From contig NZ_AQOV01000001.1 in NCBI RefSeq assembly GCF_000365425.1, forward strand, positions 2,728,001-2,792,000: 64,000 nt of DNA. Direction: 5' to 3'. The DNA comes from Methylomonas sp. MK1. GTDB lineage: Bacteria > Pseudomonadota > Gammaproteobacteria > Methylococcales > Methylomonadaceae. This document shows, in pieces, positions 1-64,000 of the stretch; the stretch's first letter is position 1, and every line of letters begins with the position of its first letter. The notes below the pieces were generated by a model, which worked only from the letters and a program-made list of their open reading frames with translations, made no database searches and was not told where the DNA came from. Both the position numbers and the translations under genes were made by a program.

Positions 1-278
1 CCAACACCACCATCGCCCGCGATAAAATCCAGGGCCATATCCACGCCAACGAAGCCGGCGGCTTGAGCGGCGCACCGGTTAAAGACAGTTCGACTCGGGT
101 AGTGAAAGGCTTGGCGGCGGAATTGAACGGCAAACTGCCGATTATCGCGGCCGGCGGCATTCTCAGTAGCGCAGACGCCCAGGAAAAGCTCGCAGTCGGC
201 GCCAGCCTGGTGCAAATCTACAGCGGCTTGATCTATAAAGGCCCGGCGTTGATCGAAGAAATATTGAGCGTAATCTGA
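1..278 (+). CDS. pyrD: Dihydroorotate dehydrogenase (quinone), C-terminal part
   Basis: Only the last 90 or so residues are present; the gene enters from the left edge in frame from base 3. The segment has the FMN-binding end of class 2 dihydroorotate dehydrogenase: GGLSGAP, then LPIIAAGGI (phosphate-binding Gly motif) and [15 protein letters not shown]. The enzyme oxidises dihydroorotate to orotate in pyrimidine synthesis, at the inner membrane with quinone as acceptor. The stop is TGA and a perfect hairpin follows within 10 bases. I am confident of the family, and class 2 is favoured by the Y-S-G-L-I-Y-K-G-P ending. Confidence 0.93.
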
Positions 279-286
279 TCAGTCAA

Positions 287-308
287 AGGGTACGCGGCTG
301 CGTACCCT
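287..308. terminator. Hairpin between pyrD and the convergent ABC permease
   Basis: A perfect 9-bp inverted repeat (AGGGTACGC / GCGTACCCT) with a 4-base loop lies 9 bases after the pyrD stop. No clean T-run follows on either strand, so it may be a weak bidirectional terminator or a 3'-end stabilising hairpin for the two convergent genes. Confidence 0.5.
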
Positions 309-360
309 AACAAGCTATTCTTTGATGGAGTGATGAAGCACCGTCTAGGTTGCTTCAGAC

Positions 361-1122
361 TTAATTTCTGATCTTGTACCCGGTTTTAAATACCCACCAG
401 ACAAAAATCAAACAAACGGTCAGAAAACCAAACGTCATGCCTATGCTCATCGCCACATCCACATCGGCCATGCCATAAAAGCTCCAACGAAAGCCGCTGA
501 TCAAATACACCACCGGATTGAACAAGGTGACGTTCTGCCACAAGGGCGGCAGCATATTGATCGAGTAAAACGCGCCGCCCAAGAAAGTTAGCGGAGTCAC
601 AACCAACATCGGCACCACCTGCAGCTTCTGAAAACTGTCGGCCCACAGGCCGATAATGAAACCGAACAGACTGAAAGTCACGGCCGTCAGCAGCAAAAAG
701 CCGATCATCCACAGCGGATGAGCTATCTCGTAGGGCACGAATAGGCGGGCTGTGCCCAAAATCAGCAGACCCAACAGCACCGACTTGGTCGCCGCCGCCC
801 CTACGTAACCCAACAGCACTTCGATCCAGGACACCGGTGCCGACAGCAACTCGTATATCGTACCCGCCCATTTGGGCATGTAAATGCCGAACGAGGCGTT
901 GGAGATGCTTTCGTTGAGCAGATTCAGCATCACGAGGCCGGGAATGATGAAGGCCCCGTAGCTAACGCTGTCGATGTCGCCCATCCGCGAGCCAATGGCT
1001 TTGCCGAAGACGATGAAGTACAGCGAGGTGGTCAACACCGGCGCGGCGATGCTTTGCGCCAGCGTACGAAAGGTGCGGGCCATTTCGAAGCGGTAAATGG
1101 CGCGGATGCCGTAGATGTTCAT
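361..1122 (-). CDS. ABC-2 type transporter permease (YadH-like)
   Basis: A 253-residue integral membrane protein with about six hydrophobic segments and the ABC-2 permease pattern, including the late [15 protein letters not shown] segment typical of the YadH/DrrB/NodJ group. It forms the membrane channel for the ATPase encoded immediately upstream; the start codon overlaps that gene's stop by 4 bases, so the two are translationally coupled. The substrate is not predictable; relatives export lipids, drugs or polysaccharides. The length is normal for the family. Confidence 0.9.
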
Positions 1123-2063
1123 GATTGCGTCCCTTGTGATTGGTGGACCAGGCTGACGAAAATGTCTTCCAGCGAGCTTTCGCTGGAGCTAAGGTCTTTG
1201 AAATCGATACCGTGCTCGCTTAGCCGGCGCAGCAGTTCGGCAATACCGGTCTCTTCTTCCTGAGTGTCGAAGCTATAGACTAAGCGTTGGCCGTCTTCTG
1301 TCAGCGTTAACGCCCAGGCGTCAAGCTCAACCGGGATCTCGGTCATGGGCTGGCGCAAAGTCAGCGTGAGTTGTTTCTTGCCAAGCTTACGCATCAGTAC
1401 GGCTTTGTCTTCCACGACGATCAGTTCGCCCTTATTGATGACGCCGATGCGGTCCGCCATATCTTCGGCTTCTTCGATGTAGTGGGTAGTTAAAATGATG
1501 GTAGTGCCATTGGCGCGCAGTTCGCGCACCATGCGCCACATGTCGTGCCGCAACTCCACATCGACGCCGGCGCTAGGCTCATCCAAAAACAATATCGTCG
1601 GCTCATGCGCCAGAGCCTTGGCGATCAGCACGCGGCGTTTCATACCGCCCGACAGCGACATGATTTTCGCATCGCGCTTGTCCCACAACGATAAATCGCG
1701 CAGCACTTTTTCCACATAAGCATGGTTGGGCGGCTTGCCAAACAGTCCGCGGCTGAAATTAACCGTGGCCCACACCGACTCGAAGGCGTCGGTGTGCAGT
1801 TCCTGAGGCACCAGGCCGATGGCGGCGCGCACGGCGCGGTAGTCCCGCACGGTGTCGTGGCCGTCGGCGATGATGCTGCCGGCACTGGCGTTGACGATGC
1901 CGCAGATGACGCCGATCAACGTGGTTTTGCCAGCGCCATTGGCGCCGAGCAAAGCAAATATCTCACCGCGTTTTATGTCCAGGTTGATGTTTTTCAGGGC
2001 TTGAAAACCGCCGGCATAGGTCTTGTTTACGCCGCGTATGGAAATAATGGGGTCGGCATTCAT
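1119..2063 (-). CDS. ABC transporter ATP-binding protein (YadG-like)
   Basis: A 314-residue ATPase with Walker [10 protein letters not shown] (residues 40-48), signature LSGGMKRR, Walker [13 protein letters not shown] and the switch His in [15 protein letters not shown]. The C-terminal 80 residues after the nucleotide-binding domain are the extension usual in YadG/NatA-type exporters. It powers the permease that follows with a 4-base overlap. The nearest upstream gene, an efflux outer-membrane protein, lies 108 bases away on the same strand, so co-transcription with the RND system is possible but not shown. Confidence 0.92.
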
Positions 2064-2171
2064 GGACAGTTCGAGTTTAAGGGTTGCCGATAAGGTTTCG
2101 TCATGTGGTTTTCCTGTATATATGATCTTGAGATGACTTTCGTTGATATTGCTATTACTGGTAACGGCTAG

Positions 2172-3629
2172 CTATCGAGACCTTGTCGATCCGCCCACCG
2201 ATGAATCGACCGTCCAACCACCCCCAAAAGCTCGGTACAGCGACACCATCGCTACACCGACCGCGGTTTCGGCTTTGGCGCGTTCGTCGCCGGCGGCGAG
2301 CTTACCGCGTTGGGCATCCAGAACGGCCAGATAATTCCCCGCTCCGCGACTATACAACGCATCGACCAGCCGGTAAGCTTTTTCCGCCGAGGCTTCCGCT
2401 TCAGTCAATCGGCCGAAGCTATCGGTCGCGGCACGATGGGCGACGAAGGCGTTTTCCACATCCTCCAAAGCCAACAAAAAAGTCTTCTCGTAATTGGCCG
2501 CGACTTGCTCCAGCCGCGCATCTGCGGCGGTGATATGGGCGCGGATGCGTCCGGCGTTGAAGATCGGCGCCGAAAGGCCAGAGCCCAGCGCATAAACGCT
2601 ATCGGCCAGACTCGGAAAACCGCCGACCGCCAGCGCGCCGACACCGCCGCTGGCCGACAGCACCAGCTTGGGATAGAGATCGGCCTGCGCCGAACCCAGG
2701 CTGGCTGCTGCCGCACTGACTTCGGTTTGTGCCAGGCGTAAATCGGGACGTTGCGCGAGTATATCGGCCGGCAGCAGATTTGGCAGGACCGGCGCTTGTT
2801 TCGGTAACGGGCCAACAGCCGCCAAACGGTTTCCTAGGCTTTCCGGCGGCTCGCCCAATAACACGCCCAAACGATGGATCAGGTTTTGCTCGGCGTTGGC
2901 CAGTTGTGGCAGCGTCGCTTCGGTGCCCTGTAAGAGCGATTGCTGGCGGGCAAGGTCTGCCTCGTTAGCCAGTCCGGCTTTAAGAAATACCTGTAAAGTC
3001 CTCAATCGTTCGCGTTGCAAGGCTATGTTTTTTTGCAGAATGCCGGTACGTTGCTGCACGCCGCGCAGCTCCAGATAGTGGGTCGCCACCTGGGCCAGCA
3101 GACCGACTTGCGCCGCATGCAAGCCTTCCTGGCTGCCTTTGGCTTGTGCGGCGGCGGCTTCCGCTTCCAAATGCCGACTGCCGAACAAGTCGATTTCCCA
3201 GCGCGCCGCCAAGCCGCCGCTGACCGCATCGGCGGTAGGTGTAATCAATTTGATACCTTGCTCGCTCGGTACGCCGACGATGCGGTCGATGCGTTTTTCC
3301 CGACCGCCGAACAGCGAGAAATCGAGGCTGGGATACAGCGCGGCTTCGGCGACGGTGACCATCGCGTTGGCTTCGCGGACGCGAGCGGAGGCGATCTTCA
3401 GATCGTGGTTGGCGGCCAAGGCTTTGTCTATCAACTCGTTCAGCAAGGGGTCGTTGAATCCTTGCCACCAAGTCTTCAGGTCCGCCGTTTCGGCGGTTTG
3501 GGCATTGGGCGCGTGTTGCCATGTTGCCGGGCTGTTGAGCGCTACCTGGTCCCCGACGCGGGTCGGCGTACAGGCGATTAGACTAGCCAGGGACAGTATG
3601 GTCAGTGGTGTTAAATATCGATTATTCAT
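2172..3629 (-). CDS. Efflux outer-membrane lipoprotein, NodT/OprM family
   Basis: The TolC-like outer-membrane channel of a tripartite RND pump. I chose the ATG at 3629 (485 aa) because a GGAG lies just before it and the protein then begins with a lipoprotein signal ending in SLIAC, making Cys20 the lipidated residue; an in-frame start 7 codons upstream is less likely. Two similar halves carry the long coiled-coil helices of the OEP fold, for example PDLRLAQTEVSAAAASLGSA and LALEDVENAFVAHRAA. It is last in the transcription order MFP-RND-OMF; a palindromic repeat separates it from the pump gene. Confidence 0.9.
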   Translation of the reverse strand: MNNRYLTPLTILSLASLIACTPTRVGDQVALNSPATWQHAPNAQTAETADLKTWWQGFNDPLLNELIDKALAANHDLKIASARVREANAMVTVAEAALYPSLDFSLFGGREKRIDRIVGVPSEQGIKLITPTADAVSGGLAARWEIDLFGSRHLEAEAAAAQAKGSQEGLHAAQVGLLAQVATHYLELRGVQQRTGILQKNIALQRERLRTLQVFLKAGLANEADLARQQSLLQGTEATLPQLANAEQNLIHRLGVLLGEPPESLGNRLAAVGPLPKQAPVLPNLLPADILAQRPDLRLAQTEVSAAAASLGSAQADLYPKLVLSASGGVGALAVGGFPSLADSVYALGSGLSAPIFNAGRIRAHITAADARLEQVAANYEKTFLLALEDVENAFVAHRAATDSFGRLTEAEASAEKAYRLVDALYSRGAGNYLAVLDAQRGKLAAGDERAKAETAVGVAMVSLYRAFGGGWTVDSSVGGSTRSR

Positions 3630-3692
3630 TGTAAAACTCCGTGGTCGCATCGCGCGGTACCCGCGAGGATTATCGTAAAAGCGGGGTTTATT

Positions 3693-3780
3693 CCTTCTCC
3701 CCTTGGGAGAAGGTTAGGATGAGGGCATATAAAACAAAGCCTTATCCCCTCACCCCAACCCTCTCCCGGCGGGAGAGGGA
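3693..3780. repeat. REP-like palindromic repeat pair in inverted orientation
   Basis: Two related units face each other: 3693-3723, with stem CCTTCTCC/GGAGAAGG then TTAGGATGAGGG, and 3745-3780, which read on the minus strand has stem CCCTCTCCCGCC-GGGAGAGGG then TTGGGGTGAGGG. Each unit is itself a hairpin and the pair forms a long imperfect palindrome. This unit type is a widespread dispersed intergenic repeat in proteobacteria. The second unit runs into the 3' end of the RND pump gene and supplies its last codons and its stop. Confidence 0.8.
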
Positions 3781-6700
3781 GTTTTTGCGTCGGTACGCTC
3801 CACCCTGAACCAAGCCGCATACAACGCCGGCAGGAAGAACACCGTCAGCGCGGTCGCCACCGTCAGCCCGCCCATGATCGCGATGGCCTGCGGGCCGAAG
3901 AAATCGTTGCGCGACAGCGGTATCATCGCCAGGATGGCCGCCGCTGCGGTCAGCATGATCGGCCGGAAACGCCGCACCGTCGATTCGACGATGGCCGACC
4001 AGGTGTCGAGTCCTGATTGTTCGTCCTGATCGATTTGATCCACCAAGATCACCGAGTTGCGCATGATCATGCCGGCCAGCGCCAGGATGCCGAGCAAGGC
4101 CACGAAGCCGAACGGCGCCCGGAACAACAGCAAGGCGAAGGCCGCGCCGATCACGCCCAGCGGCGCGGTGCTGAACACCATGAAAGTCCTGGACAGATTC
4201 TGCAACTGCATCATCAACAAGATCAGCGTGACGATCAGCACCAGCGGAATCCAGATCAGAATCGACTTCTGCGCGGTCACCGCATCTTCCTTGGAGCCGC
4301 CGGTTTCGATGAAATAACCGGCCGGCAGGCTATCCTGTATGGATTTAAATTTCGGGACGATTTCCGCCGCCACGTCCGGGGCCATCTTGCCGTCGGCCAC
4401 GTCGGCGCGCACCGAAATGGCCGGGAAGCGGTTGCGCCGCCAACGCACGCCGTCCTCGAACACGGTTTCGAACTTGACGAACTGCGACAGCGATACCGAC
4501 TTGCCATTAGCGGTGCGAACCGCGACATCCGGCAATTCGTCGGCGGCGGTGCGCAGTTCGGGGCTGGCTCGCCAGACGATGTCGATCAATTTATCCTGCT
4601 CGCGCAATTGCCCGACCGGGATGCCGGCGTAATGCGCCTGCAAGGCTTGCGACAGACTGGCCGTCGAAACGCCGAGCGCGCGTGCCTTGTCCTGATCCAA
4701 TGCCAGGCGGAACGACGGCACGCGGTCATGCCAGTCGTCGTTGACATCCACGGTGCCGGGATGGTTACGCACGACTTCGGCCACCCGCTCGGCAATGTCG
4801 CGTACGATGTTGGGGTTTTCGCCGAGCACCCTGAACGCCAAGGGATAATCCATCGGCGGCCCGACATTGAGACGCTTCACCCGGCCTCTGACATTCGGAA
4901 AATCCGTCTCAAGAATCTGCCGGACGCGCTGCATCACCCGTTCGCGGGCCACGTTATCCTTGGTCATCACCACCAATTCGGCCAGATTAGTGTTTGCCAA
5001 TTGCTGCACGATCAACATGAAAAATCTCGGCGTGCCGCTGCCGACATAGCTGGCGACGTGTTCCACGTCCTCGTCCTTGGCTAATAGCGCTTCCATGCGC
5101 TTGGCGGCGGCTTCAGTTTGCTCGAAGGCACTGCCCTCCGGCAGCCACAGATTGACGATGACTTCCGGGCGGTTGGACAACGGGAAAAACTGCTCGGGGA
5201 CATGGGTTAAAGCCACTACACCGAGACCGAACAAGGCCAGCGTGGCGACAATCACTTTCTTACGGTGCGCCACGCAGGCATCCACCCAACGCCGCAAGCG
5301 GTTGTAGAACGGCGTGTCGAACAAGTCGTGGGCCGCTTGGTCGCCGTTGGCATGCACCTTAAGAATCAAAAATCCCAAATACGGAGTGAACACCACCGCG
5401 CCTATCCACGACAGTATCAGCGAAATGCCGACCACCTGAAAAATCGCCACGGTATATTCGCCGGCCGAGGATTGCGCCAAACCCACCGGGAGGAAACCGG
5501 CGATGGTGATCAAGGTGCCGGTCAGCATCGGAAAGGCCGTGGCAGTATAGGCATAGGTCGCGGCGCGCATCCGGTCCCAACCTTCTTCCAGCTTGCGGGC
5601 CATCATCTCCACGGCAATCATCGCGTCGTCCACCAACAGGCCCAACGCCAGAATCAAAGCCCCCAAGGAAATACGTTGCAGATCGATGCCGCACAGCAGC
5701 ATGACCAGCAAGGTGGCGGCCAGCACCAGCGGCACGGTCAGCGCCACCACGGACCCGGTGCGCCAACCCAGGCTCAAGAAGCTGACCACCAACACGGTGG
5801 CCAGGGCTTCGAAGAAGGTTTGGCCGAATTCCGCCATCTGGTTTTTAACGACGTGCGCTTGATTGGCTACCGGTTCTACGTCCATGCCCAACGGCAACTC
5901 GTTTCTGATGACGGCCAGCGCGTCTTCCAGGTTTTTTCCCAGGGCTATAACGTTGCCTTGTTTGTTCATCGTCACGCCTAGGCCAAGGGCCGGTTTGCCG
6001 TTGAAACGCATCTTGAACTCGGCAGGATCGACATAGCCTCGCGTCACCTTGGCGAAATCCTTGACCTTGAAGGTGCGATCAGCGATGCGCACCGCCATAT
6101 TGGCGACGCTATCTTCCGAGTCGAACGAGCCGGTCAGGCGTATCGGCAGGTTGCGCTGCGCGGAAAATACCGTGCCGGCCGGTGCCATGCCGTTCTGCGC
6201 CTGCAAGGCCTGGGCAACCGCCGCCGTATCCAGGCCCAGTTCGGCCAGCTTTTTGTCCGAAAATTCGACGAAAATCTTTTCGTCCTGTACGCCGATCAGA
6301 TCAACCTTCTCAACAGCCTTGACCCGCAACAGCTGTTGCCGGACCGAATCGGCCGCCTGTTTCAGATCGGCATAACTAAAACCCTCGCCGGAGAATGCGT
6401 AGATCAGGCTGTAGGTATCGCCGAATTCGTCGTTGAAAAACGGCCCTATGCTGCCGGGCGGCAAGGTCATGCGAATGTCGTCGACCTTCTTGCGCACCTG
6501 ATACCAAAGCTCGGGAATGTCCTTGGGCGGCGTATCCTCTCGAGGGGTGACGAAAATCACCGATTCGCCGGGTTTGGAGTAACTGCGCAGATAATCCAGA
6601 TTGGGCAGCTCCTGAATTTTCTTTTCCAGCCTGTCGGTCAACTGTTGCTCGACTTCCAGCGCAGTGGCGCCGGGGTAGAGGGTTTTAACCACCATGATTC

Positions 6701-6836
6701 GAAACGTGAACGGCGGATCTTCCTGCTGACCCAGCTTGAAATAAGCGAATAGCCCACCGAGCACCACCAATGCCAGCATAAAGCCGGTGAAAGAACGATG
6801 CTTGAGCACCCATTCGCTGAGGTTGAATGATTTCAT
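3750..6836 (-). CDS. RND efflux transporter permease (AcrB/HAE1-type)
   Basis: A 1028-residue inner-membrane drug/proton antiporter, full length for the family. TM4 carries the proton-relay pair Asp-Asp in LGLLVDDAMIAVEMM. The TM10 position that is Lys in AcrB is Arg here (GMIMRNSVILVDQ), seen in one branch of these pumps. Two large periplasmic loops follow TM1 and TM7. Its ATG overlaps the MFP stop by 4 bases. The final residues SPAGRGLG and the TGA lie inside the palindromic repeat, so the native C-terminus has probably been replaced or extended by repeat insertion. The substrate is unknown. Confidence 0.93.
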   Translation of the reverse strand: MKSFNLSEWVLKHRSFTGFMLALVVLGGLFAYFKLGQQEDPPFTFRIMVVKTLYPGATALEVEQQLTDRLEKKIQELPNLDYLRSYSKPGESVIFVTPREDTPPKDIPELWYQVRKKVDDIRMTLPPGSIGPFFNDEFGDTYSLIYAFSGEGFSYADLKQAADSVRQQLLRVKAVEKVDLIGVQDEKIFVEFSDKKLAELGLDTAAVAQALQAQNGMAPAGTVFSAQRNLPIRLTGSFDSEDSVANMAVRIADRTFKVKDFAKVTRGYVDPAEFKMRFNGKPALGLGVTMNKQGNVIALGKNLEDALAVIRNELPLGMDVEPVANQAHVVKNQMAEFGQTFFEALATVLVVSFLSLGWRTGSVVALTVPLVLAATLLVMLLCGIDLQRISLGALILALGLLVDDAMIAVEMMARKLEEGWDRMRAATYAYTATAFPMLTGTLITIAGFLPVGLAQSSAGEYTVAIFQVVGISLILSWIGAVVFTPYLGFLILKVHANGDQAAHDLFDTPFYNRLRRWVDACVAHRKKVIVATLALFGLGVVALTHVPEQFFPLSNRPEVIVNLWLPEGSAFEQTEAAAKRMEALLAKDEDVEHVASYVGSGTPRFFMLIVQQLANTNLAELVVMTKDNVARERVMQRVRQILETDFPNVRGRVKRLNVGPPMDYPLAFRVLGENPNIVRDIAERVAEVVRNHPGTVDVNDDWHDRVPSFRLALDQDKARALGVSTASLSQALQAHYAGIPVGQLREQDKLIDIVWRASPELRTAADELPDVAVRTANGKSVSLSQFVKFETVFEDGVRWRRNRFPAISVRADVADGKMAPDVAAEIVPKFKSIQDSLPAGYFIETGGSKEDAVTAQKSILIWIPLVLIVTLILLMMQLQNLSRTFMVFSTAPLGVIGAAFALLLFRAPFGFVALLGILALAGMIMRNSVILVDQIDQDEQSGLDTWSAIVESTVRRFRPIMLTAAAAILAMIPLSRNDFFGPQAIAIMGGLTVATALTVFFLPALYAAWFRVERTDAKTPSPAGRGLG

Positions 6837-8014
6837 AGCTGCCCCTCGCTACCGCGCCCCTTAGGCAGCCCCTGTTGATCCGGCAACCGAACAGCTTGCC
6901 CCTCGGCCAGACGTTGCACGCCTGCGCTGACCAGCAATTGGCCGGCGGCGAGGCCCTCGACGGCAATGCGTTCGCCGGCCAATGTTTCTCCCAGCCGCAC
7001 CGGCGCTGATTTGACGGTGGCCGCCTGCTCGTCGACCAACCAGACTAAAGGATGATCCGGCTGATTTTGCGGGGTATAGACGGCGGAAAGCGGGACAGCG
7101 ATGCGGGAAGCAGTGTTCGCCGCGACATGAACGGTCGCCGTCATGCCCAATTGCGCGGCGTCCGGGTCTTCCAGCAAGGTGGCCTTGATGCGATAGGTGC
7201 GGCTGACCGGGTCGGCGGACGAGGCGATTTCGCGGATTTTAGCCTTGAGTAGCCTATCTTCGTCGGCCCACAACGAAACATTAACTTCTTGTTGGCGTTG
7301 GATTTCCGTCAGGCGATGCTCGGGCACGTCGAAATGGATTTCCTTTTCTTCCAGCTGGGCCAGTGTCACCACTGCCTGGCCGACAGCCAACACCTGCCCG
7401 GCCTCGACAGCCAAGGCCGTGACCACACCGTCGCGGTCGGCATGCAATTCGGTATAGCTCAGCTGGTTGTTCGCCTCGGCCAATTGCGTTTCCAGCGCCG
7501 CCGCCCGCTCCCGCGCCGTGGTATACGCGGTTTCGTGCCGCTCGAACTCCGGCGGACTGATGACTTGCTGGGTCAGCAATTCGCGGTATCTCACCAGATC
7601 GTCCCGCAAGAAAGTGCTGTCGGCCTGCGCGGCAGCCAGTTGAGCCTTTAGACCTTGCACGGCAAGGTGGTAATCGTTGCCGTCCAGTATGGCCAGCAGT
7701 TGGCCTTTACGTACCGAGTCGCCAACATCAACTTTGCGCTCCAGCAGTTTACCGCCCACCCGGAAGGATAACGGCGTCTCGATTCTTGCTCTAACTTCGC
7801 CGGCAAAGCTTCTAGCATCTGCAACGGCATGGTCCTCGATCCGAAACACTTTCACCGGGCGGGCAACCGCTGGCGCTGGTTTGTCCTGATCGCTGCATCC
7901 GACGCTAATCGTCAGTGGCAGCAACAACACGGCCAACAACCGGGCATTGGCTGTGCATCGGAACTGAAGCCGGTCACGGCGGGTGGGCATTAACGGGATG
8001 TTGGGTTTCGGCAT
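6833..8014 (-). CDS. RND efflux periplasmic adaptor (membrane fusion lipoprotein)
   Basis: The AcrA/HlyD-type adaptor joining the RND pump to the outer-membrane channel. I chose the ATG at 8014 (393 aa) because GGAGGAAG precedes it and it gives a lipoprotein signal ending ISVGC (Cys40); the frame stays open for 48 codons further upstream but has no ribosome site. The lipoyl halves are GKLLERKVDVGDSVRKGQLL and HADRDGVVTALAVEAGQVL, flanking an alpha-hairpin (about residues 110-190). A beta-barrel and membrane-proximal domain follow. It is coupled to the pump gene by a 4-base overlap. Confidence 0.92.
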   Translation of the reverse strand: MPKPNIPLMPTRRDRLQFRCTANARLLAVLLLPLTISVGCSDQDKPAPAVARPVKVFRIEDHAVADARSFAGEVRARIETPLSFRVGGKLLERKVDVGDSVRKGQLLAILDGNDYHLAVQGLKAQLAAAQADSTFLRDDLVRYRELLTQQVISPPEFERHETAYTTARERAAALETQLAEANNQLSYTELHADRDGVVTALAVEAGQVLAVGQAVVTLAQLEEKEIHFDVPEHRLTEIQRQQEVNVSLWADEDRLLKAKIREIASSADPVSRTYRIKATLLEDPDAAQLGMTATVHVAANTASRIAVPLSAVYTPQNQPDHPLVWLVDEQAATVKSAPVRLGETLAGERIAVEGLAAGQLLVSAGVQRLAEGQAVRLPDQQGLPKGRGSEGQL

Positions 8015-8158
8015 GTTGCTTCCTCCTTCGACAAAAGGTTCGGTACTATTCGAAATAATCATTCGATGCTGTTTGCTATCAGTATCTCGGCGGCCAACTG
8101 GCATCAATAGCCGCGCCGAAATGGCGCTGTAATTGTTCGGAAAAGAAATGGTCATCAC

Positions 8159-8614
8159 TTAGCCTCTTCGCCCGAAGATCAATAATGTCGATGTGGCCGA
8201 GGCATAGAGTCGGTCTTCAGTATCAATGAGACGTGCCTCCGCAAAAGCAGCCCGCCTCCCTAACGACAAAACCCTGCCTTCCGCTCTGACTAAGCCCGTG
8301 TTCTTGGTCATGGCCTTGTGATAGGAAACCTTCAACTCCAAGGTGGTGTAGGCCTGTCTCTCGGTTAGTCTGGAATGGACGGCACAGGCGCAGGCGGAAT
8401 CCAGCAATGTGGCCGCATAGCCGCCGTGAACGGTGCCCAGAGGGTTATAAGCATGTTCGCCGGGCTTGCCGGCAAACACGGCTTTGCCCAAGTCGACTTC
8501 CACCAGCTCAAAATCCAGCGACACCAGTATCCCTGGCTTATGCCCCGAGACCATCAGCGCCCGCAACTGGTCAAGGCCATTGCGCTCAACATCGGTTTTG
8601 ATCAGAAAATTCAT
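8159..8614 (-). CDS. PaaI-family hot-dog thioesterase
   Basis: A 151-residue single hot-dog domain with the PaaI signature NPLGTVHGGYAATLLDSACA, in which HGG and the Asp are the active-site region, and a final strand YASATSTLLIFG. Such proteins hydrolyse acyl-CoA thioesters; the substrate is not predictable. It is the first gene upstream of the RND cassette on the same strand, 144 bases before the adaptor's chosen start, so it may share a transcript, although a thioesterase has no obvious role in efflux. Confidence 0.85.
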   Translation of the reverse strand: MNFLIKTDVERNGLDQLRALMVSGHKPGILVSLDFELVEVDLGKAVFAGKPGEHAYNPLGTVHGGYAATLLDSACACAVHSRLTERQAYTTLELKVSYHKAMTKNTGLVRAEGRVLSLGRRAAFAEARLIDTEDRLYASATSTLLIFGRRG

Positions 8615-8710
8615 ATAGCTACCGTCCCTTCTCCGATATGCAGGACCGTGGCGGGTACAGTCGACTTGGCATTGTTTGAACGATGAATCATGTCCTTATC
8701 CTTCCGTTAT

Positions 8711-9526
8711 TCAGACTATCGGCAGTTGGTTAAACTTGCGTAAGCTCTTGTCTACCAAGGCTTCCGGGAGGAAACGACGCAGGAAACGCACTTGGCTTGC
8801 CTGTTTTCCGGCGGTGTAACGTCTTCTGGGTAGTGCGTCAGTCGCGGCTTTTAATATCGTACTGGCCACTACGTCCGGCGCATCGCCCGCATTCACCCCT
8901 TTATGCATCAGTGCCGCCATGTCGCTACGCACAGAGTCATAGACGGCAAGCGGTTGATCGGGCTTGGTTAAGCTTGCTTCGAATGCGGTGCGGGTAAACG
9001 CCGGTTCAACCAGCACCACCCGGATGCCGAAGGTGCGCAGTTCGTGGTCTAGCGATTCGGAGTAACCTTCGACCGCATGCTTCGTGGCGGCATACAGAGC
9101 GTTGTAGGGAGACGGAATCAGACCCAATACCGAGCTGATATTGATGATGCGGCCTTTCCCCTGCCTGCGCATGGTCGGCAACACGGCATTAGTGACGCGG
9201 GTTATGCCGAACACATTCACGTCAAACAAAGCCTGAGCCTGCGCGGTGGAGGACTCTTCCGCGCCGCCGAGTAGGCCGACACCGGCATTGTTGACCAGCA
9301 GATCGATGCGTCCGGCCTGCTTCATGACCTCGGCGACCATGTTGCTTACCGACGCTTCGTCGGTGACGTCGCAGGTCAACATCGTGATGCCGTCAGCGCT
9401 GGCAAGCGCTTTGCGGCTGGTTCCAAATACTCGATAACCTGCTTGTTGCAGGGCCTTGGCGGTTACCAGCCCAATGCCCGACGATGCGCCAGTGATCAGG
9501 GCTACGCCAATGTCTTTATTGCTCAT
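8711..9526 (-). CDS. Short-chain dehydrogenase/reductase
   Basis: A classical SDR of 271 residues with the NAD(P)-binding TGASSGIG (residues 12-19), NNAGVG, the catalytic Ser in NISSVLG, and YAATK for the Tyr-Lys pair. The ATG at 9526 is preceded by AAGGAG at good spacing; the open frame extends 30 codons further but crosses the regulatory repeat. It is transcribed away from an HxlR regulator with about 100 bases between, a common arrangement in which the regulator controls the oxidoreductase. The substrate is unknown. Confidence 0.9.
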   Translation of the reverse strand: MSNKDIGVALITGASSGIGLVTAKALQQAGYRVFGTSRKALASADGITMLTCDVTDEASVSNMVAEVMKQAGRIDLLVNNAGVGLLGGAEESSTAQAQALFDVNVFGITRVTNAVLPTMRRQGKGRIINISSVLGLIPSPYNALYAATKHAVEGYSESLDHELRTFGIRVVLVEPAFTRTAFEASLTKPDQPLAVYDSVRSDMAALMHKGVNAGDAPDVVASTILKAATDALPRRRYTAGKQASQVRFLRRFLPEALVDKSLRKFNQLPIV

Positions 9527-9566
9527 ATCAAATCTCCTTGTGGGGTGGATAGTCTGCCGACTAAGT

Positions 9567-9605
9567 GTTACTATCATTTTGAAAGCAATGTTACTATCAA
9601 AATGA
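9567..9605. promoter_or_regulatory. Putative HxlR operator in the SDR-hxlR divergent region
   Basis: GTTACTATCA occurs twice in direct orientation (9567-9576 and 9590-9599, 23 bases apart), and the adjoining TCATTTTGA (9574-9582) and TCAAAATGA (9597-9605) form a perfect 9-base inverted repeat. Sitting midway between two divergent genes, this is a good candidate site for the dimeric HxlR-family regulator encoded at 9629, possibly with overlapping promoters. Confidence 0.6.
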
Positions 9606-9628
9606 AACCAAGTCACTACTAAAAACGT

Positions 9629-10072
9629 ATGAACGATAAAAATATTTGTGATGAGCCGTGTCCAATCGCGCGTTGCCTGACTTTCCTCGGCGATGAATGG
9701 AGCTTATTAATCCTACGAGACGCCCATTTCGGTTTAACCCGATTCGATCAATTTCGGAAAAGTCTCGGCATCGCACCGACGATGCTGACCCGGCGCTTGG
9801 CGACGCTGACGGAGGAAGGCATGTTGGAAAAACGGCTGTATTCGGAGCGGCCGCCGCGTGAGGAGTATGTGTTGACCGCCGCCGGCCGCGATTTCCTGCC
9901 GGTGCTGATCATGATAGGCGCCTGGGGTCGCCAATACCGTAGCGGCGGCAAGCTGGTATATATCGAGGACGCCGAAACCGGGCAGGAAATTAAACCGGTG
10001 GCCATCGACGAGGTCACGGGCGCAAAGATCGGTTCTCGGCCGATACGCTTTGTGCTGCCGGAAAATGGCTAA
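9629..10072 (+). CDS. HxlR-family winged-helix transcriptional regulator
   Basis: A 147-residue regulator with the HxlR start CPIARCLTFLGDEWSLLILRD, the recognition region SLGIAPTMLTRRLATLTEEGM and the wing YSERPPREEYVLTAAG. Cys7, Cys11 and Cys16 lie at the N-terminus; in some relatives (HypR, YodB) an N-terminal Cys senses quinones or hypochlorite, so redox sensing is possible here. It is divergent from the SDR gene with a symmetrical repeat between. Despite the family name there is no positional link to the hps-phi genes 46 kb away. Confidence 0.9.
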   Translation: MNDKNICDEPCPIARCLTFLGDEWSLLILRDAHFGLTRFDQFRKSLGIAPTMLTRRLATLTEEGMLEKRLYSERPPREEYVLTAAGRDFLPVLIMIGAWGRQYRSGGKLVYIEDAETGQEIKPVAIDEVTGAKIGSRPIRFVLPENG

Positions 10073-10164
10073 TTTTTGGCCGATTTTTCAGTATTGGCTG
10101 GCTATGTCTAACATTTCTAAGAGACATGTCGCCGATTTTTAGAGAGGCATAAACAAAGTTCCGC

Positions 10165-10890
10165 ATGATTACGTTGTATCAATTTCCCAGAGCCTGGAGC
10201 ATTCCCAATCCGGGCCAGTTTTGCGTAAAGCTGGAAACGTATCTGCGCATGGTCGGCATCGAATATCGAATCGCCGAAACCCTGCCGCTTTATGCGCCCT
10301 TGGGCAAGCTACCTTTCATAGAAGACAACGGCTATAAACTTGCCGATAGCCGGATGATTATCCGCTATCTGCAACAACATTATGGCGATAGCCTGGATGC
10401 GCATCTGTCAGCCGAGCAAAACGCCCTGGCCCTGGCTTGGCAACGCTTATTGGAAGAACATTTGTATTGGGTATGCATGTATAGCCGTTGGCAATACGGA
10501 GCGGAGAACTGGCAAATCAATAAGCAGGCGATCTTCCAAGGCCTGCCGCAACCCATGGCGGACATGGTAGCCGCGATCTATAGGCTGCGGATTCGCGGAC
10601 AGATACGCGGCCATGGGATTGGCCGGCTAGCCGCCGCCGACATTTTCGAATTGGGCAAGCACGATGTGGCGGCTCTTTCCGCCGCGCTTGACGGCAAGAC
10701 GTTTTTGTTGGGAAACCGGCCCAGCAGTATCGATGCCTCGGCCTTCGGCGTATTGATCAATCTATTGGCCTGTCCAGTCAGCTCGCCGGTTAAGGACTAT
10801 GCCTTAACGCAATCTTCGTTAGTCGATTATTGCCGGCACATCCAGACTCGCTATTTTCCCGAGCTGGGCGAACCGAAGTTTGGCGAATGA
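10165..10890 (+). CDS. Glutathione S-transferase family protein (Fax/metaxin-like)
   Basis: A 241-residue protein with an N-terminal thioredoxin-like domain (ITLYQFPRAWSIPNPGQFCV, then LGKLPFIEDNG and the ADSRMIIRYL helix) and an all-helical C-terminal domain ending in FLLGNRPSSIDASAFGVL. This arrangement matches the bacterial relatives of failed-axon-connections/metaxin GSTs. The catalytic residue is not obvious. It lies downstream of the HxlR gene on the same strand. Its last 40 bases overlap the end of the convergent lysR gene. Confidence 0.82.
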   Translation: MITLYQFPRAWSIPNPGQFCVKLETYLRMVGIEYRIAETLPLYAPLGKLPFIEDNGYKLADSRMIIRYLQQHYGDSLDAHLSAEQNALALAWQRLLEEHLYWVCMYSRWQYGAENWQINKQAIFQGLPQPMADMVAAIYRLRIRGQIRGHGIGRLAAADIFELGKHDVAALSAALDGKTFLLGNRPSSIDASAFGVLINLLACPVSSPVKDYALTQSSLVDYCRHIQTRYFPELGEPKFGE

Positions 10891-11807
10891 TGGTCCAGCG
10901 CGGCGCAAGCGGCGCGAATTTCATCGCGTAGCCAACGATTGGCAAGATCCTGGTCTTGTAGCGGATGCCAGACCATGACCGTGTCGTAATGCGGCAAATC
11001 TAACGGCAAGGGCACCAATTGTAGCGGCAAGTTCCGGGCGAATTGCTCGGCAGTGCGTTTAGGAAAAGCCATGACCATATCCGTTTGCGCCACGATCAAC
11101 AACGCGGACAGAAAATGCGACACAGTCAGCGCCACACGCCGCTCGCGACCGTGTTCCGCTAACCAGGCGTCTACTTGCCCCGTGCTGGCCCCGGTTCTGG
11201 ATACCAGAATATGCGGCAGATCTATATAGTCTTCCAGCGCTAATGCCGCAGTGACCCGGGGGTGACCAATGCGAGCCATGCAGACCATGAAATCGTCGAA
11301 CAAGCGTTCGGAATTTAGATGCTTGGGCGCATTCAGCATCACGTCAAAACCCAGTATCAGGTCTATATCGCCTTGCTCCAGTGCATTGAAAGGAAAACGG
11401 CTGCTGGTGCGTTTGAAGTGGATATCCACGCCCGGTGCTTGTCTGGCAATACGCGGCGCCAGTATGGGCAACAACAAGGCTTCCACGTAATCCGTCGCCG
11501 CAATATTAAAGGCGCGCCGGCAAGTGGCGGGATCGAACGGCGCCGGCGCGCGAATCAAACTTTCCACCTCTTTAAGTACCGCCGCCACGGGTTCCACCAA
11601 AGACAGGGCCCGCAGCGTCGGCGTCATGCCCGCCGGAGTTTTTACCAACAACGGGTCTTCCAATTGTTGCCGCAAACGCTGTAGTACGTGGCTCATCGCC
11701 GATTGGCTAATAAACATTTTTTCCGCCGCCCGCGACACATTGCGTTCCTTCATCAGCAGATCGAAGGCGATCAATAGATTCATATCAAACGTTTTTAAGT
11801 TGGCCAT
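10851..11807 (-). CDS. LysR-family transcriptional regulator
   Basis: A 318-residue LysR protein: a winged helix-turn-helix at residues 8-66 (FDLLMKERNVSRAAEKMFIS, then QSAMSHVLQRLRQQLEDPLL), a linker helix and a PBP2-type effector domain from about residue 95. The start MANLKTFDMNLL resembles the NodD/PcpR/LinR branch. It is convergent with the GST gene, overlapping it by 40 bases, and about 430 bases of gene-free DNA separate it from the divergent tautomerase gene, which could be a target. The effector is unknown. Confidence 0.92.
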   Translation of the reverse strand: MANLKTFDMNLLIAFDLLMKERNVSRAAEKMFISQSAMSHVLQRLRQQLEDPLLVKTPAGMTPTLRALSLVEPVAAVLKEVESLIRAPAPFDPATCRRAFNIAATDYVEALLLPILAPRIARQAPGVDIHFKRTSSRFPFNALEQGDIDLILGFDVMLNAPKHLNSERLFDDFMVCMARIGHPRVTAALALEDYIDLPHILVSRTGASTGQVDAWLAEHGRERRVALTVSHFLSALLIVAQTDMVMAFPKRTAEQFARNLPLQLVPLPLDLPHYDTVMVWHPLQDQDLANRWLRDEIRAACAALDHHSPNFGSPSSGK

Positions 11808-12238
11808 GGCTGGGATTCCAAAATGTAAACGCGGGTTATGTTATCGAAAATACCTGGGGTGTTTGGCATCAAATATTTTCATAGGCGCATGAATAGAAAG
11901 CATTTTACCGTTTGCCTTCTCAGGCATAGATTTATCCCCGACGCAGCCGCCGACGTTTAGTTTCTACCCAAGGAACCTGCATCAGTTTCCCCCCAAGGAA
12001 CTTGCAAGTTAACGTGGCTGCGGCGTCGCCTCGCGCTCTATCGTGCAGTAAGCGTCTGATATTGCCGGGCGGTATTTGGCAAACGCATTTGCCAATCATG
12101 ATGTTGAGACGATGGGCGAAGAGATGGCGCTAGCAAAACATTGGCGATCAGCGTCGGGTTTTGCCGGAACGCCAATTCAGAAAAACAAGGTGGTCAGTAA
12201 GATCGCCAAAACTTAATTTCAAATACAGGAGAATCATC
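11808..12238. other. 431-bp gene-free region with a short tandem repeat
   Basis: I see no credible gene between lysR and the tautomerase. The region presumably holds both divergent promoters. A 25-base-period duplication sits at 11959-12006, flanked by an imperfect inverted pair, GACGCAGCCGCCGACGTT (11940-11957) and AACGTGGCTGCGGCGTC (about 12010-12026). Confidence 0.5.
11959..12006. repeat. Two-copy 23-base direct repeat, period 25
   Basis: Copies at 11959-11981 and 11984-12006 differ at three positions and share the core CCAAGGAAC-TGCA. With only two copies and no spacers this is not a CRISPR array. It could be a tandem regulator site for the divergent LysR protein or the scar of a duplication. 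Confidence 0.55.
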
Positions 12239-12718
12239 ATGCCTTTGTGGAAAGTCTATCATCCCAGCGCAGCCTTCAGCGCGGACGACAAACAAGAGCT
12301 GGCTGAACGCATCGTAAACATATATGCGGCTGTACCAATCCCAAGATTTTACGCGGTAGTCATTTTCGAAGGAGTGATTAAAGGCAATTGTTTCGTCGGT
12401 GGTGTGCGGAATGACAAGTTTATTCGCTTCAAGGTCGACCAAATCGCTCGAACGCTACCGGGTCCCATCATACGAGAATGGTGGATGCGAACGCTTGACG
12501 AAGTCATTGCACCCTTTGTTAAAGAACGCGGTTTCGATTGGGAAATTTCGATTGACGAAACCCCATTTGATCTTTGGTCACTACAGGGCGAATTGCCTCC
12601 GCCCTTCGAATCGATAGCGGAAAAGCGCTGGGTTGAAGAAAACAAGGCCAGCCCTTACACGTACCAAGAAAAACTACCCTCAGGTCACTTTTTATTGACC
12701 CCAGGCGTAACGGGTTGA
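12239..12718 (+). CDS. Tautomerase-superfamily protein (cis-CaaD-like)
   Basis: A 159-residue protein starting M-P-L-W-K-V. The residue after Met is Pro, the catalytic N-terminal base of tautomerase enzymes once Met is removed, which together with AGGAG before the ATG at 12239 decides this start over one 26 codons upstream. The length and the RTLPGPIIREWWMRTLDEVI region match the larger tautomerases related to cis-3-chloroacrylic acid dehalogenase. The natural substrate is unknown. It is transcribed divergently from a lysR gene. Confidence 0.78.
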   Translation: MPLWKVYHPSAAFSADDKQELAERIVNIYAAVPIPRFYAVVIFEGVIKGNCFVGGVRNDKFIRFKVDQIARTLPGPIIREWWMRTLDEVIAPFVKERGFDWEISIDETPFDLWSLQGELPPPFESIAEKRWVEENKASPYTYQEKLPSGHFLLTPGVTG

Positions 12719-12734
12719 TTGATGATTAACCCGT
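12710..12734. terminator. Weak hairpin at the end of the tautomerase gene
   Basis: ACGGGTT and AACCCGT form a 7-bp stem with an 11-base loop straddling the tautomerase stop codon. There is no T-run. Read it as a possible 3'-end structure between two convergent genes. Confidence 0.28.
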
Positions 12735-12820
12735 GATAAATAGGGCTGGGTAAATAATTCCAAAGGGGGCTGGGGCGCTTAGACATATATTATCGGCCGC
12801 ACAGAGAACCCAGAGGACAT

Positions 12821-14152
12821 TTACTCGCCCGCAATCGCCATCCGCTCCAGCAAGATCGAACCAACCCGGATATTGCCGCGCAAATCCACATCGTTGCCGA
12901 TGGCGACGATATTGCGCAGCATGGACTTTAAATTGCCGGCGATTGTAATCTCTTGCACCGGATACTGGACTACGCCGTTTTCCACCCAAAAGCCGGAAGC
13001 GCCGCGCGAATAATCGCCGGTCACGCGATTTACGCCCTGCCCCATCAATTCGGTCACCAACAAACCGGTATCCAGCAATTTCAGCATGCCGGCAAAATCC
13101 TGACTGCCGGGCTCGACGGTCAGATTGTGCACCCCGCCGGCATTGCCGGTGGTTTGCATGCCCAACTTACGGGCCGAGTAGGTGCTGAGCACGTACGATC
13201 TTAAAATACCGTCGCTGACAATATCTCTGGCCCTGGTCGCGACACCTTCGGAGTCGTAACTGGCACTGCCCAGCGCACCGCGCAGGAACGGTTGCTCATG
13301 AATCCGCACGAAGTCCGGCAAGATTTGCGTATCCAGCGTATCGAGCAAAAACGAGGATTTGCGATATAAACTGCCGCCGCTGATCGCACCGATCAACGCG
13401 CCGATCAAACCGGACGCCATTTCCGACGCGAATAATACCGGACATTGCCGTGTACTGAGACTACGCGCATTGAGGCGGGCTATGGTGCGTTGCGCGGTTT
13501 TTTCGCCGACTTGTCTAGCCGATTCCAGACCGTTCGCATTGCGGGCCACGCTATACCAATAATCGCGCTGCATCGCATCGCCGCTGCCGGCCAGCACCGA
13601 ACAGCTCAAAGAATGCCTGCTTGACTGGTAACCTTGTAAAAAGCCCAGCGAATTACCGAATACCCGCGTACCTTGATGCGTATTGACCGAAGCACCTTCG
13701 GAATTGCTAATCGCCTTATCGTAGCCGCGCGCGATATTTTCGCATTCGATGGCGATGTTTATGGCTTGTTCGGCGTTAATACCCCAAGGATGATTCAAGT
13801 CCAGATCCGGAAACTCGGTTGCCAATAATTCGGCATCGGGCAAGCCGGAATAGGCGTCGTCGCTGGCGTAACGGGCGATACTACAGGCGGCCTTGACGGT
13901 TTCTTTCAATGAATCAGAAGAGATATCGTTGGTACTGGCCGAGCCCTTTTTCTGGCCGAAATAGACGGTAACCCCTATACCTTGGTCGCAGTGATATTCT
14001 ACGGTTTCCACTTCACCCAGACGTGCCGACACGGACAAACCGTTATCAACGCTGAACGCCGCTTCGGCGCCGCTTGCGCCTTGTTGTTTGGCTTCGTCCA
14101 ATAATTGCTGAACGACATTTTTTAAGCGATTAATTTCTTCCTGATTTTGCAC
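12821..14152 (-). CDS. pmbA: Metalloprotease TldE/PmbA
   Basis: A 443-residue TldE subunit of the TldD/TldE heterodimeric peptidase, which trims unfolded peptides and leader sequences (microcin B17 and CcdA in E. coli). Typical features are the early SARLGEVETVEYHCDQGIGV region, FASEMASGLIGALIGAISGG and the C-terminal TGDYSRGASGFWVENG. TldE itself lacks the metal site; its partner TldD is encoded 57 bases upstream on the same strand, so they form an operon tldD-tldE. The length is normal. Confidence 0.95.
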   Translation of the reverse strand: MQNQEEINRLKNVVQQLLDEAKQQGASGAEAAFSVDNGLSVSARLGEVETVEYHCDQGIGVTVYFGQKKGSASTNDISSDSLKETVKAACSIARYASDDAYSGLPDAELLATEFPDLDLNHPWGINAEQAINIAIECENIARGYDKAISNSEGASVNTHQGTRVFGNSLGFLQGYQSSRHSLSCSVLAGSGDAMQRDYWYSVARNANGLESARQVGEKTAQRTIARLNARSLSTRQCPVLFASEMASGLIGALIGAISGGSLYRKSSFLLDTLDTQILPDFVRIHEQPFLRGALGSASYDSEGVATRARDIVSDGILRSYVLSTYSARKLGMQTTGNAGGVHNLTVEPGSQDFAGMLKLLDTGLLVTELMGQGVNRVTGDYSRGASGFWVENGVVQYPVQEITIAGNLKSMLRNIVAIGNDVDLRGNIRVGSILLERMAIAGE

Positions 14153-14209
14153 GGTAAGTCTCTTAGAATTCGATTACTTGTGTGGGCCGCAACATAACGG
14201 CCCGAGGCA

Positions 14210-15649
14210 TTAAACGCTAGTGCCGCCGACGGTCAAGCCGTCGATTTTCAAGGTGGGCTGACCGACGCCGACCGGCACACTTTGCCCATCCTTGCCGCAG
14301 GTGCCGACGCCGCTATCCAGGGCCATGTCGTTGCCGACCATCGATACTTTCGTCAATACGTCGGGACCGTTACCGATCAGCGTCGCACCTTTTACCGGCC
14401 GGGTAATTTGGCCGTTTTCGATCAAATAGGCTTCGCTGGTGGAAAACACAAATTTGCCGGAGGTAATATCCACCTGCCCGCCACCGAAGTTACGCGCATA
14501 CAAACCTTTTTTGACCGAGCGGATAATCTCCTCCGGATCGCTGCTGCCGGGCAACATGTAGGTATTGGTCATGCGCGGCATCGGCAAATGCGCATACGAT
14601 TCGCGGCGGCCATTGCCGGTGGGTTTCACGCCCATCAAGCGGGCATTGAGCTTGTCCTGCATATAGCCTTTCAAAATGCCTTTTTCAATCAATACGGTGT
14701 TTTCGGTGGGCGTGCCCTCGTCGTCGATATTCAAGGAACCGCGCCGTCCAACCAAGGTGCCGTCGTCGACTACGGTGCATAAATCCGACGCCACCCGCTC
14801 GCCGACCCGACCGCTAAATGCGGAAGTGCCCTTGCGGTTGAAGTCGCCTTCCAAGCCGTGACCAATGGCTTCGTGCAGCAAAATCCCCGGCCACCCCGGA
14901 CCCAACACCACGGTCATATTACCGGCCGGCGCTTCCTGGGCCTGTAGATTAACCTGAGCCAAACGCACCGCTTCGCGGCCGTATTCAAAAGCTCGGTCGT
15001 TGTCCAGAAAGAAACTGTAATCGCTGCGCCCGCCGCCGCCCATGCTACCCTGCTCGCGCCGGCCATTTTCGACCATGATGACCGTCACGTTCATCCGCAC
15101 CAAGGGCCGCACATCCGCAGCCAGAGAACCATCCTGATTGGCAATCAAGACACTGTCGTAAGCCGCAATCAGGCTGACCATCACTTCTTCGATGCGGCTG
15201 TCCAGCTTGCGAGTTTCGCTGTCGACGCGCTTCAGTAAATCGATTTTTTCCTGATCGTCCAGGGACTTTAAAGGATTGAGCGGCTGGTACAGCTGCGGCC
15301 AGCTCTTGGCGACTTCGATCTGGCGCTGCGCCTGCTGTCCTTGCCTGACAATGGCTTTTACATTGTTAGCGGCTTCCAGCAAAATCGGCAATTCGATGCG
15401 GTCACTGTAAGCAAAGCCGGTTTTGTCGCCGCTGACGACGCGCACACCGGCACCGTGCTCTATGGAATGACTACCTTCCTTGATAATCCCGCCTTCCATG
15501 GACCAGGATTCGAAATGGCTGGACTGAAAATAAATGTCCGCCGCATCGACCGGCACGCTGAGCAGCGCGGCCATCACTCGATCTATATCCTGGGTTTGCA
15601 AGCCATTGACGGCAAGAATGGATTGGGTAACTTGTTCTAGTAATGGCAT
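14210..15649 (-). CDS. tldD: Metalloprotease TldD
   Basis: The catalytic subunit of TldD/TldE, 479 residues. The zinc-binding HEAIGH motif with the following [12 protein letters not shown] is clear near the middle. The N-terminal domain has the [20 protein letters not shown] region and the C-terminal domain [20 protein letters not shown] and the end [16 protein letters not shown]. It works with TldE encoded directly downstream. In this organism, which makes the RiPP-derived cofactor PQQ, any role in peptide processing is speculative. Confidence 0.96.
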
Positions 15650-15692
15650 AAGAAAATTAAAAATAAAACGGTTTCGTCAAGGATGCGCACAA

Positions 15693-16157
15693 TCACATCA
15701 CGAAAAATGAAGCGATATAAGCAACGGCCACGGCAGTGACGGCAAGAGTCACCTTATCCCTTATGGTAAGTGACAACCAATACAACTCTAACTCGGTTTT
15801 CCGCCGCACCCAGGTATTCAGCACCATTTGTTTAAAAGATGCCCAAAGCCGGGGTACTAATTTTGAGAGTCGATAAAAACCAAACCAGGCGATGGTGACC
15901 AATATATAGAACGTCACCACCTGGCTACCGTGGCGGTCGGATTCGAATAGATACTCGATGATTTCACCGATATCCAAAACGTGGAATACCAGTTCTACCG
16001 CTTCTTCAATACCTAATTCGACATACTCGAAGGCCACGTGAAAACCTTCGAACACCAGATGCATCAATTCACCCAGCAGTTCCAGCGTCACATCGTACAT
16101 GACGATAGCGAGTACCACAAAACCGACGATGATCAAGTCGAGATTCTTTCTAATCAT
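15693..16157 (-). CDS. Unrecognised membrane protein with an acidic/His-patterned amphipathic helix
   Basis: A 154-residue protein I do not recognise by name. The start at 16157 follows TAAGGAA and lies 3 bases past the rlmJ stop. It has an N-terminal TM (about residues 8-20), then residues 22-72 in which Asp, Glu or His recurs every 3-4 positions (22, 26, 30, 33, 37, 40, 44, 47, 51, 55, 59, 62, 65, 68, 72), so one helical face is charged and the other strongly hydrophobic. SDRHGSQ leads into a second TM (79-95), a basic/aromatic stretch follows, and a third TM (135-153) ends the protein. Its position directly after rlmJ suggests co-transcription only. Confidence 0.75.
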   Translation of the reverse strand: MIRKNLDLIIVGFVVLAIVMYDVTLELLGELMHLVFEGFHVAFEYVELGIEEAVELVFHVLDIGEIIEYLFESDRHGSQVVTFYILVTIAWFGFYRLSKLVPRLWASFKQMVLNTWVRRKTELELYWLSLTIRDKVTLAVTAVAVAYIASFFVM

Positions 16158-16159
16158 GG

Positions 16160-17026
16160 CTAATTCCTTACCGCACTCACCGCTATCGACTCCGGCACCT
16201 GCCATTCGACTTTCCAAGACCCCTTACCGTCCGCCAAGGCTTGATTCAAGCAAGGTAGCAGGGCTTCCGCTTGACTATCCAACTGCCACGGCGGATTGAT
16301 GAACAACATGCCGGAACCGGTCATGCCGCGTCCCGGCCCGTCGTGGGCTATGCAGTGCTCGATCCGCAACTGGCGAGGCATGCCGGTTTGCGCCAATTGC
16401 CGCATAAAGTTTTCGGTCGCCGCGCGGTCGATGACCGGATACCACAGCACATAGACACCGGTAGCGAAGTGCTTGTATGCGGTTGTCAGAGCCGCTACGA
16501 TTTTTTTATATTCGTCTCGCATTTCATAACTGGGGTCAATCAAAATCAAACCGCGCTTTTGGATAGGCGGCAATTTCTTGCTCAAGGTTTGCAAGCCATC
16601 TTCCTTGGCGACACTCACCTGTTTGTCGCCGGCAAATAATTGCTGAAGGGCTTCGACATCGCTACTGTGCAATTCCGACAATACTAAGCGATCTTGCGCC
16701 CTGACCAAGCGTTTAACCAATTGCGGCGAGCCGGGATAGCGCACCAGTTGCTGACCGGTATTTTCCGCGCGCACCGCGGACAGATAATCTTTTAATTCCG
16801 GCGGCGCACTTTGAATATCCCAAAGCTTGGCTATGCCTTGCTGATATTCGCCGGTTTTTTGGGCAAATTCGGATTTAAAAGAATATTTACCGGCGCCGGC
16901 GTGGGTATCGATGTAAACAAAAGGCTTATCTTTCTGCTTTAGTGCGTTGATCGCCAGCGTCAGCAGACTGTGCTTTAACACATCGGCAAAATTGCCGGCG
17001 TGGAACCCGTGACGATAACTAAGCAT
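16160..17026 (-). CDS. rlmJ: 23S rRNA (adenine-2030-N6)-methyltransferase RlmJ
   Basis: A 288-residue SAM-dependent methyltransferase that modifies A2030 of 23S rRNA. The N-terminus MLSYRHGFHAGNFADVLKH is diagnostic of RlmJ, followed by YIDTHAGAGKYSF (SAM-binding motif I) and the catalytic DPSYE motif in LILIDPSYEMRDEY. The C-terminal VEWQVPE is normal. Length and start match the family. It sits between the DUF486/cca pair upstream and the patterned membrane protein downstream, all on the minus strand. Confidence 0.96.
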   Translation of the reverse strand: MLSYRHGFHAGNFADVLKHSLLTLAINALKQKDKPFVYIDTHAGAGKYSFKSEFAQKTGEYQQGIAKLWDIQSAPPELKDYLSAVRAENTGQQLVRYPGSPQLVKRLVRAQDRLVLSELHSSDVEALQQLFAGDKQVSVAKEDGLQTLSKKLPPIQKRGLILIDPSYEMRDEYKKIVAALTTAYKHFATGVYVLWYPVIDRAATENFMRQLAQTGMPRQLRIEHCIAHDGPGRGMTGSGMLFINPPWQLDSQAEALLPCLNQALADGKGSWKVEWQVPESIAVSAVRN

Positions 17027-17064
17027 GCTGTCTACCCATTTTTATTATTCCAATCCGTTCAAAT

Positions 17065-17415
17065 TCAGCTTAATTTGGCCCTGAACATAAAAAACACCGC
17101 ACCCAGCAAACATAAACCGGCCCAGAGATAATCCAGTTTCAGCGGTTCTTTCATGTAATAAACCGAGAAGGGTACGAATACGCTAAGCGCGATCACCTCC
17201 TGCATAATTTTCAACTGCGCCACACTGCACTGCGTGTAACCGATACGATTGGCCGGTACTTGTAACAAATATTCGAATAGAGCTATCCCCCAACTGACGA
17301 GTGCCGCCAACAACCAGGGTTTGTTATTCAGTTCCTTCAGGTGCGCGTACCAGGCAAAAGTCATAAAGACATTGCTGCAAATCAATAAGCCGGCGGAGAT
17401 CAGGATGGCATTCAT
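17065..17415 (-). CDS. DUF486 small membrane protein
   Basis: A 116-residue protein with four predicted TM helices, matching DUF486 family members, which are structurally like EmrE-type DMT proteins. Recognisable parts are the start ISAGLLICSNVFMTFAWYAH, the central EYLLQVPANRIGY and the late SVYYMKEPLKLDYLWAGLCL. No function is established. Its start overlaps the cca stop by 4 bases, so it is translationally coupled to tRNA processing, which may only be operon economy. Confidence 0.88.
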   Translation of the reverse strand: MNAILISAGLLICSNVFMTFAWYAHLKELNNKPWLLAALVSWGIALFEYLLQVPANRIGYTQCSVAQLKIMQEVIALSVFVPFSVYYMKEPLKLDYLWAGLCLLGAVFFMFRAKLS

Positions 17416-18659
17416 GCTGATTCTACTGTTAGGTGCTGATAGCCTTGCTTGTAATCGCTGATGGCTTGGGACCGCAACTTGCGGATGGCGATACCAATCT
17501 GTTCGCCTTGCAAGCCTTTCAGCAAAGCCGCCGAGGTATCGACAGCCAAGGCCGCCATGGCCGCCGAACGAATGTATTCAGCTTGCGGGTAGGGCCTGTC
17601 TTCGAATCCGGTTCGGCCGCGCGCGTCGGCTTCGCAAGCCTGCAAAAATTCCTCCAAGCGACTATCGGGCTTGAACGCGCCCAGGGTTTGCAACATATCG
17701 GCCAAGGTATCCGCACGTAATTCCAAAGCCCTGTGGCAATGTGTGTGATATTGCATGACCTGCCCGCACAGCGATTTAAAATGATTCGGCACCCGCAATC
17801 TTTCGCACAGTTTGGTCAGCACCGGCAAACCTTTTTGCTCGTGGCCGTGATGGCTAGGCCAATGCTGGCTGGGCGTCAAGGCCTTGCCTAAATCATGCAA
17901 CAAGGCCGCCAAGCGCACCTCGGCCTTATCGGAAAGCCGCGCGGCTTGCTCCAGCACCATCAATGAATGCACGCCGGTATCGATTTCCGGATGATATTTC
18001 TCCGGTTGCGGCACCCCGAATAAAGCATAGATCTCCGGAAAAACCACCTGCAAGGCGCCGCAATCTCTCAACACCTGAAAAAATGCCGCCGGCGTCCGCT
18101 CCAGCAAGGCTTTATGCAATTCCGCCCACACTCGCTCGGCAACCAAAAAATCAGTTTCGCCAGCGGAGACCATCTCGCGCATCAGTTGCAGTGTTTCCTC
18201 AGCGACAGAAAAGCCCAAATGGGCGTACCGGGCCGCAAAGCGGGCCACGCGCAAAATCCGCACAGGATCTTCCACAAATGCCGCAGACACATGTCGCAGA
18301 ATCCGACTATCCAAATCCCGCCGCCCGTTGTAGGGGTCGATCAATGCGCCGTCGGCATCAATTGCCATTGCATTGACGGTTAAATCCCGTCGCAACAGAT
18401 CCTCTTCCAATGTCACATCCGTAGCCGCATGCACCGCAAATCCCTTGTAACCGGGGGCAGTTTTACGTTCGGTGCGCGCCAAGGCATATTCTTCGTGATC
18501 GATAGGATGCAAAAATACCGGAAAGTCTTTGCCAACCGGCCGAAAACCGGCGGCCAGCATGCTGTCCACAGTCTCACCGACCACCAGCCAGTCACGCTCC
18601 TTAACCGGATAATCCAGCAAACGGTCGCGAACTGCGCCGCCGACCAGATACGTTTTCAT
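17412..18659 (-). CDS. cca: Multifunctional CCA-adding tRNA nucleotidyltransferase
   Basis: A 415-residue class II CCA enzyme of the bifunctional gammaproteobacterial type. The nucleotidyltransferase head has GGAVRDRLLD near the N-terminus and the RRDLTVNAMAID motif; the C-terminal half has an HD phosphohydrolase domain (LAALLHDLGKALTP) as in E. coli Cca. It adds or repairs the 3' CCA of tRNAs and may also act as a phosphatase/phosphodiesterase. The length matches E. coli Cca (412). It is divergent from the TauE gene. Confidence 0.96.
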   Translation of the reverse strand: MKTYLVGGAVRDRLLDYPVKERDWLVVGETVDSMLAAGFRPVGKDFPVFLHPIDHEEYALARTERKTAPGYKGFAVHAATDVTLEEDLLRRDLTVNAMAIDADGALIDPYNGRRDLDSRILRHVSAAFVEDPVRILRVARFAARYAHLGFSVAEETLQLMREMVSAGETDFLVAERVWAELHKALLERTPAAFFQVLRDCGALQVVFPEIYALFGVPQPEKYHPEIDTGVHSLMVLEQAARLSDKAEVRLAALLHDLGKALTPSQHWPSHHGHEQKGLPVLTKLCERLRVPNHFKSLCGQVMQYHTHCHRALELRADTLADMLQTLGAFKPDSRLEEFLQACEADARGRTGFEDRPYPQAEYIRSAAMAALAVDTSAALLKGLQGEQIGIAIRKLRSQAISDYKQGYQHLTVESA

Positions 18660-18752
18660 GCCTTACTAACTCGCCTGCTAAATGGATCAAAAGACACAGT
18701 ATAAATGAGTCGCTATCATAGTGCTTTGCTTATTCCCCAGCCATTATTCATC

Positions 18753-19541
18753 ATGACGGAAATTTTTTTAGCCAGCCTTTTATTGGGCATTCTCGCCGGA
18801 CTCTCCGCCGGTTTATTCGGTATAGGCGGCGGCGCATTGATCGTGCCGGTCCTGGTCTGGCTCTTCCAGGCTCAAGAATTCAATACAGAGCAAATCATGC
18901 TGATTGCCGTCGCTACGTCCTTGGCAACCGCGATATTTACGTCGGTGGCTTCGGTGCGCACGCACCATAAACTAGGCAATATCGATTGGCGACGAGCAAG
19001 GCACTTAGCCCCAAGCATGCTGCTGGGCGCCGGCGGCGGCGCGGTGTTGGCCGAATATATCAGCGCGGATTTACTGCGCTGGTTTTTCGTTGCCTATCTA
19101 CTTTATACCAGCGTACAAATGGCAATGCCCAAGCCAATCAAAGCCTCATCCCACCCCGCCAGATCCTTTCTGGATTATCCGATGGGTCTGTTGATTGGTG
19201 TGTTATCGGCTATTTTAGGCATCGGCGGCGGCACCATGACCGTACCTTACCTAGTGAACAACGGTCTGATCATGAAAAACGCGGTCGCCACCTCCAGCAC
19301 TTGCGCAATCCCCATCGCCCTGTCGGCTGCAACCAGTTATGCCATCTTGGGTTGGCAAGAAGATCAATTACCGGCTGGCAGCCTCGGCTACCTGTATCTC
19401 CCAGCCTTCGCCGGCATCGTTTTGACCAGCATATTTACCGCACCTTTGGGTGCCAAGTTAGCCCACCGTTTGCCGGCGCAAAAATTGAAACGTTACTTTG
19501 CGATTGTGCTGTTGGCACTTGCTTTAAAAATGGCTTGGTAA
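18753..19541 (+). CDS. TauE/SafE-family sulfite/anion exporter
   Basis: A 262-residue polytopic protein with about eight TM helices arranged as two TauE repeats: GLSAGLFGIGGGALIVPVLV near the start and GVLSAILGIGGGTMTVPYLV in the second half. The ATG at 18753 gives the usual TauE N-terminus; the frame opens 16 codons earlier. Relatives export sulfite, sulfoacetate or other organic anions. It lies upstream of pqqA but an independent promoter lies between, so a role in PQQ metabolism is not implied. Confidence 0.88.
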   Translation: MTEIFLASLLLGILAGLSAGLFGIGGGALIVPVLVWLFQAQEFNTEQIMLIAVATSLATAIFTSVASVRTHHKLGNIDWRRARHLAPSMLLGAGGGAVLAEYISADLLRWFFVAYLLYTSVQMAMPKPIKASSHPARSFLDYPMGLLIGVLSAILGIGGGTMTVPYLVNNGLIMKNAVATSSTCAIPIALSAATSYAILGWQEDQLPAGSLGYLYLPAFAGIVLTSIFTAPLGAKLAHRLPAQKLKRYFAIVLLALALKMAW

Positions 19542-19604
19542 GCTAGGGAACTAAAGCGCCGAGACACAGCTCACATCACCGCTAGTTTCGGTTTGATTGC
19601 TCTG

Positions 19605-19633
19605 TTGCGCAAAGAAAAACTTCATCGTATACT
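19605..19633 (+). promoter_or_regulatory. Putative sigma-70 promoter of the pqq operon
   Basis: TTGCGC and TATACT are separated by 17 bases, ending about 63 bases before the pqqA start. The -10 box matches the consensus at 5 of 6 positions, the -35 at 3 of 6. This is the best candidate in the 154-base gap between the TauE gene and pqqA. Confidence 0.45.
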
Positions 19634-19695
19634 TCGGCGCAGCTTTCTCGATCAAGCTATCGCACACAACAACAAAACCTCTGGAGGGTATATAA

Positions 19696-19770
19696 ATGAA
19701 ATGGGAAACACCAGCTTATAACGACATGCGTTTCGGTTTTGAAGTTACCATGTACATCTACAACCGTTAA
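19696..19770 (+). CDS. pqqA: PQQ precursor peptide PqqA
   Basis: A 24-residue peptide (MKWETPAYNDMRFGFEVTMY plus IYNR) preceded by GGAGGG. It carries the conserved Glu16 and Tyr20, the two residues that PqqE crosslinks and that become the PQQ skeleton, in the pattern FGFEVTMY. Length and context, directly before pqqB-E, are typical. It is too short for most gene callers. A strong hairpin-T8 terminator follows 20 bases later, so most transcripts probably encode PqqA alone. Confidence 0.97.
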   Translation: MKWETPAYNDMRFGFEVTMYIYNR

Positions 19771-19790
19771 TCCTTAGGGTTGACGATAAG

Positions 19791-19819
19791 AAAGGGGCAT
19801 TTTCCTGCCCCTTTTTTTT
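19791..19819 (+). terminator. Rho-independent terminator between pqqA and pqqB
   Basis: AAAGGGGCA and TGCCCCTTT form a 9-bp stem with a 6-base loop, followed directly by a run of T. It lies 20 bases after pqqA and 60 before pqqB. Partial read-through here would give the excess of pqqA mRNA over pqqBCDE expected for a consumed peptide substrate. Confidence 0.85.
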
Positions 19820-19879
19820 GCCTGGCGTTTTTTAATCCCGTATCATGCCTCGCTCGTTCACCAACCCTTATAAGCGAAC

Positions 19880-20791
19880 ATGAAGATAAGAGTTCTCGGC
19901 GCCGGTGCCGGCGGCGGTTTTCCGCAATGGAACTGCAACTGCGACAATTGCCGACGCTTGCGTAACGGCCAATTCAACGGCAAAGCCCGCACCCAATCGT
20001 CCATAGCAATCAGCACCGACAACCGCAACTGGCTGCTGTTTAACACCTCACCAGACATTCGCGCCCAATTGGAAGCCTTTCCTGCCATACAGCCCAAAGA
20101 AGGTATCCGCGATACCGGCATCAAGGCTGTACTGTTGATCGACAGCCAAATCGACCACACCACCGGCATGCTGATGCTGCGCGAAGGCAAACCGTTAAAC
20201 GTGTACTGCACCGACATGGTCAAGCAGGATCTGACCAGCGGCTTTCCGCTATTCAATATGCTGAAAGACTATTGCACAGTCAATCATCATCCGATTGCCT
20301 GCGACGAAACACCCTTCGAGATTCCCGGCATTGATGACATCCGCATTTATGCCCATGCCCTGAAAAGCAAAGCGCCGCCCTATTCACCGCACCGCCACGA
20401 CCCGCACGACGGCGACAACATCGGCGTGATCGTCGAACAAATATCCACCGGCAAAAAACTGTATTACTCGCCGGGCCTTGGCGAAATCGAGCCACATGTT
20501 TTGCAAGCCATGCTGAATGTAGATTGCCTAATGGTAGATGGCACGTTTTGGACCGACGATGAAATGGTTACGCGCGGCATCAGCCACAAACATGCTCGGG
20601 AAATCGGCCATCTACCGCAATCCGGCCCTGGCGGCATGATTGAAGTTTTGAATGGCGTACCAAGCGCCCGGAAAATTTTGATTCATATCAACAACACCAA
20701 CCCGATTCTCGACGAAGATTCGCCGGAGCGTAAAACCCTGGATGCCAACAGCATCGAAGTGGCTTACGACGGACTGGAAATTGACTTATAA
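19880..20791 (+). CDS. pqqB: PQQ biosynthesis protein PqqB
   Basis: A 303-residue metallo-beta-lactamase-fold protein with the PqqB N-terminus [20 protein letters not shown], a structural-zinc Cys cluster (CNCDNC) and later [21 protein letters not shown] and HINNTNPIL segments. PqqB is thought to hydroxylate the tyrosine-derived ring of the crosslinked precursor, in the cytoplasm. It is the second gene of the cluster and starts 109 bases after pqqA, beyond the terminator. pqqC follows 12 bases downstream. Confidence 0.97.
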
Positions 20792-20803
20792 CAAAGGTGT
20801 TAC

Positions 20804-21529
20804 ATGACTGCTGATAATCAACCCTGGAGCCGCGAAGAATTCGAAGCCAAACTGCGCGGCATGGAAAAGTTCTACCACATTCATCATCCGATGCACACAT
20901 TGATGAATGAAGGCAAGCTGACCAAACAGCAATTGCAAGGTTGGGTCGCCAATCGCTTTTATTACCAGGTGATGATTCCGATCAAAGACGCCAACATCAT
21001 GGCCAATTGCCCGGACCGCGAAACTCGCGCCAAATGGGTACAACGCATTCTCGACCACGACGGCCACCCCGGCGACCCCGGTGGCATCGAAGCCTGGATA
21101 CGTCTGGGCATCGCAGTTGGGCTAACCCGCGAAGAGATCACTTCCCTGGAATACGTGCTACCCGGCGTGCGTTTTGCAGTCGATGCCTATGTCAACTTCG
21201 CCCGCCGCGCCGAATGGCACGAAGCTGCCAGTTCATCACTGACGGAACTATTCGCCCCCAAAATTCATCAACAACGCTTGGATAACTGGCCAGATGTCTA
21301 TCCATGGGTCGAACAAGAGGGTTACACTTACTTCCGCAAGCGCCTGACCGAAGCCCGCCGCGACGTGGAACACGGCCTGGAACTGACGTTGGACTGGTAC
21401 AAAACCCGCGAGCAGCAAGAACGCATGGTGCAAATTCTGAAATTTAAACTGGATGTGTTGTGGAGCATGGCCGATGCGATGTATCTGGCTTATGTGGCGG
21501 ATATGCCGCCGTATTTCAATATCGAGTGA
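20804..21529 (+). CDS. pqqC: Pyrroloquinoline-quinone synthase PqqC
   Basis: A 241-residue all-helical oxidase of the heme-oxygenase-like fold that performs the last ring closure and eight-electron oxidation to PQQ. Family segments are [46 protein letters not shown] and [10 protein letters not shown]. Length and domain limits are normal for stand-alone PqqC; it is not fused to PqqD. It starts 12 bases after pqqB. The next gene downstream is not pqqD but a Uma2-like gene, 5 bases away. Confidence 0.97.
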
Positions 21530-21534
21530 TAGAA

Positions 21535-22098
21535 ATGCAAACCGCCGAACAGCTTCGTTTTAGCGCCGCCGACTTTTTGGCTTGGGAGGAATCCCAAACC
21601 GAAAAGCACGAGTTCGTCGCGGGAGAAGTGTTTGCGATGACGGGCGCTCGGCGTGAACATGTTGTCGTCAGCCTAAATATTGCCTCGGCCTTAAAACAGA
21701 GATTACGCGGTTCACCCTGCCAAGCCTACATTGCCGATCTGAAACTACGTGTCGAGGCCGCCGATGCTTTCTTTTACCCGGACGTGATGGTGTCCTGTCA
21801 CCCGGAAGATAACAAAGCCAAACAATTTATTTCGCAGCCGACATTAATTGTCGAAGTACTGTCCGATTCAACAGCAGACTACGACAGAGGCGGCAAATTC
21901 GTCGCTTACCGCAAGCTGGAATCGCTTCAAGAGTATCTGATCGTTGACATCGACGCCCGCCGAGTGGAATGCTTCCGCCGCACTCCAGACAACGATTGGC
22001 TGTTGCACGACTACATAGGCGACGTGGATTGCCAACTGCATAGTTTGAGCCTCAACCTGCCGCTGGCGGAAATTTTTGAAGACATCGAAACCGCTTGA
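21535..22098 (+). CDS. Uma2 (DUF820) restriction-endonuclease-like protein inside the pqq operon
   Basis: A 187-residue Uma2/DUF820 protein, PD-(D/E)XK fold: start LRFSAADFLAWEESQTEKHE, then EFVAGEVFAMTGA, the core FYPDVMVSC with the metal-binding Asp, and LIVEVLSDSTADYDRGGKF with the Glu and Lys. The catalytic residues look intact. It begins 5 bases after the pqqC stop and ends 33 bases before pqqD, with no promoter or terminator visible, so it must be co-transcribed with PQQ genes. The family has no established role; presence in pqq may be an insertion tolerated by the operon. Confidence 0.88.
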   Translation: MQTAEQLRFSAADFLAWEESQTEKHEFVAGEVFAMTGARREHVVVSLNIASALKQRLRGSPCQAYIADLKLRVEAADAFFYPDVMVSCHPEDNKAKQFISQPTLIVEVLSDSTADYDRGGKFVAYRKLESLQEYLIVDIDARRVECFRRTPDNDWLLHDYIGDVDCQLHSLSLNLPLAEIFEDIETA

Positions 22099-22131
22099 TT
22101 CCCCAGCCGTTTGCTTACATACCGGAACTCT

Positions 22132-22404
22132 ATGACCATCACCCCCGATCAACTTATCCAATTCTCGCCGCTGCACCGGCTGCAGTGGGAAGAAGCCCAG
22201 CAAAAATACGTGATTCTGTATCCCGAAGGTATGGTCGAGTTGAACCAAAGCTCGGCGGAAATACTCAAGCTGTGCGACGGTAGCCGGATGTTGGGGCAAA
22301 TCGTCGCCGAATTGGAAGAAAAATTCGCCACGTCCGGACTGACCAATGACATCACTAACTTTTTAAACGTAGCATTACAAAATGGCTGGATCAAGCAAGC
22401 TTAA
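22132..22404 (+). CDS. pqqD: PQQ peptide chaperone PqqD
   Basis: A 90-residue RiPP recognition element that binds PqqA and presents it to PqqE. Typical parts are FSPLHRLQWEEAQQKYVILY, GMVELNQSSAEILKLCDG and the final FLNVALQNGWI helix. I chose the ATG at 22132 over one 7 codons upstream because MTITPDQL fits the usual short N-terminus. It overlaps pqqE by 23 bases in another frame, which couples their translation and fits the known 1:1 complex. Confidence 0.95.
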   Translation: MTITPDQLIQFSPLHRLQWEEAQQKYVILYPEGMVELNQSSAEILKLCDGSRMLGQIVAELEEKFATSGLTNDITNFLNVALQNGWIKQA

Positions 22405-23506
22405 TATCACCCCGCCCCGCTGGCTGTTGGCCGAGCTGAGCTACAAGTGCCCGCTGCAATGCCCGTATTGCTCCAATCCGCTGGATTACGCTAAATATCC
22501 GGACGAATTAAGTACCGAGGATTGGAAACGCGTATTAAGCCAAGCCCGCAAAATGGGTGCGGTGCAGTTGGGGTTTTCCGGCGGCGAACCTCTGACCCGC
22601 CAGGATTTGACTGAACTGGTCGGATACGCGCGCGAACTGGGCTATTACTCCAACCTCATCACTTCCGGCTACGGCTTGAGCGAAGAAAAAATCGTCGAAT
22701 TAAAGCAAGCCGGTTTAGACCATATCCAAATCAGCATCCAGGCCAGCACCCAGGAACTGAACGATCATATCGCCGGCACCGCCACTTACCAGCACAAACA
22801 GGACGTGGCGAAACTGATTAAAAAACACGGCTATCCGATGGTGCTGTGTGTGGTAATCCACCGCGAAAACATTCACCAAATGCCGCAAATTTTGGAGATG
22901 GCCGAAAACCTCGGCGCCGATTATCTGGAACTGGCCAACACCCAATATTACGGCTGGGCCCATTTGAATCGTGACGCCTTGCTACCCACACGCGAGCAGT
23001 TCGAAGAAGCGGAAAAAATTGCCCAGGCTTATAAAGAAAAAGTGGCCGGCAAGATGAAGATTTATTACGTGGTGCCGGATTACTACGAAGACCGGCCGAA
23101 AGCCTGCATGAACGGTTGGGGCACGACATTTTTGACCATCGCCCCGGATGGCACGGCGCTACCCTGCCATTCAGCGCGCGAACTGCCCGGCCTGGATTGC
23201 CCCAACGTGAAGGATTTCAGCATAGCCGAAATCTGGAACGAATCGAAAACCTTCAATTTCTTCCGCGGCACTGAGTGGATGCAGGAGCCTTGCCGCAGCT
23301 GCGACGAGAAACTCAAAGACTTTGGCGGCTGTCGCTGCCAGGCGTTCTTGTTCAACGGCGATATGTACAGCACCGATCCGGTATGCAGCAAATCTCCGCA
23401 ACGGCACCGAATTGACGCGGCGATCAATTCAGCGCGCGAACTGGCCCTGTCGGACCGAGAAAAACCGCTGGTGTTTCGCAATAGCAAAAATTCCAAACAA
23501 TTTTAA
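22382..23506 (+). CDS. pqqE: PqqA peptide cyclase PqqE (radical SAM)
   Basis: A 374-residue radical SAM/SPASM enzyme that makes the C-C bond between the Glu and Tyr of PqqA. The radical SAM cluster motif CPLQCPYC is near residue 28, followed by the SAM-binding GFSGGEPLTRQDL. The C-terminal SPASM region has auxiliary-cluster cysteines in LPCHSARELPG, EPCRSCDEKLKDFGGCRCQA and PVCSK. It is the last gene of this cluster. No pqqF/G protease or pqqH is present in the window. Confidence 0.97.
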   Translation: MAGSSKLNITPPRWLLAELSYKCPLQCPYCSNPLDYAKYPDELSTEDWKRVLSQARKMGAVQLGFSGGEPLTRQDLTELVGYARELGYYSNLITSGYGLSEEKIVELKQAGLDHIQISIQASTQELNDHIAGTATYQHKQDVAKLIKKHGYPMVLCVVIHRENIHQMPQILEMAENLGADYLELANTQYYGWAHLNRDALLPTREQFEEAEKIAQAYKEKVAGKMKIYYVVPDYYEDRPKACMNGWGTTFLTIAPDGTALPCHSARELPGLDCPNVKDFSIAEIWNESKTFNFFRGTEWMQEPCRSCDEKLKDFGGCRCQAFLFNGDMYSTDPVCSKSPQRHRIDAAINSARELALSDREKPLVFRNSKNSKQF

Positions 23507-23555
23507 TACCTATCTCAGTCGGCGGATCGGATAAGCCGAGTCACTGACTGATTCA

Positions 23556-25358
23556 TCACTCTGGCGAAGCAAGGCTTGCCGATTGCTCCACTGGTTTAGT
23601 TTGGCCGACATCCTGAAACTGCATCTTGTGCAATTTGGCGTAGGCACCATCACGCGCCAAGAGTTCGCGATGCGAACCTTGTTCGACTATCCGGCCCTTA
23701 TCCATCACCAAAATCACGTCAGCACTTTCTATAGTGGATAAGCGATGCGCCACCACCAAGGTAGTACGGCCCTGCATCACGCGATTCAGCGCGGCCTGGA
23801 TGTAACGTTCGGATTCGGTGTCCAAGGCCGAAGTCGCCTCATCCAAAATCAAAATCGGCGCATCCTTCAATAATGCTCGCGCCAGCGCTAAGCGTTGACG
23901 CTGGCCGCCGGACAATTTAACGCCATTCTCGCCAATTTCTGTCTCCAGCCCTTGCGGCATTTTGCTGATAAAGTCCATCGCATAAGCATCGACCGCGGCC
24001 TGCTCTATTTGCTCTCTGGCCGCACCTTGTAACGCGCCATAGGCGATATTGTTCGCGACGGAGGCGTTGAACAAGGTGACGTTCTGCGTGACCAAGGCAA
24101 TCTGCCGGCGCAAACTGTCCAGGCGGTAGCGTTTTAACTCCACGCCGTCAATCAAAATCTCGCCCTGCTCGTACTCGTAAAAACGTGGCAACAAGTTAAT
24201 CATCGTGCTTTTGCCACCACCCGAAGCACCGACCAACGCCACAGTCTGACCGGGCTCGATAGTCACGTTTATATTATTCAATGCCGGCGTTTCGCTGCCG
24301 GGATAACTGAAACTGAGATTTTTGAATTCGATGCGCCCCTGACTGCGCTCGACCTGATAATCACCACCGTCGATTTCGGCCGGCTCGTCCAACACTTCAA
24401 ACAAAGACTCAGCCGCCGCGATGCCGCGCAAGATCTCGGAATTCGCATCGCTTAATTGGCGGATCGGTTTGGGTAATAAGAACGCGGCTGTAAAAAAACC
24501 GACAAATTCGCCCGGACTGGACGATTTCATCATGATCAAGGCCAGATACATCATGCCGGCCAGCGCGAAAGAAATGACTAGCTGCATCAGCGGGTTATTC
24601 AGCGACACCGTCATGATCAGCTTGCGGTACTGAGTACGGTTATCCAGGCTGGCCGATTTAAAACGCTGCCGCTCGTAATTTTCACCGCCGAAACTTTTCA
24701 CGATGCGGTTTCCGGAGACCATTTCCGAAGTGATGTGAGTCAAATCGCCGACGGTATCTTGCATGTTGCGGCTCAATCTTTTCAAGCGCTTGCCAACATA
24801 ACGCACCATCACCGCGACTACTGGCGCAATCGCCAAAAAAACCAAGGATAGCTGCCAGTTGGTATAAGCCAGATAACCCAGCAAACCCACTGCCGTAAAG
24901 CCTTCCCGCACGAAAGAGCGGATCGAATCGGATGTAGCACGCGTGACTTCGCCAATATTATTGGTAATCCGCGAAATCATGTAGCCGCTGTTATGCGCAT
25001 CGAAATATTGCACCGACAAACGGGTGTACTGATTAAAAATCTCGCAACGCAGCTTGTGAATCAAATTGCCGGAAATCCGTGCCAGATAGTAATTGCCCAA
25101 AAATGAGCCTATACCGCGTACCAAAAACAACACCACGAAGGCCAGCGGCAAATACTGAATATCACTCCTGTCCGGCGCGCCAAAGCTGTCGATGATACGC
25201 TGAATAATCATCACCACCGCCGGCTCGGTCGCGGCGTAGATCGCAAAACCGATGGCGCAGACCACAAATAAACGCCAATACGGCACCACAAACGCCAGCA
25301 AACGCTTGTACACCTGGCTGTCCGTCATTGTTTTGCGCGAATTTTCTAACGTGTTCAA
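23556..25358 (-). CDS. msbA: Lipid A export permease/ATP-binding protein MsbA
   Basis: A 600-residue half-transporter with an N-terminal six-TM domain and a C-terminal ATPase: Walker A GASGGGKST, signature LSGGQRQRLALARALL and Walker B ILILDEATSALDTES. It flips lipid A-core across the inner membrane. The longest start is a TTG at 25358 with AAAGGT upstream; an ATG ten codons later (25328) has no clear ribosome site. It is divergent from the LPS glycosyltransferase cassette with under 30 bases between, so both are probably served by overlapping promoters. Confidence 0.93.
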   Translation of the reverse strand: MNTLENSRKTMTDSQVYKRLLAFVVPYWRLFVVCAIGFAIYAATEPAVVMIIQRIIDSFGAPDRSDIQYLPLAFVVLFLVRGIGSFLGNYYLARISGNLIHKLRCEIFNQYTRLSVQYFDAHNSGYMISRITNNIGEVTRATSDSIRSFVREGFTAVGLLGYLAYTNWQLSLVFLAIAPVVAVMVRYVGKRLKRLSRNMQDTVGDLTHITSEMVSGNRIVKSFGGENYERQRFKSASLDNRTQYRKLIMTVSLNNPLMQLVISFALAGMMYLALIMMKSSSPGEFVGFFTAAFLLPKPIRQLSDANSEILRGIAAAESLFEVLDEPAEIDGGDYQVERSQGRIEFKNLSFSYPGSETPALNNINVTIEPGQTVALVGASGGGKSTMINLLPRFYEYEQGEILIDGVELKRYRLDSLRRQIALVTQNVTLFNASVANNIAYGALQGAAREQIEQAAVDAYAMDFISKMPQGLETEIGENGVKLSGGQRQRLALARALLKDAPILILDEATSALDTESERYIQAALNRVMQGRTTLVVAHRLSTIESADVILVMDKGRIVEQGSHRELLARDGAYAKLHKMQFQDVGQTKPVEQSASLASPE

Positions 25359-25385
25359 TACTGTTTACCTTTAAAATGTAAAGCC

Positions 25386-26510
25386 ATGTTGATCAGCCAG
25401 CGCTCCATGCCCAACCAAAAACCGCTCAATATACAACCTAAACGCATTTTGGTGATAACGCTGCGTTATCTGGGCGATACCCTACTGGTGACGCCATTAA
25501 TTTCTTCGCTGAAGCAAGCCTATCCGGATGCGGAAATCGATGTTTTATTGCCGGCAAGTAACGCGGGCATGCTGGAAGGCAATCCCGACATCCATCGCTT
25601 ACTGCCCGTGACGGGTAAACTCGGCGGCTTGGCCTTCGGGAAATTGTTACTTAGCCTGTTTCGCCGTTACGATTTAGCCATTTCCACCCAGGCTGGCGAC
25701 CGGCCAACTTTGTGCGCGGCGATAACCGGCAAGACCGGCATCGGCTTTGTGCCTGACGATGCGACTAAGGCTTGGTGGAAAAAAGTGCTGCTAAACCGCT
25801 GGCTGGTATTTGGTGCCGATTACGATCATGCCGTACTGGAGAATTTGCGCTTCTGCAAACTACTCGGAATAGCACCTTGCTATCGACTGACCCCGCCGCA
25901 AAGTTCGACGCCGATACCCAGCATAACCAATCCCTATGCCGTTCTGCATATTATGCCGCAATGGCGCTATAAACAGTGGCATGCCGACGGCTGGCGGGAG
26001 CTCGTCGCCTTTTTAGGCCGGCAAGACCTCCAAATCGTATTGACCGGCAGTGGCAACCCCGCCGAACTCGACGCGTTGCGAGAATTACAGCAACGACTGC
26101 CATCGGATGTAATCAATCTTGCCGGTCAACTGTCACTCGGGCAATTGTCCGCCTTGATCGGCAAAGCCAGATTATTCGTGGGTCCCGACACCGGTATCAC
26201 CCACTTGGCTGCGGCCACCGGCACACTGACTTTTGCCTTGTTCGGTCCCACCGACCCGGAGAAATGGGCACCCTGGCCGTATGGATACAGTGAGAATAAA
26301 ACGCCTTTCCCGTCTCGTGGTTCGGGCCAAGTACATAATGTGTATCTGCTGCAAGGCCAAACCGAACAAAATTGCCTACCCTGCCAACTGGAAGGTTGCG
26401 ATAGGAACCGCAATAGTCACAGTGCCTGCCTCGATCAGTTATCCGGGGCCCGAGTAATCGACGTTATCGCTCAGGCTTTACAAGCCAAACCACCCGTAAC
26501 ATCAGGTTGA
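25386..26510 (+). CDS. Glycosyltransferase family 9 (ADP-heptose:LPS heptosyltransferase-like)
   Basis: A 374-residue GT-B enzyme of family 9, the RfaF/WaaQ group that adds heptose to the LPS inner core on the cytoplasmic face. Features: ILVITLRYLGDTLLVTPLIS at the N-terminus, the acceptor-side region DAEIDVLLPA, and the nucleotide-sugar-binding FVGPDTGITHLAAATGTLTF. C-terminal cysteines (CLPCQLEGC) are common in this group. ATGs at 25386 and 25410 are both possible. It heads the LPS cassette, divergent from msbA. Confidence 0.9.
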   Translation: MLISQRSMPNQKPLNIQPKRILVITLRYLGDTLLVTPLISSLKQAYPDAEIDVLLPASNAGMLEGNPDIHRLLPVTGKLGGLAFGKLLLSLFRRYDLAISTQAGDRPTLCAAITGKTGIGFVPDDATKAWWKKVLLNRWLVFGADYDHAVLENLRFCKLLGIAPCYRLTPPQSSTPIPSITNPYAVLHIMPQWRYKQWHADGWRELVAFLGRQDLQIVLTGSGNPAELDALRELQQRLPSDVINLAGQLSLGQLSALIGKARLFVGPDTGITHLAAATGTLTFALFGPTDPEKWAPWPYGYSENKTPFPSRGSGQVHNVYLLQGQTEQNCLPCQLEGCDRNRNSHSACLDQLSGARVIDVIAQALQAKPPVTSG

Positions 26511-26600
26511 CTACCGCTTAACAGTAAGAACGATGATGTTATTTTCCGCAAAACCGTCGATAATCGCGGCTTTTCGTCAGCTACCTGATTCCAAATTCGC

Positions 26601-27326
26601 ATGATGCTATCGCCAAGCCTTGACCGCATTTTGGTTTTGAATGTTAAGAAATTCGCTCAACGCCGTATTTTCATGGAACAACAGTTGCGCAAATTCGGCT
26701 TATCGGCCGAATTTATTTTCGACTGGGACATTGACGACTTGACTGACAGCGTAATGGCCGAATTTTTCCGCGACAACCAGCTTACGGCCGGCCAACAATC
26801 CTGCGCATTAAAACATGTGGCAGCTTTACAAAAAATTGCCGATGCTGGCGGACAGGGCTATTCATTAGTGCTGGAAGACGACGCGGTGTTTGGCAAGGAT
26901 ATTAAGCTTGGTTTAGAGCGGGCTATCGCCCAAAGCGCTCGCTTTCCGGGTGACAAAGTGATCTACATTGGCTCCGGCGGTAATTTTTTTACCCCCAAGA
27001 GCCAACGCAAACCCGGTCAATACCTTTATCTAGGTCATCGCGGTCGTTTTGCCGACTCGTACTTGATCGATGCCAGTACCGCTCGCCGGCGACTGGACTG
27101 GATTAAAGCTCACAAAATCGCTGAACCGATAGACAATCAATTCGAAAAGATCGACAAACAGCTCGGCATTCAAATGATTTGGCTGGAGGAACCGGTCATC
27201 GAACAAGGCAGCAAAAACGGCTTATTCAAAAGCGCATTGGAAGCCGATCCGCCCACCTGGCTGAAAGGACTGTTTTTCCGCTGGGAAAAACTCAAGCGTA
27301 AACATATCTACCAATTATGGCGTTAA
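26601..27326 (+). CDS. Glycosyltransferase family 25 (LPS biosynthesis)
   Basis: A 241-residue family 25 glycosyltransferase, like LpsA/Lex1 enzymes that add galactose or glucose to LPS. Diagnostic parts are ILVLNVKKFAQRRIFMEQQL, LTAGQQSCALKHVAALQKI and the DxD-like LVLEDDAVF. Two adjacent ATGs start it. A 90-base gap separates it from the GT9 gene; the following ligase gene overlaps by 10 bases. The acceptor and sugar cannot be told from sequence. Confidence 0.88.
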   Translation: MMLSPSLDRILVLNVKKFAQRRIFMEQQLRKFGLSAEFIFDWDIDDLTDSVMAEFFRDNQLTAGQQSCALKHVAALQKIADAGGQGYSLVLEDDAVFGKDIKLGLERAIAQSARFPGDKVIYIGSGGNFFTPKSQRKPGQYLYLGHRGRFADSYLIDASTARRRLDWIKAHKIAEPIDNQFEKIDKQLGIQMIWLEEPVIEQGSKNGLFKSALEADPPTWLKGLFFRWEKLKRKHIYQLWR

Positions 27327-28558
27327 GACCACAAAACATGTTTGCATCCCCCCAGACGTCCGAGACATCACTCAATATCTGTCGCAGCATGACTATTGTT
27401 GCAGCCATCGCCGCGCCCATTTCCACGGCCATCGCGAGCATAGCCAGTGTGGCTTTGTTAGTATTCTGGCTACTCTCAGGCCAGGCAGTGCAGACCCTTA
27501 AGTTATCCTGGCAACAGCCTGTTGGAAAAATGATCTTGCTATTCATTGCCTGGCTGCTGATCGGCACTCTTTACGCGGATACAGACTGGCACAGCAAATT
27601 GGAGACTTTATCCAGCTGGAAAAAACTGCTCTATGTATTCCTTCTACTTGGCGTTTTTCAGCAATCGGAATGGCAAAAACGTTTTATCTACAGCTATTTC
27701 ATCGCCATGGTGGTAGCCGGCATTGTTGCGATACCACTTTGGGGCATGGATCTTATCGTTAGGGACGGCCGGGAAGCAGGTATTTTCATGACCAATCATG
27801 CCACACAGAGCACTGCTTTTGTGGCAGCCCTGCTCTGCGCTATCTTCCTGGTGCAAGAACCGCTAAACACCCGGCAAAAATATGCAGTTTGGGCCGGAAT
27901 AGCCATCTTTCTATTCAATATTTTCTTCGTTAGTACGGGTAGAAGTGGCTATTTAGCCGTACCCATCGCCGCAGTTTTTGCATTGGGCTCAATATATGGC
28001 TACAGCAAACTACCACAGATTATTGGGATAGCCGCCATCGTGCTGGTGGCATTTGGCCTTAGTTCCAGCACATTGCAAGAACGATTCAGACTGGCTTGGG
28101 ACGAACAAGCTAGTTATCAAAGCAGCCAGGATTTAACCTCAGTAGGCATTCGAGTGGTCTTTTACCAAAACACCGTGGAACTCATCGAGAAAGCGCCTTG
28201 GTTCGGGTACGGCACCTCATCGTTCAAAGCGACTTACAGTAATTATGCCTCGGCCAAAAGCCAGGGATGGCAGGGTACCAGCACCAGCGATCCGCATAAT
28301 CAATACCTGTTCATTTGGCTGGAAAATGGCTTGGTCGGCTTACTGCTGTTTTTTGCTTACATTTATGTCGCATTGCGCCAAGGTATGAATAACCTACCCT
28401 ACGGTCCAATTGCCGCCAGTTTTTTAGTAGCCATCTGTGCTTCAAGCCTGTTCAACTCGCATTTCAAAACTTTTGCTGAAGGTTATTTGCTGGCGTTTTT
28501 TCTCGGCGCCTTGCTAAGTCGTCCAGCCGATTCCAGCCTTCGTCAGGCCGATGCTTAG
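27317..28558 (+). CDS. O-antigen ligase family membrane protein (WaaL-like)
   Basis: A 413-residue protein with about 10-12 TM helices and the Wzy_C/O-antigen ligase domain: the periplasmic loop contains RVVFYQNTVELIEKAPWFGY and the conserved His in STSDPHNQYLFIWLENGLVG. It probably joins O-polysaccharide to lipid A-core in the periplasm, or polymerises O-units. The first ATG lies within the GT25 gene (10-base overlap); ATGs at 27338 and 27389 are alternatives. It overlaps the next glycosyltransferase by 8 bases. Confidence 0.88.
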   Translation: MALRPQNMFASPQTSETSLNICRSMTIVAAIAAPISTAIASIASVALLVFWLLSGQAVQTLKLSWQQPVGKMILLFIAWLLIGTLYADTDWHSKLETLSSWKKLLYVFLLLGVFQQSEWQKRFIYSYFIAMVVAGIVAIPLWGMDLIVRDGREAGIFMTNHATQSTAFVAALLCAIFLVQEPLNTRQKYAVWAGIAIFLFNIFFVSTGRSGYLAVPIAAVFALGSIYGYSKLPQIIGIAAIVLVAFGLSSSTLQERFRLAWDEQASYQSSQDLTSVGIRVVFYQNTVELIEKAPWFGYGTSSFKATYSNYASAKSQGWQGTSTSDPHNQYLFIWLENGLVGLLLFFAYIYVALRQGMNNLPYGPIAASFLVAICASSLFNSHFKTFAEGYLLAFFLGALLSRPADSSLRQADA

Positions 28559-29300
28559 CGTTATCGTCATCACCAAAAACGAGGCGCAACATATCGGCCG
28601 CTGTCTGGCATCGGTAGCTTGGGCCGATGAAATCATCGTGCTCGACTCGGGTAGTAGCGACGAAACCGTGGCGATTTGCCGACAATTTACCGATAAAGTC
28701 TTCATTACCGACTGGCCTGGATTTGGGCCGCAAAAGCAGCGGGCATTGGACAAGGCACAAGGAGACTGGGTGTTATCTATTGATGCCGACGAGGAAGTCG
28801 GCCCGGCGCTAAAAGCCGAAATCCTGCAAGCCATGCAGCAAAACGAGGTGCAAGGCTTCGAAATTCCGCGTTTATCCAGCTACTGCGGCAAGCAAATCAA
28901 GCATGGCGGTTGGTGGCCCGATTATGTGTTACGACTATTTCGCCGCGATGCCGGACATTTCAGTAGCGAAGTCGTGCACGAGCGTATTGAAGTTAAGGGG
29001 ACTATCCGTCAACTTAACAATCCACTCTTGCATGAAGCCTTCGTAGACCCGGCGGAGGTACTGCATAAGATCAACGCTTATTCTTCGCTGGGCGCCGAGA
29101 AACTGTTCACTAACGGTAAGCGCGCCAGCTTGGGTAAAGCCATTGGCAAGGGTTTGTGGACGTTCATCCGCACTTACTTCATCCAGGCAGCCATTTTGGA
29201 TGGTGCGGAAGGCCTGACTCTTGCCATCTCCAACGCCGAGGGCAGTTATTACAAATACCTGAAACTACGCCAGCTTTGCCGCAAAACAGCAAGCAAATGA
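28551..29300 (+). CDS. Glycosyltransferase family 2 (WaaE/KdtX-like)
   Basis: A 249-residue GT-A enzyme close to WaaE/KdtX, the LPS inner-core beta-1,4-glucosyltransferase. It has LSVIVITKNEAQHIGRCLAS, the nucleotide-binding LDSGSSDETV, and DxD motif LSIDADEEVG, then KHGGWWPDYVLRLFRRD, typical of this group. It overlaps the ligase gene by 8 bases and the next GT2 gene by 4 (ATGA), so the cassette is one tight operon. Confidence 0.9.
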   Translation: MLSVIVITKNEAQHIGRCLASVAWADEIIVLDSGSSDETVAICRQFTDKVFITDWPGFGPQKQRALDKAQGDWVLSIDADEEVGPALKAEILQAMQQNEVQGFEIPRLSSYCGKQIKHGGWWPDYVLRLFRRDAGHFSSEVVHERIEVKGTIRQLNNPLLHEAFVDPAEVLHKINAYSSLGAEKLFTNGKRASLGKAIGKGLWTFIRTYFIQAAILDGAEGLTLAISNAEGSYYKYLKLRQLCRKTASK

Positions 29301-30130
29301 ACGGCTTGATCTCGGTCATCGTCACCACCTATAACTGGCCGGAAGCGCTTTCCACCTGCTTACTCGCGCTGATGGCTCAACAAGATCGCCGGTTTGAAAT
29401 CATCGTCGCCGACGACGGTTCCGGCACTGCAACGCAGGAACTGATCAAAGACTTTATCGAAACCTGCGAAATTCCAGTACGGCACGTTTGGCATGAGGAT
29501 AAGGGATTTAGGGCCGGCACCATTCGTAACAAGGCGGTTGCCGACAGTCGCGGCGATTATCTGCTATTTATGGACGGCGATTGCGTAGCGCTACCGGATT
29601 TTATTAGTCATCATCGACAATTGGCGGAAACCGGTTATTTCGTTCCGGGCAACCGGGTGTTATTGAACGAAGCTTACACATCACTGGTATTAGGGCAAAA
29701 AATACCGCTGCATGAACAGTCCCTTGGCTTTTTTTTACGCCAATGGCTGCGAGGCCGCATCAATCGTCTGTTGCCTTTGCTGTATTTACCGCTATACGGC
29801 TGGCGTTCTTGGCAACCGCAGAATTGGCAAAAAGCCATGACCTGCAATCTGGCGGTCTGGAAAGACGATTTCCTGGCAACAAATGGTTTTGATGAAGTCT
29901 TCGAAGGCTGGGGATATGAAGACTCGGATCTGGTGATCCGTTTGATTCATTACGGCGTCAAACGCAAGGAGGGCCGCTTCGCGGTGCCGGTTTTACATCT
30001 TTGGCACCGACATAACGATAGAAGCCAACACGATGAAAACTATCAGCGTTTATTACAGCGAGTTGCGGATACAACGATGATTCGCGCGGAACTGGGGGTG
30101 GATCAGTATATGGAAACGATCCGCAGCTAA
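29297..30130 (+). CDS. Glycosyltransferase family 2 with GT7-like C-terminal domain
   Basis: A 277-residue GT-A transferase: LISVIVTTYNWPEALSTCLL, VADDGSGT, and DxD in LLFMDGDCVALP. The C-terminal half has the galactosyltransferase-like FDEVFEGWGYEDSDLVIRL and HLWH motifs. I chose the ATG at 29297 because it overlaps the previous stop as ATGA and starts the domain directly. It is the last gene of the LPS cassette and its stop overlaps that of the convergent DUF2802 gene by 4 bases. Confidence 0.9.
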   Translation: MNGLISVIVTTYNWPEALSTCLLALMAQQDRRFEIIVADDGSGTATQELIKDFIETCEIPVRHVWHEDKGFRAGTIRNKAVADSRGDYLLFMDGDCVALPDFISHHRQLAETGYFVPGNRVLLNEAYTSLVLGQKIPLHEQSLGFFLRQWLRGRINRLLPLLYLPLYGWRSWQPQNWQKAMTCNLAVWKDDFLATNGFDEVFEGWGYEDSDLVIRLIHYGVKRKEGRFAVPVLHLWHRHNDRSQHDENYQRLLQRVADTTMIRAELGVDQYMETIRS

Positions 30131-30552
30131 CCCAAGCCGGAACGCCTACCTCCGCCATGTAAGCGCATCAATAAAACCGCTTCGTCGCGGGTTAGCCCGC
30201 AATCCCTGACCAATTCTTCAATACCGACGCCATTGCGGATTTTTTGGATCACATCTTCATAGCCGCTTGCGGGGATAGGTTCTGCGGGCGCGACGTTAGT
30301 AACAGTTTGCCGCTGCGTATTGACTTGATCCACAATGCTATTTAGGCGCGAGTCGTTCGCGGCCAGCCGCCGATCAACAGCCACCGCGGCGGAACAAAGG
30401 CCGGCGACGTCCTCGTTGCTACGCTGTACCCGCTCGTCAAGGCTTTGAAACTGTTGTTTTAGTGTTTGCTGCTGCCGCAACAGCCACACTAACATCGCTA
30501 AGACAAATACGACTACCCCCGCCAAAACCAGCAATAAATATTCGCTCATCAC
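30127..30552 (-). CDS. DUF2802 protein at the end of the chemotaxis operon
   Basis: A 141-residue protein: an N-terminal TM (residues 5-24), a coiled-coil stretch with repeated Q/L/E up to residue 75, and a C-terminal DUF2802 helical domain (YEDVIQKIRNGVGIEELVRD, then CGLTRDEAVLLMRLHG) that resembles a small helix-turn-helix. The first codon is GTG at 30552 followed by ATG at 30549; either may be used. In Pseudomonas and relatives the same gene follows cheW at the end of the flagellar/chemotaxis operon. Its function is unknown. Confidence 0.85.
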   Translation of the reverse strand: MMSEYLLLVLAGVVVFVLAMLVWLLRQQQTLKQQFQSLDERVQRSNEDVAGLCSAAVAVDRRLAANDSRLNSIVDQVNTQRQTVTNVAPAEPIPASGYEDVIQKIRNGVGIEELVRDCGLTRDEAVLLMRLHGGGRRSGLG

Positions 30553-30713
30553 ACTATTTCGTCAACATGCTCGGCAGGCTGTTTATTGTCTTTGTTCGGG
30601 TCGGGCTTGGTTTGCGGTTGTTTTTGCGGAGGGCGTTTTTCGCGCTCTTCCCGCTCGACCTTGTATATCGTATGCACTGGAGAAAAAGGCGTGATCGGTG
30701 TTATCTCGGCCAT
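30549..30713 (-). CDS. 54-residue Pro/Lys-rich small protein between cheW and DUF2802
   Basis: An open frame of 54 residues, beginning MAEITPITPFSPVHTIYKVE and continuing with a highly charged REEREKRPPQKQPQTKPDP segment to the end EIV. Its TGA overlaps the DUF2802 GTG/ATG start region (GTGATG), and it begins 29 bases after the cheW gene ends. A purine-rich GAGGTGC precedes the ATG. The tight fit between two operon genes is the main evidence. It is probably soluble and disordered after residue 20. I do not recognise a family. Confidence 0.6.
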   Translation of the reverse strand: MAEITPITPFSPVHTIYKVEREEREKRPPQKQPQTKPDPNKDNKQPAEHVDEIV

Positions 30714-30741
30714 GTTGCACCTCGCATACCTAGTTAGGCAA

Positions 30742-31215
30742 TCAAAACATATCCAGCTCGGCTTTTTCGTCGTCGCTAAGGAATTTATTCAAATCTACCA
30801 GAATTAACAAATGATTGTCGCGACTGGTGACACCTTGAATGTATTTTGAGCTTTCTTCATTACCGACGTTAGGCGCGGTTTCAATCTCGGAAGCGCGCAT
30901 TTCCACGACTTCAGCGACGCTATCCACCAAAATACCGATGATATGCCGGTCGGTTTCGATGATCACTACCCGCGACGCATCGTCCGTGTCTTTGGACGGC
31001 AAGCCGAAACGGTTACGCGTATCGATGACGGTGACCACATTACCGCGTAAATTGATGATCCCCAATACGTAGGAAGGCGCGCCGGGCACCGGGGCAATCT
31101 CGGTAATACGCAACACCTCTTGCACTTGCATGACATTGATGCCGTACTTTTCGTCGCCTAGACAAAAAGTCACCCATTGCATGATAGGGTCGCCTTGTTT
31201 TTTATCTTCGCTCAT
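30742..31215 (-). CDS. cheW: Chemotaxis coupling protein CheW
   Basis: A 157-residue CheW domain that links chemoreceptors to CheA: MQWVTFCLGDEKYGINVMQV, EVLRITEIAPVPGAPSYVLG and IINLRGNVVTVIDTRNRFGL are the canonical first half. It is a single domain of normal length. It lies after a second, longer CheW-like gene in the same operon, an arrangement shared with Pseudomonas polar chemotaxis clusters. Confidence 0.96.
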   Translation of the reverse strand: MSEDKKQGDPIMQWVTFCLGDEKYGINVMQVQEVLRITEIAPVPGAPSYVLGIINLRGNVVTVIDTRNRFGLPSKDTDDASRVVIIETDRHIIGILVDSVAEVVEMRASEIETAPNVGNEESSKYIQGVTSRDNHLLILVDLNKFLSDDEKAELDMF

Positions 31216-31236
31216 TTTGCTGTATCCAGATGCTGT

Positions 31237-31968
31237 TTAACTATTTTTTCTATGCGGTACTAGCTGTTTAACATCGATAATCGCTGTCAACTCGTCTATT
31301 ACCGTACCGATTAACCATGGCTTTTTTTGTCTGGCCGTTCGCCATCTGACCCCATCGGGCTTAACTTTTCCGATGGAGAGAATTTCATCACACACCAAAC
31401 CCCATTTTTTATCCTGGGTTATTAAAATGCGCTCGAACGGATATTCTTCACTATCGGGCTGCAAGCCTCGGCTTTTGCCGAAAATCAACTGCCGAGTATC
31501 AAGCACGCCGATACGGCTATCATGCTCGTCCAGCAAACCCAAGAACCAAGAGGGTTGTCCGGGAATTTTCGTGGGTTTGCGATCAATTTTGATAGTTCTC
31601 GACAACTCGATCAGCGGCGTTGCCAATATCAGCTTATCAACCTTAAAAAACAAAGCCTGAAACTCGTACTGCGACCAATCCGGCATTATAGACAGTGCCT
31701 GTAGTTTAGCCGGGATTTCCGGCTCTACAAGCTTGGTTTGTCGGTTCCTAACCAGTGATTTGGAAGTTGATTTCGGACTGCCGGTCAAGATCGGAACAGG
31801 ATCCGGCAACTTGATCGGCTCCTCAACGACAAGCGGTTCCCGCGCTATCGCCGGTTTTACGCTAACAGTTTCCTCTGCTTCGGGCACCTCATCCAACAGC
31901 GTCTGTAAGTAAACATCGAGCGCTAACTGTTGATGAACGATACTGGGGGGTGGTTTTGCCTGAGTCAT
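31237..31968 (-). CDS. CheW-like domain protein with N-terminal extension
   Basis: A 243-residue protein. Residues 1-100 are Pro/Glu-rich and probably disordered, with an initial helix (LALDVYLQTLLDEVPEAEET). The C-terminal 140 residues are a CheW-like fold (FQALFFKVDKLILATPLIEL, SWFLGLLDEHDSRIGVLDTR). It corresponds to the second CheW of Pseudomonas-like clusters, next to a ParA ATPase whose relatives position chemotaxis arrays. It overlaps the parA stop by 4 bases. The N-terminal region may be where it contacts ParA; that is inference. Confidence 0.87.
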   Translation of the reverse strand: MTQAKPPPSIVHQQLALDVYLQTLLDEVPEAEETVSVKPAIAREPLVVEEPIKLPDPVPILTGSPKSTSKSLVRNRQTKLVEPEIPAKLQALSIMPDWSQYEFQALFFKVDKLILATPLIELSRTIKIDRKPTKIPGQPSWFLGLLDEHDSRIGVLDTRQLIFGKSRGLQPDSEEYPFERILITQDKKWGLVCDEILSIGKVKPDGVRWRTARQKKPWLIGTVIDELTAIIDVKQLVPHRKNS

Positions 31969-32768
31969 TTATGCGGCGCCAAGTTTTTGTCTGGACTCTT
32001 ATCAAGCAATAACAGTTCCAACAATTCGGCATACGCTTCCGCTGCACGTGCACTTTTGTCATACAGGGGTAATGGAATACCGGCCTGGCTAGCATCCCGC
32101 ACTTTAGTATCTACCGGTACCACCGAACTCCAGGCATTGTCCGGGTACTGCTGATGTAACGCCGCTAAACTGTCACGGGCCGCCTTGGTGCGTTTGTCAA
32201 ACATGGTCGGCACGATAGTGAATTTAGGCGGCGTTTTCCGGGAATGGAACACCATTTTTATGGTGTGCACCATTCTATCCAGACCTTTTAAGGCCAGAAA
32301 TTCGGCTAAAACCGGAATAATTAAATGATCGCAAGCCGCCAGCGCATTGATCATTAAAACCCCCAACATCGGCGGACTATCGATAATCACGTAATCGTAT
32401 TGGTCGGCCACTTTGTTTAATGCGGTAGCAACCACCAAGCCCATGCCGCCGATTGCGGCGACCTGCCTATCCAAAGTGGCGATAGCAGTCGATGCGGGCA
32501 AGACATCGATTCCATCAAAGTCGGTCTTGGCGATATAGACCTGAGGATCGATGTTTTTCTTTTTCTCGCTGGCATCGAGAAATAAATTGTAAACACCAAG
32601 CTCGATCTCATCTGGATTCATCTTGAAATAGCTGGTCAACGAACCGTGCGGATCCAAATCGACCAGCAGAGTCCTAAACCCCCAGGAAGACAGCAAGCCA
32701 CCCAGCGTCACCACGGTAGTCGTTTTACCGACTCCGCCTTTTTGATTGGAAACTGACCATATTTTCAT
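31965..32768 (-). CDS. ParA-family ATPase of the chemotaxis cluster (ParC-like)
   Basis: A 267-residue ParA/Soj ATPase with deviant Walker A KGGVGKTTTV (residues 10-19), the LLVDLDPHGSLTSYF Walker A' region and VIIDSPPMLGVLM as Walker B. In Vibrio and Pseudomonas the homologue at this position (ParC) recruits and segregates polar chemosensory arrays, so that function is favoured over plasmid or chromosome partition. There is no parB nearby. It overlaps motD and the CheW-like gene by 4 bases each. Confidence 0.9.
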   Translation of the reverse strand: MKIWSVSNQKGGVGKTTTVVTLGGLLSSWGFRTLLVDLDPHGSLTSYFKMNPDEIELGVYNLFLDASEKKKNIDPQVYIAKTDFDGIDVLPASTAIATLDRQVAAIGGMGLVVATALNKVADQYDYVIIDSPPMLGVLMINALAACDHLIIPVLAEFLALKGLDRMVHTIKMVFHSRKTPPKFTIVPTMFDKRTKAARDSLAALHQQYPDNAWSSVVPVDTKVRDASQAGIPLPLYDKSARAAEAYAELLELLLLDKSPDKNLAPHK

Positions 32769-33646
32769 AACTGAGCCGGCAGTTCCGGCGTCTTTTCAAC
32801 TGCGGTTTCAGGTGGCGAGCTGGGCTGCGACGGCGCCAAATTCAGCACTTTCGCGCGTTCGTCGTCAGTCATGCCGTAACGAGCAAAGGCTTGCGACATC
32901 AGCACTAATACAACTCGCCGATTCTTAAAGCGCCCTTCTTCGTCTTTGTTATCGGCGATCGGATGAAATTCTCCATAGCCCACCGCCGATAATCTTGTCG
33001 CCGGAATATTGTTTTTTACCAACTCCTTGACCACGCTGGTCGCTCTGGCCGAGGATAAGTCCCAATTGGACGGGTAAAAGCCGGTGGAAATAGGCACGTT
33101 ATCCGTGTAACCCTCCACGTTAATCACATTAGGCACATCTCGTATCACTTCCGCGACTTTTGCCAGCACGGGGAGCGCTTTAGCGGACAGTTCGGCCTTG
33201 CCGCTGGCGAACAGCAATTCGCTGTTCATTTCCAATTCCACCCAGAAATCGTGCTTTTTAATACCGACGAGCTTGCTTTCGACATAAGGCTGCAAAGCGC
33301 CTTGAAACTGTTCGGAGACTTCGCTAAGCCGCTGCTTTTCTTGCAAAATCTCCTCGCTTAGTTCACGCTCTTCGGCTGTAGCCAAATTAGGCAGCTCGAT
33401 AGGTTGGATCGTAGTAGGAATCACACCGATCTGAATCGGCTCGGCTTCCTTTTGAATCTTCTCGTTGTGAAACAGGGCCTGGTCCAGCGATTCGGAGAAT
33501 GTTTCGTATTTACCCTTATTAACCGAAGAAATCGAATACATCACCACAAAAAAGGCAAAGAGCAAGGTCACAAAATCAGCGTAAGACACCATCCAGCGAT
33601 CGTGATTATCGGCCTCTTGCAATGGCCTGCGTCTGCGCCGACTCAT
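32765..33646 (-). CDS. motD: Flagellar motor stator protein MotD (MotB-like)
   Basis: A 293-residue MotB-type stator subunit. One TM at about residues 19-38 includes the proton-channel Asp24 in WMVSYADFVTLLFAFFVVMY, preceded by an Arg-rich start. After a long linker the OmpA-like peptidoglycan-binding domain shows NVINVEGYTDNVPISTGF, NWDLSSARATSV and RFKNRRVVLVL. With the adjacent motC it forms the MotCD stator, one of two sets in Pseudomonas-like bacteria. Only this set is in the window. Confidence 0.93.
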   Translation of the reverse strand: MSRRRRRPLQEADNHDRWMVSYADFVTLLFAFFVVMYSISSVNKGKYETFSESLDQALFHNEKIQKEAEPIQIGVIPTTIQPIELPNLATAEERELSEEILQEKQRLSEVSEQFQGALQPYVESKLVGIKKHDFWVELEMNSELLFASGKAELSAKALPVLAKVAEVIRDVPNVINVEGYTDNVPISTGFYPSNWDLSSARATSVVKELVKNNIPATRLSAVGYGEFHPIADNKDEEGRFKNRRVVLVLMSQAFARYGMTDDERAKVLNLAPSQPSSPPETAVEKTPELPAQL

Positions 33647-33656
33647 AAGGCCTCCA

Positions 33657-34406
33657 TTATTTTTCCAATAAAAAACCGGATAATTTCAATTCGATATTAC
33701 GCGGGTTTTCGCCCTCGGCTATCGAGGAAATGCCTTCTATCACCATCTCCCTGGCTTGCGATGCTTCGAAAATCAGACTCTTCAGCTTATTGGCTATGGG
33801 AATAAACAATAGATTGGCTAGGCCGACACCGTAAATAGTCGCGACGAAGGCTGTCGCGATGCCGCTACCCAACAACTCCGGTTTGGCTAAATTCTGCATG
33901 ACATGAATCAAGCCTATTACCGCGCCGATAATGCCGATAGTCGGCGCATACCCGCCCATTGCCTCGAAAACCCTGGCAGCCTGGATATCCAGATGCTCTT
34001 TTGTCGTTAGCTCAACCTCAAGGCAATCGCGTATCACTTCCGGCTCGTTACCATCGACCAGCAACTGCAAACCTTTTTTGGCAAAACTGTCTTTTTCGGT
34101 TTCGATAACGGATTCCAACCCCAGCAAGCCTTCCTTGCGCGCCAGAGAGCTCCAGCGTACGATCTTGTCGATTTGCTTTTTAAGCTGCAAATTTTGCGGC
34201 ACAAAGATCCAACTCAAAATTCGTAAACTGCGCAGAAATACCTTGGGCGGAAATTGCAACAGCGTGGCTCCCAGCGTACCCCCCACCACAATAATGAAGG
34301 CATGAAAATTGATTAGGGACCCGAGCTCTCCTCCGCCCATTAGGTTACCGCCGATAATCGCGGAAAAACCTATCAACACGCCCAAAATACTGAGAATATC
34401 CATCAA
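33657..34406 (-). CDS. motC: Flagellar motor stator protein MotC (MotA-like)
   Basis: A 249-residue, four-TM MotA-type channel subunit: GGELGSLINFHAFIIVVGGT in the first half and AMGGYAPTIGIIGAVIGLIH with the conserved TM3 Pro/Gly pattern in the second. The cytoplasmic loop (about residues 70-150) has the charged residues that contact FliG. It is followed by motD after 10 bases and overlaps cheB by 4 bases. Confidence 0.94.
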   Translation of the reverse strand: MMDILSILGVLIGFSAIIGGNLMGGGELGSLINFHAFIIVVGGTLGATLLQFPPKVFLRSLRILSWIFVPQNLQLKKQIDKIVRWSSLARKEGLLGLESVIETEKDSFAKKGLQLLVDGNEPEVIRDCLEVELTTKEHLDIQAARVFEAMGGYAPTIGIIGAVIGLIHVMQNLAKPELLGSGIATAFVATIYGVGLANLLFIPIANKLKSLIFEASQAREMVIEGISSIAEGENPRNIELKLSGFLLEK

Positions 34407-35497
34407 TGTAATTTTTTAAATTGGTTGGCAATCTCTTCCAGAGAATAAATATGATCCGCCAGACCGGCTTCTGCGATGGCTTTCGGCATGCCATAGATAG
34501 TACTTGTCGCCTCGTCCTGCGCCCAAATTTGCGCGCCGCGCTGCCTTAACTTCATAGCACCAGCCTTGCCGTCGGCCCCCATGCCGGTCAACACCACCGC
34601 CAACACATGCCCGGCGAACACCTCGGCAAGCGAGTCAAAAGTAATATCGACGCTGGGACTATAAATTTCCCCGCTTTGCTTGGCCCTCAATGCAATCCGC
34701 CGCTCACCGGCTACTTGCTTTACTTGCATCTGCATTGCCCCTGGCCCTAATAATGCGGTACCCGGCTGCAATACGTCACCATCTCGCGCTTCCCTGACAT
34801 TAATGTTGCACAGCAAATTCAAGCGTTCGGCAAAGCTTTTGGTGAAATTAGGCGGCATGTGTTGCACCAGCAATATGGGTATCGAACACTCAGCCGGAAT
34901 TTTGCTCAGCACGTATTGCATGGCGACCGGACCGCCGGTCGAGGCGGCAACCACTAAAAGCTCGATTTTGCCACTAGTTGCTGTCTTGGACCATGCCGAC
35001 GCAGCGCGCATCGGCTTGGCTACGGGTTTTTCTGCGGTTGAGCTCTGATGCTCTTCTAGGCTCGTGCGCGCCAGAGGTCTAGGGGAAGTCATTCTAGTCG
35101 CCTGAGAAGCCACCATCCTCACCCGATATCTCAGCAAGTAGCGGGCCGTTTCACGATTAGCATCGATGTCTTCCAACTGCTTGGGCAAAAAGTCGATAGC
35201 GCCGGCATTTAACGCATCCAGAGTGGCTTGAGCGCCGACTTGTGTCATTGCCGAAAACATCAGAATCGGGCAGGGCCGGGTACCCATGATTTTTTTGACT
35301 GCCGTGATACCATCCATGATTGGCATCTCCACGTCCATGGTTATAACATCCGGTTGCAGACTTGCCGCAAGCTCTATGGCTTCGCGACCGTCATGGGCGA
35401 CGCCTATCACTTTAAACTCTTGATCCTCTTCTAAAATTTCCCGAATTCTTTTACAGATAAAATTGGAGTCGTCGACGATCAGCACCCGAATGGTCAT
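34403..35497 (-). CDS. cheB: Chemotaxis protein-glutamate methylesterase CheB
   Basis: A 364-residue CheB with an N-terminal receiver (phospho-acceptor Asp55 in DVITMDVEMPIMDG) and a C-terminal methylesterase with catalytic Ser in VVAASTGGPVAMQY, His in PILLVQHMPPNF and Asp in VVLTGMGADGKAGAM. It demethylates chemoreceptors to reset signalling. No cheR is present in this window; it must be elsewhere. It lies between cheA and motC in the operon. Confidence 0.96.
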   Translation of the reverse strand: MTIRVLIVDDSNFICKRIREILEEDQEFKVIGVAHDGREAIELAASLQPDVITMDVEMPIMDGITAVKKIMGTRPCPILMFSAMTQVGAQATLDALNAGAIDFLPKQLEDIDANRETARYLLRYRVRMVASQATRMTSPRPLARTSLEEHQSSTAEKPVAKPMRAASAWSKTATSGKIELLVVAASTGGPVAMQYVLSKIPAECSIPILLVQHMPPNFTKSFAERLNLLCNINVREARDGDVLQPGTALLGPGAMQMQVKQVAGERRIALRAKQSGEIYSPSVDITFDSLAEVFAGHVLAVVLTGMGADGKAGAMKLRQRGAQIWAQDEATSTIYGMPKAIAEAGLADHIYSLEEIANQFKKLH

Positions 35498-35506
35498 ATT
35501 GCCGCG

Positions 35507-37726
35507 TCACATCGCATACTTCTTCATCAGACCCGGCACATCGAGTATCAGCGCTATCTTGCCGTCACCGGTAATGGTGGCTCCCGCCAGCCCTTCCAAT
35601 CCATGTAACTTGGCACCCAGCGCTTTAATCACCACCTCTTCCTGACCGATCAATTGATCCACCACAAAACCAACATGCCTGCCGCCGGCGTTCACCACCA
35701 CCACATGATTGGTCGGCTGCGTTTCGCCTGTGAAATAAGAACCTCTGACCAGCCATTCGCTTAAATAAAACAGCGGTAAGGCCTTGTTTCTGACCATTAC
35801 CACCAATTGACCATCTACCTTATTGGTTTTGCTCAAATCCAGATCGAGTATTTCCAGAACGCTGGCCAAGGGCAACGCGAAAGCCTGTCCGCGCAGCTTC
35901 ACCATAAGGGTCGGCATGATAGCCAAAGTCAGAGGCACCTTGATCAGAATAGTGCTGCCCTTGCCTTCCACCGAATCGATTTCCACCACGCCGTTCATTT
36001 GCGCGATACGGGTCTTCACCACGTCCATGCCGACACCGCGACCGGATACGTCGGAAATTTCGGTTTTGGTGGAAAAGCCGGGTAGAAAAATCAGGTTGTA
36101 ACATTCCTTATCGTCAAGACGGGCGGCGCTTTCTTCATCCATCAAGCCTTTTTCCACTACTTTGGCGCGCAGTATGTCGGGGTTCATACCTTTGCCGTCG
36201 TCTTTGATGGACAACTGGATATGATCGCCTTCCTGAGAAGCTTTCAATATCACCACGCCTTCCCGAGGTTTGCCGTTGGCTTCGCGCTCATCCGGCGATT
36301 CGATACCGTGATCTACCGCGTTTCTGACCAAATGCACCAAAGGATCCGCCAGGGCCTCGACCAGATTTTTGTCGAGATCGGTTTCTTCACCCACCAACTC
36401 CAGCCTGATTTCTTTTTTCAGACTTCTAGCCAAATCGCGTACCACACGCGGAAAACGCCCGAAGACTTTTTTGATAGGCTGCATCCGCGTTTTCATCACC
36501 GCCAGTTGTAAATCGGCGGTCACCACATCCAGATTGGATATAGCCTTGGACAACTGTTCGCCAGCTTCGGCATTGGCTTTAAGGGTTTGGAAGCGATTGC
36601 GTACCAGCACCAACTCCCCGACCATATTCATAATATCGTCCAAAATCTGGGTATCTACCCTGACCGTGGTATCGGCTTGCGGTGTTGCGGCTTTACTTTT
36701 GTCGGAAACGGAATCTACTACCGGCGCTACTTTGCCGAGGTTATTTTCGGGCTCCACATCGGCGGGCGGTTTCTCGACCGGCTCGGGTTTAGCAGCCACC
36801 ACCGGTTTCTCGACAGGCGCCGCCACATTTTTAATTGGTGCGTCTTTTTCACCCGCAGCTTGCTCGTCAATCTTGCCCAAATTGGCAGCATCGAACTTAC
36901 CTTTACCGTGTAAAGCATCGAGTACTTTATCGAACTCCTCGTCGGTAATATCCCCCGAATCGTTGGCTTGAACAGGCGCCTCGGCTTTTACCGAAAACTT
37001 GCCTTTGCCATGCAACTCGTCGAGTAAATTTTCAAACTCGTCTTCACTAATTTCGTCATCCGCCGCCGGGGCTGCCGATTGCGGCGCTATGTGTACAGTA
37101 GGAGAACCACCTTTACCATGCAAAGCATCCAGCAAATCTTCGAATTCCTGTTCGGTAATTTCGTCGGCATCTTCCGAGGCGGATTCGCTAGCCAATAACT
37201 CCTCGGGATCGAGCATCGCATCGTAGTCTTGAGCTGCGGATTCTTGAGGGGATAGCTGCTGCCGAGTGGATTCGTAAGTTTCGTTAATTACAGCGGTTTC
37301 AACCGCAATCTCAGCAGGCGCGGATGCAGCAACTTCGGCCGGCCCCGCGTAAGATTTCAAGCGTTTCAATAGACCTTGATCCGCCGATTTTGGCGTATTG
37401 CCCGAACGGACTTGCCCAAACATCTCGTTGACGATGTCAACTACTTGCAAAATCACATCCATCAAATCCGGGGTGACTTGGCGATCACCCTGCCTGAGCA
37501 CGTTAAAAACGTCTTCGGCGTTATGACAAACATCGACCAGAGCGCTGATAGCCAGAAAACCGGCACCGCCCTTTATGGTGTGGAACCCGCGAAATATCGA
37601 GTTGAGGAGATCAAGATCGCCGGGTGATTGCTCCAGTTCTACCAGTTGTTCACCCAGTGAATCGAGAATCTCCCCGGCCTCGACCAGAAAGTCCTGCAAT
37701 ATTTCGTCGTCCAGATCGATCGCCAT
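35507..37726 (-). CDS. cheA: Chemotaxis sensor histidine kinase CheA
   Basis: A 739-residue kinase. The HPt domain at residues 1-105 has the phosphorylated His49 (FRGFHTIKGGAGF). In place of a standard P2 domain there is a long acidic region with three copies of a motif of the form D-I-T/S-x-x-E-F-x-x-L/V-L-D-x-L-H-G-K-G (residues 188-206, 224-242, 258-276). Dimerisation (about 355-420), ATPase (LVHLVRNAVDHGIE, DVSGRGVGMDVVK) and a CheW-like regulatory domain follow. It is the centre of the che block. Confidence 0.96.
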   Translation of the reverse strand: MAIDLDDEILQDFLVEAGEILDSLGEQLVELEQSPGDLDLLNSIFRGFHTIKGGAGFLAISALVDVCHNAEDVFNVLRQGDRQVTPDLMDVILQVVDIVNEMFGQVRSGNTPKSADQGLLKRLKSYAGPAEVAASAPAEIAVETAVINETYESTRQQLSPQESAAQDYDAMLDPEELLASESASEDADEITEQEFEDLLDALHGKGGSPTVHIAPQSAAPAADDEISEDEFENLLDELHGKGKFSVKAEAPVQANDSGDITDEEFDKVLDALHGKGKFDAANLGKIDEQAAGEKDAPIKNVAAPVEKPVVAAKPEPVEKPPADVEPENNLGKVAPVVDSVSDKSKAATPQADTTVRVDTQILDDIMNMVGELVLVRNRFQTLKANAEAGEQLSKAISNLDVVTADLQLAVMKTRMQPIKKVFGRFPRVVRDLARSLKKEIRLELVGEETDLDKNLVEALADPLVHLVRNAVDHGIESPDEREANGKPREGVVILKASQEGDHIQLSIKDDGKGMNPDILRAKVVEKGLMDEESAARLDDKECYNLIFLPGFSTKTEISDVSGRGVGMDVVKTRIAQMNGVVEIDSVEGKGSTILIKVPLTLAIMPTLMVKLRGQAFALPLASVLEILDLDLSKTNKVDGQLVVMVRNKALPLFYLSEWLVRGSYFTGETQPTNHVVVVNAGGRHVGFVVDQLIGQEEVVIKALGAKLHGLEGLAGATITGDGKIALILDVPGLMKKYAM

Positions 37727-37736
37727 GTTGTTTTCC

Positions 37737-38459
37737 TCAGAAACCTAGACTAGACAGTAAATCATCAACATCGACCTGACTTGTGGCGACATCGCCGGCT
37801 CTGTCATCTACTCCGGGGACAACCGGTCCGGGCACTTCGGGCTGCAACGCCGCTCCGCTGCTTGGCGTGATTTTGCGACTGGAAATTTTGATCAGATTAA
37901 CCATGCTGCCTTCTAGATCCTGCACCAAATCGATAACCCGGCGGATAATCTGCCCGGTAATATCTTGAAACCCTTGCGCCATCAAAATATCGTTTAAACC
38001 CGCCTGGATTTTTTCCAGAGACACTTGCGATTGCTCAAAATATTGACTGAGGTCGGCGCTCATCGCCTTAAACTCGTCGAACGGCATTTCCCGATCCAAA
38101 AAGCGATTCCATTGCGCCGACAATTGTTTAACCTGCCCGTTCAGCTCATCCGATACCGGCAACAACTCTTCAACGGCGGTTAGCGTCTGATCCGCGGCTT
38201 GTTCGGTCATGGCGATCACATAATGCAGGCGCTCCTTGGCGTCCGGGATATCGTGCTCAGCCATGGCCGCTATTTTAGAATCGACGGAAAAACTAACCAT
38301 GGTGTCGTGCAATTGGCGAGTTAGGCGGCCAATTTCTTTAAACAATTGTGTTTCTCTTAATCCGGCTACTTGATCGAGAATTTCGTCGGCAGCCGCTTCG
38401 TCGCATTTTTCTAATGCTGCGACCAAATCTCGGGCCAAACTCAGCAGGTCAGTATTCAT
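37737..38459 (-). CDS. cheZ: CheY-P phosphatase CheZ
   Basis: A 240-residue, largely helical phosphatase that dephosphorylates CheY. The active-site helix GFQDITGQIIRRVIDLVQDL holds the catalytic Gln, and the end VDVDDLLSSLGF is the conserved CheY-binding tail. Length and order (cheY-cheZ-cheA) match other gammaproteobacterial polar flagellar operons. It is 10 bases before cheA. Confidence 0.95.
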   Translation of the reverse strand: MNTDLLSLARDLVAALEKCDEAAADEILDQVAGLRETQLFKEIGRLTRQLHDTMVSFSVDSKIAAMAEHDIPDAKERLHYVIAMTEQAADQTLTAVEELLPVSDELNGQVKQLSAQWNRFLDREMPFDEFKAMSADLSQYFEQSQVSLEKIQAGLNDILMAQGFQDITGQIIRRVIDLVQDLEGSMVNLIKISSRKITPSSGAALQPEVPGPVVPGVDDRAGDVATSQVDVDDLLSSLGF

Positions 38460-38476
38460 CGTAATCTCCCTGTGCT

Positions 38477-38863
38477 TCAGCCGTCGATGCGTTCAAAAAT
38501 CTTTTCGATTTTCTCTTTAAGCGTAGCAGCAGTAAAAGGCTTGATGACATACCCATTTACACCGGCCTGCGCAGCCATAATGATTTGCTCGCGCTTGGCT
38601 TCGGCTGTGACCATCAACACCGGCAGATTGGCCAAACTGGGAGTAGACCTGACGGCCTTCAATAAATCGATGCCGGTCATACCCGGCATATTCCAGTCAG
38701 TAATCAAAAAATCGATACCGCCTTTTTCCAAAATAGGCAGTGCCGTTTTACCGTCGTCAGCTTCCACAGTGTTGGTAAAACCCAGATCTTTCAACAGGTT
38801 TTTTACTATTCTCCGCATTGTCGAAAAGTCATCGACAACCAGAATACGCATATTTTTATCCAA
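38477..38863 (-). CDS. cheY: Chemotaxis response regulator CheY
   Basis: A 128-residue single receiver domain. The acidic pair Asp11-Asp12 and the phospho-acceptor Asp56 ([13 protein letters not shown]) are present, with [11 protein letters not shown] and the Lys in [15 protein letters not shown]. It binds the FliM/FliN switch when phosphorylated. The first codon is TTG at 38863, supported by GGTGGAG 7 bases upstream; an ATG at 38851 gives the slightly shorter form seen in Pseudomonas. Confidence 0.96.
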
Positions 38864-38950
38864 GGATAATCTCCACCCAGATTACTTTATTGTTAAGAAA
38901 CCTCTAATTTGTGGCTAATAATTGCGAAAAATTCCTGCAATAACCACATA

Positions 38951-39697
38951 TTAGCTGCACTTTTCATTATCTTTCCCTTCCACCCAATCCGCAAGTCTAG
39001 CGCGTAAGCGCAACATCGCCTGACTACAAATTTGGCTAACCCGCGATTCGCTAACATCCAGCACCTTGCCAATTTCACGCAAATTCAGCTCTTCATCGTA
39101 ATACAGCGATATGACTAGGCGTTCGCGCTCCGGTAATTCCGAGATGGCCTTGGCCAGGGCTTTTTGAAAATGCTGTTGGATCAGCACCTCATCCGGCTGC
39201 TGATTGCCGTGCACATCGTCAATGACGCTGTCTTCGCCTTGCACCAATTCTTCGACGCTAAAGGTCTTGCAAGACACCGCGTCTTGCAGAATATGATGGT
39301 ATTCGGTCAGATCGATACCCATATGCCCGGCCACTTCGGTATCCTTGGCGTCGCGACCCAGATGGTTTTCAACCTCGCGTATCGCCTCCGCCACCATCCT
39401 GGCTTTCTTGTGCACCGAACGAGGCGTCCAATCCGAACGGCGCAATTCATCCAGCATAGCCCCGCGAATGCGGATGCCGGCGTAAGTATCAAAGCTGGCA
39501 CCCTGGCCGGCGTCATAATGTTTCAGCGCTTCCAGCAACCCCAGCATGCCGGATTGAATCAAATCATCGAGCTGCACCGTATCGGGCAACCGGCCCATCA
39601 AGTGGTAGGCAATGCGTTTTACCAGCGGCGCATGTTGAATGACTAAAGCATCAACATTTCCAGCCTGCACGGCAGCATACATTGCCGCTCCGCTCAT
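38951..39697 (-). CDS. fliA: Flagellar sigma factor FliA (sigma-28)
   Basis: A 248-residue sigma-28 that directs late flagellar and chemotaxis genes. Region 2 includes HAPLVKRIAYHLMGRLPDTV, DDLIQSGMLGLLEALKHYD and ASFDTYAGIRIRGAMLDELR; region 4 has ELPERERLVISLYYDEELNL and EIGKVLDVSESRVSQI. The start overlaps the fleN stop by 4 bases. An 87-base gap to cheY follows and may hold a promoter, but I see no good sigma-28 match there. Confidence 0.96.
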   Translation of the reverse strand: MSGAAMYAAVQAGNVDALVIQHAPLVKRIAYHLMGRLPDTVQLDDLIQSGMLGLLEALKHYDAGQGASFDTYAGIRIRGAMLDELRRSDWTPRSVHKKARMVAEAIREVENHLGRDAKDTEVAGHMGIDLTEYHHILQDAVSCKTFSVEELVQGEDSVIDDVHGNQQPDEVLIQQHFQKALAKAISELPERERLVISLYYDEELNLREIGKVLDVSESRVSQICSQAMLRLRARLADWVEGKDNEKCS

Positions 39698-40566
39698 GCA
39701 ACATCCTCTTTCGCGCTGTACTGGATCATCCGTTCGACAAAAAACTCCAGGTAGCCGCCCGCTTTGGGCTTGATGGGCCAGCTGTCGATTTTCCGCGCCA
39801 GATTCTTGATGGCCAGTGCCGCTTTACTTTGCGGGAACGCTTCCACCACCGGGGTTTGCTTTTGCACGGACTTTTTCAAATATTCGTCCTGCGGTACTGC
39901 GCCGACAAAATGCAAGGCGACGTCCAAATAACGGTCGGTCACTTTACTCAACTTATTGAACAAAGCCTGTCCATGTTCTGCGGACTGCACCATATTCGTA
40001 ATGATGTGAAAGCTGTTAAGCCCGTAATCTCTATTCAACAATTTGATGTAAGCATAGGCGTCGGCCAGTGAAGTCGGCTCATCGCAAACCACCACAATGA
40101 TTTCCTGACAAGCACGGGCAAAATTCACCACGCTTGCCGAAATACCGGCAGCGGTATCGACGATCAACACATCCAACTCTCGGTCGATTTCGCTAAAAGC
40201 CCGTATCACGCCGGCTTGCTCGATACTCGACAAATCGGACATCCGCTGAATACCCGACGAAGCCGGAATGATTTTTAGCCCGGAAGGCCCGGTCATCATG
40301 ATGTCCTTCAAGCTTTTTTCGCCGCTCAATACATGCGACAAATTGAATTCGGGAAACATGCCCAACAAAATATCGACATTGGCCAAACCCATATCGGCAT
40401 CGAGTATCGCCACCCGCCTGCCCATTTTGGACAGCGCTACACCGATATTCACGGAAAGATTGGTTTTACCAACCCCACCCTTGCCACTTGTTACCGCGAT
40501 TACTCGCACCGGTTTCATATGTCTCATTTGTCTAATTCCAGCTGCCTGATCGAATGACTTATGCAT
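39694..40566 (-). CDS. fleN: Flagellar number regulator FleN/FlhG (MinD-like ATPase)
   Basis: A 290-residue MinD/ParA ATPase that limits polar flagellar number, opposing FlhF. The start at 40566 is chosen because it yields the conserved N-terminal motif DQAAGIR (residues 6-12), which in relatives stimulates the FlhF GTPase. The deviant Walker A SGKGGVGKTN and VAILDADMGLANVDILLGM follow, with the C-terminal amphipathic membrane helix GYLEFFVERMIQY. It overlaps flhF by 8 bases. Confidence 0.94.
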   Translation of the reverse strand: MHKSFDQAAGIRQMRHMKPVRVIAVTSGKGGVGKTNLSVNIGVALSKMGRRVAILDADMGLANVDILLGMFPEFNLSHVLSGEKSLKDIMMTGPSGLKIIPASSGIQRMSDLSSIEQAGVIRAFSEIDRELDVLIVDTAAGISASVVNFARACQEIIVVVCDEPTSLADAYAYIKLLNRDYGLNSFHIITNMVQSAEHGQALFNKLSKVTDRYLDVALHFVGAVPQDEYLKKSVQKQTPVVEAFPQSKAALAIKNLARKIDSWPIKPKAGGYLEFFVERMIQYSAKEDVA

Positions 40567-41965
40567 GACTTTCCGCCAGCCAGTCTTCAACATTCACATC
40601 GTCGCCATAGCCACGGTCCTGATCGACACTTTCCATACACTGCTGAATCAAGGCATCGGCATCGGGTAAGTAAATATCTTCCGGAACCTGCTGACCGTCA
40701 GTGATAAATGACAATGGCATGCGCCGCTCGATAATCGCCGACAACGCGGTACCTTTGCTAACTGCCTCATCAAACTTGGTTAGTATAGTCGCTTGTGGTT
40801 CGAGTATTCGGAACGCGTCCATAATTTCCAGCATTGCTTTATATTGCGTGGTTGCGGACATCACCAAATAGGAGCGTATAGGCAAATCGCCGTGTTGCAA
40901 GGTTTTCAGCTGCTCCGCCAAGCGCATATCGCGCTGACTCATGCCTGCGGTGTCGATCAAAATCAGGCGTTTATCGGAAAAACTGTTGATATGCCTGCGC
41001 AATTCCTCCGCATCGCCCGCCACTCTGACCGGCACATCCAGAATTCTGCCGTAAGTATTGATTTGCTCGTGCGCACCGATCCGATAATTGTCCGTGGTAA
41101 TCAGCGCGATCTGCCGGGAGCCGTGTTTTAAAATAAACTGCGCAGCCAATTTAGCGACTGTGGTGGTTTTACCAACGCCGGTCGAGCCGACCAATGCGGC
41201 GATCCCGCCTTGATCCAGCAAATTGTCGTCGGCTATCGGCACCAGTCTGGCCAACATTTCTTGAGCTTTGCCAATAGCCAAATCGAATTGTTTATGGCTG
41301 CCCAGCCGATTGGCTATCTTGCCCGCCAAATTTTTCGAAAAACCGCACTCCAACATCCGGTCGCGCAAATCATCGTGTAAAGGTAGCCCGTGTTGCGGCA
41401 TTTGCATGACTATATTCGACAACTTACTGTCCAACATGGTCCGCAGTTCTTTCATTTCCGCACGCATTTCGTCGATGAATTTATCGCCATTGTGCGCTTG
41501 AACCGGCCGAGGCTCGGTTAACGGTTTTAATTTTGGATCGGCATTCGCCCACGCTGGTTTTTCGACTTGGCGAACTTTTTCGGAGATTTTCTGCGCGTTG
41601 TTATGACCAACCTGGAGTTTTTCGGCATAACCGACGTATTGATCCAGGTTACGGCGGATCGGGTTTTCCGGAATACTGCCTTCCGCGCCGCGTTTTCTGG
41701 CGCTGCTTAAAACATGCAGCGATTTTTTTTCGGCTTCGAGATCTGGCAAATCGACTTTTTTAACTTCATTGGGCGGCGATTTTTCGTCTTCGCGTTGCTT
41801 GAGATTTTTATGAATGACTTGCTCGTCAAAGTCGCGGGCCGCAACGATTTCCACGCCGCCATCCACCGAACGGTTGGACATAATCACTGCATCGGCGCCC
41901 AATTCTTCTTTGACCATGCGCATGGCCTGCCGTATGTCTGCTGCAAAAAAGCGTTTAATTTTCAT
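40559..41965 (-). CDS. flhF: Flagellar biosynthesis GTPase FlhF
   Basis: A 468-residue SRP-type GTPase that sets polar flagellar position. N-terminal B domain begins MKIKRFFAADIRQAMRMVKE; the NG domain has G1 VGSTGVGKTTTVAKLA, TTDNYRIGAHEQ, ILIDTAGMSQRDMRLAEQL and TKFDEAVSKGTAL. Length is typical for gammaproteobacteria. It acts with FleN encoded immediately downstream and starts 15 bases after flhA. Confidence 0.96.
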   Translation of the reverse strand: MKIKRFFAADIRQAMRMVKEELGADAVIMSNRSVDGGVEIVAARDFDEQVIHKNLKQREDEKSPPNEVKKVDLPDLEAEKKSLHVLSSARKRGAEGSIPENPIRRNLDQYVGYAEKLQVGHNNAQKISEKVRQVEKPAWANADPKLKPLTEPRPVQAHNGDKFIDEMRAEMKELRTMLDSKLSNIVMQMPQHGLPLHDDLRDRMLECGFSKNLAGKIANRLGSHKQFDLAIGKAQEMLARLVPIADDNLLDQGGIAALVGSTGVGKTTTVAKLAAQFILKHGSRQIALITTDNYRIGAHEQINTYGRILDVPVRVAGDAEELRRHINSFSDKRLILIDTAGMSQRDMRLAEQLKTLQHGDLPIRSYLVMSATTQYKAMLEIMDAFRILEPQATILTKFDEAVSKGTALSAIIERRMPLSFITDGQQVPEDIYLPDADALIQQCMESVDQDRGYGDDVNVEDWLAESHA

Positions 41966-41980
41966 CGCGCAACCTCTATT

Positions 41981-44086
41981 TTATTGTCCACGCTGTCCCA
42001 CTGTGGAAACCACCCTGATCTGCCGATCTTGGGGGATTTCATTATAGGCCAGCACATGTAAGCCGGATATCGAATGACGAACGAAGCGAGCCAACCAGGG
42101 ACGAATATAAGAAGACACCAACAACACTGCGGTCTGTCCTTCCATTTCCATCCTTTGCGCACTTTCCTCCAAGGATTTGTGCATCTGCTCAGCCAGGCCC
42201 GGTTCTAAACCGGCACCACCTTCGCCCGCCGTCTGCAATGACCTATGCAATATCTGTTCCAACCCAGGATCTAGGGTTATAACCGGAATCTCTGTCTGTA
42301 CCCCATTGATTTCATGGACAATTGAGCGTCCCAAGGCCGCCCGTACCGCCGAAGTCAAGATGTCCGGATCTTGACTCTTCACCCCGTACTCCGCCAAAGT
42401 TTCGGCGATGGTCCGTAAATCGCGAATCGAAACCCGCTCTTGCAGCAAATTTTGTAAAACCTTCACCAAAATACCCAAGGGCAAGGTTTTCGGTACCAAA
42501 TCCTCGACCAGCTTCGGCGCCACTTTCGATAGATTGTCCAGCAACTGCTGCGCCTCTTCGTAACCAAATAATTCGTGCGCATTGCTTTGTAGAATATGAC
42601 TGAGATGCGTGGCCACCACCGTGCTGGGGTCGACTACCGTGTAACCCAGGGTTTGCGCCTGGTCTTTTTGATTGGCATCGATCCAGATCGCATCCAAACC
42701 AAACGCAGGATCCTTGCACGGCGCGCCTTGCAATGTGCCGAACACCCGGCCTGGGTTAATCGCCATTTCTTTCTCGGGCATGATATTGGCTTCGCCGACG
42801 CTCACGCCCATCAAGGAAATCCGGTATTCGGTAGGCGACAAATCCAGGTTATCCCGAATATGCACCGAAGGAATTAGAAAACCCAGCTCTTGCGACAATT
42901 TCTTGCGCACACCCTTGATGCGCATCATCAATTGGCCGCCCTGATTCCTATCCACCAGCGGAATCAAGCGATACCCCACTTCCAGACCAATCGCATCGAC
43001 CGGCATCACATCGTCCCAGCCTAATTCCTTGATTTCGGTTTTGGCTAGTTGTTGCGGCGAGACGATGCGCTCCATTTCCAGGGCTTTTTCTTCCTCCAGC
43101 TTACGCCGCCTATCGATAAGATAAGCACCGCCGACCAGTGTCAACGCCAGCAAGATGAACACTAGATTCGGCATGCCGGGAATGATGCCTAAGATGCCCA
43201 TAACCGCCGCAGTCACCAGCAGCGTTCGGGGATCTTCAAACAGTTGCGAACTCAACTGTTTGCCAATGTCTTGTTTGCTGCCGCGGACCCGCGTGACCAC
43301 CATCGCGGCAGCGACCGATAATAGCAGCGACGGAATCTGCGCCACCAACCCGTCACCGATAGTCAGCAACACATAAACATTGGCGGCGTCGGCAAAGCTC
43401 ATGCCGTGTTGACCCACGCCTATCGCCAAACCGCCTATCATGTTCACGAACAAAATGATGATGCCCGCTACCGCGTCGCCGCGCACGAATTTACTGGCGC
43501 CATCCATCGATCCGTAAAAATCGGCTTCGGCAGCCACTTCTTCGCGGCGGGCACGAGCTTCATCTTGGTTGATCAACCCGGAATTCAAATCAGCGTCGAT
43601 AGCCATCTGCTTGCCCGGCATCGCGTCCAAAGTAAAACGGGCGCTCACCTCCGCTACCCGTCCGGCACCTTTGGTTACCACCATAAAATTGATGACCACC
43701 AAGATCGCAAACACTACGATACCCACCGCAAAATTGCCGCCGATGACGAATGAACCGAAGGCTTCGATGACTTTGCCGGCGGCATCCCCGCCCTCATGGC
43801 CGCGAATCAACACCACCCGGGTGGAAGCCACGTTCAAGGACAGCCGCAACAAGGTTGCCACCAAAATCACAGTGGGGAAGGACGCAAACTCCAGCGGCTT
43901 GAGGGTGTAAATCACCACCAGCAGGATAATCAGCGAGAACGCAATATTGAAGGTAAAAAACAAATCCAGCACAAACGGCGGCAGCGGCAAAATCAACAAT
44001 GCCAGCAACATCACAATCAATAGTGGCGCGCCCAAGCCCAAGCCTGTCAGTGCTTTAAGTGCGTTGAGTAGTTTCGTAAAATCCAT
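41981..44086 (-). CDS. flhA: Flagellar export apparatus protein FlhA
   Basis: A 701-residue export-gate protein with about eight TM helices in the first 320 residues and a large cytoplasmic domain that docks chaperone-substrate complexes. The FHIPEP-type signature region VSARFTLDAMPGKQMAIDAD is present, with PSLLLSVAAAMVVTRVRG. Length is normal. It lies between flhB and flhF, 19 bases after flhB. Confidence 0.97.
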   Translation of the reverse strand: MDFTKLLNALKALTGLGLGAPLLIVMLLALLILPLPPFVLDLFFTFNIAFSLIILLVVIYTLKPLEFASFPTVILVATLLRLSLNVASTRVVLIRGHEGGDAAGKVIEAFGSFVIGGNFAVGIVVFAILVVINFMVVTKGAGRVAEVSARFTLDAMPGKQMAIDADLNSGLINQDEARARREEVAAEADFYGSMDGASKFVRGDAVAGIIILFVNMIGGLAIGVGQHGMSFADAANVYVLLTIGDGLVAQIPSLLLSVAAAMVVTRVRGSKQDIGKQLSSQLFEDPRTLLVTAAVMGILGIIPGMPNLVFILLALTLVGGAYLIDRRRKLEEEKALEMERIVSPQQLAKTEIKELGWDDVMPVDAIGLEVGYRLIPLVDRNQGGQLMMRIKGVRKKLSQELGFLIPSVHIRDNLDLSPTEYRISLMGVSVGEANIMPEKEMAINPGRVFGTLQGAPCKDPAFGLDAIWIDANQKDQAQTLGYTVVDPSTVVATHLSHILQSNAHELFGYEEAQQLLDNLSKVAPKLVEDLVPKTLPLGILVKVLQNLLQERVSIRDLRTIAETLAEYGVKSQDPDILTSAVRAALGRSIVHEINGVQTEIPVITLDPGLEQILHRSLQTAGEGGAGLEPGLAEQMHKSLEESAQRMEMEGQTAVLLVSSYIRPWLARFVRHSISGLHVLAYNEIPQDRQIRVVSTVGQRGQ

Positions 44087-44105
44087 AATTCAGCTCGATA
44101 CCGGG

Positions 44106-45233
44106 CTATTGCTTAAAGTCGTCGGGTACTTGCACATCGGTAGGCGGAACCGGTTTGTTCCAGCCGTATTGCGTCGAAGCCCGTAATTGAAAAACGTAGG
44201 CCAATACTTGGGCGACCGCCAAGAATAAGCCGCGCGGTATTTCCTGATTCAGGTCGGTGGAATAATATAAAGCTCTCGCCAGCGAAGGGGCTGCAACCAA
44301 GGGTACTTGCGAGGCCATTGCCAGCTGCCGAATCTGCGCGGCAACTAAATCGGTACCTTTGGCAACCAGCAAGGGTGCGCCATTGCCGCTCTGATCGTAT
44401 TTTAAGGCTACCGCGAAATGGGTGGGGTTGGTGACGATGACATCGGCACTAGGCACTGCATCCATCATCCGCCGTTGTGCGGCCTCCATCTGCATCCTGC
44501 GAATTTTGCCTTTAACTTCCGGATTACCCTCTTGATCCTTGGCTTCATCGCGAACCTCCTGCTTGGTCATTTTCAATTGGCGCTGGTGATTCCACAATTG
44601 ATAGGGCGCATCCAGCATCACCAACAGCAAAAAGGTAGCGCTTAAAATCACCAAACAGAAGGAAATAATATCGCCGACATGATGGATGGCTTGATCGAGG
44701 GGCAAGCGGCTCAAGCCCATAAAATCGTCGAAGTACAGTTTGAACAAATTCCAGGAGACAATCGCAACCAGTAAGGTTTTGATGATGGCCTTGACCAGTT
44801 CGACCAAGCCTTGAATTCCGATGATTTTTTTTATCCCAGTCAGCGGATTGAGCTTGGAAAACTTCACCTCGAAGGCTTCGCTGGTAAAGTTCCAACCGCC
44901 CAACATCATCGCCGCCGCCAAATCGGCAACCACCAATACCACCAAAAACGGCAGAATTACCCACAAACCTTCGGCAAACGCCGCCTTCAAATAAATCAAA
45001 GGCGTCGCCGGATCGAACACGGCCTCCCGCGACAACTGTAAAGGATGCCTCATCATCTCCAGCATGCTGCGCCACATACCTTGACCGGAATAGAAAAACA
45101 GCGCGGCACTGGTAATTAAGGTCACAAAGGTGTTGAGTTCCTTGGACCGCGGAACCTGGCCTTTTTTACGTGAATCGGTAAGTCGCTTACCGGTGGGGTC
45201 TTCGGTTTTATCTTGACCGGAATCTTCTGCCAT
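44106..45233 (-). CDS. flhB: Flagellar export switch protein FlhB
   Basis: A 375-residue substrate-specificity switch with four TM helices and a cytoplasmic domain that self-cleaves at Asn-Pro in the NPTH motif (VIVTNPTHFAVALKYDQSG). The N-terminal EDSGQDKTEDPTGKRLTDSR is typical. It works with FliK to switch export from rod/hook to filament; fliK is not in the window. fliR ends one base before the flhB start. Confidence 0.97.
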   Translation of the reverse strand: MAEDSGQDKTEDPTGKRLTDSRKKGQVPRSKELNTFVTLITSAALFFYSGQGMWRSMLEMMRHPLQLSREAVFDPATPLIYLKAAFAEGLWVILPFLVVLVVADLAAAMMLGGWNFTSEAFEVKFSKLNPLTGIKKIIGIQGLVELVKAIIKTLLVAIVSWNLFKLYFDDFMGLSRLPLDQAIHHVGDIISFCLVILSATFLLLVMLDAPYQLWNHQRQLKMTKQEVRDEAKDQEGNPEVKGKIRRMQMEAAQRRMMDAVPSADVIVTNPTHFAVALKYDQSGNGAPLLVAKGTDLVAAQIRQLAMASQVPLVAAPSLARALYYSTDLNQEIPRGLFLAVAQVLAYVFQLRASTQYGWNKPVPPTDVQVPDDFKQ

Positions 45234-46010
45234 TTATTGCAACCTCAACAATGCACCGACCAGCGCGAAGCCTTTGTGCAGCATATCGCTAAAGCCTTCC
45301 AGCATGGTCGGCAGGCCAATCCAGATTAAGCCCATACCCAGCATGATGGTGATTGGGAAACCGACACCGAATATCTGTAACTGCGGCGCCGCTTTTGACG
45401 CAACGCCGAAACTGATGTTGACGAATAACAATGTCGCCATCACCGGCATGGCCAGCAGCAGGCCGTCAGCAAATATCAGACTGCTCCAACTGATTACGCG
45501 CCACAAGTCAGTCTTATCCATACCGATACTACCCACCGGCAAAGTATGGAAGCTTTGCGCCAACATCTCGATCAGCAATAAATGACCATCCACCGCGAGA
45601 AATAACAAGCTGCCGCTAATTACAAATAATTGGGCAATCACCGGCACCTGCACCCCAGTTGCCGGATCGACCATGGATGCAAAGCCCAAACCCATGCTGT
45701 AAGCGATAGTCTGCCCGGCAAATAACATAATGGAAAACACCATTTGTAGGATAAAGCCTGTGGTCAAGCCCAAGGCGACCTGCTGTACAGCCACCATAAA
45801 CCCTTGGTAGCCGAACATTTCAATATCCGGCATTGTCGGCAAGGTTGGCATAATTACCCAGGTAATCAATAGGCTGGCGATTAATCTTACTTTGGCCGGC
45901 ACCGCTTTGACGCTAAAAACCGGCACCGTGATGAACATGGAACTGATGCGAAAGAATGGCCAGACAAACGAAGCAAGATACCGCAGTAACTCGTCTTCGC
46001 CGAAGTTCAT
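45234..46010 (-). CDS. fliR: Flagellar export gate protein FliR
   Basis: A 258-residue polytopic membrane protein of the FliPQR export gate with about six hydrophobic segments, including FVWPFFRISSMFITVPVFSV at the N-terminus, YSMGLGFASMVDPATGVQVP in the middle and ITIMLGMGLIWIGLPTMLEG near the end. It overlaps the fliQ stop by 4 bases and is immediately followed by flhB. The length is typical. Confidence 0.96.
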   Translation of the reverse strand: MNFGEDELLRYLASFVWPFFRISSMFITVPVFSVKAVPAKVRLIASLLITWVIMPTLPTMPDIEMFGYQGFMVAVQQVALGLTTGFILQMVFSIMLFAGQTIAYSMGLGFASMVDPATGVQVPVIAQLFVISGSLLFLAVDGHLLLIEMLAQSFHTLPVGSIGMDKTDLWRVISWSSLIFADGLLLAMPVMATLLFVNISFGVASKAAPQLQIFGVGFPITIMLGMGLIWIGLPTMLEGFSDMLHKGFALVGALLRLQ

Positions 46011-46279
46011 CCTATTAGTGTAGGAATATCGCGCATCAAATCTTGGAAATAATCGATGAGCATTTGCAACATGCCGGGACCGGCTATCATCAACACCGCG
46101 ATAATCGTCGCCAGTTTGGGGATAAATGTCAGAGTCTGTTCTTGAATCGAGGTTGCGGCCTGAAACATGGACACCAGCAAGCCAACAACCAAGGAAGCAA
46201 TCAGGATGGGTCCCATTAATTTCAAGGAAATCAATACGGTATCCTGGGCTATTGCCGAGATGGTTTCCGGTGTCATCAT
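46007..46279 (-). CDS. fliQ: Flagellar export gate protein FliQ
   Basis: A 90-residue, two-helix membrane protein: MTPETISAIAQDTVLISLKL then ILIASLVVGLLVSMFQAATS with IQEQTLTFIPKL linking to the second TM. Four copies assemble with FliP and FliR into the helical export gate. It starts 9 bases after fliP and overlaps fliR by 4 bases. Confidence 0.96.
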   Translation of the reverse strand: MMTPETISAIAQDTVLISLKLMGPILIASLVVGLLVSMFQAATSIQEQTLTFIPKLATIIAVLMIAGPGMLQMLIDYFQDLMRDIPTLIG

Positions 46280-46288
46280 CGGCTTGGC

Positions 46289-47035
46289 CTATACGTAAAA
46301 GCTGGCTGCCAGCATTTCCATCACCATGGTCCAGCCGTCCGCCAGCACAAACAACATAATCTTGAACGGCAACGAGACGATCATCGGCGACAGCATCATC
46401 ATACCCATGGACATCAATACACTGGCTACCACCAGATCGATGACCAGGAACGGCAGAAAAATCAGGAATCCTATCTGAAAAGCAGTTTTCAACTCACTGG
46501 TCACATAAGCCGGCACCAACAAGGAAAACGGCACATCTTCCGGTTTATCGATTTGCTCACGGCCCGAGATGCGCACAAAAGTATCCAAATCCGCCTCGCG
46601 GGTTTGTTTGAGCATAAACTGTTTGAACGGCTCCGAGGCTTTTTGCAAAGCGGTCACGGCGTCAATTTTTTCTTCCATGTAAGGCTGCACGGCCGTTTCA
46701 TTAACCTTTTCCAACACCGGCATCATGATGAAAATAGTTAGAAATAGAGATAGCCCCAATAACACTTGATTGCTTGGCGCTTGCGCGGCACCTATGGCTT
46801 GGCGCAGCAGGCCCAGTACGATCATGATGCGAGTAAACGAAGTCATGGATAATAACAATGCCGGCAACAAGGTCAGCATCGTCATCAACGCTAAAATCTG
46901 GATGGTGACCGTGTAGGTTTCGCCGCCTTTAGCGTTGCTGGTCACCGTAATGGCATCTATGCCTACTGCGGCGTAAACAACTTCCGGTAAAAACAGTAAG
47001 CCGATCATCAGGCACGAAAAAATCAACTTAATCAT
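46289..47035 (-). CDS. fliP: Flagellar export gate protein FliP
   Basis: A 248-residue FliP. The ATG at 47035, overlapping fliO by 8 bases, gives a cleavable-type signal [20 protein letters not shown] as usual for FliP, so the 13 upstream codons are excluded. The family core follows: [40 protein letters not shown], and the C-terminal [20 protein letters not shown]. Five copies form the gate with FliQ and FliR. Confidence 0.96.
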
Positions 47036-47471
47036 GGTGCTTACTTTGCATGACTTGCAGCAATTTCTTGGCAAATACGCTGGTTTCCTGCCCCTCTGCG
47101 CTATTCATAAACAAGCGCTGGTCGCCTTCGAGCTCAAGCAGTTTATCGATACGTCCGCTACTAACACCTAACAGTAGCTGTTTCTCACCGACTTTAACCA
47201 ACACCAATTTTTCGCGCATACCCAACGACAATCCGGCCAACACCGCTAGCTGACTTTTACCGACAAAAGCCAAACTACCGCTTTTACGTAATAGCCACAC
47301 CGACAGAAAAAATAGCGCCAATACCAATAACAATGCCAACAGCCATTGTGCGACATCTCCGGAAGTCACTACTTTCGCGGTCTGCCTGGGCAACGTAGCG
47401 GTTTCGTCAGCCCATACAGCAGGTGCAATTAATACCGAAATAATTTGGGTAGCCAAGCGAGATAAAGACAT
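47028..47471 (-). CDS. fliO: Flagellar biosynthesis protein FliO
   Basis: A 147-residue bitopic protein: an N-terminal signal-like segment, a TM at about residues 40-60 ([20 protein letters not shown]) and a small cytoplasmic beta domain ([35 protein letters not shown]). FliO helps assemble the FliP ring. It overlaps the fliN stop by 1 base and fliP by 8. Confidence 0.92.
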
Positions 47472-47923
47472 CAGCCTAGCTTTCTGACCCGTTCCGACGG
47501 ACTGATAATGTCGGTCAGCCGAATACCAAACTTGTCGTTGACCACCACTACTTCGCCGTGAGCGACTAAAGTACCATTCACCAGCACATCCATCGGTTCG
47601 CCGGCAAAACGATCCAACTCCACAACTGAGCCCTGGTTTAGCTGCAACAAATTTCGGATATTGATTTTGGTTCGACCGATCTCCAGCGACACCGTCACCG
47701 GCACATCGAGAATGACGTCCAGTTTGACTTCATCACTGCTAGGACCGTTATTTCTGGATTTTTGCTCGCTAAACTCGGGGAACTCGGCGGCGGCAAAACC
47801 TTGCTGAGAGCTCTTGGCGGCGTTTGCTTGTTCCTTCAGCGCGTCGCCCCAATCAGCTTCAGCATCGGCTTGCTCGTTCATCGCTGCGGCCCAGTCGTCG
47901 CCGATTTCGTCGTTTTCACTCAT
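47471..47923 (-). CDS. fliN: Flagellar motor switch protein FliN
   Basis: A 150-residue C-ring protein. The N-terminal 60 residues are acidic/Ala-rich and probably flexible; the C-terminal SPOA domain has LDVILDVPVTVSLEIGRTKI, LLQLNQGSVVELDRFAGEPM and VNDKFGIRLTDIISPSERV. It forms the lower C-ring with FliM and binds CheY-P. It starts 18 bases after fliM. Confidence 0.96.
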   Translation of the reverse strand: MSENDEIGDDWAAAMNEQADAEADWGDALKEQANAAKSSQQGFAAAEFPEFSEQKSRNNGPSSDEVKLDVILDVPVTVSLEIGRTKINIRNLLQLNQGSVVELDRFAGEPMDVLVNGTLVAHGEVVVVNDKFGIRLTDIISPSERVRKLG

Positions 47924-47941
47924 GCTTATCCTTCCCTGCTG

Positions 47942-48922
47942 TTAAATATTATCCAGCGTCATTTTTTCTGTAATTTCGATGGCGTAGTTACCATCCGAAA
48001 GACCCAATTTGCCTCGAAAAACCGGTACGTCTTCAACTTCGAGTAATACGGTTTCCGGCATTTCTATAGGAATCACGTCGCCCTTTTTAAGTTCAATCAC
48101 TTCACTGATAGACATTTCTTTTTCTATCAGTTTACTGTTGACGATCACTTCGCTACGCATAATTTCGACTCTTAGCGAATCTTGCCAACGGCCATCGACC
48201 TCACCTCGGTCGCTGGTTACAGCATCCAGCAACTCTCTAATCGGCTCAATCATGGAATAAGGCATCGCAATATTGATATCGCCGCCGCCGCCTTCCAATT
48301 CCACATGGATAGTGGAAATCACCACAATTTCCGAAGGACTGACGATGTTAGCAAACTGCGGATTCACTTCCGAATTGATGTATTCAAAGTCGATATCCAT
48401 TACCGGCTTCCAGGCTTCAGCCAAATCCTTGAAAATCATATCGATAATCAGCCGAATAATGCGCATTTCGGTTGGGGTAAACTCCCTGCCCTCAACCTTG
48501 TTATAAAACTGACCGCCACCGCCGAAAAAGTTATCGACAGCGGTAAAAACCAAACGCGGTTCCATTACGATTAATGCCCGGCCGCGTAAAGGCGACATCC
48601 GAATAACATTCAAATTTGTGGGTACGAATAAGCCCTGAATGAATTCAGAAAACTTCTGTACCTGAATCCCGGAAACGGAGATTTCCGCAGCGCGCCTTAA
48701 AAAATTAAATAACGCTATCCGGAAATGGCGAGCAAAACGCTCATTGACCATTTCCAAGGTGGGCATCCGCCCCCGGACAATCCGTTCCTGACTATTAAAA
48801 TCGTAGACTCTAGCCGTGCCCCGACTATAGTCATCATCAACTCCTGTATCGACATCACCGTCGTCCACGCCATGCAGTAACGCATCGATTTCGTCTTGTG
48901 ATAATAGATCGGCGGTTGACAT
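47942..48922 (-). CDS. fliM: Flagellar motor switch protein FliM
   Basis: A 326-residue switch protein. The N-terminus LLSQDEIDALLHGVDDGD is the CheY-P-binding EIDALL motif. The middle CheC-like domain (RMPTLEMVNERFARHFRIAL, GGGGQFYNKVEGREFTPTEM) and C-terminal SPOA domain (IPIEMPETVLLEVEDVPVFR) are complete. fliL ends directly before the fliM start with no gap. Confidence 0.97.
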   Translation of the reverse strand: MSTADLLSQDEIDALLHGVDDGDVDTGVDDDYSRGTARVYDFNSQERIVRGRMPTLEMVNERFARHFRIALFNFLRRAAEISVSGIQVQKFSEFIQGLFVPTNLNVIRMSPLRGRALIVMEPRLVFTAVDNFFGGGGQFYNKVEGREFTPTEMRIIRLIIDMIFKDLAEAWKPVMDIDFEYINSEVNPQFANIVSPSEIVVISTIHVELEGGGGDINIAMPYSMIEPIRELLDAVTSDRGEVDGRWQDSLRVEIMRSEVIVNSKLIEKEMSISEVIELKKGDVIPIEMPETVLLEVEDVPVFRGKLGLSDGNYAIEITEKMTLDNI

Positions 48923-49471
48923 TTATTGCATTACAAATTCAGTGAAGTACACATCTTTAACGGTATTTTTACCGGCCATTTTTTCCAAAACTTTGCCAAT
49001 TTCTGCCTGCATCATAGCTTTTAGTTCTTGCTTTCCTTCCAAGGTTTTCGCTTTTTCCGCACCCACCGCACTAATGGCCATCAACAAGTTATTGCGTATC
49101 ATCGGCTCATGTTTTTTCATTGCATCCTTACTCGCCTCGCCTTTCATCAGTATTGTCAGGGAAATTCTGATCACTTTTGCGCCAGAGCCGGCGGGAAAAT
49201 TAACCAATAAGGGACTTGGTAAATCATAATAAACATCAGGCTCAGCGACTTTTTCATGGTCGGCTTCTTCTTCATGCGCGGCTTCTTCCTTGTGCTCCTC
49301 CTTGCCGTGCTTGGCATCACCTTCTTCTTTATGCTCGGCGTCAGCTGGCTTATTCAGAAAGAAATAAGCCCCACCTCCTGCGCCAACCAAAATCAATATA
49401 ACCGCAGCGATTATTATGATTATTTTCTTGGAAGACTTCTTACCTTCGTCTTTCCCATGGGCTTCTGCCAT
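48923..49471 (-). CDS. fliL: Flagellar basal-body protein FliL
   Basis: A 182-residue single-pass inner-membrane protein that surrounds stators. A Lys-rich start leads to a TM at about residues 18-40 (IIIIAAVILILVGAGGGAYF). The following periplasmic linker (residues 43-77) is unusually rich in His, Glu and Lys (about seven His in 35 residues). The C-terminal domain YYDLPSPLLVNFPAGSGAKV through KDVYFTEFVMQ is the FliL fold. It is the first gene of the long operon. Confidence 0.94.
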   Translation of the reverse strand: MAEAHGKDEGKKSSKKIIIIIAAVILILVGAGGGAYFFLNKPADAEHKEEGDAKHGKEEHKEEAAHEEEADHEKVAEPDVYYDLPSPLLVNFPAGSGAKVIRISLTILMKGEASKDAMKKHEPMIRNNLLMAISAVGAEKAKTLEGKQELKAMMQAEIGKVLEKMAGKNTVKDVYFTEFVMQ

Positions 49472-49493
49472 TTTCCACCTTTTAAATTTTTAC

Positions 49494-49510
49494 AGCACAA
49501 TACGCGCCAA
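49494..49510 (-). promoter_or_regulatory. Putative sigma-54 promoter of the fliL operon
   Basis: On the minus strand TTGGCGCGTATTGTGCT has GG and GC separated by exactly 10 bases, the -24/-12 spacing of sigma-54 promoters, with good agreement around both elements. It lies 23 bases before the fliL ATG, so the leader would be about 12 bases, enough for the AAGGTGG ribosome site. FleQ/RpoN control of fliL operons is known in Pseudomonas and Vibrio. Confidence 0.5.
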
Positions 49511-49715
49511 AATACTCAAGTTCAATCAGACCACAGCCCTAAAAACAGCTGGATTTGATCATACAAGAAAAAACATCGTTTTAGAATAATAGTATAGCCG
49601 TCACTTGAAAGCAGTTAGGCATAAAGCGGAGTTCAGGTATGCAAAATATACCTGGAAGAATTGTAGCTCCTAAGTCAAATTTTTGACTCAGATTGTGAAT
49701 GTTTTACAGAAAGGA

Positions 49716-49741
49716 CTGCAAAGACCTCATGGCCTTTGCAG
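49716..49741. terminator. Hairpin downstream of fba
   Basis: CTGCAAAG and CTTTGCAG form an 8-bp perfect stem extended by three more pairs (one G-U) around an ATGA-type loop. It starts 14 bases after the fba stop. The better T-run (GTTTTAT) is on the plus strand; on the minus strand only TCCTTTCT follows. It likely ends the fba transcript inefficiently. Confidence 0.5.
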
Positions 49742-49754
49742 TTTTATCAAGATA

Positions 49755-50834
49755 TTACAGCGAATTAACGGCGTTTAATTCTTGGAAGGCTTGCTCTAAA
49801 CGAGTCACCATGCCAACTTGGCCGGCACGTTGCCAAACCCGTGGGTCATAGTATTTTTTGTTCGGCTTATCGGCACCTTCCGGGTTACCGATTTGGCCTT
49901 GCAAATAAGCTTCGTTTTTCTTGTAAAACTCCATCACGCCAGCCCAAGATGCCCATTGTGTGTCGGTATCGATGTTCATTTTAACGACGCCGTAGCTGAT
50001 AGATTCTTTAATCTCTTCTGGAGAGGAGCCTGATCCGCCATGGAACACGAAGTTTAATGAATTTTGCGGCAAGCCGAATTTTTCTGAAACGTATTTTTGC
50101 GAGTTAGCCAAAATTGTCGGCGTCAATTTAACGTTGCCTGGAGAGTAAACGCCATGAACATTACCGAACGACGCAGCAATAGTAAACCTGTGGCTGATTT
50201 TGCTCAGTTGCTCGTAAGCGTAAGCAACGTCTTCCGGCTGGGTATACAAAGCAGAATGATCCATACCGCTGTTGTCGACACCGTCTTCCTCACCACCGGT
50301 ACAACCCAGTTCGATTTCCAGAGTCATACCCATTTTGGACATGCGCTCCAGATATTTACCGCAGATTTCAATGTTTTCTTGCAAGCTTTCCTCGGAAAGA
50401 TCCAGCATGTGCGAGCTGAACAATGGCTTGCCGGTTGCAGCGAAGTGCTTTTCGCCCGCATCCAACATGCCATCAACCCACGGCAGCAATTTCTTCGCAG
50501 CATGGTCGGTATGTAAAATAACCGGTACGCCATAATGCTCAGCCAAAGCATGCACGTGATGAGCGCCAGAGATCGCACCAACAATTGAACAACCTTGCCC
50601 TTCCAACTTCAAGCCTTTACCGGCAACAAATGCCGCACCACCATTGGAGAACTGAATCACAACCGGCGACCTTACTTTCGCCGCCGCTTCCAACACCGAA
50701 TTGATAGTATCGGTGCTGATCACGTTCACAGCAGGTAAAGCAAATTTATTTTCTTTGCAAATTGCAAAGATTTTTTGTACATCTTCACCGGTTACGACAC
50801 CGGGCTTAACAACATCTAATATTTTTTGAGACAT
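49755..50834 (-). CDS. fba: Class II fructose-bisphosphate aldolase
   Basis: A 359-residue zinc-dependent aldolase close to E. coli FbaA. Zinc/substrate motifs: GVPVILHTDHAAKKLLPWVD, LEIELGCTGGEEDGVDNSG, FGNVHGVYSPGNVKL and FVFHGGSGSSPEEIKESISY. It cleaves fructose 1,6-bisphosphate in the cleavage phase of the RuMP cycle and in glycolysis. It is the last gene of the RuMP locus, 103 bases after tal with two hairpins in the gap. Confidence 0.97.
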   Translation of the reverse strand: MSQKILDVVKPGVVTGEDVQKIFAICKENKFALPAVNVISTDTINSVLEAAAKVRSPVVIQFSNGGAAFVAGKGLKLEGQGCSIVGAISGAHHVHALAEHYGVPVILHTDHAAKKLLPWVDGMLDAGEKHFAATGKPLFSSHMLDLSEESLQENIEICGKYLERMSKMGMTLEIELGCTGGEEDGVDNSGMDHSALYTQPEDVAYAYEQLSKISHRFTIAASFGNVHGVYSPGNVKLTPTILANSQKYVSEKFGLPQNSLNFVFHGGSGSSPEEIKESISYGVVKMNIDTDTQWASWAGVMEFYKKNEAYLQGQIGNPEGADKPNKKYYDPRVWQRAGQVGMVTRLEQAFQELNAVNSL

Positions 50835-50856
50835 GCCATAAATCCTGCTTAGAAAT

Positions 50857-50883
50857 CGGGTTGCTCAATAAACAGGCAACCCG
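50857..50883. other. Intergenic hairpin 1 between tal and fba
   Basis: CGGGTTGC and GCAACCCG make a perfect 8-bp stem with an 11-base loop, ending 23 bases before the fba start codon on the minus strand. No T-run follows. It may be a weak terminator, an RNA-processing site or a stabiliser of the fba mRNA 5' end. Confidence 0.5.
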
Positions 50884-50901
50884 AGAAATTCGTAATGGAA
50901 C

Positions 50902-50930
50902 GCTGGCAACGAGACCAACTCGCTGCCAGC
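50902..50930. other. Intergenic hairpin 2 between tal and fba
   Basis: GCTGGCAGCGAG and CTCGTTGCCAGC (minus-strand reading) make a 12-bp stem with one G-U pair and a 5-base loop, beginning 7 bases after the tal stop. It is strong enough to protect the tal 3' end. With the next hairpin it separates two abundant enzymes' coding regions. Confidence 0.55.
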
Positions 50931-50937
50931 TATCTTT

Positions 50938-51924
50938 TTAAGCTTCCAGACTAGCCAAACGCTCTGACAACAATTTTTCCAAAGCTTCCAAAGCTTTGGC
51001 AAAGCCGTCGATACCTTCAGCCAATTTTTCTTTGGCCATACGGTTTTCTTCGTGCATCCGCTCAAAAGTTGCTTTATCGACAGTGATTTTTTCGATTGCG
51101 GCGTTTGCTGCATTAGCAGGATCCAGTTTACGCGGCAGGTCACCTTCAACGGATTGCAGTTCAGCCAACAGCGACGGAGCAATAGTCAACAAATCACTAC
51201 CGGCCAGTTCGGTAATTTCACCGATGTTTCTGAAACTTGCACCCATTACTTCGGTTTTGTAACCGAACTTTTTGTAGTAGTTGTAGATTTCAGTTACTGA
51301 CAATACCCCTGGATCTTCAGTCGGGGCATAAGAGTCGCGGCCGGTGTCTTTTTTGTACCAATCCAGAATGCGACCGACGAATGGCGAAATCAGTGTGATG
51401 CCGTTTTCTGCGCAAGCAATCGCTTGGTGCAAGCCAAACAACAGCGTCAGGTTGGTGTGAATGCCTTCTTTTTCCAATACAGCAGCAGCTTGGATACCTT
51501 CCCATGTTGCAGCAATTTTGATCAGCACGCGCTCTTTAGAAATACCGGCGGCTTCGTATTGTTTAATCAGGTCCCGGCCTTTGGCAATGGTACCTTCAGT
51601 ATCGAAAGATAAGCGCGCATCTACTTCGGTTGATACACGACCCTCGATGATTTCCAGTATTTTTAGGCCAAAAGATACCGCCAAACGGTCAAATGCCAAA
51701 GAAACGACATCCGCGGCAGCGGCGGCAGCACCCAAGGTTGCTCTTGCACCTTTCAACGTATCATCAACGATACCTTGATACTGCGGCATTTGCGCGGCAG
51801 CGGTAATCAATGATGGATTAGTGGTCGCATCGCGTGGTTTAAATGTTTCAATCGCTTGAATGTCACCGGTGTCGGCAACAACAACAGTCATTTCGCGGAG
51901 TTGTTCGAGTAAATTTTTTGCCAT
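50938..51924 (-). CDS. tal: Transaldolase (TalB type)
   Basis: A 328-residue class I transaldolase. The Schiff-base Lys is in [20 protein letters not shown], and the family parts [20 protein letters not shown] and [18 protein letters not shown] are present. It exchanges a dihydroxyacetone unit between sedoheptulose 7-P and glyceraldehyde 3-P in the rearrangement phase of the RuMP cycle. It lies between the repeat protein gene and fba. Confidence 0.97.
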
Positions 51925-52073
51925 AGGATTATCCTCAGATGTGTTGTTAATTTTTCCCCCTCGTTTGAACCGAGCTTTACAAGTAAAAGATGTTCAGCAA
52001 TTCTTGCAGGAGATTGATTGCAAAAGAGTCCCTGGTGATGAAACTCTATTTTTAGATATTTTGATAAGACTGA

Positions 52074-52134
52074 ATCGCCACTTGGCATATATTCAAAGCC
52101 GAAACAAACGCTTTAAAACATACGAAGTGGCGAT
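52074..52134. promoter_or_regulatory. Long-range inverted repeat upstream of tal
   Basis: ATCGCCACTT (52074-52083) and AAGTGGCGAT (52125-52134) are perfect inverted copies 41 bases apart, in the 284-base gap upstream of tal. The gap otherwise holds no gene I can support. The repeat could be a pair of operator half-sites or a stem in the tal leader RNA; it begins 150 bases before the start codon. Confidence 0.45.
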
Positions 52135-52208
52135 CATTTAAATCTGCCGGATAAGAGTTAACGCTTAACCCTTAAGTTCCCGCGATCAGCATCATAAATC
52201 AGATGCTA

Positions 52209-52898
52209 TTAAGCTTTATCACGTAAATACTTTTCCACGCCAGTCGCTTTCGCAGCGGCAGCTTCCCGATCTCTTACGATTTGCTTTGCCATGTATTTGG
52301 CAACGCCTGTAGCAGGATTGGAATCTTGTTTTTCCAAGTATTTGGCAACACCGGTTTTATTCGCACCCATCTTTTCCAAATACTTTTCCACGCCGGTTGC
52401 ACCAGATGCAACTTGGTAATCATTAGCTGAAGAACCTTTGGCACTTTTAGGCGATTTTTTGTTGTAAATAAAAAATCCTGCTACCGCCAGCAAAACCAAG
52501 CCAATGTAGGAAAAATCTGAGGACGCAGCTTTTTCCGTTTGTATAACATCTACCGCTGCTTCCGCAGAAGTTGTGGAGGCAGATGAGCTTGACGATTTAG
52601 CCGCACTGGGCGCTGCTGCGCTGTGCTTATACTCAGCATCGCTGTATAACACTTTAGGTTGAAAATTCGTCGCAGGGAAAGCTGGATCCGCTTCAACTTC
52701 TTTTGCAGCAGGTTTCGCCGCTGGTGCTGGAGCAGCAACTGGCGCCGATTTGCTGTCGTTATATTCAGGATTGGTATAGAGCACCTTTGGCTGATAATCA
52801 GCCGCCGGATAATCCGATCCCGCCATAGCTAAGGAACTGGTCAGCATTAGAGCTGCCATCACGCCTTTCGTTAATTCATTTCTTTTCACGTCTATCAC
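52209..52898 (-). CDS. Membrane-anchored repeat protein in the RuMP locus (unrecognised)
   Basis: A 229-residue protein I do not recognise. A signal peptide ends at about residue 26 (SSLAMA then GSDYP). Two 26-28-residue repeats follow (28-53 and 70-97), each containing QPKVLY and a later EY. An Ala/Ser/Pro linker leads to one TM at about 129-146 (FSYIGLVLLAVAGFFIY) followed by Lys-rich residues, which places the N-terminal part outside and the C-terminus in the cytoplasm. The tail has four TGVxKY(L/M) repeats starting at 168, 182, 197 and 219. It lies between tkt and tal on the same strand, so a role tied to the RuMP enzymes is possible but unproven. Confidence 0.8.
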   Translation of the reverse strand: MIDVKRNELTKGVMAALMLTSSLAMAGSDYPAADYQPKVLYTNPEYNDSKSAPVAAPAPAAKPAAKEVEADPAFPATNFQPKVLYSDAEYKHSAAAPSAAKSSSSSASTTSAEAAVDVIQTEKAASSDFSYIGLVLLAVAGFFIYNKKSPKSAKGSSANDYQVASGATGVEKYLEKMGANKTGVAKYLEKQDSNPATGVAKYMAKQIVRDREAAAAKATGVEKYLRDKA

Positions 52899-52914
52899 CT
52901 ATGCTGTTAGAAAC

Positions 52915-52946
52915 GTGAGGCTTCGGTCATTTAACCCAAGCCTCAC
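52915..52946. terminator. Hairpin downstream of tkt
   Basis: GTGAGGCTT and AAGCCTCAC form a perfect 9-bp stem with a 14-base loop between the tkt stop and the repeat-protein start. A short GTTTCT follows on the minus strand. It is a candidate weak terminator or mRNA 3'-end stabiliser. Confidence 0.5.
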
Positions 52947-52960
52947 CTAAGTTTACAAAA

Positions 52961-54976
52961 TTAAAGAACGGCTTCCACATTAGCGACGACATTGTCCACG
53001 GTAAAGCCGAACTCTTTGAAGAGTTGACCTGCCGGGGCCGATTCGCCGAAACGGTCCAATCCTACGACTCTACCCGCGCTGCCGGCATATTTCCACCAGC
53101 TGTCGGTTACTCCCGCTTCTACTACCACGCGCTTGGTAACGCTTGGCGGCAATACGCTGTCTTTGTACGCTTGGTCTTGCGCTTCAAAGACATTGGTCGA
53201 TGGCAAGGACACCACGCGGATGTTTTTGCCTTTGGCTTCCAGCGCTTCAGCGGCTTTAACCGCCAATTCCACTTCAGAGCCGGTGGCAATGATGATGGCA
53301 TCCGGGGTACCGGCACTGTCTTTCAGGATGTAGCCACCTTTACTGATGCCGTCAATCTGGGCTTGGCTGCGCGCCATGTGCGCCAGGTTTTGCCGGGAAA
53401 AGATCAGGGTGCTCGGTCCATCTTGACGTTCGATCGCGGCTTTCCAGCACACGGCCGACTCGACGGCGTCGCAAGGGCGCCAGACCTGCATGTTCGGAAT
53501 CATGCGCAGGGTGGCGGTTTGTTCGACGGGTTGGTGAGTCGGACCGTCTTCGCCCAGACCGATAGAGTCGTGGGTGTAAACGAAGATGGTCGGAATTTTC
53601 ATCAACGCGGCCATGCGCAGGGCGTTACGGGCGTATTCACTGAACATCAGGAAGGTAGCGCCGTAGGGTTTGAAGCCACCGTGCAGGGTGATGCCGTTCA
53701 TGATGGCGGACATACCGAATTCACGCACACCGTAGTAGACGTAGTTGCCGTCGAAGCCCGGTTGGTTGACGTCTTTGCAGCCGGACCACAGGGTCAGGTT
53801 GGAGCCGGCCAAGTCGGCAGAGCCGCCCAGCAGTTCGGGCAACAAGGGGCCAAAGCCGTTCAGGGTGTTTTGCGACGCTTTACGGCTGGCGATGGTTTCG
53901 CCTTTTTCGTTGACGGCCGCAATGAAGGCGTTGGATTTTGCCGCCCAATCGGCCGGCAGTTCATTTTTGATGACCCGACGTTCGAATTCGGCTGCCAATT
54001 CCGGATGTGCGGCTTGATACGCAGCAAATTTGGCGTTCCAGGCGCTTTCCAGTTGGGCACCTTTGGCGTTGGCATCCCAACCGGCTTTGATGTCGGCAGG
54101 AATGTCGAACGGCGCATGCGACCAACCCAGATTTTCACGGGTCAGGGCGATTTCCGCTTCACCTAAGGCCGCACCGTGGCATTCTTCTTTGCCTTGTTTG
54201 TTCGGCGAACCGAAACCGATGGTGGTTTGGCAGCAGATGATGCTCGGTTTGTCAGTGACTTTTTTCGCAGCTTCGATAGCAGCTTTCACTGCATCGGCGT
54301 CGTGACCGTCGACTTTGGGGATGACGTGCCAGCCGTAGGCTTCGAAACGTTTGGGCGTGTCGTCCAGGAACCAGCCGGCGACGTTGCCATGACCGCGGAC
54401 TTCGCCGTCGATGGAGATGTTGTTGTCGTCGTAGAAGGCGATCAGTTTGCCCAGTTTCATGGAGCCGGCCAGGGAGCAGGCTTCGTGGGAGATACCTTCC
54501 ATCAAGCAGCCGTCACCCAGGAAGACGTAGGTGTGGTGGTCGACGATGTCGTGGCCCGGACGGTTGAATTGACCGGCCAGGGTGCGTTCTGCCAGGGCAA
54601 AACCGACCGCGTTGGTGATACCTTGTCCCAAGGGACCCGTGGTGGTTTCGACGCCGTCGGTGTAACCGTATTCAGGGTGTCCTGGGGTTTGCGAGTGCAG
54701 TTGGCGGAACTGTTTCAGTTCTTCAATCGGCAGATTGTAGCCGGCCAAGTGCAGCAAGGAATAAATCAGCATGGAGCCATGACCGTTGGACAGGATGAAG
54801 CGGTCGCGGTTGGGCCATTTGGGGTTGCTGGGGTTGTGTTGCAGAAAATCGTTCCACAATACTTCTGCGATGTCGGCCATCCCCATCGGTGCACCGGGGT
54901 GCCCGGAGTTGGCTTTCTGTACGGCGTCCATGCTAAGTGCGCGGATGGCGTTCGCTAAGTCTCGGCGCGAAGGCAT
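52961..54976 (-). CDS. tkt: Transketolase
   Basis: A 671-residue thiamine-diphosphate transketolase. The ThDP motif [21 protein letters not shown]-terminal [30 protein letters not shown] middle region ([16 protein letters not shown]) and [19 protein letters not shown] are all present. It moves two-carbon units to regenerate ribulose 5-P. AAAAGGAGACC precedes the ATG and a candidate promoter is 24 bases upstream. It is of normal length. Confidence 0.97.
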
Positions 54977-54999
54977 GTTGGTCTCCTTTTTATTTTGTT

Positions 55000-55027
55000 A
55001 TTTTAGTTGCGACATTTGATTACTCAA
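55000..55027 (-). promoter_or_regulatory. Putative sigma-70 promoter of tkt
   Basis: On the minus strand TTGAGT and TAAAAT are 16 bases apart, ending 24 bases before the tkt ATG. The -10 matches 5 of 6 consensus positions and the -35 four of 6. It lies downstream of the phi terminator, so tkt and the genes after it can be transcribed separately from hps-phi. Confidence 0.45.
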
Positions 55028-55131
55028 ACATCACTCTGGCTGAGGCTGGTAAATACAAGGAAGACCAAAACCACACTCTCGTTCATTCAGACTGCTGGAA
55101 TCGGTATCGCCTTGACACCCGAATGTAATGT

Positions 55132-55167
55132 AAAAAACCCGTGACCGAATCTCTCCGGCCACAGGTT
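55132..55167 (-). terminator. Rho-independent terminator of the hps-phi operon
   Basis: On the minus strand AACCTGTGGCCG pairs with CGGTCACGGGTT across 12 positions (two G-U pairs) with an 8-base loop and is followed by a T-run. It begins 12 bases after the phi stop codon, so the hps-phi transcript probably ends here. Confidence 0.85.
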
Positions 55168-55178
55168 CACACGCTAAG

Positions 55179-55712
55179 TTATTCCAAATTGGCGTGTCTT
55201 GATCTCATCTCTTCTTCTGCAATGCCTTTGTCATGGATTACATGCGAAATTGTCGCTTCCAGGAAAAACAAGGTAGACAATTCAAACACAGTACCCATAG
55301 GCATGCCTTTGACTTTACCGTATTGTTCGGATCTGCCGATTTGCAAAGTGACATCAGCCATGTCGCCAATCGTTGAATCGTCCTTAGCCGAAATCAACAC
55401 AATCTTTGCGCCGACTTCTTTGGCTTTTTTGGTAAAGGCAATCAACTGCTCGGTTTCACCAGAGCCGGAAATAATGATCAACAAATCGCCAGCTTTGATG
55501 CTTGGCGTAACAATTTCACCGACAACGCTAACGTCATAGCCGCCATGCATCAAACGCATAGCAAAGAAATTGCCGACTAGCTTTGAACGGCCAGCGCCCG
55601 ATATAAAAATGCGCTTAGCCTGATCCAGCATGTCCACCAAGGTTTTGTCATGCGAGTCGGGTGTCGCTTCCAGAATCCCTGAGATTTTGTCAATAATTAA
55701 CTGCTGATGCAT
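55179..55712 (-). CDS. phi: 6-phospho-3-hexuloisomerase
   Basis: A 177-residue SIS-domain isomerase that converts hexulose 6-phosphate to fructose 6-phosphate, the second step of formaldehyde fixation. SIS motifs: IFISGAGRSKLVGNFFAMRL, LIIISGSGETEQLIAFTKKA, and the catalytic C-terminal FELSTLFFLEATISHVI. It starts 3 bases after hps. The pair is the hallmark of RuMP methylotrophy (hxlAB in Bacillus). Confidence 0.97.
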   Translation of the reverse strand: MHQQLIIDKISGILEATPDSHDKTLVDMLDQAKRIFISGAGRSKLVGNFFAMRLMHGGYDVSVVGEIVTPSIKAGDLLIIISGSGETEQLIAFTKKAKEVGAKIVLISAKDDSTIGDMADVTLQIGRSEQYGKVKGMPMGTVFELSTLFFLEATISHVIHDKGIAEEEMRSRHANLE

Positions 55713-55715
55713 GAC

Positions 55716-56363
55716 TTATACCGCCGCTGCGTCAACCAATTCACGGATTTCACGAGCAGCTTCAGCAGGTGAAGGAGCACCGTAAATAGCAGCACCAACA
55801 ACGATGATGTTGGCGCCAGCTTCAACGACTTGTTGTACAGTCGCTTGTTTGATACCGCCAGCGACAGAGATACGCACATTCAGGCCCAAACGAGCGATGT
55901 CGTTCAGATCGGTAAATGGCGTGTGACCGGCTGCTTGTGCGTCGAGACCTGTGTGAATACCAACGATTTGCGCGCCCAATTTAACAGACTCTCTCGCGCA
56001 TTCGGCTTTGTCGGCCACGTTGATCAAGTCGATTTGAGTTTCAGCGCCATGTTTTTTCGCAGCCTTGATAACGCCTGCGATAGTAGCCAAACCGGATACG
56101 CCCAACACGGTGCAGATATCCGCGCCAGCAGCATAAAAAGCACCGGCTTCGTATTCGCCTGCGTCCATGGTTTTCAGGTCAACCAACAACAATTTATCTG
56201 GGTAGCGTTGTCTCAGTTCTTTAACCAAGTTGATACCGTTGTATTTAATGCAAGGAGTGCCGATTTCAAAAATGTCGACATAGGGTGCTACTTGATCTGC
56301 CAATGCAACTGTTTGGTTGAAATCCAGTGAATCCAACGCCATTTGAATTAATGGTCTTGCCAT
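55716..56363 (-). CDS. hps: 3-hexulose-6-phosphate synthase
   Basis: A 215-residue TIM barrel of the OMP decarboxylase superfamily that condenses formaldehyde with ribulose 5-phosphate. The start at 56363 (GGAG upstream) gives the usual MARPLIQMALDSLDF; 19 extra upstream codons are unlikely. Active-site DLKTMDAGEYEA (Asp-x-Lys-x-x-Asp), IGTPCIKYNG and the phosphate-binding VAGGIKQATV are intact. It heads the RuMP locus. Confidence 0.97.
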   Translation of the reverse strand: MARPLIQMALDSLDFNQTVALADQVAPYVDIFEIGTPCIKYNGINLVKELRQRYPDKLLLVDLKTMDAGEYEAGAFYAAGADICTVLGVSGLATIAGVIKAAKKHGAETQIDLINVADKAECARESVKLGAQIVGIHTGLDAQAAGHTPFTDLNDIARLGLNVRISVAGGIKQATVQQVVEAGANIIVVGAAIYGAPSPAEAAREIRELVDAAAV

Positions 56364-56392
56364 GTGATGTGCTCCGAAAGTTTTAATTTTTA

Positions 56393-56446
56393 GTAATAGC
56401 CGATTCTTGCAAATTGCCACAACCCGCTAGGCTTGTCACGTACGTG
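56393..56446 (-). promoter_or_regulatory. Weak candidate promoter and palindrome upstream of hps
   Basis: On the minus strand TTGTGG (56417-56422) and TATTAC (56393-56398) are 18 bases apart. Upstream lies the 10-base palindrome CACGTACGTG (56437-56446), a possible operator. The promoter match is poor for so highly expressed a gene, so other elements may be involved. Confidence 0.3.
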
Positions 56447-56473
56447 TGATGCATTTGTAACTGTAAGGTAGAA

Positions 56474-56674
56474 ATGGGATATATGTCAATGCTTAGCAAC
56501 TACGCGCAGTCTATAGCTTATGCGGACAAATTGTTACTAGACAATTCCGCGACGGAACCTAAAGCTGAACAAACCCAAAGGCAAGCCGAGCAAAATTCAA
56601 TTTCCATTTTAGGATTCACCGCTTACGAGCTGATAAATCTTGATTTTTTTTTGGCTAATTGCCTATCCTCGTAG
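56474..56674 (+). CDS. Doubtful 66-residue ORF between hps and thpR
   Basis: An open frame starting at an ATG with AAGGTAG upstream. The product begins MGYMSMLSNYAQSIAYADKL, has a Glu/Gln-rich middle and a hydrophobic end. I recognise no family. The rest of the 425-base gap between hps and thpR shows nothing else beyond the hps promoter region, so this may be chance coding in a regulatory gap. Confidence 0.25.
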   Translation: MGYMSMLSNYAQSIAYADKLLLDNSATEPKAEQTQRQAEQNSISILGFTAYELINLDFFLANCLSS

Positions 56675-56788
56675 CAATAAAACAGCCCCCTTTAGCCTGC
56701 TCTCGGCACCCAAACCCCAGTATTTTACCTACCATCGAAAATATGAAAAAGTCATACCTCCATCTAACAACAACCGGAGAAGGACAGC

Positions 56789-57295
56789 TTGAAACGTCTC
56801 TTTTTTGCCTTATGGCCGGAACAAAACGGCAGACAACAATGCGCGGCGTTAATCAACAAACTAAACCGGACCGGAAAACCTGTTAAAGAAGCAAATTTAC
56901 ATGTCACCGTGTTGTTTTTAGGGAGAATTTCTCCAGAACAACAGGCCGGAATCACCGGGGAAGCGGGAAAACTGCCATCGCCGCCGATAACGTTGAGTTT
57001 TGACCGCCTGAGTTTCTGGAAAAAACCTGCCGTACTATGCCTGACTGCCTGTCAATTCGATCAAAGCGTGTCGATATTAAACAAAAACTTGGCCCGCATA
57101 GCCAAACAACAAGGCATACCCATCGAAAACAGACCATTCAAGCCGCACGTCACTTTAGTTAAAAAGGCTAATTCGGCAATCGATCTCGATTTCGTCCCCA
57201 TTCTTTGGCGATCAAACGGCTTCTGCTTGGTAGAATCCTGCTCAGGATCGGATGGTGTCGAATACCGGATCATTCAGCACTGGCCGGCAATCTAG
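56789..57295 (+). CDS. thpR: RNA 2',3'-cyclic phosphodiesterase (2H superfamily, ThpR)
   Basis: A 168-residue 2H phosphoesterase with both catalytic HxT motifs, HVTVLFLG near residue 40 and HVTLVKKA near residue 120, and the start KRLFFALWPEQNGRQQCAAL. It opens 2',3'-cyclic phosphates or ligates tRNA halves in vitro. The start codon is TTG, preceded by GGAGAAGGA at good spacing; no ATG in frame gives a complete domain. Confidence 0.93.
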   Translation: MKRLFFALWPEQNGRQQCAALINKLNRTGKPVKEANLHVTVLFLGRISPEQQAGITGEAGKLPSPPITLSFDRLSFWKKPAVLCLTACQFDQSVSILNKNLARIAKQQGIPIENRPFKPHVTLVKKANSAIDLDFVPILWRSNGFCLVESCSGSDGVEYRIIQHWPAI

Positions 57296-57323
57296 CCCCC
57301 CATAAAAAAACAGGAGACTAATC

Positions 57324-57671
57324 ATGCCCTTTTTAAAATTGAACACCAACTCAACGCTGGACAAGGAACTGAAATCAAAATTGCTAGGCGAGCTATCGCA
57401 ACTGGTGTCCAAAGAGACAGGCAAACCAGAGCGCTATGTCATGATTAGTATTGAGGAACACAACGCCATGCTGTTTGCCGGCAACACATCGCCCCTAGCA
57501 TATCTGGAATGCAAGAGCATTGGCCTGAGCAGTAGCCAAGCCAAAAACTTGTCCGCATCAATATGCCAATTGCTCAATACCCGGCTTTCAATCCCTCAAG
57601 ATCGGATATATATCGAGTTCAGTAACTGTCCGGCTGATTTTTGGGGCTGGAACGGCTCGACATTTGGCTAA
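57324..57671 (+). CDS. MIF-like tautomerase (phenylpyruvate tautomerase family)
   Basis: A 115-residue single-domain tautomerase with Pro directly after Met (MPFLKLNTNS), the catalytic base of the macrophage-migration-inhibitory-factor fold. The YVMISIEEHNAMLFAG region and the end RIYIEFSNCPADFWGWNGST closely match MIF proteins; the length is exactly that of the family. It lies 28 bases after thpR on the same strand. The bacterial substrate is unknown. Confidence 0.9.
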   Translation: MPFLKLNTNSTLDKELKSKLLGELSQLVSKETGKPERYVMISIEEHNAMLFAGNTSPLAYLECKSIGLSSSQAKNLSASICQLLNTRLSIPQDRIYIEFSNCPADFWGWNGSTFG

Positions 57672-57767
57672 ACCACCCGGACGTCGAATATGTACGAGTG
57701 TGTATTTCAGACAAAACAGACTCAAATGAGTTGGCAGGCCAAACCCAAGCACGCCAACTCAGTCGCC

Positions 57768-58094
57768 TTATTTTGATTTTTTGGCTTCTTGGGGTTTTTC
57801 CGGCTTCTCTGGCTTATCGGTTTTCACTGCAGTAGCGGGGGCAGGATCGCCAATCAAGATATTCTTTTCATTCTGCTGGATGGTTTTCTCACCAATTCCC
57901 GGCACATTTTCCAGATCTTTCAATGATTTAAAATCACCATGCTCCTTCCTGTATTGGACCACGGCCTCGGCCTTCTTCGGACCTATGCCGGTCAGCGTCT
58001 TGGCAATAGTGTCAGCATCAGCTTGGTTGATATTGATAGGATCGGCCAAAACGACAAAAGAACACAGCATTAAAAGCATAAATAACTTTTTCAT
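57768..58094 (-). CDS. ComEA-like helix-hairpin-helix protein
   Basis: A 108-residue secreted protein: a signal peptide (MKKLFMLLMLCSFVVLA), then a single ComEA helix-hairpin-helix domain (ININQADADTIAKTLTGIGP, then KDLENVPGIGEKTI) and a low-complexity Lys/Pro/Glu tail. Relatives bind DNA in the periplasm during natural transformation. No other competence gene is nearby. It is a short, stand-alone form common in Gram-negatives. Confidence 0.9.
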   Translation of the reverse strand: MKKLFMLLMLCSFVVLADPININQADADTIAKTLTGIGPKKAEAVVQYRKEHGDFKSLKDLENVPGIGEKTIQQNEKNILIGDPAPATAVKTDKPEKPEKPQEAKKSK

Positions 58095-58166
58095 GGATTT
58101 TCTCCGACTTAAGATAAATAAAGAACGCCCGGACGAATCAGCTCATGAAAAATCAGCTGATCTTGT

Positions 58167-58186
58167 GGGCTAGGCAATCTTAGCCC
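58167..58186. other. Small hairpin between cmoB and comEA
   Basis: GGGCTA and TAGCCC form a 6-bp stem with an 8-base loop. On the plus strand it is followed by TTTCTTTC, but both neighbouring genes are on the minus strand. It may be a minor 3' structure after cmoB. Confidence 0.3.
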
Positions 58187-58226
58187 TTTCTTTCAATTTT
58201 ACAATTCAAAAACAAAAATCCGCTGA

Positions 58227-59198
58227 TTAGTCGACGCTAGCCACAATCACCGCCCGAACCGGCGCCGGCAAGCCTTCGCAAGTCAAATCCGGAGTATGCG
58301 GATCCAAAAATTCCGCCAAAGAATGAAACCGCATCCATTCGGTACTGCGTTGCTCCTCGACAGAGGTTTTGGAAACATCGGCTAGGCGAATATTTTTAAA
58401 TCCGCAACGACGCATCCATAACATCAAAGCTGCGCAGCTAGGTAAAAACCACACATTGCGCATTTGCGCATAACGCCCCTCCGGCACCAACACTTGTTCC
58501 GAATTGCCTTCAACCACCAGAGTCTCCAAAATCAATTCGCCGCCCGAACGCAAACAGCCCTTTAATTCCAGCAAATGATCGATAGGCGAGCGACGGTGAT
58601 ACAACACCCCCATCGAAAACACCGTATCGAACAACCCCATGTTGGGCGGCACATCTTCTATCCCCAGCGGCAATAGATAAATCGGCGCTTCGCCGTGCAG
58701 CTTACGGATAGCCTGAAACTGCATCACGCTGAGCAAAGTAGGGTCAATGCCAACCACCAGTCTCGCTCCCGCACCGAGCGTGCGCCAACAATGATAACCA
58801 TTGCCACACCCGACATCCAAAACCAGTCGATTCCGTAGTGGTGCAATCTGTTCTTTCAGCCTATTCCATTTCCAATCCGAGCGCCATTCGGTATCGATGT
58901 CGATGCCAAATATCCGATAAGGCCCTTTCCGCCAAGGATGCAGCTGCATCAATTGTTCGCGTAAACCGGCCCGCACCTCTTCGGAAATATCCTCTGCCTG
59001 ACCTATTCTGACACTCTCCAACAAATCGACACTGGACGGCATCAAGTCCGGCAAATCCTCTACTGCCTGTTGCCAGCGCTTTAGATCGCCATGCGACGAA
59101 TCCGCAAAAGCCGCCGCCAATTGCTCAGGCAAACGGTTTACCCAGACTTCGTCGCCGGCCGCCGCCAATGTTTGATAAAGACCTTCGTAAAGCGTCAT
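58227..59198 (-). CDS. cmoB: tRNA U34 carboxymethyltransferase CmoB
   Basis: A 323-residue enzyme that transfers the carboxymethyl group from carboxy-SAM to 5-hydroxyuridine at tRNA position 34. The start at 59198 overlaps the cmoA stop as ATGA. Conserved parts: HPWRKGPYRIFGIDIDTEWR, SDWKWNRLKEQI, LDVGCGNGYHCWRTLGAGAR and FDTVFSMGVLYHRRSPIDHL. It is the second gene of the cmoAB pair. Length matches E. coli CmoB. Confidence 0.96.
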   Translation of the reverse strand: MTLYEGLYQTLAAAGDEVWVNRLPEQLAAAFADSSHGDLKRWQQAVEDLPDLMPSSVDLLESVRIGQAEDISEEVRAGLREQLMQLHPWRKGPYRIFGIDIDTEWRSDWKWNRLKEQIAPLRNRLVLDVGCGNGYHCWRTLGAGARLVVGIDPTLLSVMQFQAIRKLHGEAPIYLLPLGIEDVPPNMGLFDTVFSMGVLYHRRSPIDHLLELKGCLRSGGELILETLVVEGNSEQVLVPEGRYAQMRNVWFLPSCAALMLWMRRCGFKNIRLADVSKTSVEEQRSTEWMRFHSLAEFLDPHTPDLTCEGLPAPVRAVIVASVD

Positions 59199-59926
59199 TT
59201 CAATGCAATCATCGAAGCGAAGTTGAAATACTGAAACCAAACTTCCGCGCTGGCGAACCCCGCCGCTTTCAGGCGCTGTTGATGCGCAGCAAAGGCTTCC
59301 GGTATCAACACATTCTCGAGGGCGCTGCGCTTTTGGCTGATTTCCAGCTCGCTATAGCCTTGGGCTTTTTTAAATAAATGATGCATATCAATCTGCAAAG
59401 CCTGCTGTCGAGCATCGTCGAACGCCAGCTTTTCTGACAAAATCAAAATCCCGCCCGGCAACAAACCGCGATAGATCGTGGTCAAAAAAGCCTGCCGATC
59501 AGCCAACGGAATAAACTGCAACGTAAAATTCAGCACAACCACCGAGGCATTGCTAATCGCCATGTCGCGAATATCAGCACAGACGATTTCTATCTCGGCT
59601 CCGCCGGACACACCCGACAGATTTTGTCGGCATTGCTGAACCATTGCAGCCGAACAATCCACAGCAACGATTCGGCAATTCTTAGTGGTGATTTGCTGAT
59701 GCATAGCCAAGGTCGCCGCCCCCAACGAGCAGCCCAAATCGTAGCAAACGCTATCTTCCTTGGCAAAGCGTGCCGCCAATAAACCGATAGCCGAGATGAT
59801 GGTGCTGTAACCGGGAACCGAGCGCTGGATCATGTCTGGAAAGACTTTGACGACAGCTTCGTCGAAGGAAAAAGCGCCAATTTCGCCCAGCGGACTGGCG
59901 TACAGAGAGTCTTTAGCGGATTGCAT
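59195..59926 (-). CDS. cmoA: Carboxy-SAM synthase CmoA
   Basis: A 243-residue methyltransferase-fold enzyme that makes carboxy-S-adenosylmethionine from SAM and prephenate for CmoB. The start at 59926 fits the family length. Features: FSFDEAVVKVFPDMIQRSVP, GYSTIISAIGLLAARF, YDLGCSLGAATLAM and VVLNFTLQFIPLADR. It is translationally coupled to cmoB by a 4-base overlap. Confidence 0.96.
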   Translation of the reverse strand: MQSAKDSLYASPLGEIGAFSFDEAVVKVFPDMIQRSVPGYSTIISAIGLLAARFAKEDSVCYDLGCSLGAATLAMHQQITTKNCRIVAVDCSAAMVQQCRQNLSGVSGGAEIEIVCADIRDMAISNASVVVLNFTLQFIPLADRQAFLTTIYRGLLPGGILILSEKLAFDDARQQALQIDMHHLFKKAQGYSELEISQKRSALENVLIPEAFAAHQQRLKAAGFASAEVWFQYFNFASMIALK

Positions 59927-59989
59927 ACAGATGGCGATTCCCGGCTGCCGTGAACAGCACAACCGGGAACATTTAAGAAGGGGAAAAAC

Positions 59990-61793
<1,804 letters not shown>

Positions 61794-61815
61794 CAACTAC
61801 ACAAATGGACTCGGC

Positions 61816-62391
61816 ATGAACGACGACCTAGATTTCGATGACAACAACTCGACCGACGAACCGCCTGAACAGCGCCGACGTTACTTCGGCCTGGAACAGG
61901 CGGTATTTATCCTACTGGTCGTTTTGTCGCTGTTAGGCATCGCTATCACTGAATTCAACCCGCACGATGGCTATGGCTATTGGTTATTTATGGTGATCGT
62001 GTTTGGCATGCTATCTATTTTCGTGTCCTGGCTGCAAACCAGAACCAACGACAACGACTTTGGCGACATCGTCAAAGCCCAAGGCCTGCATTGGCTGCAT
62101 ACACTGGTTGTGGTGATAGCCGCCGCATTGCTTAACAAATCCGAAGAGTTGTCCGACAGAAGCGCCAGCTTGGTGATTTTGTTGATCCTGGCCTTGGCGA
62201 CGATGCTGGATGGCATACGCATCGGCTGGCAATACAGCTTACTCGGCTTTTTCCTCGCGACCTGCGCGCTGATCGTCGCCTATTTTGAGAACTTTATGCC
62301 TATCAGTATAGGACTGGGTGTGCTGGTGACAGCCTGCACCTTCCTCTGGGAATATTGGCGCAGCAAATACAGTACCGATGATGAAAATTGA
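61816..62391 (+). CDS. Unrecognised membrane protein between hemB and aroE
   Basis: A 191-residue protein: an acidic N-terminus (MNDDLDFDDNNSTDEPPEQ), then an RRR stretch and about five or six TM helices from residue 27 onward, ending in a charged tail. A conserved-looking TRTNDNDFGDIVKAQGLHWL loop lies between TM2 and TM3. I do not recognise a named family. It starts 23 bases after hemB and overlaps aroE by 14 bases (or 11 if aroE starts at its second ATG), so it belongs to a hemB-aroE operon. Confidence 0.75.
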   Translation: MNDDLDFDDNNSTDEPPEQRRRYFGLEQAVFILLVVLSLLGIAITEFNPHDGYGYWLFMVIVFGMLSIFVSWLQTRTNDNDFGDIVKAQGLHWLHTLVVVIAAALLNKSEELSDRSASLVILLILALATMLDGIRIGWQYSLLGFFLATCALIVAYFENFMPISIGLGVLVTACTFLWEYWRSKYSTDDEN

Positions 62392-63226
62392 TAATTACGC
62401 GGTATTCGGCCAACCGATCAGCCACAGTAAATCACCGCGCATCCATAAATTATTTGCCGAGCAAACCGGCCAACTCATGGACTACGTCGCCCAGGAGGTC
62501 CCTGCGGAAACTTTTGCAGCGGCTACCACCCATTTTTTCACCGAAGGCGGCAAAGGCCTGAATTGCACCGTCCCGCTCAAGGAACTGGCTTGGCAATATG
62601 CCGACCAACTGACAGAGCGCGCTCGTCAAGCAAAAGCCGTCAACACCTTAGTCCGCCAAGCGGATGACAGCATTTTGGGCGACAACACCGACGGCATCGG
62701 CTTGCTTAACGACTTAACAATAAACCATGCCATCACGCTGAAGGACGCCAAGATTTTGATTCTAGGGGCAGGAGGCGCCACACGCGGCATCGTCCCTCCC
62801 CTACTGGAACAACGGCCATCGACATTGGTCATCGTCAATCGCAATGCGGGCAAAGCCCAAGCTATTGCCGAGGACTTCGCGGAACTAGGCGCGGTGCAAG
62901 CTTGCGATTACGCTAATCTTATAGATCGCCAATTCGATTTGATCATCAACGCCACGTCGGCCAGCCTCAGCGGCGATTTGCCGCCCTTGCCCGCCGCGCT
63001 GTTGAAAGCGGGCGGTAGTTGCTACGATCTGGCTTATGCCAACCAAGCCACCGCATTTGTGACATGGGGCTTGGCGAATAACGCCGCGCACAGCCTGGAC
63101 GGCTTGGGCATGTTGGTAGAGCAGGCCGCCGAAGCGTTCTTTATTTGGCGAGGCGTGCGTCCGCACACATCGCCCGTAATTGGCCTGTTAAACGCCGAAA
63201 GAGAATTGCACAACACGAACGGATGA
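62378..63226 (+). CDS. aroE: Shikimate dehydrogenase AroE
   Basis: A 282-residue NADP-dependent enzyme of aromatic amino acid synthesis. Substrate-site GQPISHSKSPRIHKLFAEQT, catalytic Lys and Asp in NCTVPLKELAW and DNTDGIGLLNDL, NADP-binding LILGAGGATRGIVPPL, and NATSASLSGDLPPLP all fit. The two first codons are both ATG (62378 or 62381). Length is normal. Confidence 0.96.
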   Translation: MMKIDNYAVFGQPISHSKSPRIHKLFAEQTGQLMDYVAQEVPAETFAAATTHFFTEGGKGLNCTVPLKELAWQYADQLTERARQAKAVNTLVRQADDSILGDNTDGIGLLNDLTINHAITLKDAKILILGAGGATRGIVPPLLEQRPSTLVIVNRNAGKAQAIAEDFAELGAVQACDYANLIDRQFDLIINATSASLSGDLPPLPAALLKAGGSCYDLAYANQATAFVTWGLANNAAHSLDGLGMLVEQAAEAFFIWRGVRPHTSPVIGLLNAERELHNTNG

Positions 63227-63299
63227 AATTATTGACCGGGGCGATGTCCATGGTAACAATCTCCCCAAACCGCCCGCCATTAACGTTTACTGGAATACT

Positions 63300-64000
63300 A
63301 TGAGTGGAATTAGAGCTTTTTTTGAAAAATCCCAAGCTAAAGGCAAACCGCAGAGCGGTGGGCAACGCATTACGCCGGAAACTCTAAAACAGTTATTCCC
63401 CATCAGGAATTTAAGCGACGAGATATTACAAACTTTCGCCACTGAAAATCACGTCGAAACCCTGCCAGCCGGCAGCACCTTGTTCAGCGTCAATCAGCAG
63501 GCGACTTGCGCAATGTATTTGTTGCGCGGCACAGTGATCCTGGCCGACCACAACGGCAAAAGCTATGAAATATCGGCAGGCAGCGCACAAGCCAAATTCC
63601 CGATATGCAGCGGTATCAAGCACACCGCCACCGCGACCGCCAAAACCGAGATAGACCTGTTGCGGGTATCCCTGAAAATCATGCTGACGCCGAGCCGCCA
63701 AGACCACGGCAAATTGTCCATTCCGGAAGGTTTGCATGACAACCGGCTATTGAGCTTATTCGTCGAACACTTTGAGAATAACGACCACGAGATAGAAATC
63801 CCCTCGCTGCCTGAAGTGGCGATCAATTTGCGCAAAGCCATCCAAAGAGATGTCAACATCGACGAAGCAGTCAAGATCATCCAGCTGGATCCGGCCATCT
63901 CCGCCAAATTGATCGAAGTTGCCAATTGTCCACTATATCTAACCAACGTACCCGCGAAAAACTGTAAGGACGCTGTCGTGCGTATCGGCTTGAATGCCAC
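63300..64000 (+). CDS. cNMP-binding/HDOD-domain signalling protein, N-terminal part
   Basis: An open frame from the ATG at 63300 runs to the right edge without a stop (233 codons seen). Residues about 35-125 form a cyclic-nucleotide-binding-like beta barrel (FPIRNLSDEILQTFATENHV, LPAGSTLFSVNQQATCAMYL). From about residue 160 an HDOD domain begins: IEIPSLPEVAINLRKAIQRD, DEAVKIIQLDPAISAKLIEV and CKDAVVRIGLNA. Such fusions are regulatory; whether it binds cyclic nucleotide is not clear from the residues seen. Confidence 0.85.
   Translation, partial: MSGIRAFFEKSQAKGKPQSGGQRITPETLKQLFPIRNLSDEILQTFATENHVETLPAGSTLFSVNQQATCAMYLLRGTVILADHNGKSYEISAGSAQAKFPICSGIKHTATATAKTEIDLLRVSLKIMLTPSRQDHGKLSIPEGLHDNRLLSLFVEHFENNDHEIEIPSLPEVAINLRKAIQRDVNIDEAVKIIQLDPAISAKLIEVANCPLYLTNVPAKNCKDAVVRIGLNA

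Follow-up and report, generated by a model that had tools for sequence, protein, structure and literature searches.

CsoS2 of the alpha-carboxysome and EPYC1 of the algal pyrenoid are Rubisco linkers, and they are the described systems closest to the family reported here, which we term QT-TGV. Like the members of this family, each is a disordered chain that carries several copies of a short motif and is tied to the enzymes of a single carbon-fixation step. QT-TGV differs from both in its motif, in its association with formaldehyde fixation, and in having one form that is membrane-anchored and carries a second set of motifs outside; the comparison is one of descriptions, QT-TGV being known here from sequences alone. 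Artificial enzyme scaffolds share the purpose of bringing pathway enzymes together (PMC10771841, PMC7241084), although they are engineered, whereas a QT-TGV scaffold would be natural and membrane-linked. Among publications on RuMP metabolons, scaffolds and membrane-associated hexulose enzymes, no title or opening part of an abstract names the family, and the strings TGVEKYL, TGVAKYL, TGVERYI, TGVAKYM and QPKVLY appear nowhere in the literature text searched, from which subscription papers were mostly absent.

QT is our working name for a membrane-anchored repeat protein whose gene lies between tkt and tal on the minus strand of the window, that is, of the whole 64,000-nucleotide stretch of Methylomonas DNA that was analysed. 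This placement, proposed in the first-pass annotation, is borne out by the open reading frames and by curated models of the neighbouring genes. All of these are on the minus strand: hps (55716..56363, with a mechanical ORF extending to 56420; TIGR03128, 253 bits against a cut-off of 200), phi, encoding 6-phospho-3-hexuloisomerase (55179..55712; TIGR03127, 205 bits against 160), tkt, for transketolase (52961..54976; TIGR00232, 1005 bits against 682), tal, for transaldolase (50938..51924; TIGR00874, 471 bits against 396), and fba, for a class II fructose-bisphosphate aldolase (49755..50834; TIGR01520, 595 bits against 348). Strong terminator-like hairpins lie on the minus strand 3' of phi (55168-55135) and of fba (49742-49715), both from a consensus scan that found 16 hairpins where shuffled sequence gave 9.9; given the one after phi, tkt-QT may be transcribed separately from hps-phi. 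In a Methylococcus study, fitness on methane is reported to fall when guides target the two RuMP operons, MCA3040-45 and MCA3046-50, in an account that does not separate the uncharacterised genes (PMC13108547). A study of Methylomonas DH-1 reports Tal and Hps among five dense gel spots, all of them highly expressed proteins (PMC8645107).

The QT gene probably begins with the GTG at 52889 and spans 52209..52889 on the minus strand, encoding 226 residues. The open reading frame noted earlier is real, and its extent to 52898, giving 229 residues, is less likely to be correct, because the upstream GTG sits inside AGGTGA and close relatives begin with MKRNELTKG. The AGGTGA is an apparent Shine-Dalgarno sequence just upstream of the GTG at 52889 and would make a good ribosome-binding site. 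The architecture that had been read from the translation (signal peptide, two QPKVLY repeats, one membrane helix and four TGVxKY(L/M) repeats) was confirmed throughout, and all of its parts map to the minus strand. The signal peptide (52818..52889), read from the sequence, ends ...SSLAMA/GSDYP and corresponds to a helix at residues 2-21 of a low-confidence AlphaFold model. Two outside repeats follow, both matching the QPKV pattern: YPAADYQPKVLY at 52776..52811 and FPATNFQPKVLY at 52644..52679, with mean majority fractions of 0.89 and 0.81, respectively. Their consensus is (Y/F)PAxxxQPKVLY, of the YPAAxFQPKVLY type. The single transmembrane helix (52458..52517; model helix 128-147) is succeeded by positive residues (KK), so that the topology, again read from the sequence, is positive inside. 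The tail then carries four TGV repeats, each assigned by pattern and by alignment: TGVEKYL at 52377..52397 (short model helix 171-178), TGVAKYL at 52335..52355 (model helix 183-192), TGVAKYM at 52290..52310 (model helix 198-216) and a C-terminal TGVEKYL at 52224..52244 (model helix 221-228).

As judged by profile comparison, QT belongs by descent to no family tested. It has no match in Pfam and three matches in NCBIfam, all below their cut-offs. Assignment to the LPXTG-anchored proteins (TIGR01167) was rejected, since the match scores 12.5 bits against 15.9, covers only the transmembrane region and includes no LPXTG; GspL (NF041617) was rejected at 12.8 bits against a cut-off of 150. Among eight TGV proteins compared with Pfam, five (P0121, P0183, P0187, P0194 and P0216) pass the whole-protein cut-off of 23 bits for U1snRNP70_N (PF12220) with 23.8-31 bits; membership was rejected because no stretch passes alone in any of the eight, and DUF6292 (PF19809) and DPC2 (PF25195), with weak scores and no stretch passing alone, were likewise set aside. 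We read the PF12220, PF19809, PF25195 and NF041617 matches as artefacts of repeats or composition. No CsoS2 or EPYC1 family appears among the listed Pfam and NCBIfam matches of QT or the listed Pfam matches of the eight TGV proteins, and a sequence search of the PDB with QT returned only two matches, at E values of 0.4 and 0.77. It is by mode of action that QT-TGV would join CsoS2 and EPYC1 among the enzyme scaffolds built on multivalent linear motifs.

When the QT tail was shuffled 20,000 times, no shuffle held even one TGVxKY(L/M) motif, of which four are observed, and in 20,000 shuffles the QPKVLY motif, observed twice, never once appeared. By a loose pattern, exactly two QPK and four TGV motifs are present in 102 of the best 120 of 421 QT homologues, and at least three TGV motifs in all of those 120. 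Across 40 aligned homologues, the mean majority fraction is 0.96-0.99 in the four TGV motifs, 0.72-0.90 in the spacers between them and 0.41-0.58 in the three long linkers. The TGV motifs are thus the best-conserved part of QT, the opposite of the lack of repeat conservation that the first-pass annotation had named as telling against its proposal. AlphaFold models are poor, with a mean pLDDT of 53.5 for the 40 aligned QT proteins and 62.2 for 25 aligned TGV proteins of Methylophagaceae, and contain short helices at the motifs and otherwise only the N terminus and the membrane helix; with no confident fold, QT as a folded domain or enzyme was rejected. QT and the soluble TGV proteins described below therefore have what is expected of a linear-motif scaffold, conserved copies of a short motif set in variable, unfolded linkers. 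A search of the genome itself for other TGVxKYL-repeat proteins, as had been proposed, was made with the strict pattern: it recovers the paralogous RuMP locus, and it also matches three cysteine synthases, one of them confirmed by a family model, and two out-of-frame places, while a reversed control pattern gives 3 matches. The QPKV pattern finds both RuMP loci and one unrelated place, and its control finds 1.

That paralogous locus lies 60 kb away in the same genome (L027:8471-13124, contig positions ~2718470-2723124), and with a Tkt 99.7% and an Hps 97.7% identical to the window copies it is presumably a recent duplication or gene conversion. It comprises hps and tkt, a 94-residue QPKV-only protein with a signal-like start, and a 465-residue TGV protein that has 15-17 TGV-type repeats, depending on the pattern, and neither signal nor membrane helix; phi and tal are absent from the locus. 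Another genome, G217, has three tandem hps-phi-tkt units with TGV proteins alongside. At L106:1498-1830, L060:1498-1824 and L027:9948-10232 lie small proteins in which a signal-like start is joined to two or three (Y/F)PAAxFQPKV motifs; since they have no membrane helix or TGV tail, the outside motif evidently exists independently.

To gauge distribution, QT was searched against genomes of the order Methylococcales. Homologues number 421 at E ≤ 0.001, and among the 120 listed all of those with an organism name are from Methylomonas. A QT match at this threshold is present in 261 of 311 genomes of the order and Hps, at E ≤ 1e-40, in 259; counted across the two listings, 242 genomes have both, 19 QT alone, 17 Hps alone and 33 neither, the last group taking in ten listed genomes of ~2 Mb from family f2, which we take to be perhaps Cycloclasticaceae. 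Five of the 17 Hps-alone genomes (G033, G034, G242, G243 and G245) do carry a TGV protein at hps that the QT search missed or under-scored. No TGV protein was seen near hps in ten inspected genomes of the remaining twelve (G049 and G050 lie outside this count), among which the contig ends close to hps, leaving one side unseen, in G041, G048 and one of the two G051 copies.

Many Methylococcales also encode a soluble TGV protein, often directly after QT in the order hps-phi-tkt-QT-TGV-tal. Membrane and soluble forms are direct neighbours in 6 of 11 loci examined in family f1; at the remaining f1 loci, either a separate hps unit precedes the soluble form or the stretch does not contain it. Between 6 and 20 TGV repeats are found in 112 of 115 listed soluble homologues (with the query counted in and the last three rows of the listing left out), and their spacing ranges from 10 to 138 residues, which argues against a regular repeat fold. 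Several soluble forms have a very hydrophobic N terminus, such as LNGLFLPAVAGLFFFMKR in P0206, and those of Methylophagaceae an amphipathic one, such as KGFFSSICGLLKGIF in P0122, suggesting that the soluble forms may also touch the membrane. P0235 and P0237, of ~400 residues, combine SRVAKYLASQ repeats with a C-terminal Cys/His segment (CQASTAKGTQCKNK...CTQH). Neither QT nor P0235 was found in plasmid records, and the annotated loci show no RuMP enzyme fused to TGV repeats.

The genes for these proteins keep close company with hps. Among the matches listed, QT and Hps fall on one contig in 76 of 92 genomes and, in 73 of those 76, within 6 kb of each other (median 2.8 kb); the three far QT copies are at contig ends, as are many in the 16 genomes with matches on different contigs. 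At loci not chosen by Hps, tblastn located an Hps within 6 kb of 84 of 87 TGV ORFs. Methylophagaceae contribute 42 of 42 to this count and 27 Methylococcales loci 42 of 45, a few of these 45 ORFs being short pieces or split readings. Two of the three misses come from L117, where the contig breaks off within tkt. The third, G036 (L122), is a real exception, in which a QT with its tail sits beside a purD-like gene (identified by eye) and away from hps, while none of the three hps copies of that genome has a TGV protein beside it. ORF-based annotation of the same 27 loci places a RuMP gene within 6 kb of 41 of 42 TGV proteins. The gene nearest to the TGV gene is often tkt or tal, and hps is present in the most varied arrangements: it is directly beside QT in several members of a second large family, f4, and in G039 it lies near the TGV gene with no tal or tkt within 6 kb.

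The association extends beyond Methylococcales. In a sample of 369 genomes of the class, the QT search gave four matches, two in Methylococcales and two in Methylophagaceae. Six of the 369 possess Hps, each with a TGV protein at hps that was detected by the QT search in four, by a weaker match in G034 and by inspection in G312. None was detected in the other 363 genomes, a negative limited by the incomplete sensitivity of a search that missed two of six at threshold. A Methylophagaceae profile applied to 398 genomes of the phylum matched only the genome of the window, and the same kind of profile scan across 84,980 species genomes yielded 50 confirmed loci. Wherever their names are informative, these belong to Methylophaga or Methylophagaceae, with one Methylobacter exception; the other records are labelled only Piscirickettsiaceae, Gammaproteobacteria, Pseudomonadota or Proteobacteria. 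At 42 of the 50 loci, a TGV-repeat protein of 59-204 residues has hps and tal each within 6 kb, and 40 of these 42 genes lie directly between the two; at L250 the gene is between phi and tal, and at L211 the contig starts on the hps side. One further locus is the Methylobacter QT in a RuMP operon, and the other seven belong to a large ORF considered below. Within Methylophagaceae the profile matches 54 of 57 genomes, in some of which the large ORF is the sole listed match. Methylophagaceae are not known to oxidise methane; because they too have the TGV motif, its link is to RuMP assimilation and not to methane oxidation. The outside YPAAxFQPKVLY motifs were seen in Methylococcales only. The first-pass annotation would have been weakened by homologues found mostly in non-methylotrophs with no link to sugar-phosphate genes; they occur instead in Methylococcales and Methylophagaceae, with sugar-phosphate genes. 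Like the clients of a linear-motif scaffold, the RuMP enzymes are thus encoded and distributed together with the TGV proteins, the large ORF (7 of 50 loci) being the exception.

Some Methylococcales lineages appear to lack the TGV motif. In family f5, perhaps Methylothermaceae, no TGV protein was seen at eight hps loci examined; at seven of them hps-phi lies beside carbamoyl-phosphate synthase genes, mostly near dnaK (one carB-type and one dnaK gene were confirmed by family models and the others by eye), and the eighth is a short contig. Four f5 genomes examined have a QT homologue elsewhere, beside mutS (L098:1342-2097, L127:8223-8867, L128:8031-8654 and L129:8754-9272; mutS was assigned by family models, with the 344-residue MutS piece of L098 below the cut-off). 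This homologue retains the signal peptide and the membrane helix along with one or two motifs of the YPAAxFEPEVIYQD type, and its tail has no TGV motif, consisting of an acidic stretch and then a basic, NRQRANKTKR-like end. A homologue in family f6 is likewise without TGV, in a genome without an Hps match, and these proteins indicate that tail and outside part are modules with separate evolutionary courses. One f5 genome, G297, does have a TGV-bearing RuMP contig (G297:C1, L089); that contig is 99.9% identical over 3.6 kb to G019:C285 (L090), from a different family, and so may be contamination, probably through cross-contaminated assemblies. Besides f5, no TGV protein was seen near hps in members of four genera of the second family, one of which, g44, also includes a genome, G046, that QT does match. 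The TGV-negative Hps proteins are more divergent from the window Hps than are those of TGV-positive Methylococcales, and Methylophagaceae Hps stand at a similar distance. A tree of 67 Hps sequences places 14 of the 16 TGV-negative proteins on one side of a branch with support of 86/91, which is below the tool's threshold, and nests two among the TGV-positive ones; this fits a history shared with one Hps lineage, or simple phylogeny. Comparison of Hps from TGV-positive lineages, 29 sequences from Methylococcales and 76 from Methylophagaceae (three loci of the latter entered twice), with the 16 TGV-negative ones gave 7 discriminating columns, against 3 and 10 in two controls.

The large ORF of Methylophagaceae, ~1,800-2,065 residues when complete, encodes a chemosensory hybrid kinase that also carries TGV-type repeats. 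At L249:1595-7492, Pfam identifies three Hpt stretches, HATPase, CheW and response-regulator domains, a build we take to be ChpA-like, and the gene adjoins a chemoreceptor-like gene that scores below curated cut-offs; seven other copies were recognised by their length and start. In these eight distinct records (L249, L272-L276, L278 and L279; L277 is the same record as L249), each kinase has three to six T(G/S)VxxY(I/L) repeats in its N-terminal half, downstream of an Hpt domain. The kinase resembles the RuMP TGV proteins in these repeats and differs from them in being a multi-domain kinase away from the RuMP locus. CheA-like ORFs at 20 loci in 17 Methylococcales genomes have no such repeats, apart from two single look-alikes of a loose pattern. 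The window itself holds a CheA-like kinase ORF of 739 residues (35507-37726, minus strand), without TGV motifs and surrounded by genes that look flagellar by eye. Since the kinase shares the motif, the repeats are not exclusive to RuMP loci, and there are two possibilities: the motif may have a partner other than a RuMP enzyme, or the kinase may itself be recruited to the assembly of RuMP enzymes.

Taken together, these observations lead us to favour, with barely better than even confidence, the interpretation that QT and the soluble TGV proteins tether enzymes of the RuMP cycle through multivalent linear motifs, with putative binding as follows. Each motif of the T(G/S)Vx(K/R)Y(L/I/M)xxQ type would fold into a short helix and dock through it onto a RuMP enzyme, the likeliest clients being Hps and/or Tal, and a chain with several motifs would gather several enzymes. 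The membrane helix of QT, or the hydrophobic or amphipathic N terminus of the soluble forms, would hold the cluster on the cytoplasmic side of the membrane, at the point of entry of formaldehyde produced in the periplasm, and the outside YPAAxFQPKVLY motifs may bind a second, periplasmic partner. Support comes from the conserved position with RuMP genes, including the hps-tal loci of Methylophagaceae and all six hps genomes of the class sample; from the company that TGV proteins keep with duplicated hps units, in the second locus of this genome and in G217; and from motifs that are far better conserved than the long linkers, are variably spaced and belong to no predicted folded domain. The f6 homologue and the four mutS-adjacent homologues of f5, all without the TGV tail, add to it. 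Against tethering stand, most strongly, the motif in the kinase, and further the several hps lineages with no TGV protein seen beside hps, the exception of G036, and the Hps residue comparison, which gave no excess. The docking proposed in the first-pass annotation is strengthened, and its interpretation as a whole is supported in part: it keeps its association with RuMP genes and its conserved repeats, and those repeats are not exclusive to RuMP loci. A tie between tail and hps agrees with the f5 homologues, which are away from hps and tail-less, and not with G036, which keeps its tail away from hps.

A more ambitious arrangement, which we regard as rather unlikely, would make QT a relay scaffold across the envelope: the outside motifs would hold a periplasmic component of C1 oxidation, for which the methanol dehydrogenase or methane monooxygenase systems would be candidates, the inside TGV motifs and the soluble protein would hold Hps and other RuMP enzymes so that formaldehyde is caught during its passage through the membrane, and in Methylophagaceae the kinase would be brought to this assembly by its own copies of the TGV motif.

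The motifs might instead bind one another, as homotypic helices that build a membrane-attached network shaping or stacking the intracytoplasmic membranes, or a condensate, with no docking of enzymes. The co-occurrence of anchored and soluble repeat proteins in many Methylococcales, as neighbours at 6 of 11 f1 loci, the short helices in the AlphaFold models and the 6-20 repeats of a soluble chain are all compatible with self-association. We nevertheless consider it unlikely, as Methylophagaceae, which are not known to have the stacked membranes of methanotrophs, have the motif, as the 10-138-residue spacing in soluble forms is unlike a regular repeat fold, and as retention of the gene with hps and loss of the tail in the f5 homologues away from hps would go unexplained.

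The kinase raises a further alternative, in which TGV would serve to dock a chemosensory or other regulatory partner that the RuMP TGV proteins and the kinase share or compete for, so that C1 assimilation would be coupled to surface motility or to some other form of control. In its favour, the 1,800-2,065-residue kinase of Methylophagaceae has repeats of this kind beyond an Hpt domain; against it, the CheA-like ORFs at 20 loci in 17 Methylococcales genomes do not have them, and the RuMP TGV genes sit beside enzymes, not regulators, and we judge such a partner to be unlikely. It is less probable still, and on balance improbable, that QT is an envelope protein acting through its outside motifs, with the RuMP operon a convenient, highly expressed place and the tail a spacer: the outside motifs do persist in homologues lacking tail motifs, and secreted proteins with only outside motifs exist, yet no other part of QT is as well conserved as the tail motifs, which also occur in separate soluble proteins that have no outside part, at hps-tal in Methylophagaceae. 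That QT is a chance ORF or the curiosity of a single genome, as its lack of a Pfam match or of an NCBIfam match above cut-off might suggest, is refuted by 421 homologues at E ≤ 0.001 and by the 261 genomes, of 311 in the order, that have a match, and has practically no probability left.

To our knowledge, how gammaproteobacterial methanotrophs capture formaldehyde, which is made outside the cytoplasmic membrane, before it does damage is an open question. The QT-TGV family, undescribed, very widespread and with both membrane and soluble forms, is a concrete and easily tested candidate for a part in that capture. A natural RuMP scaffold, if that is what these proteins are, would be useful for synthetic methylotrophy, and because a chemosensory kinase also has the motif, C1 assimilation may be connected with surface behaviour.
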